Positions 1-35,028 of a stretch of DNA of 35,028 nucleotides are shown piece by piece. Under the pieces are notes generated by a model. It had not been told where the DNA came from and did not search any database. It saw only the letters and a list, made by a program, of their open reading frames with translations. Within the stretch, counting starts at the first letter, position 1, and each line of letters opens with the position of its first letter. The stretch is from Micrococcales bacterium (GTDB lineage Bacteria > Actinomycetota > Actinomycetes > Actinomycetales > Dermatophilaceae): NCBI GenBank assembly GCA_014763705.1, contig JACXUW010000003.1, positions 1 to 35,028 of the forward strand, written 5' to 3'. The position numbers were made by a program, and so were the translations under genes.

Positions 1-482
1 GCTCCGACCCGGTCGCGCACCCACCCCGAGGCGATGACCGGCAGCACCCACTCGGCCCCCGGCAGGGTGGCCGAGCGCAGCAGCGGGCTGACCTCTCGCC
101 CCAGCCCCCCGCTCGCGACCAGGACCAGGCCCTCGACCCGTTCGGGGAAGAGGTAGGTGAAGACCATCGCGATGCCGCCGCCCAGCGAGTGCCCGACGAG
201 GGTGACCTGCTCGATGCCGAGGCGGTCGAGCAGGTCACGCAGCGTCGCCGCGTGCGCCCCGAGCGAGTAGTCGCCGACCGGCCGGGCGGACTCGCCGTGG
301 CCGAAGAGGTCGGGGACCACCACGCGGTGGTCGTCGCCGAGGACGTCCACGAGGTGGGCCCACTGCCGCTGGGAACCGAGCAGGCCGTGGATGAAGAGCA
401 GGGTCGGGCCCTCACCGGTGTCGGTGTAGGCCATCGCGTGGCCGTGGATGGTCACCACCCGCTCGACCGGCGTCGTGGCCAT
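1..482 (-). CDS. alpha/beta fold hydrolase, partial (C-terminus beyond the window edge)
   Basis: Reverse-strand reading from ATG at 482: MATTPVERVVTIHGHAMAYTDTGEGPTLLFIHGLLGSQRQW...LVGHSLGGGIAMVF; HG oxyanion motif and GHSLGG nucleophile elbow. Confidence 0.85.
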   Translation of the reverse strand, partial: MATTPVERVVTIHGHAMAYTDTGEGPTLLFIHGLLGSQRQWAHLVDVLGDDHRVVVPDLFGHGESARPVGDYSLGAHAATLRDLLDRLGIEQVTLVGHSLGGGIAMVFTYLFPERVEGLVLVASGGLGREVSPLLRSATLPGAEWVLPVIASGWVRDRVG

Positions 483-541
483 GGCAGCTCCTCGGGTGTC
501 TGGGACACGCCCGATGTTACTCGCCGGTAGCCGGTGTGGCG

Positions 542-1510
542 TCAGAGGGTGAAGACGACCTTGCCCGTGACCCGCCCCTCGACCATCCGGACGAAGCCCT
601 CGCGGGCCTCGGCGAGCGGCGTCACCGAGTCGACGAGGGGCTCGATGCCGGCGCCGACGACGAACTGCGCGAGCCGCTCGAGCTCGTCGCGGGTCCCCAT
701 CGTCGAGCCCACCACGCGCAGCTGCTTGAAGAAGATCTTCGTCAGCTCCGCCTTCGCCGGCGCGTCGCCCGAGGTGGCGCCGGAGATGACGACCGTGCCG
801 CCCGGGCGCAGGCTGTTGATGCTGTGCGACCACGTCGCGGCGCCGACGGTCTCCATCACGGCGTCGACGCGCTCGGGAAGCCGCGCGCCGCTCTCGAAGG
901 CGCGGTCGGCGCCGAGGGCCACGGCGGCCTCGCCGCGCTCGGGGTCGCGGCTGGTCACCCACATCCGCAGCCCGGCGGCGGCGCCGAGCTGGACGAGCGC
1001 GGTGGCCACTCCCCCGGCAGCGCCCTGGACGAGCACGGTCGCGCCGGGCTGCACGCCGGCGTTCGTGAAGAGCATCCGGTAGGCGGTGAGCCACGCGGTC
1101 GGGAGGCAGGCGGCGTGCTCCCACGAGAGCCCCACCGGCTTGGGGACGAGGTTGTGCCGCGGCACGGCCACCCGCTCGGCGAGGGTGCCGTCGTGCACCT
1201 CGGACAGCAGCGAGCGCCGCGGGTCGAGGGTCTCGTCGCCGCTCCATCCGGGCGACGGCACGACGGCGTGCACGATGACCTCGGTGCCGTCCTCGGTGAC
1301 GCCGGCGCCGTCGCAGCCGAGCACCATCGGCAACCGGTCGGCGGGCAGGCCGACACCCCGCAGCGACCAGACGTCGTGGTGGTTGAGGGCTGCGGTGCGC
1401 AGCCGGACGGTGGTCCAGCCGTCGGGGACCTCCGGGTCCGGGCGCTCACCGACCTCGAGACCGCTCAGCGGGTCGTCGGCGGACTGGGACTTCGCGAAGG
1501 CGGCGAGCAT
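542..1510 (-). CDS. zinc-binding dehydrogenase / quinone oxidoreductase-like MDR protein
   Basis: MLAAFAKSQSADDPLSGLEVGERPDPEVPDGWTTVRLRTAALNHHDVWSLRGVG...VLVQGAAGGVATALVQLGAAAG; MDR fold motifs. Start set at ATG 1510; the longer ORF upstream is an overlap with rfbD. Confidence 0.88.
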   Translation of the reverse strand: MLAAFAKSQSADDPLSGLEVGERPDPEVPDGWTTVRLRTAALNHHDVWSLRGVGLPADRLPMVLGCDGAGVTEDGTEVIVHAVVPSPGWSGDETLDPRRSLLSEVHDGTLAERVAVPRHNLVPKPVGLSWEHAACLPTAWLTAYRMLFTNAGVQPGATVLVQGAAGGVATALVQLGAAAGLRMWVTSRDPERGEAAVALGADRAFESGARLPERVDAVMETVGAATWSHSINSLRPGGTVVISGATSGDAPAKAELTKIFFKQLRVVGSTMGTRDELERLAQFVVGAGIEPLVDSVTPLAEAREGFVRMVEGRVTGKVVFTL

Positions 1511-1520
1511 GCCCTCGACC

Positions 1521-2380
1521 CTACCCAGCGCCCTCCGGGAAGAGGACGGGTGCGGCCCGGTGGAGTGCGTCACGCCAGTGCGGCAGCGGCTCGAGGCCGT
1601 GCGCCGCCCACATGTCGTGGGCGAGGACGCTGTAGGACGGCCGGGGCGCCGGCAGCGGGTAGGCGTCGGTGCCGATGGGCGACACCCGGGCCGGGTCGAG
1701 CCCGAGCTCCTCGAGGACGGCCTGCGCCAGGCCGTGCCACGACGTCTCGCCGGCGTTCGTGCCGTGCCAGATGCCGTACGGCGCACCGGACTCCACGATG
1801 CGTGCGATGCCGTCGGCGAGGTCGACCGTCCACGTCGGCTGCCCCACCTGGTCGGCGACGAAGCCGAAGGTCTCGCGCTCGCGGGCCAGCCGCGCGACCG
1901 TCGTCGGGATGTTCCTGCCGTGCGCGCCGTAGAGCCACGCGGTGCGGACCACCCAGGCGCGGGGGCACTCGGCCCGCACCGCCCACTCCCCGGCCGCCTT
2001 GGTGCGGCCGTAGGCCGAGGCCGGGGCCACCGGCGAGTCGGCGGGCCACGGCACCGTCCCGTCGCCGGCGACGACGTAGTCGGTGGACACCTGCACGAGC
2101 GAGCCGCCGGACGCCGCGACCGCGCGGGCCAGGTTGTCGGCCCCGACGGCGTTGACCGCGAAGGCCCGGGCCTCGTCGGTCTCCGCCGCGTCGACCGCCG
2201 TGTAGGCCGCACAGTTGACGACCACCTCGTGCCCGTCCACGACCGCGGCGCACGAGACCGGGTCGAGGATGTCGACCGCGGGCAGGTCGACACCGCTCAC
2301 CTCGTGCCCCCGGGCCCCGAGCACCTCGACGAGGTCGGTCCCGAGCATGCCGGCGGCGCCGACGACGAGCCAGCGGGCCA

Positions 2381-2381
<1 letters not shown>
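1521..2381 (-). CDS. rfbD: dTDP-4-dehydrorhamnose reductase
   Basis: [38 protein letters not shown]...[13 protein letters not shown]...[12 protein letters not shown]; RmlD family motifs, next to rfbB. Confidence 0.93.
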
Positions 2382-4944
<2,563 letters not shown>

Positions 4945-6429
4945 CGACCGGACGCCGAGGGCGCGAGCCGGCGGACCGCGTCGGCCACGGCGTCCGCGAC
5001 CCCGGGCTCGAACACCGACGGCACGATCCGGTCGGCCGTCGGCTCGGGCACCATGTCGGCGATGGCCCGGGCCGCGGCGAGCTTCATCGCCTCGGTGATC
5101 CGGGTGGCGCCCGCGTCGAGGGCCCCGCGGAAGATGCCGGGGAAGGCGAGGACGTTGTTGATCTGGTTCGGGAAGTCCGAGCGCCCGGTGGCCACGACCG
5201 CGGCGTGCCGGTGCGCGACGTCCGGGTGCACCTCGGGCGTCGGGTTGGCGAGCGCGAAGACGATCGCGTCCGGGGCCATCGTCGCCACCTGCTCCTCGGG
5301 CACCGTGCCACCGGAGACCCCGACGTAGCAGTCGGCACCGTCGAGCGCGGTGGCCAGCGACCCGGTGAGCCCGCGGGGGTTGGTCGACAGCGCGAGCCGC
5401 TGCTTGTGCTCCGAGAGGTCGGCCCGCGAGCCGTGGACCACACCGCGCGAGTCGCACACGACGACGTCGCGCACGCCCGCCCGCTGGAGCAGCCGGGTCA
5501 CCGCCACCCCGGCCGCGCCGGCGCCGGCGACGACGACCCGCAGGTCCTCGAGGCGCCGGTCGAGCACCCGCACCGCGTTGTGCAGGCCGGCGAGGACGAC
5601 GATGGCCGTGCCGTGCTGGTCGTCGTGGAAGACCGGGATGTCGAGGCGCTCCTTCAGCTGCTCCTCGATGTCGAAGCAGCGGGGAGCGGAGATGTCCTCG
5701 AGGTTGATGCCGCCGTAGCTCGGCGCGATCCGCGCGATCGCCTCGACGAGCTCCTCGACGGTGCCCGACTCCATGACGACCGGCACGGCGTCGATGCCGG
5801 CGAAGTGCTTGAAGAGGACCGCCTTGCCCTCCATGACCGGCAGCGCACCGAGCGGGCCGATGTCGCCGAGACCCAGGACGGCGGTGCCGTCGCTGATGAC
5901 GGCCACCGTGTTGCCGCGGGCCGTGTACCGCGTCGAGAGCGACGGGTCGGCCGCGATGGCCAGGGACACCTCCGCGACGCCCGGGGTGTAGAGGAGCGAC
6001 AGGTCCGCACGACCGCGCAGCGGCTGGGTCGCGTGTACCCCGAGCTTCCCGCCCTCGTGAGCGCGGAACACCGGGCTCTCCGGGTCGAAGGCGGGCAGGA
6101 CGGGGGACGCGGACATGACGGCTCCTCGGGGACGACGCGGACGCACGCCGTCGGGCGGTGCGTTCGGAAGGGGTGCGGCCCGAGGGAAGGGTGCGTCTCG
6201 GCGCGGCGCACGGCGGGGGTGTCCGCCGGGAGGCCCTCATCATGGCACAGCCGCCGCGCCGGGCCGAGGGGCACGGATGTGACGCACGTCGCGGCCACCC
6301 GCGCGCGCGACACGGGTGCCCGATAGTTACCGAGGCGTGACGCACGTCCCACCCTCCGGTGGCAGGATCACCCCCACACCCTCTCGACCGGATGCCAGCA
6401 CCGGGTCCGGCACCTGTGAAAGGACCAGC

Positions 6430-7347
6430 ATGTTCCGCACCCGCGCGATCGCCGTGGCCACTCTCGCCACGACGGCCCTCGCCCTCACCGCCTGCGGCTC
6501 CGACTCCCTCTCCGGAGGTGGCAGCTCGAGCTCGGCCCCGGCGACGTCGTCGTCCTCGACGCCGAGCGTCGACGCCGCCCTGGCGGCGAAGCTCCCGGAG
6601 AAGATCAAGAGCGCGGGCAAGATCGTCATCGGCACCGACGCGACCTACGCCCCGAACGAGTTCCTCGCCGACGACGGGAAGACCGTCAAGGGCCTGGACG
6701 TCGACCTGTTCAACGCGGTGGCAGCGAAGTTCGGGCTCAAGACCGAGTGGGTCCCCGCCGGGTTCGGCACGATCATCCTCGGCGTCAACTCCGGCAAGTT
6801 CGACATCGGCATCTCGTCCTTCACCGTCAACGCCGAGCGCGAGCAGCAGGCGACGATGGTGTCGTACTTCAACGCGGGCACCCAGTGGGTCGTCGCCAAG
6901 GGCAACCCGAAGAAGGTGAGCATCGACGACGCGTGCGGCATGAACATCGGCGCCCAGAAGGACACCGTCCAGGTCGACGACCTGAAGGCCCGCAGCACGA
7001 AGTGCACGGACGCCGGCAAGCCAGCGATCAACATCATCGTCGACGCCGACCAGGGCAAGGTGACGACCAACCTCGTCTCGGGCAAGACGGTCGCGATGCT
7101 CGCCGACTCCCCCGTCGGGCTGTACGCCATCCAGCAGACCGGCGGCCAGCTCGAGGCGCTCGGCGACATCTACGACGCCGCACCGTACGGGTACGTGCTG
7201 CCGAAGGACCAGACCGACTTCGGCCAGGCCATCGCCGACGCGCTCAAGGCCCTCGACACCTCGGGCGACTACAAGAAGATCCTCACGGCGTGGGGCAACG
7301 ACACCGGCGCCATCAGCGACTTCGCGGTCAACCCCGCAGTGAAGTGA
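6430..7347 (+). CDS. ABC transporter substrate-binding lipoprotein, polar amino acid type
   Basis: MFRTRAIAVATLATTALALTACGSDS lipobox, then KIVIGTDATYAPNEF...GLDVDLFNAVAAKFG; SBP family 3. Confidence 0.92.
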   Translation: MFRTRAIAVATLATTALALTACGSDSLSGGGSSSSAPATSSSSTPSVDAALAAKLPEKIKSAGKIVIGTDATYAPNEFLADDGKTVKGLDVDLFNAVAAKFGLKTEWVPAGFGTIILGVNSGKFDIGISSFTVNAEREQQATMVSYFNAGTQWVVAKGNPKKVSIDDACGMNIGAQKDTVQVDDLKARSTKCTDAGKPAINIIVDADQGKVTTNLVSGKTVAMLADSPVGLYAIQQTGGQLEALGDIYDAAPYGYVLPKDQTDFGQAIADALKALDTSGDYKKILTAWGNDTGAISDFAVNPAVK

Positions 7348-7351
7348 CCTC

Positions 7352-8272
7352 ATGACGACCCCGTCGACGACGGACCGGCCGGGCAAGATCGACGCCCGGC
7401 CGGTCCGGCACCCCGGCCGGTGGGTGGCGATCGCCGTCATCCTCGTCATCATCGCGATGATGGTCAGCTCGGCCGTCACCAACCCCCGGTGGGACTGGGG
7501 CTTCGCCCTCGAGGTGATGCGCCAGAACCCGGTCCTCGAGGGCCTCGTCAAGGGCACCCTCCTCGGCACCCTGGGCTCGATGGTCATCGGCGTCGCGCTC
7601 GGCGTGGTCATGGCCGTCATGCGCCTGTCGGGCAACCCGGTGCTGCGCGGGGTCTCGTTCGCGTACACGTGGTTCTTCCGGTCGGTGCCCCGGTACGTAC
7701 TCCTCGCGACGATGGGGTCGCTCGGCTACCTCTACCCGGTCCTCGACCTCGGGGTCCCCTTCGGCCAGGCCGCCGGCCTGACCTTCGCGCAGGTCGACGT
7801 CAACGCGCTGTCGAACATGCTCGTGTTCGGCATCCTCGGGCTCGGACTGTCGGAGGCCGCGTACATGGCCGAGATCGCGCGGGCCGGCATCCTCTCGGTC
7901 GACCAGGGGCAGACCGAGGCCGCGCAGGCCCTCGGCATGTCACCGGGCAGGACGATGTGGCGCATCGTGCTCCCGCAGGCGATGCGGGTCATCGTCCCGC
8001 CGACCGGCAACGAGACGATCGCGATGGTCAAGGACACCTCGCTGCTCCTCGCCATGTCGATCACGACCGAGCTGTTCTTCCAGACCCAGGCCATCGGCAC
8101 CAGGACCCTCAAGATCATGCCGGCGTACGTGGCGGCCGTGCTCTGGTACCTCGTCGTCTGCTCCATCCTCATGGTCGGCCAGGCGTGGCTCGAGCGGTAC
8201 TTCGGCCGAGGCTTCGGCGCCGCACCGCAGAAGGCCAAGCAGGAGCTGACGAAGATCGGGGCCGACCACTGA
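7352..8272 (+). CDS. ABC transporter permease, polar amino acid type
   Basis: [24 protein letters not shown]..., hydrophobic segments and [54 protein letters not shown] (EAA loop). Confidence 0.94.
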
Positions 8273-9132
8273 TGTCCACGACGACCGACCTCCCCCTCGT
8301 CCACGCCGTCAACGTCACGAAGTCCTTCCACGGCAACGAGGTCCTCAAGGGCATCGACATGGACGTCCGCAAGGGCGAGGTGGTCGTGCTCCTCGGGCCG
8401 TCGGGCTCGGGCAAGACGACCTTCCTGCGGTGCATCAACCAGCTCGAGACGATCGACGGCGGCCTCATCTGGGTCGACGGCGACCTCATGGGCTACGAGG
8501 ACCGCGGCGGCACCCTGCACCGCCTCACCGACAAGCGGATCGCCGCGCAGCGCCGCGACATCGGCATGTGCTTCCAGCGCTTCAACCTCTTCCCGCACAA
8601 GACGGTCCTCGAGAACATCGTCGAGGCACCGGTGCAGGTCAAGGGCATGAGTCGCAAGGAGGCCGAGGTCCGGGCCCGCGACCTGCTCGAGCAGGTCGGC
8701 ATGAGCGACAAGCCGTCGGCCTACCCGAGCCAGCTCTCCGGCGGCCAGCAGCAGCGGGTCGCGATCGCCCGGGCGCTGGCCATGGACCCCAAGCTCATGC
8801 TGTTCGACGAGCCGACCTCCGCGCTCGACCCCGAGCTCGTCGGCGAGGTCCTCAAGGTGATGCGCGACCTCGCGCAGGGCGGGATGACGATGATCGTCGT
8901 CACCCACGAGATGGGCTTCGCCCGCGAGGTCGCCGACCGGGTCGTCTTCATGGACGGCGGCGTCGTCGTCGAGGAGGGCCCCCCGAGCCAAGTGATCACC
9001 GCCCCGCAGCACGGCCGCACCCGCGCCTTCCTCTCCCGGATGCGCCAGGAGGAGCAGGCGCACGCACGGGCGGTCGCGGAGGTCGTGTCGGCCGAGAGCG
9101 CCGCGCTCGACGACGCCCCCGCCGAGGAGTGA
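8272..9132 (+). CDS. amino acid ABC transporter ATP-binding protein
   Basis: Walker [10 protein letters not shown], signature LSGGQQQR, Walker [16 protein letters not shown]-switch [15 protein letters not shown]. Confidence 0.96.
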
Positions 9133-9479
9133 GGCCGGCGCTGGTCCGCGTCCGCGGCCGGTCGATGCTGCCGACCTACCGGGACGGCGACGTCCTCCTC
9201 GTGCTGCGCGGCGCTCGTCCGAGGCCGGGCCGCGCACACGTCGTGCGCCTGCCCCCGGACTCCTCCGGTCACCCCCGCCCCCTGTCGGTCAAACGGGTCA
9301 CCGGGCCCGACCCGGACGACCCCGGACGCTGGTGGGTGGACTCCGACAACCCCGCAGAGGGGGTCACCTCGTTCGACGTCGGCTCCCTCGCGGACGACGA
9401 CGTCGTGGCGGTGGTGGCGGGATTGCTGTGGCGGCGCTGGGGTAGGTTGAAGAGGACCGCACGTCCCCGCACAGAGTAG
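9129..9479 (+). CDS. sodX: nickel-type superoxide dismutase maturation protease (S26 family)
   Basis: GTG start at 9129, [28 protein letters not shown]...[19 protein letters not shown]26 Ser motif (GRSMLPT) and KRV Lys region, directly upstream of sodN. Confidence 0.88.
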
Positions 9480-9488
9480 GAGTGACAC

Positions 9489-9884
9489 ATGCTGTCCCTG
9501 TTCCGCATCACCGAGGTCTCGGCCCACTGCGACCTCCCGTGCGGCGTCTACGACCCCGCCCAGGCCCGCATCGAGGCCGAGTCGGTCAAGGCGATCATCG
9601 CCAAGGTCGCGGACAACGACGACCCCGACTTCCGGGTCCGCGCGATGATCATCAAGGAGCAGCGCTCCGAGCTGGTCAAGCACCACCTCTGGGTGCTCTG
9701 GACCGACTACTTCAAGCCGCCGCACTTCGAGAAGTACCCGCAGCTGCACACCCTCTTCAACGAGGCGACCAAGCTGGCCGGCGCCGCGGGCACCAAGGGC
9801 GAGTTCGACGCCGGCAAGGCCGACGAGCTGCTCGCCAAGATCGACGAGATCGCGACGATCTTCGCCGAGACCAAGGCGGCCTGA
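9489..9884 (+). CDS. sodN: nickel-containing superoxide dismutase precursor
   Basis: MLSLFRITEVSA|HCDLPCGVYDPAQARIEAESVKAI; the HCDLPCG nickel hook is diagnostic. Confidence 0.98.
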   Translation: MLSLFRITEVSAHCDLPCGVYDPAQARIEAESVKAIIAKVADNDDPDFRVRAMIIKEQRSELVKHHLWVLWTDYFKPPHFEKYPQLHTLFNEATKLAGAAGTKGEFDAGKADELLAKIDEIATIFAETKAA

Positions 9885-9922
9885 CCCCCTCCCTCCCCTG
9901 GCGGCTTTCCCGCCCGAGGCGA

Positions 9923-9971
9923 GAGACCCCGGGGTCGCACCGGAACCCTTCCGGTGCGACCCCGGGGTCTC
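9923..9971. terminator. bidirectional terminator hairpin between convergent sodN and manA
   Basis: Perfect 23-bp inverted repeat gagaccccggggtcgcaccggaa / ttccggtgcgaccccggggtctc with a 3-nt loop (ccc). Confidence 0.85.
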
Positions 9972-9998
9972 CGCTGTCCGGGCCCGGAGGGACCGTCC

Positions 9999-11153
9999 TC
10001 AGAGCCCGGGGACGGTGACGACGTAGACCTCGCCGTTGCCCTCGAGGCGGGCCGGCCCCTCCGTGTGCGGCAGGAACGCCGACTCGGCGTCGCCGAGCTC
10101 GAGGGCTCCGTGGGCCGAGGCGACGCGCACCGACCCCCGGAGGCAGAAGACGATCCGGGGTCCGACCTCGCCGGGCAGCTCGCGGCCGGGAACCACCCGG
10201 TGGAGCAGGAAGCGGTCCGAGGCGCTCGGGTAGACCTCGATGCCGTCGGCCAGCGGCTCCGGCCGGCCGGCGATGCCGTCGGCGGCGGGATCGACGATCC
10301 GGAGCAGCTCGGGGACGTTGACCTCCTTCGAGGTCAGCCCGGCGCGCACGACGTTGTCGGAGTTGGCGAGCACCTCGATGCCCAGCCCGTGGACGTAGGA
10401 GTGCAGCACCCCGGCCGCGACGTCGATGTACTCCCCCGGTCGCAGCACCCGGTGGTGCATGAGCAGCAGGACGACGAGGCCGATGTCGTCCGGGTGCTGC
10501 TCGGCGACCTGGACGACGGCCGCGGCCGCGGTGCCGAGCTCGTCGGGGTCCTCGGCGAGGCGCAGGCAGGCGGCGACCACCTCGCGGGTGAGCGACGGCA
10601 CCTCCACCGGTGGGGTCTCGAGGACGGCCCGCAGGACGGCGTGGGTGGGGTCCGGCGCTCCCCGGCCGGCGGCGACGGCCCGCCCGAAGCCCGGCACGTG
10701 GAGCCGGTCCGCGAGGTGCTCGACCTCCTCCGGGTCGCGCATCCCGACGAAGACCTCGAACGGGGAGACGGCGAGGAGCAGCTCGGGCTTGGCGGAGTCG
10801 TCGACGTAGACCGTGTCGCCGGTCAGCGCGCGCAGCTCGCGGGCCTGCTCGGCGCTCGGGTGGACCTGGATCGAGATGGCCCGGCCCGGTGCGAGCACCT
10901 TGAGGAGGAACGGCAGCCGTTCGCCGTGCCGGTCGACGCACGCGTCGCCCAGCTCGCGACGGGGGTCCGCGGCGACGAGGGCGGCGAGGTCGGGGGCGCC
11001 GGGCCGACCGGTGCCGGACGGGCCGCTCTCGTGGGCGCCCATCCACAGCTCCGACTCGGGCAGCGCCGTGGGGATGGGCAGCCCGCGCAGGCTCGCGATG
11101 GCCACGTGCGAGCCCCAGGCGTCGTTGAAGACGACGGCGTCCAGGCGGTCCAC
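9999..11153 (-). CDS. manA: mannose-6-phosphate isomerase, class I
   Basis: VDRLDAVVFNDAWGSHVAIASLRGLPIPTALPESELWMGAHESGPS...ISIQVHPSAEQA...KPELLLAVSPFEVFVG; type I PMI motifs. GTG start is a best guess. Confidence 0.9.
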   Translation of the reverse strand: MDRLDAVVFNDAWGSHVAIASLRGLPIPTALPESELWMGAHESGPSGTGRPGAPDLAALVAADPRRELGDACVDRHGERLPFLLKVLAPGRAISIQVHPSAEQARELRALTGDTVYVDDSAKPELLLAVSPFEVFVGMRDPEEVEHLADRLHVPGFGRAVAAGRGAPDPTHAVLRAVLETPPVEVPSLTREVVAACLRLAEDPDELGTAAAAVVQVAEQHPDDIGLVVLLLMHHRVLRPGEYIDVAAGVLHSYVHGLGIEVLANSDNVVRAGLTSKEVNVPELLRIVDPAADGIAGRPEPLADGIEVYPSASDRFLLHRVVPGRELPGEVGPRIVFCLRGSVRVASAHGALELGDAESAFLPHTEGPARLEGNGEVYVVTVPGL

Positions 11154-11191
11154 GGGGTCCTTCGGGTCGGCGCGACGGGGGCGGACCGACT

Positions 11192-12517
11192 CTATCGGGC
11201 GACGAGCGGGCGGTCCCCGACCCGCCCGACCGAGCCGTCCTCGACGACGCGGGTCAGCGCGTCGACGACGTCGGGGTCGTACTCGTAGCCGAGCCCGAGG
11301 TGGATGCGCTCCATGGCCGCCGAGACCCGCCCCGGGTCCGACGTACCCCCGGAGAGGTCGTCGAAGGCGTTGGCGCACTTGATGATGCGGGCGGCCATCG
11401 GCACCTCCTCGCCGAGCTCACGGACCATCCGGTAGGGCGTGGTCTGGCCCTCGACGTACGCCGCGACGTCGTCGAAGATCTCCGCCCGCCGGATGATCCG
11501 GCCCCCCTCCTGCGCGATGGCGCGCTGGTCGGCGGGGGCGGCGAGCACGGTCGCACCGTCCGGGATCGGGTCGAGCAGCGAGATCTGGCCGAGGTCGTGC
11601 AGGAGCGCCGCGTACTCGAGGTCGCGCAGGGCCCGCTCCCCGAGGCCCAGCACGCGGCCCACCCGCACCGAGAGCTGGGCCACCCGCTCCGCGTGGTGCT
11701 CGGGGGTGTAGCCACCGTGCTCGGTGAGGTGGGAGAGCGTGGCGATGAGCTGGCGATTGGTCTCGCGGTTGCGGATGTACTGGCGCACGGCCGTGTAGGC
11801 CAGGGCGAGCGGGACCAGCGCGACCGGGAGCGAGAGCAGCCCGAGCACGGGCGCGAGGAGGGCGACCATCGGGCCGGTGACGAGGACGGCCAGGGTGAGT
11901 GGCGCCGCCTCGCCCACCTCGTCGCGGACCGCCGCCGACCACGGGGTCTGCTGGCGCTCGGCCCGCAGGGCGGCGACGAGGACGAGCTCGGTGACCAGAC
12001 CGACCGCCGCGGCCAGGCCCATCCCGAGGACCACGACGCCGGGGGACGCCGAGGGAAGTCCCTGCAGCTCCCAGAGGGTCGGGCTGCCCCAGTCACGGGC
12101 GATGACCGCGGCGACCGAGACACCGACGACCCGGGCGGCGAGCTCCGGGGTGCCGGTGGCCCGGTGGCGGCTGCGGCGCGCGGCGGCGGCGAGCACGAGC
12201 CCGAAGGTGACGACGAGCACGACGAGGCCGGAGTCGATGTCGAGCGTCGGTTCGCCCGCGATCTGGCCCAGGAAGACGGCGCTCATCGCGGACGCCGAGG
12301 ACAGGGGCGCCGTCTCGCGGCCACTCGGCATCCGGATCCGGGCCAGCTCGCCGACCGCGACGAAGCCGACGACGACGAGCAGCGTGTGGCCGTGGGTCGC
12401 GAGCAGGGTGGGCAGGTCACCGCCCGAGGTGAGCAGACCGCGCAGCACCGAGAGCGCCCCGACGGCGAGGACGGCCCCGGCGGCGAGGCGTCCCGGACGG
12501 CGCAGGATCGGGGTCAC
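11192..12517 (-). CDS. membrane protein with C-terminal HD (phosphohydrolase-like) domain
   Basis: Multiple hydrophobic segments, then HHAERVAQLSVRVGRVLGLGERALRDLEYAALLHDLGQISL...ARIIKCANAFDDL (H...HD...D pattern). Confidence 0.85.
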   Translation of the reverse strand: MTPILRRPGRLAAGAVLAVGALSVLRGLLTSGGDLPTLLATHGHTLLVVVGFVAVGELARIRMPSGRETAPLSSASAMSAVFLGQIAGEPTLDIDSGLVVLVVTFGLVLAAAARRSRHRATGTPELAARVVGVSVAAVIARDWGSPTLWELQGLPSASPGVVVLGMGLAAAVGLVTELVLVAALRAERQQTPWSAAVRDEVGEAAPLTLAVLVTGPMVALLAPVLGLLSLPVALVPLALAYTAVRQYIRNRETNRQLIATLSHLTEHGGYTPEHHAERVAQLSVRVGRVLGLGERALRDLEYAALLHDLGQISLLDPIPDGATVLAAPADQRAIAQEGGRIIRRAEIFDDVAAYVEGQTTPYRMVRELGEEVPMAARIIKCANAFDDLSGGTSDPGRVSAAMERIHLGLGYEYDPDVVDALTRVVEDGSVGRVGDRPLVAR

Positions 12518-13770
12518 GACCGCGAGCCTCCCTCGAACTGGCGGGCCAGCGCGTGGTCGAGGGCCCGGAGGAGCTCGGGGTCGCCCACCGCCCCGGCGAC
12601 GACCTCGCGCGCCTGGGTTGGCGCGAGCACCGGCCCCGAGGGCGAGCCCACCGTCGTCAGGACGTCGTAGGTGTCGGCGAGCCCGACGATGCGCGCGGGC
12701 AGCGACAGCCCGCCGGAGGGTTCAAGGCCGCCCCGGTGGCGCCGGATGGGGTCGAGCGAGCCGTGGAGGAAGCTCAGGTCGTGGAGGATCGCGGCTCCGC
12801 GCTCGGGGTAGTCGAGGAGGTGGTCGCGGTCGGTGAGGTCGATGGCGCGCGCGACCCGGGTCGGCAGGCTGGTCTGGCCCAGGTCGTGGAGCATCCCCGC
12901 GACCCGGGTGTCGGTGACCTGCTGCGGTCCGAGGCCCAGGTGCTCGGCCATGTGGGCACTGAGCTGCGCGACGCGGGCGCTGTGCCCCCCGAGCCGCGGC
13001 GCCTTCGCCTCCAGCGCGGCGACGAGCACCTCGAGGGCGCGCTGCTGGCCCTCGAGCTCCTCGGCCCGCTGGCGGTAGATCCACTGCGCGACGACGAGCG
13101 GTGCGAGGACGATGGCGGCGGCGACCGGCCCGAGGTTCGCCAGCACCCAGAGCACGATCATGATGAACGCGATGACGCCGTGCGCGACGTACGCGAACCC
13201 GGTGCCCCGGACCACCGCGAGCATCTGGCCGCGCATCGGGATGCCCTCGGCGACCCGCTTGACGCCGGCGAGCGCGACGAGGTTGGCCACCGCCTGCGCG
13301 ACGACGGCGACGAGGAGCGGCACGGCGAGCCCGAGGACGATCTGCGGGACGTCGCGCAGCCGCTCCGGGCTCGTGGTCCCCCCGACGACGATGAAGGCGA
13401 TGCCCCCCACGCACCCGTGCAGCGAGAACTGCGCCGCGTTGAAGACACGCCGCTGCAGCGGTGCGTGCTTGCCCTGCGAGATGCCGAGGACGGCGCCGAT
13501 CACGGCGACACCGGCGGGACCGACGATGGCCTGCCCGGCGAGCAGGATGACGCCCGACAGCGAGACCCGCACCTGCCCCTCGACGACGGCGTCCGGGAGC
13601 ACGACGTGGAGGGCGGCGAGGAGGATGAAGACGCCCAGCGCCGCGAACTGGTCGAGCCCGTACGCGATCTCCGACCAGACCGCCAGACCGACCGCGAGGG
13701 CCGCGACGGCCGTGATGTACACGGCCGTCGCGGCCCCGCGACTCCTGGGCTCCCGGGGCGCTCCCTTCAC
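12514..13770 (-). CDS. membrane protein with C-terminal HD-GYP-like domain
   Basis: N-terminal hydrophobic helices, then GGHSARVAQLSAHMAEHLGLGPQQVTDTRVAGMLHDLGQTSLP...YPERGAAIL...IRRHRGGLEPSGGLSLPARIVGLADTYDVLT; ATGA overlap with the next gene. Confidence 0.87.
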   Translation of the reverse strand: MKGAPREPRSRGAATAVYITAVAALAVGLAVWSEIAYGLDQFAALGVFILLAALHVVLPDAVVEGQVRVSLSGVILLAGQAIVGPAGVAVIGAVLGISQGKHAPLQRRVFNAAQFSLHGCVGGIAFIVVGGTTSPERLRDVPQIVLGLAVPLLVAVVAQAVANLVALAGVKRVAEGIPMRGQMLAVVRGTGFAYVAHGVIAFIMIVLWVLANLGPVAAAIVLAPLVVAQWIYRQRAEELEGQQRALEVLVAALEAKAPRLGGHSARVAQLSAHMAEHLGLGPQQVTDTRVAGMLHDLGQTSLPTRVARAIDLTDRDHLLDYPERGAAILHDLSFLHGSLDPIRRHRGGLEPSGGLSLPARIVGLADTYDVLTTVGSPSGPVLAPTQAREVVAGAVGDPELLRALDHALARQFEGGSRS

Positions 13771-13792
13771 GGACGACGCCCGGGGTCAGCGG

Positions 13793-13927
13793 TCACCAAC
13801 CCCAGCTGGACCAACCCCAGCTGGACGCCTTGAGGTCGACCTGGGCGGCGGAGGCCGGTGCCGTGGCGCCGATGGTGGCGATGGTGGCGAGAAGAGCGGC
13901 AGCGGCGAGAGTACGGAACGTGCGCAT
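13793..13927 (-). CDS. 44-aa secreted peptide with C-terminal tandem SSWGW repeat
   Basis: MRTFRTLAAAALLATIATIGATAPASA|AQVDLKASSWGWSSWGW; clear Sec signal peptide with AxA site, RBS GGAAGG upstream, 22 nt before the HD-domain gene. Confidence 0.75.
   Translation of the reverse strand: MRTFRTLAAAALLATIATIGATAPASAAQVDLKASSWGWSSWGW
13796..13825 (-). repeat. perfect 15-bp tandem duplication encoding SSWGW-SSWGW
   Basis: (TCCAGCTGGGGTTGG)x2 on the minus strand, followed directly by TGA stop. Confidence 0.95.
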
Positions 13928-13995
13928 GATGTGTGTCCTTCCAGAGGGTGAGATGACCCCAGCCCTGGCTCTCCGGGGCGGCCGGGGACGGTCAG

Positions 13996-14024
13996 ATTCT
14001 TTCACGCGAGACGGTGTGCGACAA
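13996..14024 (-). promoter_or_regulatory. candidate housekeeping-type promoter for the peptide/HD operon
   Basis: TTGTCG-N17-AAGAAT on the minus strand, about 60-70 nt upstream of the peptide ATG. Confidence 0.4.
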
Positions 14025-14082
14025 TCACTGTGGTCCCACGGGCTCGCGTGTCGTCGGACACCGGCCCATCCCAGACGAGAGG

Positions 14083-14349
14083 TCACCATGAGCAAGCGCG
14101 CCCGCAAGCGTCGCTCGCGCAAGGGCAACAAGGCCAACCACGGCCGCAAGCCCAACGCCTGAGCGACCCGCTGACGACGGCCTTGACCGCCGCGTCGAGG
14201 TCGTGCTCGGCGAGGCACGGCCGGCACTCGGCGAGGTGGGTCGCCACGCGCCTGACCTCCTCGGGGCTCATCTCGCCGTCGAGGTACTCGTAGATGTGGT
14301 GGAGGACCTCGGAACAGTCGCTGTGGCCCTCGTGCTGGGTGCCGCCCAT
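14083..14349 (-). CDS. rsrA: zinc-binding anti-sigma factor of the mycothiol/thiol stress system (RsrA/RshA family), atypical C-terminus
   Basis: [62 protein letters not shown] motif (HxxxCxxC). TGATG overlap with sigR. Confidence 0.85.
   Translation of the reverse strand: MGGTQHEGHSDCSEVLHHIYEYLDGEMSPEEVRRVATHLAECRPCLAEHDLDAAVKAVVSGSLRRWACGRGWPCCPCASDACGRACSW
14088..14162 (+). CDS. 50S ribosomal protein bL37 (actinobacterial small ribosomal protein)
   Basis: 24 aa MSKRARKRRSRKGNKANHGRKPNA, very basic, with conserved KANHG(K/R)xPNA tail; located beside rsrA. Confidence 0.82.
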   Translation: MSKRARKRRSRKGNKANHGRKPNA

Positions 14350-14981
14350 CACTCCTCCTCCGCCGCGACGAGGCCGCGCTCGCGCGCGTAGCCGGTGAGC
14401 AGGGAGCGCAGCTGGCGCCGGCCGCGGTGCAGCCGCGACATCACGGTGCCGATCGGGGTGCCCATGATCTCGGCGATCTCCTTGTAGGCGAAGCCCTCGA
14501 CGTCGGCGAGGTAGACGGCCAGCCGGAAGTCCTCGGGCAGCTCGCGCAGGGCGCGGGTGACCTCGGTGTCGGGGAGGTGCTCGAGGGCCTGGGCCTCGGC
14601 CGACTTCAGGCCGGCGGAGGTGTGCGACTCGGCCCGGGCCAGCTGGTAGTCCTCGACCTCGGCGGCGTCGGACTGCTGCGGCTCGCGCTGCTTCTTGCGG
14701 TAGCTGTTGATGTAGGTGTTGGTGAGGATGCGGTACATCCACGCCTTGAGGTTGGTCCCCGGCCGGTACTGGTGGAACGCCGCGTAGGCCTTCGCGTAGG
14801 TCTCCTGGAGCAGGTCCTCGGCGTCGGCCGGGTTGCGCGTCGTGCGCATCGCGGCGGCGTACAGCTGGTCGATCAGGGGCAGCGCCTCGCGCTCGAAGCG
14901 CGCCTGACGCTCCTGCGGGGTCTCGGTCGCGAGGTCGACCTCGACGGAGGTCTCCTCGAGGGGGGTCTGGGGGGTGCTCAT
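14349..14981 (-). CDS. sigR: RNA polymerase sigma factor SigR/SigH family (ECF)
   Basis: [101 protein letters not shown]...[17 protein letters not shown]. Confidence 0.95.
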
Positions 14982-15075
14982 CGCCTCCCAGCCTATCCGG
15001 GCCCTGGGACGGGTCGAGGTGTCGAGGACGAACACGAACACTGCCTCCGGGTCGGGGAACGCTGACCCAGCCGAG

Positions 15076-15101
15076 AACGCCGGGCGCGCCCGGGACATTC
15101 C
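15076..15101 (-). promoter_or_regulatory. predicted sigma-R-dependent (autoregulatory) promoter of sigR
   Basis: GGAAT (15101-15097) - N18 - GTT (15078-15076) on the minus strand; matches SigR consensus GGAAT-N18-GTT. Confidence 0.82.
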
Positions 15102-15106
15102 GCCGC

Positions 15107-15730
15107 TCAGCCCTGTGGCGGCACCGCCGCGAGGGAGGCGAGCACGGCCGCGGCCACGGCGCCGGCCGAGCGGCCGAGGGCGTGCGGTCCCGCGACCGTG
15201 GTCAGGGTCGCTCCGGGGGGCAGCACGGCCCGGACCTCGTCCGGGGTGCCGAACGGGTCGGTGGTGCCCTGGACGACGTGGACCGGCAGGCCCGCCTCCG
15301 CCGGCCGGGCGAGCTCGGCGGCCCGCGAGCGCTCGGGACGGCCGGGCGGGTGCAGCGGGAAGGAGAGCGCGAGGACGGCGTCCGCCCCCACCGCCGCGGC
15401 GGTGCGGCAGGCGACCCGCGCCCCCGCGCTGCGGCCGCCGACGACGAGGGTGCCGGCCCGCGGCAGGGCCTCGAGCACCGCGAGCCAGCCGACGTCGAGC
15501 GTCGCCGGCGCCGGGCCGACCCGTCGGCCGGCGACCCGCCACGGCTGGTCGACGAGGACGACCCGCCAGCCGGCGGCGACCGCGGCGTCCCGGGTGGAGG
15601 TGACGTCGAGGGTCCACCGCAGTCCGCCGGCCCCGTGCCCGAGGACGAGGGTGCCGACCGGGGCGTCCGCAGGCTCGGTGGTCGTGGCCCGCGCCTCGCC
15701 CGCCGGCGTCGGGACGAGGCGCTCGCTCAC
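15107..15730 (-). CDS. alpha/beta hydrolase (dienelactone-hydrolase-like family)
   Basis: [20 protein letters not shown]...[11 protein letters not shown]...[18 protein letters not shown] (GxSxG-type GRSAG), [15 protein letters not shown]...GPHAL. Confidence 0.85.
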
Positions 15731-16566
15731 CGCTGCACCCCGATGACCTCGCCGGTCATCGGGTCGAGGACCCCGACGAGCTCCTCGGGAGGTGGCGGCT
15801 CGAGCAGCTGAGGCCCGTTGGCCCGGTTGCCGCTGACCGCCCGCGAGACCGGATGGGCCGTGAACCGTCCCGGCGGGCGTGGGGCGAGCAGGTCGAGCAC
15901 GTCGGCGGCGCCGGTCCCCGGGTCGAGCCAGCGGGCCCACTCGTCCGCCTCGAGGACCACCGGCTGACGGTCGTGGATGCGGTCCAGCCCCGGTTCGGCG
16001 GCGCCGGTGAGCACGGTGAAGGTGGTGAGCCAGGCCATCGGGTCGTCGGGGTCGGTGACCGCGGGGTCGCGCCAGAACTCGTAGAGGCCGGCCATCGCGA
16101 CGCTCGCGCCGTCGGCCCGGCTCGTGAAGAACGGCTGCTTGCGGGGCTTGCCCTTCGCGTCGGTCGCGGTCGGCGAGGCCTGCCACTCGTACCAGCCCTG
16201 GGCCGGGACGAGGCAGCGCCGCGCGGCCAGGGCCCGGGCGAACGACGGCTTGTCCGCGACCGACTCCACCCGCGCGTTGATCATCCGCACGCCCCCCTTG
16301 GGGTCCTTGGACCAGCTGGGGACCAGGCCCCAGGTGAGCAGCCGCAGCTGGCGCCGGGCGGCGGCCTCGCGGTCCTCCCGTGGCGGCCGGGCGAGGACGA
16401 CGGGCGCCTGCTTGGTCGGGGCCATGTTGTAGTCGGGCCGCCCGGCCGGCGGGTCCTGCGGGTTGACGAGCACGCTGCGGGCCGGCTCGGCGGTGCGGTC
16501 CTCCTCGACCTCGAACTCGAGGACCAGCTCGTCCGGGTTGGCCGTCGCGGCGTAGCGCCCACACAT
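15727..16566 (-). CDS. SOS response-associated peptidase (SRAP/YedK/HMCES family)
   Basis: [14 protein letters not shown] (catalytic Cys2), [52 protein letters not shown]. Confidence 0.96.
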
Positions 16567-16653
16567 GGTGCTCAGGCTACGCAGCGCAGGGCCGACCAAC
16601 TACGGTAGGGAGGGAGGTCCTGACCAGCAGCGACCCCGACCCGGAGGTACCGG

Positions 16654-17196
16654 ATGTCCGTGGTGCGCCGCATCGCCCGACCGCTCCTCGCGTCGACGTT
16701 CGTCGTCAGCGGCGTCGACCAGCTCAAGCACCCGTCGTCGAAGTCCGAGAAGGCCCGGCCGGTCGTCGAGAAGGTCGCGCCACTGCTCGGGCTCCCCGAC
16801 GACACCGAGCTGCTCGTGCGCGCCAACGGCATCGTCATGGTCGGCGCCGGCACGATGCTCGCGCTCGGTCGCTTCCCGCGGGTGGCCGCGGGGGTGCTCG
16901 CGGCCTCGCTCGTCCCCACCACGGTCGCCGCGCACCGGTACTGGCAGGAGGAGGACCCCGAGGTCCGGGCCCAGCAGCGCACCCACCTGCTGAAGAACCT
17001 CGGCCTGCTCGGCGGCCTGCTCCTCGCGGCGGTCGACACCGAGGGACGGCCGGGCCTGGCCTACCGGGCCCACCTCGCGAGCGAGAGCGTGCACCGCGCC
17101 GCCCGGACGACCCGGCGGGAGGCCCGCCACCTGGCCCACTCCGCCACCACCGAGGCCAAGCTCAAGGCGGCCCAGGCCCAGCATGCCTTCTCCTGA
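16654..17196 (+). CDS. DoxX family membrane protein
   Basis: [41 protein letters not shown]...[42 protein letters not shown]. Confidence 0.85.
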
Positions 17197-18475
17197 CTGG
17201 ACCGCACCGACCGCCGAGGGACCGGTCCACGCCCGCGTCGTCCTCCCCGGCAGCAAGTCCCTCACCAACCGCTACCTGGTCCTCTCCGCCCTCGCCGGCG
17301 ACGTCTCGCGGCTGCGGGCGCCGCTCCGCTCGCGGGACACCCTCCTCATGGCCGACGCGCTGCGCACCCTCGGGGTCGGGGTCGAGGACGTCGACGACGG
17401 CGACTGGCTGGTCACCCCGGCCCCGCTGACCGGCGGGGGCCGGGTCGACTGCGGGCTGGCCGGCAACGTCATGCGCTTCGTGCCGCCCCTCGCCGGCCTC
17501 GCCACCGGCCCGACCCGTTTCGACGGCGACGAGGGCGCGCGGCGACGTCCGATGGCCCCGGTGCTCGAGGCGCTACGCACGCTCGGGGTCGAGGTCGACG
17601 ACGCGGGCCGCGGCGGACTCCCGTTCACCGTCCACGGCACCGGACGGGTGCGCGGCGGCACGGTGACGATGGACGCGTCGGCGTCCTCGCAGTTCGTCTC
17701 CGGACTGCTCCTCTCGGCCGCTCGCTTCGACGACGGGGTCACCGTCCGCCACGACGGCAAGGCGCTGCCGAGCCTGCCCCACATCGAGATGACCGTCGAG
17801 ACCCTCCGGGATGCCGGGGTGGTCGTCGACGACGCCGACGTGCACACCTGGCGGGTCGAGCCCAGCGAGGTCAACGCCCTGGACGTCCAGGTCGAGCCCG
17901 ACCTGTCCAACGCGGCCCAGTTCCTCGCCGCGGCGCTCGTCACCGGCGGGTCGGTGCACGTCCCCGGCTGGCCGCAGTACACGACGCAGGGCGGCGACTT
18001 CGTCCGCGAGGTCCTCGACATGATGGGGGCCGAGGTGGTCCTCGACCGCTCCGGACTCACCGTCACCGGCGCCGGCGGCATCCTCGGGGTGGACGTCGAC
18101 CTCCACGACTCCAGCGAGCTGACGCCCGTGGTCGCGGCGCTGGCCGCGCTCGCCGAGGGCCCAAGCATCATCCGCGGCGTGGCCCACGTCCGCGGGCACG
18201 AGACCGACCGCCTCGCCGCGCTGAGCACCGAGCTCGGCGCGCTCGGAGCCGAGGTCGAGGAGACCGACGACGGCCTGCGCGTCTCTCCGAGACCGCTGCG
18301 CGGCAAGGTCTTCCACACCTACCACGACCACCGCATGGTGATGGCAGCTGCGGTGCTCGGGCTCGCCGTCCCCGGGGTGGTCGTCGAGGACGTCGGCACC
18401 GTGGCCAAGACGATGCCCGAGTTCACGACGCTCTGGGACCGCATGCTCCACGAGCGGGTCACCGCGGACGCGTGA
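17183..18475 (+). CDS. aroA: 3-phosphoshikimate 1-carboxyvinyltransferase (EPSP synthase)
   Basis: [74 protein letters not shown]. Confidence 0.97.
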
Positions 18476-19500
18476 TGGCGAGGTCGCCCCGGGACTACGA
18501 CGAGTCCGACGTCCGGATCCGCCCCAACCGTCGCGGCTCGCGGCCACGCACCAAGGACCGTCCGAAGCACGAGGACGCCGTGCTCGGCCGCGTGCTCGGG
18601 GTCGACCGCGGCCGCTACCGGGTGCGCGTCGGGGGCGCGGGCGACCACCACGACCTCGTCGCGATGCGGGCCCGCGAGCTGGGCCGCAAGGGCATCGTCG
18701 TCGGCGACGAGGTGCACCTCGTCGGCGACACGACCGGCACCGACGGGAGCCTGGCGCGCATCGTGCGGATCACCGACCGCGAGACGGTGCTGCGCCGCAC
18801 CGCCGACGACACCGACCCGGTCGAGCGGGTCCTCGTCGCCAACGCCGACCAGCTCGTCGTCGTCTCGGCGCTGACCAACCCCGAGCCCCGTCCGCGGCTC
18901 ATCGACCGCTGTCTCGTCGCGGCCTACGACGCCGGGATGGACCCGCTCCTCGTCCTCACCAAGGCCGACCTCACCGACCCGGCGCCGTTCCTCGAGCAGT
19001 ACGCGCCGCTCTCGGTGCCACACGTCGTCACCTCGCGCCTCGAGGACGGCATCGACGGGCTGGACGCCCTGCGCGACGCGCTGCACGGCCGGGTCAGCGT
19101 GCTCGTCGGCCACTCCGGGGTCGGCAAGTCCACCCTCGTCAACGCGCTCGTCCCGGAGGCCGAGCGCGCCACCGGCGTCGTCAACGACGTCACCGGGCGC
19201 GGGCGGCACACCTCGACCTCGGCCGTCGCCCTGCCGCTGCCCGACGACGACGGCTGGGTCGTCGACACCCCGGGCGTGCGCTCGTTCGGGCTGGCCCACG
19301 TCGACCCCACGCGCATCGTGCACCACTTCCCCGACCTCGAGCCGGGCACCGCCCAGTGCCCCCGCGGCTGCACGCACGACGAGGAGGAGTGCGGCCTGGA
19401 CGCCTGGGTCGAGAGCGGCGCCGCCGGCCCCGCCGGCCCGGCGCGCCTGGAGTCGCTGCGGCGGCTGCTGCGGACGCGGACGGCCGCCGGCGAGGACTGA
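18475..19500 (+). CDS. rsgA: ribosome small subunit-dependent GTPase A
   Basis: VLVVVSALTNPEP-type region, circularly permuted GTPase motifs LTKADL, VGHSGVGKSTLVNAL, DTPGVRSFGL and a C-terminal Cys/His zinc site. GTG at 18472 is an alternative start. Confidence 0.95.
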   Translation: MARSPRDYDESDVRIRPNRRGSRPRTKDRPKHEDAVLGRVLGVDRGRYRVRVGGAGDHHDLVAMRARELGRKGIVVGDEVHLVGDTTGTDGSLARIVRITDRETVLRRTADDTDPVERVLVANADQLVVVSALTNPEPRPRLIDRCLVAAYDAGMDPLLVLTKADLTDPAPFLEQYAPLSVPHVVTSRLEDGIDGLDALRDALHGRVSVLVGHSGVGKSTLVNALVPEAERATGVVNDVTGRGRHTSTSAVALPLPDDDGWVVDTPGVRSFGLAHVDPTRIVHHFPDLEPGTAQCPRGCTHDEEECGLDAWVESGAAGPAGPARLESLRRLLRTRTAAGED

Positions 19501-19518
19501 GTCCCGCCGGCGGCCGTC
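19479..19518. terminator. hairpin terminator spanning the rsgA stop codon
   Basis: gacggccgccggcg-a-ggac-TGA-gtcc-cgccggcggccgtc: 14 + 4 bp stem, one bulged A, triloop is the rsgA TGA stop. Confidence 0.75.
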
Positions 19519-19537
19519 GGTGGTCGCGCCCCGCGCG

Positions 19538-20764
19538 TCAGCGCGGGCGGTCCTGCGGGTCCTCGGTGAGTGCCGAGAGGTCGTCGGGACGCCTCGCCGG
19601 CGGGTCCATCGCCTCCGCCCGCTCGGCGGTCGAGTCCGCCTGCGAGGAGCCGAGCTCCTCACCGCCACCCGCGGCGCCGAGGCCCGCGCCGCTGTCGGGC
19701 ACGTCGCCGACCTCGGTCGTCGTGAACCGGGTGTCCGGCTGCAGGCCGCTGACGTCGGTGGTCTCGACGATGACCCGGGGCTCGGCGAAGTGGCAGGCCG
19801 ACAGGTGCGCGCCGTGGCCGTCGTCGCGCAGCTCGAGCTGCGGCTCCTGCTGGCTGCAGACGTCCTGGGCCTTCCAGCACCGGGTGTGGAACCGGCAGCC
19901 CGAGGGCGGGTTCGCCGGTGAGGGTACGTCGCCGACGAGGACGATCTGGTCGCGCTTGCCGCGCAGGGTCGGGTCGGGCACCGGCACGGCGGAGAGCAGC
20001 GCCTGCGTGTACGGGTGCGTCGGACGCGCGTAGACCTCGTCCTCCTCGCCGAGCTCGGCCATCCGCCCGAGGTACATGACGCCGACGCGGTCCGAGATGT
20101 GCCGGACGACGGACAGGTCGTGCGCGATGAAGACGTAGGCGAGGCCGAGCTCGTCCTGGAGCTTCTCCATGAGGTTGACGACCTGCGCCTGCACCGACAC
20201 GTCGAGCGCGGAGACCGGCTCGTCGCAGACCAGCACCTTCGGGTTGAGCGCGATGCCCCGGGCGATGCCGATGCGCTGGCGCTGGCCGCCGGAGAACTGG
20301 TGCGGGTAGCGGTTGATGTGCTCCGGGTTGAGCCCGACGAGGTCGAGGAGCTCCTGGACGCGCTTGCGGCGCCCGCCCTTCGGCACGACGTCCGCGTGGA
20401 TCTCGAACGGCTCGCCGACGATGTCGCCGACCGTCATCCGCGGGTTGAGCGAGGTGTAGGGGTCCTGGAACACGATCTGGATGTCGCGCCGCAGCCGGCG
20501 GGTGTCCTTCGGCGAGGCGCCGGACCAGTCCTGGCCCTCGAAGACGACGCTGCCCGAGGTCGGCTCCTCGAGCCGCATGAGCAGCCGCCCGAGGGTGGAC
20601 TTGCCACAGCCGGACTCGCCGACGATGCCGAGCGTCTCGCCCTTGTGCAGGTCGAAGCTCACCCCGTCGACGGCCTTGACGTGGCCCACCGTGCGGCGCA
20701 GCACGCCCCGACGGATCGGGTAGTGCTTGACCAGGTTCTGGGCGCTGAGGACGACCTCAGGCAT
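19538..20764 (-). CDS. dppF: dipeptide/oligopeptide ABC transporter ATP-binding protein
   Basis: [67 protein letters not shown]-equivalent FSGGQRQR; C-terminal oligopeptide/dipeptide transporter domain with Cys. Confidence 0.95.
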
Positions 20765-21794
20765 CGATGACCTCCTCGGCGAAGTGGCAGGCCGACAGCC
20801 GGCCCGGGGCGACCTCCCGCAGGGCGGGCAGGTCGCGGCGGCAGACGTCCTGGGCCATCCGGCAGCGCGGGTTGAAGGGGCAACCCGGCGGGATCCGCAT
20901 GAGGTTCGGCGGCAGGCCGCCGATGGCCGCGAGCGTCTGGCCCTTCTGGTCCAGGCGTGGGATGGACTCGAGCAGGCCGCGCGTGTACGGGTGTGCCGGA
21001 GACCGGTACAGCTCGTGCACCTCGGCCTTCTCGACGAGCCGGCCGGCGTACATGACCGCGATGCGGTCGGCGACGTCGGCGACGACCCCGAGGTCGTGGG
21101 TGATGAGGATGAGCCCCATCTGGCGCTCCTCCTGCAGCTCCTCGAGGAGGCTCATGATCTGCGCCTGGACGGTGACGTCGAGGGCGGTGGTCGGCTCGTC
21201 GGCGATGAGCACCGCCGGGTCGAGCGCGATGGCCATCGCGATCATGATCCGCTGGCGCATGCCGCCGGAGAACTGGTGCGGGTAGGCCTTGACCCTCTCG
21301 CGGGCGGCCGGGATCTGCACCCGCTCCATCAGCCGGATCGCCTGGTCGAGGGCGTCGCTCTTGTTCATCCCGCGGTGGATGCGGAACATCTCGGCGATCT
21401 GCCAGCCGACCGGGAAGACCGGGTTGAGCGACGAGAGGGCGTCCTGGAAGATCATCGAGACCTCCGGGCCCCGCGTCTTGCGTCGCTGCTCCTCGTCCAT
21501 GGTCAGCAGGTCGTGCCCGCAGTAGCGGATGTGCCCCTGCGGGATGACCGCCGGCGGCATGTCGAGGATGCCCATGATCGCCTGCGCGGTGACCGACTTG
21601 CCCGAGCCGGACTCGCCGAGGATCGCGAGGGACTCGCCCTGGCGCAGCTCGAACGAGACGCCGTTGATCGCGGTCGCCACGCCGTCGGCCGTGTGGAACT
21701 CGACGTAGAGGTCCTCGACCTCGAGCAGCACGCCGTCCTGGGGCTCGTAACGGATCGCACCGGTGTCGGTGCGAGTGGTGTCCTGAACCGTCAT
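20757..21794 (-). CDS. dppD: dipeptide/oligopeptide ABC transporter ATP-binding protein
   Basis: [55 protein letters not shown]...[32 protein letters not shown]. Confidence 0.95.
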
Positions 21795-21804
21795 GTCTTC
21801 TGCC

Positions 21805-22737
21805 TCACCGGTTCTTGGGGTCGAGGGCGTCACGGACCACGTCGCCGAGCATGATGAACGCCAGCACCGCCAGGGAGAGGAAGAGGCTGGGGAAGAACAG
21901 CATGTGCGGGGTGGTGCGCAGGCCGACGATCGCCGAGCTGATGTCGATGCCCCAGGAGATGGCCGGCGGCTGCAGGCCGATCCCGAGGAAGGACAGGGTC
22001 GCCTCCACCGCGATGTAGGCGCCGAGGTTGATCGTCGCGACGACGATCATCGGGGCCAGCGCGTTCGGGAGGATGTGCGAGCGGATGACCCGCCACGGGC
22101 TCGCGCCGAGGGCACGGGCCGCCTGCACGTAGTCGTTCGGCTTGACCTGGATGACGCTGGAGCGCATCAGCCGCGCCAGGCTCGGCCACCCGAGGATGAC
22201 CAGGGCGAAGACGACCTTGAGGACGATGAGCAGGTAGTTGTCGTTGAAGAAGTCCGGCAGCGAGACGAGGAAGATGATCGCGCCGAGCAGCAGCGGGATC
22301 GCGAAGAACACGTCACCGATGCGGGAGAGCAGCGCGTCGACCCAGCCACCGAGGTAGCCGGAGATGACGCCGATGGTGCCGCCGAGCAGCACCGTGCCGG
22401 TCGTCGTGAAGAGCCCGACGAGGATCGAGGCCCGGGCCCCGTAGATGCACCGCGCGTAGATGTCGTAGCCCTGGATGTCACGGCCGAACCAGGTGCCGTC
22501 GCCGGGCTTGGCCCGCGACTCGGCGAGCACCGCGAAGGTGGGGTCGGTCTTGGTGAACAGGCTCGGCCAGACCGCCATGAGGACGAAGACCGCGATCATC
22601 GTCGCGGAGATCCAGAACATGGGGTTCTTGCGCATCGAGCGCCAGGCGTCGGAGGCGAGCGACCGCTCCTCGCCGACGTCGCCCGCGTCGTGCGGGTCGG
22701 CGACGGAGCTGGACTCGGTGATGGTGGCTTCAGTCAT
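21805..22737 (-). CDS. dppC: dipeptide/oligopeptide ABC transporter permease
   Basis: Hydrophobic helices; FGRDIQGYDIYARCIYGARASILVGLF, VQAARALGASPWRVIRSHILPNALAPMIV (EAA loop). Confidence 0.95.
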   Translation of the reverse strand: MTEATITESSSVADPHDAGDVGEERSLASDAWRSMRKNPMFWISATMIAVFVLMAVWPSLFTKTDPTFAVLAESRAKPGDGTWFGRDIQGYDIYARCIYGARASILVGLFTTTGTVLLGGTIGVISGYLGGWVDALLSRIGDVFFAIPLLLGAIIFLVSLPDFFNDNYLLIVLKVVFALVILGWPSLARLMRSSVIQVKPNDYVQAARALGASPWRVIRSHILPNALAPMIVVATINLGAYIAVEATLSFLGIGLQPPAISWGIDISSAIVGLRTTPHMLFFPSLFLSLAVLAFIMLGDVVRDALDPKNR

Positions 22738-23659
22738 GGCTGATCCTCGGGTCGAGCAGGCCGTACAGGAGGTCGACGATGAGGTTGACGACGAGGTAGA
22801 CGATGACGAGCACCGTCACCGCGCCGACGACCGAGGCACCGTCCCGGGAGCGGATCGAGCGGAAGATGTAGCCGCCGATCCCCGGGATGTTGAAGATGCT
22901 CTCGGTGACGATGGCGCCGCCGAGGAGGGCGCCGAAGTCGAAGCCGATGAACGTGACGACCGGGATGAGGCTGTTGCGCAGCGCGTGCAGGCCGATGGCC
23001 CGGCGCTTGGTGAGGCCCTTGGAGATCGCGGTGCGGACGTAGTCCGAGCGCAGGTTCTCGACGAGGTTGGTGCGGGTCAGCCGGGCCACGTAGGCCACCG
23101 AGAGCGAGCCCAGCACCATCGCCGGCAGCAGCAGCTGGTAGACCGTCGCCTCGCCCGAGGTCACCGTGACCGGGAACAGGCCCCACTTGACGCCGAGGAA
23201 GTACTGCGCGAGGCCACCGATGACGAAGACGGGGATCGAGATGACCACGAGGGTGGAGACCAGGACGAGGTTGTCCAGGAACCCTCCCCGTCTCACCCCT
23301 GTCAACACACCGGCGACGATGCCGATGAGGGTCTCGAAGAGGATGGCCATGAGCGCGAGCTTCGCGGTCACGGGGTAACGCTGCTTGAGCTGGTCGGAGA
23401 CCTTGATCTGGTTGTAGGTCTCACCGAAGTCGCCGGTGGCCAGCTTGCCGACGTACTTGCCGTACTGGACGAGCAACGGGTCGTTGAGGTTGTACTTCTC
23501 GGTGAACGCCGCGCGGTACGCGGCGGAGCACGGCCGCTCGCCGCACTTCCCGGCGAGGGGGTCACCCGGCAGGGCGAACACCATGGCGAAGATGAGGAAC
23601 GTCGCTCCGAGGATCACGGGGATCATCTGGAGGAGCCGTCGAAGGATGTAGGTGCCCAC
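22730..23659 (-). CDS. dppB: dipeptide/oligopeptide ABC transporter permease
   Basis: MGTYILRRLLQMIPVILGATFLIFAMVFALPGDP...DYVRTAISKGLTKRRAIGLHALRNSLIPVVTFIG. Confidence 0.96.
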   Translation of the reverse strand: MGTYILRRLLQMIPVILGATFLIFAMVFALPGDPLAGKCGERPCSAAYRAAFTEKYNLNDPLLVQYGKYVGKLATGDFGETYNQIKVSDQLKQRYPVTAKLALMAILFETLIGIVAGVLTGVRRGGFLDNLVLVSTLVVISIPVFVIGGLAQYFLGVKWGLFPVTVTSGEATVYQLLLPAMVLGSLSVAYVARLTRTNLVENLRSDYVRTAISKGLTKRRAIGLHALRNSLIPVVTFIGFDFGALLGGAIVTESIFNIPGIGGYIFRSIRSRDGASVVGAVTVLVIVYLVVNLIVDLLYGLLDPRISHD

Positions 23660-23789
23660 AACACCTCCTTGGTTCTCGGGACGCTGGTCCCGATCGGGGA
23701 CGACGGCGTCGGACTGTATTCGGGGTCGAACCTAGACCATGGGGGTGGGCGTGGGTAGCGCCGGACCCGGCCGGTCGAAAACCCCCCGT

Positions 23790-23840
23790 CACACGGCCGT
23801 CGGCCTGCCAGCGGTGGCTGACAGGCCGACGACTCGTGTG
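23790..23840 (-). terminator. imperfect hairpin in the dppA-dppB intergenic region (candidate attenuator / processing signal)
   Basis: cacacg-gcc-gtcggcctg-c-cagc / gctg-a-caggccgac-gact-cgtgtg, followed on the minus strand by GACGGGGGGTTTTCG. Confidence 0.55.
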
Positions 23841-23869
23841 GAGCTCGGGGACCTAGCGGCCCCCGGGGG

Positions 23870-25528
23870 TCACTTCAGCGAGACCGACGTGAAGTCGATC
23901 GTGCCGAAGGCGGTGATCTTCACACCGGTGACCTTGTCGGACCAGCCCATCGTGGTCTTGCCGTACCACATCGGGATGGCCGGCATGTCCTGGGCGAGGA
24001 GCGCCTCGGCCTGCTGGTAGAGCTTGTTCGCCTCGGCCTCGTCGGTCGCCGCGGCGGCCTGCACGAGGAGCTTGTCGAACTCGGGGTTGGAGTAGTCGCC
24101 GTCGTTCGAGGACGCACCGGTCTTGTAGATCGGGGCGAGGAAGTTCTCGATCGAGGGGTAGTCCATCTGCCAGCCGGTGCGGAACATGCCCTTCATCTTG
24201 CGGTCCGCGATCTGCGAGCGGAAGGTGGCGAAGTCCACGACACCCGTGGCCACGCAGTCGACGCCGAGCGCCTGCTTGATGCTGTTGCAGGTGGCCTCGG
24301 TCCAGTCCTTGTGGGCCGCGTCCGCGTTGTAGGAGAGGGTGATCTTGCTGCCCTTGAAGCCGCCGGCCTCCTGGAGGAGGGCCTTGGCCTTGGCCGGGTC
24401 GTACTTGCAGTACTCACCGCACTGGTCGGCCTTGTAGCCGTCGACGACCGGGGAGACCCAGCCGGTGGCGGGCACGCGGGTGTTGTTGAAGATCTGCTTG
24501 ATGATCGTGTCGCGGTCGATCGCCATGGAGATCGCCTGACGGATCTTCGGGTCCGCGTAGTTCGGGTCGACCTTGGTCGGCGCGAAGGTGATCGTCTGGA
24601 TGACGCCGGTCTCCTTCTGCGCGTTGCGGTCCGGGAGGTCCGACTTGTACTTGTCGTCGATCAGCGCGCTGGTCGGGATCTCGTCGGTGATGTCCAGGTT
24701 GTTCGCGATGACGTCGTTGTAGGCGGCGTCGGACTCCTGGTAGATCTTGAACGTGATCTTGTCGACCTTGCCGCCGAAGTCACCGTTGTAGTCGGCGAAC
24801 TTGGACAGGACGATCGACTGCTCCTTGTTCCACGCGTCGAGCTTGTACGGGCCCGAGCCGATCGGCTTGTCGCCGAAGGACTTCGGGTCCTTGAAGAACA
24901 TGTCCGGGAGCGGCGAGAACGCCGAGTAGCCCAGGCGGACCGGGAGGTTCGAGACCTTCTCGGTGGTCTTGATCGTGAAGGTGTAGTCGTCGACGACCTT
25001 GAGGCCGGTCAGCTCCTTGGCCTTCGCGTTGCCGGCGCCGGCGCACGGGTCGTCGCCCTCACCGGTGCACTGCATGTCGCCGTAGCCCTCGATGGGCTCC
25101 ATGAAGTAGCCCGAGCTCTGGCCGTTGGGCGCGTACGCGGCGTAGTTCCACGCGTCGACGAAGTTCTTGGCCTTGATCTCGGTGCCGTCGTGGAACTTGC
25201 GGCCCTTCTTGATCTTGACCGTGAAGTTCTGGTTGTCCGTCGTGTCGATGGACTCGGCGATGTCGTTCTCGGGCTTGGCCGTCTCGGGGTCGTAGTGCAC
25301 GAGCTTGGAGAAGATCGCGTCGATCACGTTGCCGCCGCAGGTCTCCGTCGTGTTGCTCGGAACCAGAGGGTTCTGCGGGTTGCAGCCGCGGACGGTGATC
25401 TCGCCGCCCGTCTTGCCGCCTGCGGCCGAGCTCTGGTCGCCCCCGCTGTCCCCGCTGCCACACCCGGCAGCGAGAAGAGCGATGGCGGACATGGCCGCAA
25501 CGGCGACCGTGCGAGCAGTTCCTCGCAT
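23870..25528 (-). CDS. dppA: dipeptide/oligopeptide ABC transporter substrate-binding lipoprotein
   Basis: MRGTARTVAVAAMSAIALLAAGCGSGDSGG lipobox; IDAIFSKLVHYDPETAKPENDIAESIDTTDNQNFTVKIKKGRKFHDGTEIKAKNFVDAW; SBP family 5. Confidence 0.95.
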   Translation of the reverse strand: MRGTARTVAVAAMSAIALLAAGCGSGDSGGDQSSAAGGKTGGEITVRGCNPQNPLVPSNTTETCGGNVIDAIFSKLVHYDPETAKPENDIAESIDTTDNQNFTVKIKKGRKFHDGTEIKAKNFVDAWNYAAYAPNGQSSGYFMEPIEGYGDMQCTGEGDDPCAGAGNAKAKELTGLKVVDDYTFTIKTTEKVSNLPVRLGYSAFSPLPDMFFKDPKSFGDKPIGSGPYKLDAWNKEQSIVLSKFADYNGDFGGKVDKITFKIYQESDAAYNDVIANNLDITDEIPTSALIDDKYKSDLPDRNAQKETGVIQTITFAPTKVDPNYADPKIRQAISMAIDRDTIIKQIFNNTRVPATGWVSPVVDGYKADQCGEYCKYDPAKAKALLQEAGGFKGSKITLSYNADAAHKDWTEATCNSIKQALGVDCVATGVVDFATFRSQIADRKMKGMFRTGWQMDYPSIENFLAPIYKTGASSNDGDYSNPEFDKLLVQAAAATDEAEANKLYQQAEALLAQDMPAIPMWYGKTTMGWSDKVTGVKITAFGTIDFTSVSLK

Positions 25529-25763
25529 GGATGTCCTCCTGTGTGAAGTGGTTGACCACGCGGTGTCGTGTGGCCGTTCCGTGAGGTGCCCCGGTCGGGT
25601 GCAGCCTCGTGGCAGCGCCCTCCGGCGTGCCCGGTCCACCAAACACCACCGACCCGCGCGGAGGGAAGTTCCGCGACGCACCGAGACCCGATTGTGACCG
25701 AGTTGCGACCAACCCGCCGCCGGCGCCGGAAGATCTTCGGTGGGAGCCGGTAGGTTGAGCCCC

Positions 25764-26570
25764 GTGCCGGGCTACGACGACGACCTCCGACTCGCCCACG
25801 TGCTCGCCGACGCCGTCGAACGGCTGACGATGGAGCGGTTCCGGGCCGAGGACCTGCACGTCGAGACCAAGCCCGACCTCACCCTCGTCAGCGACGCCGA
25901 CCGCGACGCCGAGGAGCTCGTCCGGTTCCAGCTCAAGCGCACCCGCCCCCGTGACGCGGTGATCGGCGAGGAGCTGCCCCCGACGGGGTCGAGCCCGCGG
26001 CAGTGGGTCATCGACCCGATCGACGGCACCCACAGCTTCGTGCGGGGCGTGCCGGTGTGGGCCACGCTCATCGCCCTGGTCGACGACGGCCGGCCGGTCG
26101 TCGGGCTGGTCGCGGCCCCCGCGCTCGGCCGCCGCTGGTGGGCCGCCGTCGGGTCCGGGGCCTGGTCCGGCCGCAGCCTGACCAGCGCCCGCCGGATCCA
26201 GGTCTCGGGGGTCTCCCGGCTGGCCGACGCCTCCCTGTCCATCTCGAGCACGACGTCCTGGGACGACGTCGGTCGCCTCGACGCGATGCTCGGCCTCGCC
26301 CGCGCCTGCTGGCGCGAGCGGGCGTACGGCGACTTCTGGTCCTACATGCTCGTGGCGGAGGGCGCCGTCGACATCGCCGCCGAGCCCGAGCTCTCGCTCC
26401 ACGACATGGCCGCGCTCGTCCCCGTCGTCACCGAGGCCGGGGGCCGCTTCACCTCGCTCGACGGCACCGACGGCCCGTTCGGGGGCAACGCCGTCGCGAC
26501 CAACGGCATCCTCCACGACGAGGTGCTCGAGCGGCTCTCCGCCGGCCGTCCGTCGGTGGTGCGCGACTAG
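25764..26570 (+). CDS. hisN: histidinol-phosphatase, inositol-monophosphatase family
   Basis: VPGYDDDLRLAHVLADAVERLTMERFRAEDLHVETKPDLTLVSDADRDAEELVR...GEELPPT...WVIDPIDGTHSFVRGVPVW; GTG start. Confidence 0.9.
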   Translation: MPGYDDDLRLAHVLADAVERLTMERFRAEDLHVETKPDLTLVSDADRDAEELVRFQLKRTRPRDAVIGEELPPTGSSPRQWVIDPIDGTHSFVRGVPVWATLIALVDDGRPVVGLVAAPALGRRWWAAVGSGAWSGRSLTSARRIQVSGVSRLADASLSISSTTSWDDVGRLDAMLGLARACWRERAYGDFWSYMLVAEGAVDIAAEPELSLHDMAALVPVVTEAGGRFTSLDGTDGPFGGNAVATNGILHDEVLERLSAGRPSVVRD

Positions 26571-27076
26571 AAGAGGACGGCCTGGTCGGCCTCGGTCGGC
26601 ACGCCCTCGAGCCGGAGGAGGGCCGCCTTGCGCTCGAGCCCGCCCGCGTAGCCGGTCAGGGTGCCGTCGGCCCCGACCACCCGGTGGCAGGGCAGGACGA
26701 TCGGCACCGGGTTCGCGCCGTTGGCCGCCCCGACCGCCCGCGACGCGCCCGGGGGCAGCCCGAGCCGGTCCGCGATCGCGCCGTACGTCGTCGTCCCCCA
26801 CGGGACGGTGGCCAGCACCTCCCAGACCCGCTGCCGGAACGCGGTGCCGCGGGGCCGCACGGGCAGGTCGAAGACCCGTCGCTCGCCGCGGAAGTACTGC
26901 TCGAGCTGGGTGCGCACCTCCTCGAGCAGCGGGCTCGGCGCCGGCGCCCGGTCCTCGGGGACGGGTGCCGCGTCGAAGTGGATGGCCACGAGCGCGCCGT
27001 CGGCCTCGACGAGGCCGAGCCCACCGACCGGGGAGGGCACGACGAGCGAGGGCGCGCCGCCGGTCTCAGAGCGCAA
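26567..27076 (-). CDS. ogt: methylated-DNA-[protein]-cysteine S-methyltransferase
   Basis: FRQRVWEVLATVPWGTTTYGAIADRLGLPPGASRAVGAANGANPVPIVLPCHRVVGADGTLTGYAGGLERKAALL; PCHRVV active site. TTG start uncertain. Confidence 0.95.
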   Translation of the reverse strand: MRSETGGAPSLVVPSPVGGLGLVEADGALVAIHFDAAPVPEDRAPAPSPLLEEVRTQLEQYFRGERRVFDLPVRPRGTAFRQRVWEVLATVPWGTTTYGAIADRLGLPPGASRAVGAANGANPVPIVLPCHRVVGADGTLTGYAGGLERKAALLRLEGVPTEADQAVLF

Positions 27077-28412
27077 CCGTGCTCACCGGACCCGGGAGCC
27101 GGCCCTCGACCGCGGGGAGGACCGACTCGGCGTCACCGACGAGGACGACCGTCCACTCCCCCGTCGCCGCCCGCCGGTACGCGGCGTCGAGGTCCTCGAG
27201 GGCCAGTCCCGCGACGGCGGCGAGGTTGCGGGTCGTGAAGTCGAGCGGGAGGCCCTCCAGGGCGAGCGCGGCCGTCTCGTCGGCGACGGCGTCGGCCGTG
27301 GCGTAGCGACCCGGTGCCGTCTTGGAGACGAAGTCGACCCCGGAGCGCAGCTCGGCGGCGGTGAAGCCGTCGCGGGCGTCGTCGAGGATCCCGAGGAGCA
27401 GGCCGACCGCCTCGCCGGTGACCTCCGAGCGCACCGACCCCGAGGTGACGAACGAGCCCCCCGCGACGCGCGGCCGGAAGGCCGAGCGGATGCCGTACGT
27501 GTACCCCTTCTCCTCGCGCAGCACCGCGTCGACCCGGGCGTTCGGGGAGCCGCCGACGACGAAGGAGGCCACGGGGTGCGGGGCCCAGCCGAAGGGGGTC
27601 GAGCGGTCCGGACCCGGGCACGCGACGGCGATCTCGGTCTGGACCGACCCGGGGCGGTCGACGACGACGACCCGCGCCCGGTCGGCGGCCGGGACCGGCG
27701 CCAGCGGCGGCGGGGCCGGCACCTGCCGGGGCGCCTCCCACTGCCCGAGGGTCGCGTCGAGGACCGAGAGCGGGTCGATGCCCGAGAGGTCGCCGGCGAG
27801 CACGACCGTCGCGCCGCGCGGCCCGACCCGCAACGCATGGTGCTCGGCGACGGCCTCGCGGGTGATCCGCCCGATCGTCTCGGCGCTGCCGGCGGCCGGC
27901 CGGGACGCGCGGTCGGCGGGGTCCCACATCGTGCGGGCCACCTCGCGCGCCGCGCGGTGCGCCGCCGACGCGCGCTCCTGCTCGATCTCGGCGAGCCGGC
28001 TGCGCAGGATGCGGCGCACCTCGGGCTCGGGGAAGACCGGGGTGGCCAGCGCCTCGGTGACGAGCCGGGCCGCCGTGGGCAGGTGGGCCTGGGGCACGTC
28101 GAGGTCGACGAGGAGGCCACCGTCGGAGACACCGGCGCCGAGCGCCATCCCGTGCCGCTCCATCAGCTCGGCGAACTCCTCCGGGGAGTGCTCGGCCGTC
28201 CCCTCGTCGAGCAGCCGGGCGGTCATCGACGAGATGCCCTCGAGCTCGGGGTCCTCGGTGGCGAGGGAGGAGGGCACGACGACCCGCATCGAGAGGACGT
28301 ACTGGCCGGGCAGGTCGTGGACGAGGAGGCGGACACCGTTGGGCAGCCGGTGCTCCTCGGGGACCGGGAAGGCCCACGGGGCCGGCGGCCGGACGGCCGG
28401 CCGGGCGCTCAC
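27066..28412 (-). CDS. M16 family peptidase-like protein, probably non-catalytic subunit
   Basis: VSARPAVRPPAPWAFPVPEEHRLPNGVRLLVHDLPGQYVLSMRVVVPSSLATEDPELEGISSMTARLLDEGTAEHS; M16 fold but HxxEH absent. Confidence 0.88.
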   Translation of the reverse strand: MSARPAVRPPAPWAFPVPEEHRLPNGVRLLVHDLPGQYVLSMRVVVPSSLATEDPELEGISSMTARLLDEGTAEHSPEEFAELMERHGMALGAGVSDGGLLVDLDVPQAHLPTAARLVTEALATPVFPEPEVRRILRSRLAEIEQERASAAHRAAREVARTMWDPADRASRPAAGSAETIGRITREAVAEHHALRVGPRGATVVLAGDLSGIDPLSVLDATLGQWEAPRQVPAPPPLAPVPAADRARVVVVDRPGSVQTEIAVACPGPDRSTPFGWAPHPVASFVVGGSPNARVDAVLREEKGYTYGIRSAFRPRVAGGSFVTSGSVRSEVTGEAVGLLLGILDDARDGFTAAELRSGVDFVSKTAPGRYATADAVADETAALALEGLPLDFTTRNLAAVAGLALEDLDAAYRRAATGEWTVVLVGDAESVLPAVEGRLPGPVSTVAL

Positions 28413-29698
28413 GCGACCGCCTCCGCACCCTCGGCGTCGTCGAGGAAGGCGACCACCGCCCGGCTCTCCGGCCGCAGCCAGCGCCGGGTCGCCTCGACCA
28501 CTCGTTCCGCGGTCACGGCCCGGACCCGGTCGAGGTGGGTGTTGACGACGTCGGGGTCGTCGTGGAGGAGCAGGTAGCGGCTGAGCAGGTCGGCCCGCTC
28601 CTCCTGGGAGGCGAGGGCCGACAGCCAGGCCCGTTCGGCCTGCGCGATCGAGGCCTCCAGCTCGGCCTCGGTCGGCCCCTCCTGCGCGAGCCGCTCGAGC
28701 TCCTCGACCAGGCCGGCCTCGAGGGCGTCGGTGTCGGCGTCCGGGGCGGCGTCGATGACGACGAAGCCGAGCGAGACGCCGTCGACGAAGCCCCACGCGG
28801 TGGCGTGGGCGCCGGTGGCGCTCTGCTCGCGCCGGACGAACCGGCGCACGAGGCGCGAGCTGGACAGGCCGGCGAGGCAGTCGAGGGCGACGGTGGCCGC
28901 GACCAGCTCGTCCGTGCCGTCGACGGGGAGCCGGAAGGCCACGTGCAGCCGGTCGTTCGGCACCTTCTCGCGCCGCTCGACCCGCACCGGCGCGGTGAGC
29001 GGCTCGAGCTGGGGCAGGTCCGGACGCCGCTCCTCGGCCCGCGCGGTGAGTCCGCCGAAGTACCGCTCGACGAGGGTGAACCCCTCCTCGGGCGCGATGT
29101 CGCCGCAGAGCGTGAGGACGGTGTTGTCCGGGGCGTAGTACCGCCGGAAGAAGGCGTGGACGTCCTCGAGGCTCGCCGCGTCGAGGTCGGCCATCGAGCC
29201 GATCGTCGGGTGGTGGTACGGGTGCCCCTCGGGGAAGACGGCGGCGTAGACGTCGATGAGGGCCGTGCCGTACGGCTGGTTGTCGTAGCGCTGGCGCTTC
29301 TCCTCCTTGACGACGTCGCGCTGGTTGTCGAGGTTCTCCTGGGTCAGGGCGTCGAGGAGGTGGCCGTGGCGGTCCGCCTCGAGCCACAGGGCCAGCTCGA
29401 GCGCACCGGTCGGGACGGTCTCGAAGTAGTTCGTGCGGTCGAACCACGTCGTCGCGTTGAGCCGGCCACCCTCGGCCATCAGCGCCTCGAAGTGCTCGCC
29501 GCTGCGCACGCCCCGCGACCCCTGGAACATCAGGTGCTCGAAGAGGTGCGCGAAGCCGGTGCGCCCCGCCTCCTCGTGACGTGACCCGACCCCGACCCAG
29601 AGGTTGACGGTGACGTTCGGGACGGTGTGGTCCGGGGACACGACGACGCGCAGGCCGTTGTCGAGCGTCCTCCGGTGGACCGGGTAGTCGAGCGGCAT
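28409..29698 (-). CDS. M16 family metallopeptidase (pitrilysin/insulinase), catalytic
   Basis: MPLDYPVHRRTLDNGLRVVVSPDHTVPNVTVNLWVGVGSRHEEAGRTGFAHLFEHLMFQGS; HxxEH zinc motif intact. Confidence 0.95.
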   Translation of the reverse strand: MPLDYPVHRRTLDNGLRVVVSPDHTVPNVTVNLWVGVGSRHEEAGRTGFAHLFEHLMFQGSRGVRSGEHFEALMAEGGRLNATTWFDRTNYFETVPTGALELALWLEADRHGHLLDALTQENLDNQRDVVKEEKRQRYDNQPYGTALIDVYAAVFPEGHPYHHPTIGSMADLDAASLEDVHAFFRRYYAPDNTVLTLCGDIAPEEGFTLVERYFGGLTARAEERRPDLPQLEPLTAPVRVERREKVPNDRLHVAFRLPVDGTDELVAATVALDCLAGLSSSRLVRRFVRREQSATGAHATAWGFVDGVSLGFVVIDAAPDADTDALEAGLVEELERLAQEGPTEAELEASIAQAERAWLSALASQEERADLLSRYLLLHDDPDVVNTHLDRVRAVTAERVVEATRRWLRPESRAVVAFLDDAEGAEAVA

Positions 29699-29745
29699 GG
29701 CGGCCACCCTACGGTCACTCCCCGCGCGGCGAAACGCCCCGGCGC

Positions 29746-31101
29746 TCAGCCCACCCGTCGCACCTCGTCGGGCACGGCGTCGCCGCTGCGGGCCAGCGCC
29801 CGGCGGGCGAAGACCTGCTGCTCGGTGGCCACCCGCTCGGACCGGCCACGGCCGAGGAAGCTGATCGCCCAGTGCAGGAGCGTGGTCACCCGGTTCTTGA
29901 AGCCGATGATGTACACGAGGTGCACGCCGAGCCAGAGCAGCCAGGCGAGGAAGCCGTGGAAGCGCAGCCGGCCGATCGAGGCGACGGCGCTGAACCGGGA
30001 GACGGTGGCCATCGAGCCCTTGTCGAAGTACTCGAAGCGGCCCTGGGAGGGCTTGCCGTCGAGGCGACGGCCGATCTCCTTGGCGGCGAACCGCGCCCCC
30101 TGGATGGCGACCTGGGCCACCCCCGGCAGGTCCCGCAGCGCCATCATGTCGCCGACGACGAAGACCTCGGGGTGCCCCGGGAGGGTGAGGTCGTCCTCGA
30201 CGAGGACGCGGCCGGCGCGGTCGGTCTCGGCGCCGGACTGTTCGGCGAGGCGCGCCCCGAGCGGGCTCGCCTGCACCCCGGCGGCCCACACCTTGGTCAG
30301 CGCCTCGACGCGGGTCTCGTGGCCCTGGCGGTCCTTGTAGGTCAGGCCCTGCTCGTCGACGTCGGTGACCATCGAACCGGTGCGCACGTCGACCCCCATC
30401 TCCTGCAGCCGGCGCCGGGCGGCGCCACCGAGGCGCTCGCCGAAGGTCGGCAGCACGGTGTCCGCGGCGTCGAGGAGGATGACGTGCGCCTGGGTGGGGT
30501 CGATCCGGCGGAAGTCGTGCTTGAGGGTCCGCCCCGCGAGCTCGGCGATCTGGCCGGCCATCTCGACGCCGGTCGGGCCGGCCCCGACGACGACGAAGGT
30601 GAGGGCCCGGCGGGCGTCCTCCGGCGAGGTCGCGAGCTCGGCGACCTCGAAGGCCCCGAAGATGCGCCCGCGCAGCTCGAGGGCGTCGTCGACCGACTTC
30701 ATGCCCGGCGCGAACTCCGCGAACTCGTCGTGCCCGAACCACGACTGGCCCGCTCCCGCCGCGACGAGGAGCGAGTCGTACTCGAGGACGGTCTCGGTGC
30801 CGAGCAGCTCGGAGGTGACGGTGCGGGCCTCGAGGTCGATGTCCGTGACCTCGCCGAGGACGACCCGGGCGTTCTTCTGCCGGGCCAGCACCTCGCGGGT
30901 GCTCGGCGCGATCTCGCCCTCGGAGAGGATGCCGGTCGCCACCTGGTAGAGCAGCGGCTGGAAGAGGTGGTGCGCGGTGCGCGCCACGAGGGTCACCTCG
31001 ACGTCGTCGCGGCGCTTGAGCGCCTGCGCGCCGAAGAGGCCGCCGAAGCCGGAACCGATGACGACGACGCGGTGCGTGCGGCCGGTCTGGGTGGTGGTCA
31101 C
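29746..31101 (-). CDS. NAD(P)/FAD-dependent oxidoreductase, type II NADH dehydrogenase-like
   Basis: RVVVIGSGFGGLFGAQALKRRDDVEVTLVARTAHHLFQPLLYQVATGILSEGEIA...FVVVGAGPTGVEMAGQIAELA...VFVVGDMMAL; C-terminal hydrophobic segment WLLWLGVHLVYIIGF. Confidence 0.94.
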   Translation of the reverse strand: MTTTQTGRTHRVVVIGSGFGGLFGAQALKRRDDVEVTLVARTAHHLFQPLLYQVATGILSEGEIAPSTREVLARQKNARVVLGEVTDIDLEARTVTSELLGTETVLEYDSLLVAAGAGQSWFGHDEFAEFAPGMKSVDDALELRGRIFGAFEVAELATSPEDARRALTFVVVGAGPTGVEMAGQIAELAGRTLKHDFRRIDPTQAHVILLDAADTVLPTFGERLGGAARRRLQEMGVDVRTGSMVTDVDEQGLTYKDRQGHETRVEALTKVWAAGVQASPLGARLAEQSGAETDRAGRVLVEDDLTLPGHPEVFVVGDMMALRDLPGVAQVAIQGARFAAKEIGRRLDGKPSQGRFEYFDKGSMATVSRFSAVASIGRLRFHGFLAWLLWLGVHLVYIIGFKNRVTTLLHWAISFLGRGRSERVATEQQVFARRALARSGDAVPDEVRRVG

Positions 31102-31110
31102 GTCGGGTCC

Positions 31111-31137
31111 AACAGGTCCCCCGGGCCCGGAGATTCC
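31111..31137 (-). promoter_or_regulatory. candidate sigma-R-type promoter for the NDH-2-like gene
   Basis: GGAAT (31137-31133) - N19 - GTT (31113-31111) on the minus strand, just upstream of the GTG start at 31101. Confidence 0.5.
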
Positions 31138-31186
31138 GCCGACACGCCGGTGTGGCGCAGGTCGCTCCGGGTGCCGGGGTGCCGGT

Positions 31187-31654
31187 TCAGCCGCTCCAGC
31201 CGGTGGCCTGGAAGGACAGCGACGCGACGCCACCGTTCCAGAACGTGCCGTCGACGAACGCGCGGGTCGAGCGGTCCATCGTCGCCGTGGGCTTCGAGGT
31301 GAAGTCGGTACCGCTGTTGACGGTCCGGACGCCGTGGCGCACGCCGTCCTTGGTCTGGATGCCGAGCTTGACGCCGAAGGCCGAGTTCCCGGCCGAGAAG
31401 TGCACGTGCGCCCAGTTGCGCAGCTGGGAGTTGCACCAGCCCCAGTACTGGGTCAGCGTGCCGACCCGCCAGGACGAGGTGCCGACGCCGTACGTGATCG
31501 CCCTGCTGTTCACCTTGTGCGGTGTCCCGCAGCCCGAGGGCGAGTCGTTGGCGCTGGCCGGGGCGGCGAGGACCGCCGAACCGGCCAGGGTGGCGGCGGC
31601 GACCGTCGCGGTGGCGACGAGCCGACGGACGCGGGTCGAGGTGGACGTGGTCAT
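31187..31654 (-). CDS. small secreted protein of unknown function (155 aa)
   Basis: MTTSTSTRVRRLVATATVAAATLAGSAVLAAPASA|NDSPSGCGTPHKVNSRAITYGVGTSSWRVGTLTQYWGWCNSQ; signal peptide plus two Cys. Confidence 0.82.
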   Translation of the reverse strand: MTTSTSTRVRRLVATATVAAATLAGSAVLAAPASANDSPSGCGTPHKVNSRAITYGVGTSSWRVGTLTQYWGWCNSQLRNWAHVHFSAGNSAFGVKLGIQTKDGVRHGVRTVNSGTDFTSKPTATMDRSTRAFVDGTFWNGGVASLSFQATGWSG

Positions 31655-31846
31655 GGTTCCCCCAGGTGGTCGTGGTGCGGTGCACCGGTCGGTGCCGGTT
31701 CCCCCCGGCTCCGCCACGCTAGCGGGAGGGCGGGGAGTCCGCACGCGGGCGGGACGTCGCGCTCGTGCGTCTCCCCGGTGGCCAGATCTGGTCATGCGCC
31801 CGCCCCGACCGCGCCGTACCGTGGGTGCGGTCGAAGGGAGCCACCG

Positions 31847-32119
31847 ATGCCCATCTTCATGGTCGAGAGGCAGTTCGGGGAGCAGCTGGACCCCACGATC
31901 GAGGGCCTGGCCGAGATCAACGCCGTCAACGACGAGGAGGACGTGCGCTGGCTGATGTCCTTCCTGTCGGCGGACAAGCGCAAGACCTACTGCCTCTACG
32001 AGGCCGAGTCGGAGGAGGCGATCCGTCGGGCGGCCGCGCGTGCCGGCATCCCGGCCGACGCGGTGACCGAGCTCGACAGCCGGTTGCTGCCGGACGCGTC
32101 ACGACTGCCCGTCGTCTGA
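31847..32119 (+). CDS. DUF4242 domain-containing protein (SCO4226-like)
   Basis: MPIFMVERQFGEQLDPTIEGLAEINAVNDEEDVRWLMSFLSADKRKTYCLYEAESEEAIRRAAARAGIPADAVTEL. Confidence 0.85.
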   Translation: MPIFMVERQFGEQLDPTIEGLAEINAVNDEEDVRWLMSFLSADKRKTYCLYEAESEEAIRRAAARAGIPADAVTELDSRLLPDASRLPVV

Positions 32120-35028
32120 GGACGGGTGGACGAGCCCGTGGCGCACGGCGTAGCGCGCCGCGGAGGTCCGGTTCCTCGACCCGGTCTTCATGAGGATGCT
32201 CCGCACGTGGTTGGCCGCCGTGTGCTCGCTGATGACGAGCCGGCGGGCGATCTCCCTGTTGCTCGCGCCCTCGGCGAGCAGGCCGAGGACCTCGACCTCG
32301 CGCCCGGTCAGGCCGTCGGGCACCGGGCGGGGCTGCGTCGGTCCCAGGATCCGCAGCACCCGGGCCAGTCCGTGGTGCGTGGCCACCTCGCGGGCAGGTC
32401 GCTCGTGCACCCTGACCCGGTCCGCGGCGGCTCCCGAGCGCCGGAGGTGGGCCGCCCAGTGGGCCTGCGTCGTCGCCTCGTGCAGGACCGACCCGGTGCG
32501 GCGGTCCATCTCGAGTGACCGCGCGAAGCACGTCTCCGCCCCGGGGAGCCCGAGACCTGCGCGGAGCAGCCCGACGAGCAGGTCACCGCTGCCACAGAGC
32601 GCGAGCATCTCGCCGCCCATGAGGTTGACCCCGACGAACCGCTCCGCCTCCGGCAGGAGGGCACGCATCGCGTCCTCGTCGCCCAGCTCGACCGCCGCCT
32701 CTCCGAGGAAGGAGAGGGACGCGGGCCAGATCGCCGACCTCCTCAACGTGGTCACGTCCCAGCGCAAGGCGTCATGGAGCGCCTCTCGGGCCCGGCCCGT
32801 CATCCCCGTCTCGATGCAGAGCGCGACGACGCCGGGCCGCCAGGGGTCGGTGGGCTGCAGGCCGGACTCCATCATCGTGCGCGCGAACCCCAGGCGTCCG
32901 CTCTCGCGCCGGATCATGAACTGCTGCAGGCTGGCCGGCCCCTCCCCCGCACTGGCACCCGGCTCGAACCCGGCCTCGATGCGACGCCCGGCCGCCATCG
33001 TCGCGCGCGCCGCGGTCACGTCGCACCGCAGGAGCTGGAGTGACGCGGTGAACAGGTGCAGCGTCCAGGAGATGTAGGGCTGGCGGCTCTCGCGGGCCGC
33101 GACGCCGAGCTCCTCGAGGGCCGACGACAGCGCGGTCCGGTCACCGGTCACGTACGCGGCGTGGCACCTCACCATGGCCGCTCTCCCCGCGTGGGTCCAG
33201 TGCGGTCCCACCCGGGAGAGCTCGGAGAGCTCGGCGGCGTGCGCCGCCCTCTCGCCGAGGGAGTCCAGGCCCACCCCGACGAAGAGCGACTCGTCGAGGA
33301 CGGTGGCCAGGAGGCGCCGGTCGCCGATGGCCCGCGCCCGTTCGATGGCGTCCCTGACGCACCGGCGAGCCTCGTCCTCCGCTCCCGTGAGCATGAGTGC
33401 GGAGGCGAGGGCCGCCGCGGCGCGCACCACGAGCGGGTCGTCGGCGGAGCGACCCGAGCTGCGGATGGCTCCCTGGAGCAGCGTGACACCGCGGTGGGCG
33501 CCGGCTCCGCTCCCGGCACGCCACATGGCCGCGACGTAACCGATGGCGGCCAGCAGCCGGATCTCCGGATCGGTGGAGGCCGACGCACGCTCGTCCAGCT
33601 GCATGGCCCTCAGGCGCCGCCCCGCCAGCAGGTGGCAGCGCGCGGCGGCGAGGAGGAGCCGGTCCCGGGGCGGCCCGGGGACCTCGAACCCGGTGGCGCG
33701 CTCGTAGAACGCGGCGGCGTCCGACAGCGCGAGCTGGTCCTCGGCGCTCTGCCCGGCGAGCCGCAGGTGGTGCGCGGCCTCCGCCTCGAGACCGAGGCCT
33801 GCCGCCTGGGCGTAGTGGTGCGCCACGCGGTAGAGCTCCGCCGGACCCGACCCCGTCCGGGACCTGAGGGCCTCCGCGATGGCCGCGTGGGCGCGGGCCA
33901 CCCGGCGCGCCCCGAACTCGGCCTGGACCGCCTGCTGGGCCAGGACGTGGGCGAAGTGGTACTGCCCGGGGTGGTCGACGACCTGCTCGAGGAGGCCGAC
34001 GGCCCGGGCTGCCTCCATCGCGGCCAGGGCGTCCTCCGGCGAGACCTGCCGGTCCGAGGCGCCGGCGACCACCGAGGCGTCGACGACGACCCCCGCCACG
34101 GCGGCCAGACCGACGAGCTCACGGTGCGCCTCGGTCAGCTCGGCCAGCCGGCCCGCGACGACCGCACGCAGCGACTCGGGAACCCCCAGGACGCCTGCCC
34201 GCAGCGCCTCGAGCCCACCGCGGGCGGTCACGTCGCGCCAGAGCTCGTTGAGCACGAACGGGTTGCCGCCGGTGTGGTCGTGCAGCAGCGCGGCCGCGGC
34301 GGCCACGGCCTCGGGAGTGCCCGCGCCGGAGGCCACGAGGAACCGGGTCACGTCCGAGACGCCCAGGCCCATCAGGTCGATGCGGTGCACGTCGTCCCGG
34401 CGCACCAGGTCGGCGAGCACCCCTCCGAGCACCTCCGAGCGGTCCGGCGGAGTCGCGCGGTAGGTCGCGAGCACGAGCAGCGGGACCTCGGACACGTGCT
34501 CGACGACGTAGCGCAGCAGGTTGAGGGCGGACCGGCCGGCCCAGTGGAGGTCCTCGAGGACGAGCAGGAGGGGCCGCTCCACGCAGGCCGCCGCCAGGAG
34601 TCCGGCCACGCCGTCGAGCAGGGCGAGGGGGTTGGGGACGTCCTCACCGGCTGCAGCCGTCCCGAGCACGGGCGCGGCGACCTGGTGCACGGCCCGCAGC
34701 TCCGCGATCGGCTCACCGCCACTGGACACGAAGGACCCGAGGAGGCCGGAGGCGGCGGCCTCGACGAGCACCGACAGGGGGCGGACGAACGGGTCGAACG
34801 GTCGCCCGTCCTCGGCGGTGCACTGACCGTGGAGGACGGACGCCCCGGTGCGGTGCACCGCCCGAGCGGCCTCGGCCACGAGCCGCGACTTGCCGACGCC
34901 AGCGGCCCCCCCGAGGAGCACCGTCTGCGGTGCCCCGGCGGCCACGTCCGCCCACACGGCCTCCAGCAGGTCGAACTCACGCTCCCGGCCGACGAAGGGC
35001 GGGCGGGCGGCACGACCGGTCCACGGGC
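32099..35028 (-). CDS. LAL-type LuxR family transcriptional regulator (AAA ATPase + TPR-like + HTH), N-terminus beyond the window
   Basis: Reads open to the window edge (RPPFVGREREFDLLEAVWADVAAGAPQTVLLGGAAGVGKSRLVAEAARAV); LLLVLEDLHWAG; C-terminal LTGREVEVLGLLAEGASNREIARRLVISEHTAANHVRSILMKTGSRNRTSA. Confidence 0.94.
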   Translation of the reverse strand, partial: PWTGRAARPPFVGREREFDLLEAVWADVAAGAPQTVLLGGAAGVGKSRLVAEAARAVHRTGASVLHGQCTAEDGRPFDPFVRPLSVLVEAAASGLLGSFVSSGGEPIAELRAVHQVAAPVLGTAAAGEDVPNPLALLDGVAGLLAAACVERPLLLVLEDLHWAGRSALNLLRYVVEHVSEVPLLVLATYRATPPDRSEVLGGVLADLVRRDDVHRIDLMGLGVSDVTRFLVASGAGTPEAVAAAAALLHDHTGGNPFVLNELWRDVTARGGLEALRAGVLGVPESLRAVVAGRLAELTEAHRELVGLAAVAGVVVDASVVAGASDRQVSPEDALAAMEAARAVGLLEQVVDHPGQYHFAHVLAQQAVQAEFGARRVARAHAAIAEALRSRTGSGPAELYRVAHHYAQAAGLGLEAEAAHHLRLAGQSAEDQLALSDAAAFYERATGFEVPGPPRDRLLLAAARCHLLAGRRLRAMQLDERASASTDPEIRLLAAIGYVAAMWRAGSGAGAHRGVTLLQGAIRSSGRSADDPLVVRAAAALASALMLTGAEDEARRCVRDAIERARAIGDRRLLATVLDESLFVGVGLDSLGERAAHAAELSELSRVGPHWTHAGRAAMVRCHAAYVTGDRTALSSALEELGVAARESRQPYISWTLHLFTASLQLLRCDVTAARATMAAGRRIEAGFEPGASAGEGPASLQQFMIRRESGRLGFARTMMESGLQPTDPWRPGVVALCIETGMTGRAREALHDALRWDVTTLRRSAIWPASLSFLGEAAVELGDEDAMRALLPEAERFVGVNLMGGEMLALCGSGDLLVGLLRAGLGLPGAETCFARSLEMDRRTGSVLHEATTQAHWAAHLRRSGAAADRVRVHERPAREVATHHGLARVLRILGPTQPRPVPDGLTGREVEVLGLLAEGASNREIARRLVISEHTAANHVRSILMKTGSRNRTSAARYAVRHGLVHPSSDDGQS

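Follow-up and report, generated by a model that had tools for sequence, protein, structure and literature searches.

The stretch of DNA analysed here, hereafter the window, spans 35,028 nucleotides and carries on its minus strand a micropeptide gene of 44 aa (13793–13927), two genes encoding membrane HD-domain proteins, and manA. The micropeptide ORF, read from 13927 to 13793 and recognised from the sequence and from its homologues, translates as MRTFRTLAAAALLATIATIGATAPASAAQVDLKASSWGWSSWGW. It starts with an ATG, with GGAAGGAC immediately 5' of it, and encodes a signal-peptide-like leader of the Sec type and the tail ...DLKASSWGWSSWGW. A repeat scan located two copies of a SSWGW core in this tail, at 13811–13825 and 13796–13810 on the minus strand, the latter extending up to the stop codon; both are encoded by the same DNA. 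The gene for HD protein 1, an HdgA-like protein of 418 aa, occupies 12514–13770 on the minus strand, its GTG start at 13770 lying 22 nt after the micropeptide stop. HD protein 2 (11192–12517, minus strand) is an HdgB-like protein of 441 aa, comprising a membrane domain and a strongly degenerate HD domain. Pfam HD_5/HD matches were obtained for the two membrane proteins. The manA gene, with a GTG start at 11153, follows on the same strand after a gap of 38 nt. An earlier, sequence-only reading of this DNA had described the 44-aa ORF with its Sec-type signal peptide and spacing, the two membrane HD-domain proteins and manA, and all of these are borne out. The overlap it reported between the HD genes is also present, but the bases are GTGA and not ATGA, HD protein 2 beginning with GTG.

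Upstream of the micropeptide gene, the motif TTGTCG (14024–14019)-N17-AAGAAT (14001–13996) occupies 13996–14024 on the minus strand. It had been proposed as a promoter. A DNA alignment revealed that the element is kept in six members of the genus, but at the window locus it did not pass a strict sigma-70 consensus scan, so "promoter" stays a putative label. Between the element and the ribosome-binding site, in the presumed 5'UTR of the micropeptide gene (approximately 13964–13982, minus strand), a block CGGCCGCCCCGGAGAGCC is likewise kept in six genus members; a search of this block against Rfam gave no match. The unit is bounded by a divergent gene for the ribosomal protein bL37 (24 aa, 14088–14162, plus strand), recognised by reading the ORF. 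This bL37 gene (MSKRARKRRSRKGNKANHGRKPNA) is located entirely antisense to the 3' end of an ORF encoding an RsrA-type zinc-finger anti-sigma protein, which ends at 14083 on the minus strand.

The micropeptide could be a chance ORF with no function. Its sequence is short and GC-rich, and nothing above cut-off was returned for it from the Pfam and NCBIfam libraries. Against this, a six-frame search of 58 related genomes revealed homologues in five other genomes of the genus, with E-values from 1e-10 to 3.5e-5. As expected from the sequence-only reading, the ORF recurs in related genomes: in all 11 other genus members the orthologue of HD protein 1 is preceded by an ORF of 43–54 aa, and each of these ORFs has a ribosome-binding-site-like sequence and encodes both a signal-peptide-like leader and an aromatic motif at the C-terminus, which argues that the ORF in the window did not arise by chance. 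The C-terminal motifs found in the genus are SFSWGWGN, NSWSYGG, LGWSYGG, YTWQGG (four copies), GLGWGG, LSWNWGK, FSWGG, LGWGYGG, FGWNG, ASWTW and GSWSW.

A wider search for small ORFs with a W motif upstream of HD homologues across Actinobacteria, which the same reading had proposed, was also positive. HdgA-like loci were drawn from the family, class and phylum (n = 152 for the enrichment count), and were scored for a micro-ORF located at most 330 nt upstream with W-x-[W/Y/P] within its last nine residues. Such a micro-ORF was found at 92 of the 152 loci, compared to 5 in antisense and 3.8 expected from dinucleotide shuffles, the 92 positive loci not being independent events because of their common ancestry. 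When any W within the last nine residues was accepted, the count was 118 of 152, compared to 20 in antisense and 30.3 expected from the shuffles. Substitutions at codon positions 1, 2 and 3 numbered 166, 120 and 194 (p = 1.6e-4, pairs picked by HdgA similarity), indicating coding constraint on the micropeptide. Its dN/dS of about 0.39 was obtained from pairs picked by peptide identity and is biased low. With the homologues, the enrichment, the coding signature, the conserved upstream element and the core repeats described below, the probability of a chance ORF is negligible; enrichment and recurrence across families refute it.

W-tailed micro-ORFs are spread over many families of the class and are also present in other classes of Actinomycetota. 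Carriers include Knoellia koreensis, Pedococcus, Phycicoccus, Terrabacter, Intrasporangium, Humibacillus and Actinopolymorpha, in addition to one Jiangellales MAG and one Sporichthyaceae MAG. Identical peptides are encoded at two Humibacillus loci (L053 and L153), and likewise at two loci of Intrasporangium oryzae (L054 and L146), which would put the window's family among the Dermatophilaceae/Intrasporangiaceae. None of 14 hdgA-like genes from a Streptomyces-like genus is preceded by a W-x-[WYP] micro-ORF, and no convincing peptide was found upstream of Streptomyces-like RmdB-type GGDEF-EAL genes. In the window's family an rsrA-type gene is located upstream. No such gene was found upstream in several other families that retain the peptide, and sigR/rsrA was rejected as the driver of the association on these grounds. 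Micro-genes of the class described here tend to escape standard annotation.

HD protein 1 matches Pfam HD_5 (5.3e-13) and gave an AF2 model with a pLDDT of 91. Its C-terminus is HD-GYP-like, with Foldseek matches to DvhD and PA4781. The membrane sensor domain (approximately residues 10–235; 13066–13743, minus strand) is predicted to have an S-component-like fold, its best other Foldseek matches being the ligand-binding ECF S-components RibU (TM 0.63) and ThiT (0.59, both on target), with weak E-values of 0.1–0.7. The likeness is one of predicted membrane fold; here the domain is fused to signalling outputs, and no transport role is suggested. Hydropathy gave no definite membrane topology. In homologues of HdgA the membrane domain is Pfam MASE9 (PF20972), with matches up to 5.6e-16, and the sensor domains of several of the genes paired with a micropeptide score above the Pfam cut-off, whereas the window HdgA is itself below detection and is assigned to MASE9 via its homologues. 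MASE9 is also present in Thermotoga maritima and in one Thermus control genome, and no described ligand of this domain was found in the open-access papers searched.

According to an active-site table, the window HdgA has kept the H, the HD and the late D of the HD-GYP motif set, but has Y for HP and HR for HH, and GYP is absent. From its sequence, the HD site of HdgB is more degenerate than that of HdgA. The full set (H..HD..HP..HH..GYP..D) is intact at the relatives' loci L043, L045, L048, L050 and L060. Nucleotide turnover had been suggested as the output of the system; in the window's genus, where the HD-GYP site is degenerate, c-di-GMP hydrolysis is doubtful. At two further loci of the window's family (L051 and L052), the HD domain of the HdgA-like protein lacks most of its catalytic residues, with membrane domain and micropeptide both kept.

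The sequence-only reading had linked the peptide to HD proteins as such, and this did not hold. The same kind of peptide is found beside MASE9 genes with other outputs: GGDEF-EAL at L219 (...LGAGSKWW), L269 (...GGAGWKW) and L288 (two ORFs, ...GAGTKWMN and ...GAGKKWA), and histidine kinase at L237 (...LGAGSKWA), L247 (...AGAQWRW) and L227 (...AGANWRY). Six of 23 non-HD MASE9 loci have the peptide, compared to 0.35 expected after shuffling, a figure that is indicative only since the tail pattern was chosen after examples had been seen; most MASE9-GGDEF-EAL loci are without such a peptide. The recurrence with GGDEF-EAL and kinase outputs shows that the pairing tracks the MASE9 sensor and not the HD domain, and the HD output was rejected as its driver. 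Compared at the level of sequence, the genomes establish a conserved coding micro-gene that directly precedes MASE9 genes, in their orientation, across Actinomycetota.

Among the closest described arrangements is the HdgA/HdgB pair of Streptomyces, to which the pair in the window corresponds and for which the available part of the report describes HdgA as 6TM-HD-GYP and HdgB as 6TM-degenerate HD-GYP, no developmental phenotype upon deletion, and no named ligand (PMC6205966). In the window, as in that description, two membrane HD-GYP genes are adjacent, the second is degenerate, and an operon is probable. The two differ in that no W-tailed micropeptide was found in Streptomyces-like genomes, and in that the window HdgA is also without HP, HH and GYP.

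In total 126 distinct peptides of 9–57 aa were compared. Examples are MKKIVSAVEQFLQSGANWRW, MSALLVKLAYLAIESAWLVTTVAGWSWW, MLKEKAGRVHAGISWT and MREENWKWG, and elsewhere in the phylum the peptide resembles a signal peptide to which little more than a short tail is attached (MKRIIAFLSGLAAAVLSAGAQARW, MSGIISIARRVLKYITELFLVGGAGVRW, MKARITILLTTLAALLLSGGAHWRW). The last W is followed by 0–2 residues in 106 of the 126, a statistic that describes the set and is not a test, since most of the set had been selected for a W close to the end. Some peptides from elsewhere in the phylum have no W at their end (...GGAGSRMG, ...AGASAKY). The preserved part is an aromatic core at the C-terminus, in most cases W-x-W or else a W near the last residue, and this core is species-specific. 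The leaders are TM- or signal-like in 58 peptides, amphipathic or moderate in 55, and hydrophilic in 13. The term "secreted", used for the peptide in the sequence-only reading, fits the Sec-type form of the window's family, but many relatives are amphipathic, single-helix or leaderless, and with leader types varying in this way export stays putative.

The W core is repeated inside one ORF at ten loci (the window, L037, L045, L049, L063, L132, L133, L144, L148 and L149). The highest number is five copies of GYHNWEPKA at L149, and other repeats include YTWQGG (four copies, L037), AWSWGPQS (three to four copies, L045) and the two SSWGW copies of the window. Copies agree within an ORF and differ between species, exemplified by RGWKWDP at L132 and RGWDWKG at L144, both present twice. 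Furthermore, sister ORFs share one core at L131 (SWSWNPKIP), L166 (GKGGYEWG) and several f62 loci (STVRW), and have similar cores at L164 and L288. The repeated cores look like those of a multi-copy ligand precursor, and neither a cis-acting leader nor a structural subunit in 1:1 ratio would readily account for them. In pheromone precursors of the yeast alpha-factor type the active core is repeated in tandem, and the likeness lies in tandem cores, here presumed to be active, that match within one precursor and diverge from species to species.

This anatomy bears on the proposal that the micropeptide serves MASE9 as a small subunit of the CydX or KdpF type, structural or regulatory, which stays with it in the membrane and does not act as a diffusible signal. 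In support of it, many forms consist of a single hydrophobic helix of 24–35 aa, 58 of the 126 distinct peptides are TM- or signal-like, and the synteny with MASE9 is constant. The duplication of cores, both in tandem and in sister ORFs, and their species-specific drift fit a processed or multi-copy ligand better, and the leaderless forms of 9–16 aa cannot span a membrane, so that we regard such a subunit as unlikely.

A peptide that is very short, close 5' of the receptor gene and with its W codons clustered at the end may also be read as a cis-acting leader ORF without any function in trans, where translation or stalling at W codons or at an arrest motif controls the expression of hdgA. The counted peptides contain between 1 and 7 W, and in homologues W gives way to Y, M or F, which argues against Trp attenuation; in the window there is furthermore no terminator-like site between the peptide gene and hdgA, and a Trp attenuator was rejected. 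A known RNA leader was rejected as well, Rfam returning only a miRNA match below threshold. Since this explanation also leaves the core repeats and the three output classes unaccounted for, we consider it decidedly unlikely.

The W-x-W cores in multi-copy precursors also look like RiPP cores, and a precursor with a W-x-W cross-link, as in darobactin-like peptides, could be imagined with the MASE9 protein providing immunity or regulation. The neighbouring genes scanned by Pfam encode an ABC transporter ATPase, Sod_Ni, a Peptidase_S24-like protein, an alpha/beta hydrolase, SRAP and a zinc-finger protein of the anti-sigma kind; none of these is a RiPP enzyme, whether radical-SAM, P450 or other. 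A RiPP cluster was rejected because a modifying enzyme is absent from these neighbours, and the explanation is highly improbable.

That the peptide is a ligand or regulator of the membrane sensor, as the sequence-only reading had supposed, is now the leading interpretation, since the peptide gene is paired with a sensor gene and this synteny recurs far outside the genus. Specifically, we think it somewhat probable that the MASE9 domain in the neighbouring HdgA has the micropeptide as its cognate ligand or membrane-delivered agonist. On the simplest account, the N-terminal part, whether Sec-type, a single helix or an amphipathic helix, would do no more than bring the peptide to the membrane or carry it across. 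The core at the C-terminus, either released as a short peptide or still tethered, would then bind the S-component-like pocket of MASE9 and alter the signalling helix running to the output domain. Where key catalytic residues of the HD-GYP domain are lost, as in the window's genus, the output would probably be protein-protein signalling via HdgA and HdgB and not c-di-GMP hydrolysis, and in relatives with an intact HD-GYP site it would be c-di-GMP breakdown. When the L035 peptide and HdgA were modelled by AF2 as a read-through chain, the W-S-Y-G-G stretch of the peptide reached a pLDDT only of 50 or above, with lower flanks, a result of marginal confidence. The main difficulty for the ligand mechanism is posed by the leaderless forms: the 13 hydrophilic peptides without an export-like segment, such as MREENWKWG and MNWSGWEWA, are difficult to reconcile with Sec export. 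The absence of the peptide from the Streptomyces-like hdgA-like genes and from most MASE9-GGDEF-EAL genes also counts against this mechanism, as do the weak E-values of the S-component match.

Pairs of a peptide gene and a receptor gene are already known as a kind. A small peptide gene adjoins the receptor gene in AgrD-AgrC and ComC-ComD of Gram-positive bacteria. The window shares with these pairs, and with RRNPP pairs, a peptide gene in conserved synteny with an adjoining gene for a presumed receptor, a trait of peptide pheromones, whereas the receptor here would belong to the MASE9 proteins, with an output through c-di-GMP or a kinase. In the window, neither a processing enzyme nor a dedicated exporter was recognised beside the receptor gene. 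The RRNPP arrangement, a small peptide gene beside its receptor gene, is described in the available part of PMC10075063. No description of this receptor class, peptide family and breadth was found in the open-access literature searched.

Whether the W-core micropeptides are natural MASE9 ligands throughout the phylum, feeding c-di-GMP turnover, a histidine-kinase phosphorelay or a non-catalytic HD partner depending on the output, seems to us an evenly balanced question. The ligands of most c-di-GMP enzyme sensors are not yet known. In a 2022 review MASE1 is counted with the sensory domains for which no purpose is discernible; as quorum signals directly connected with c-di-GMP enzymes the review gives BDSF and AI-2, and no peptide (PMC8846402). 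If the pairing is one of ligand and receptor, the neighbouring micro-gene would name a candidate ligand for each receptor in many actinobacterial genera, and the question of what these sensors bind would become testable with short synthetic peptides. The micropeptides would then be the first peptide ligands of any MASE-type sensor and of c-di-GMP enzymes, their species-specific cores serving as pherotypes, and a phylum in which antibiotic producers abound would gain peptide signalling.

At four loci of family f75 (L184, L190, L194 and L216), the micropeptides encoded upstream of MASE9-HD genes have GGAGSRMG as their end and no W there, which suggests a lineage with a different core. Elsewhere in the window, a nickel superoxide dismutase gene (Pfam Sod_Ni) is found at 9144–9884 on the plus strand, and the Peptidase_S24-like ORF before it probably encodes SodX.
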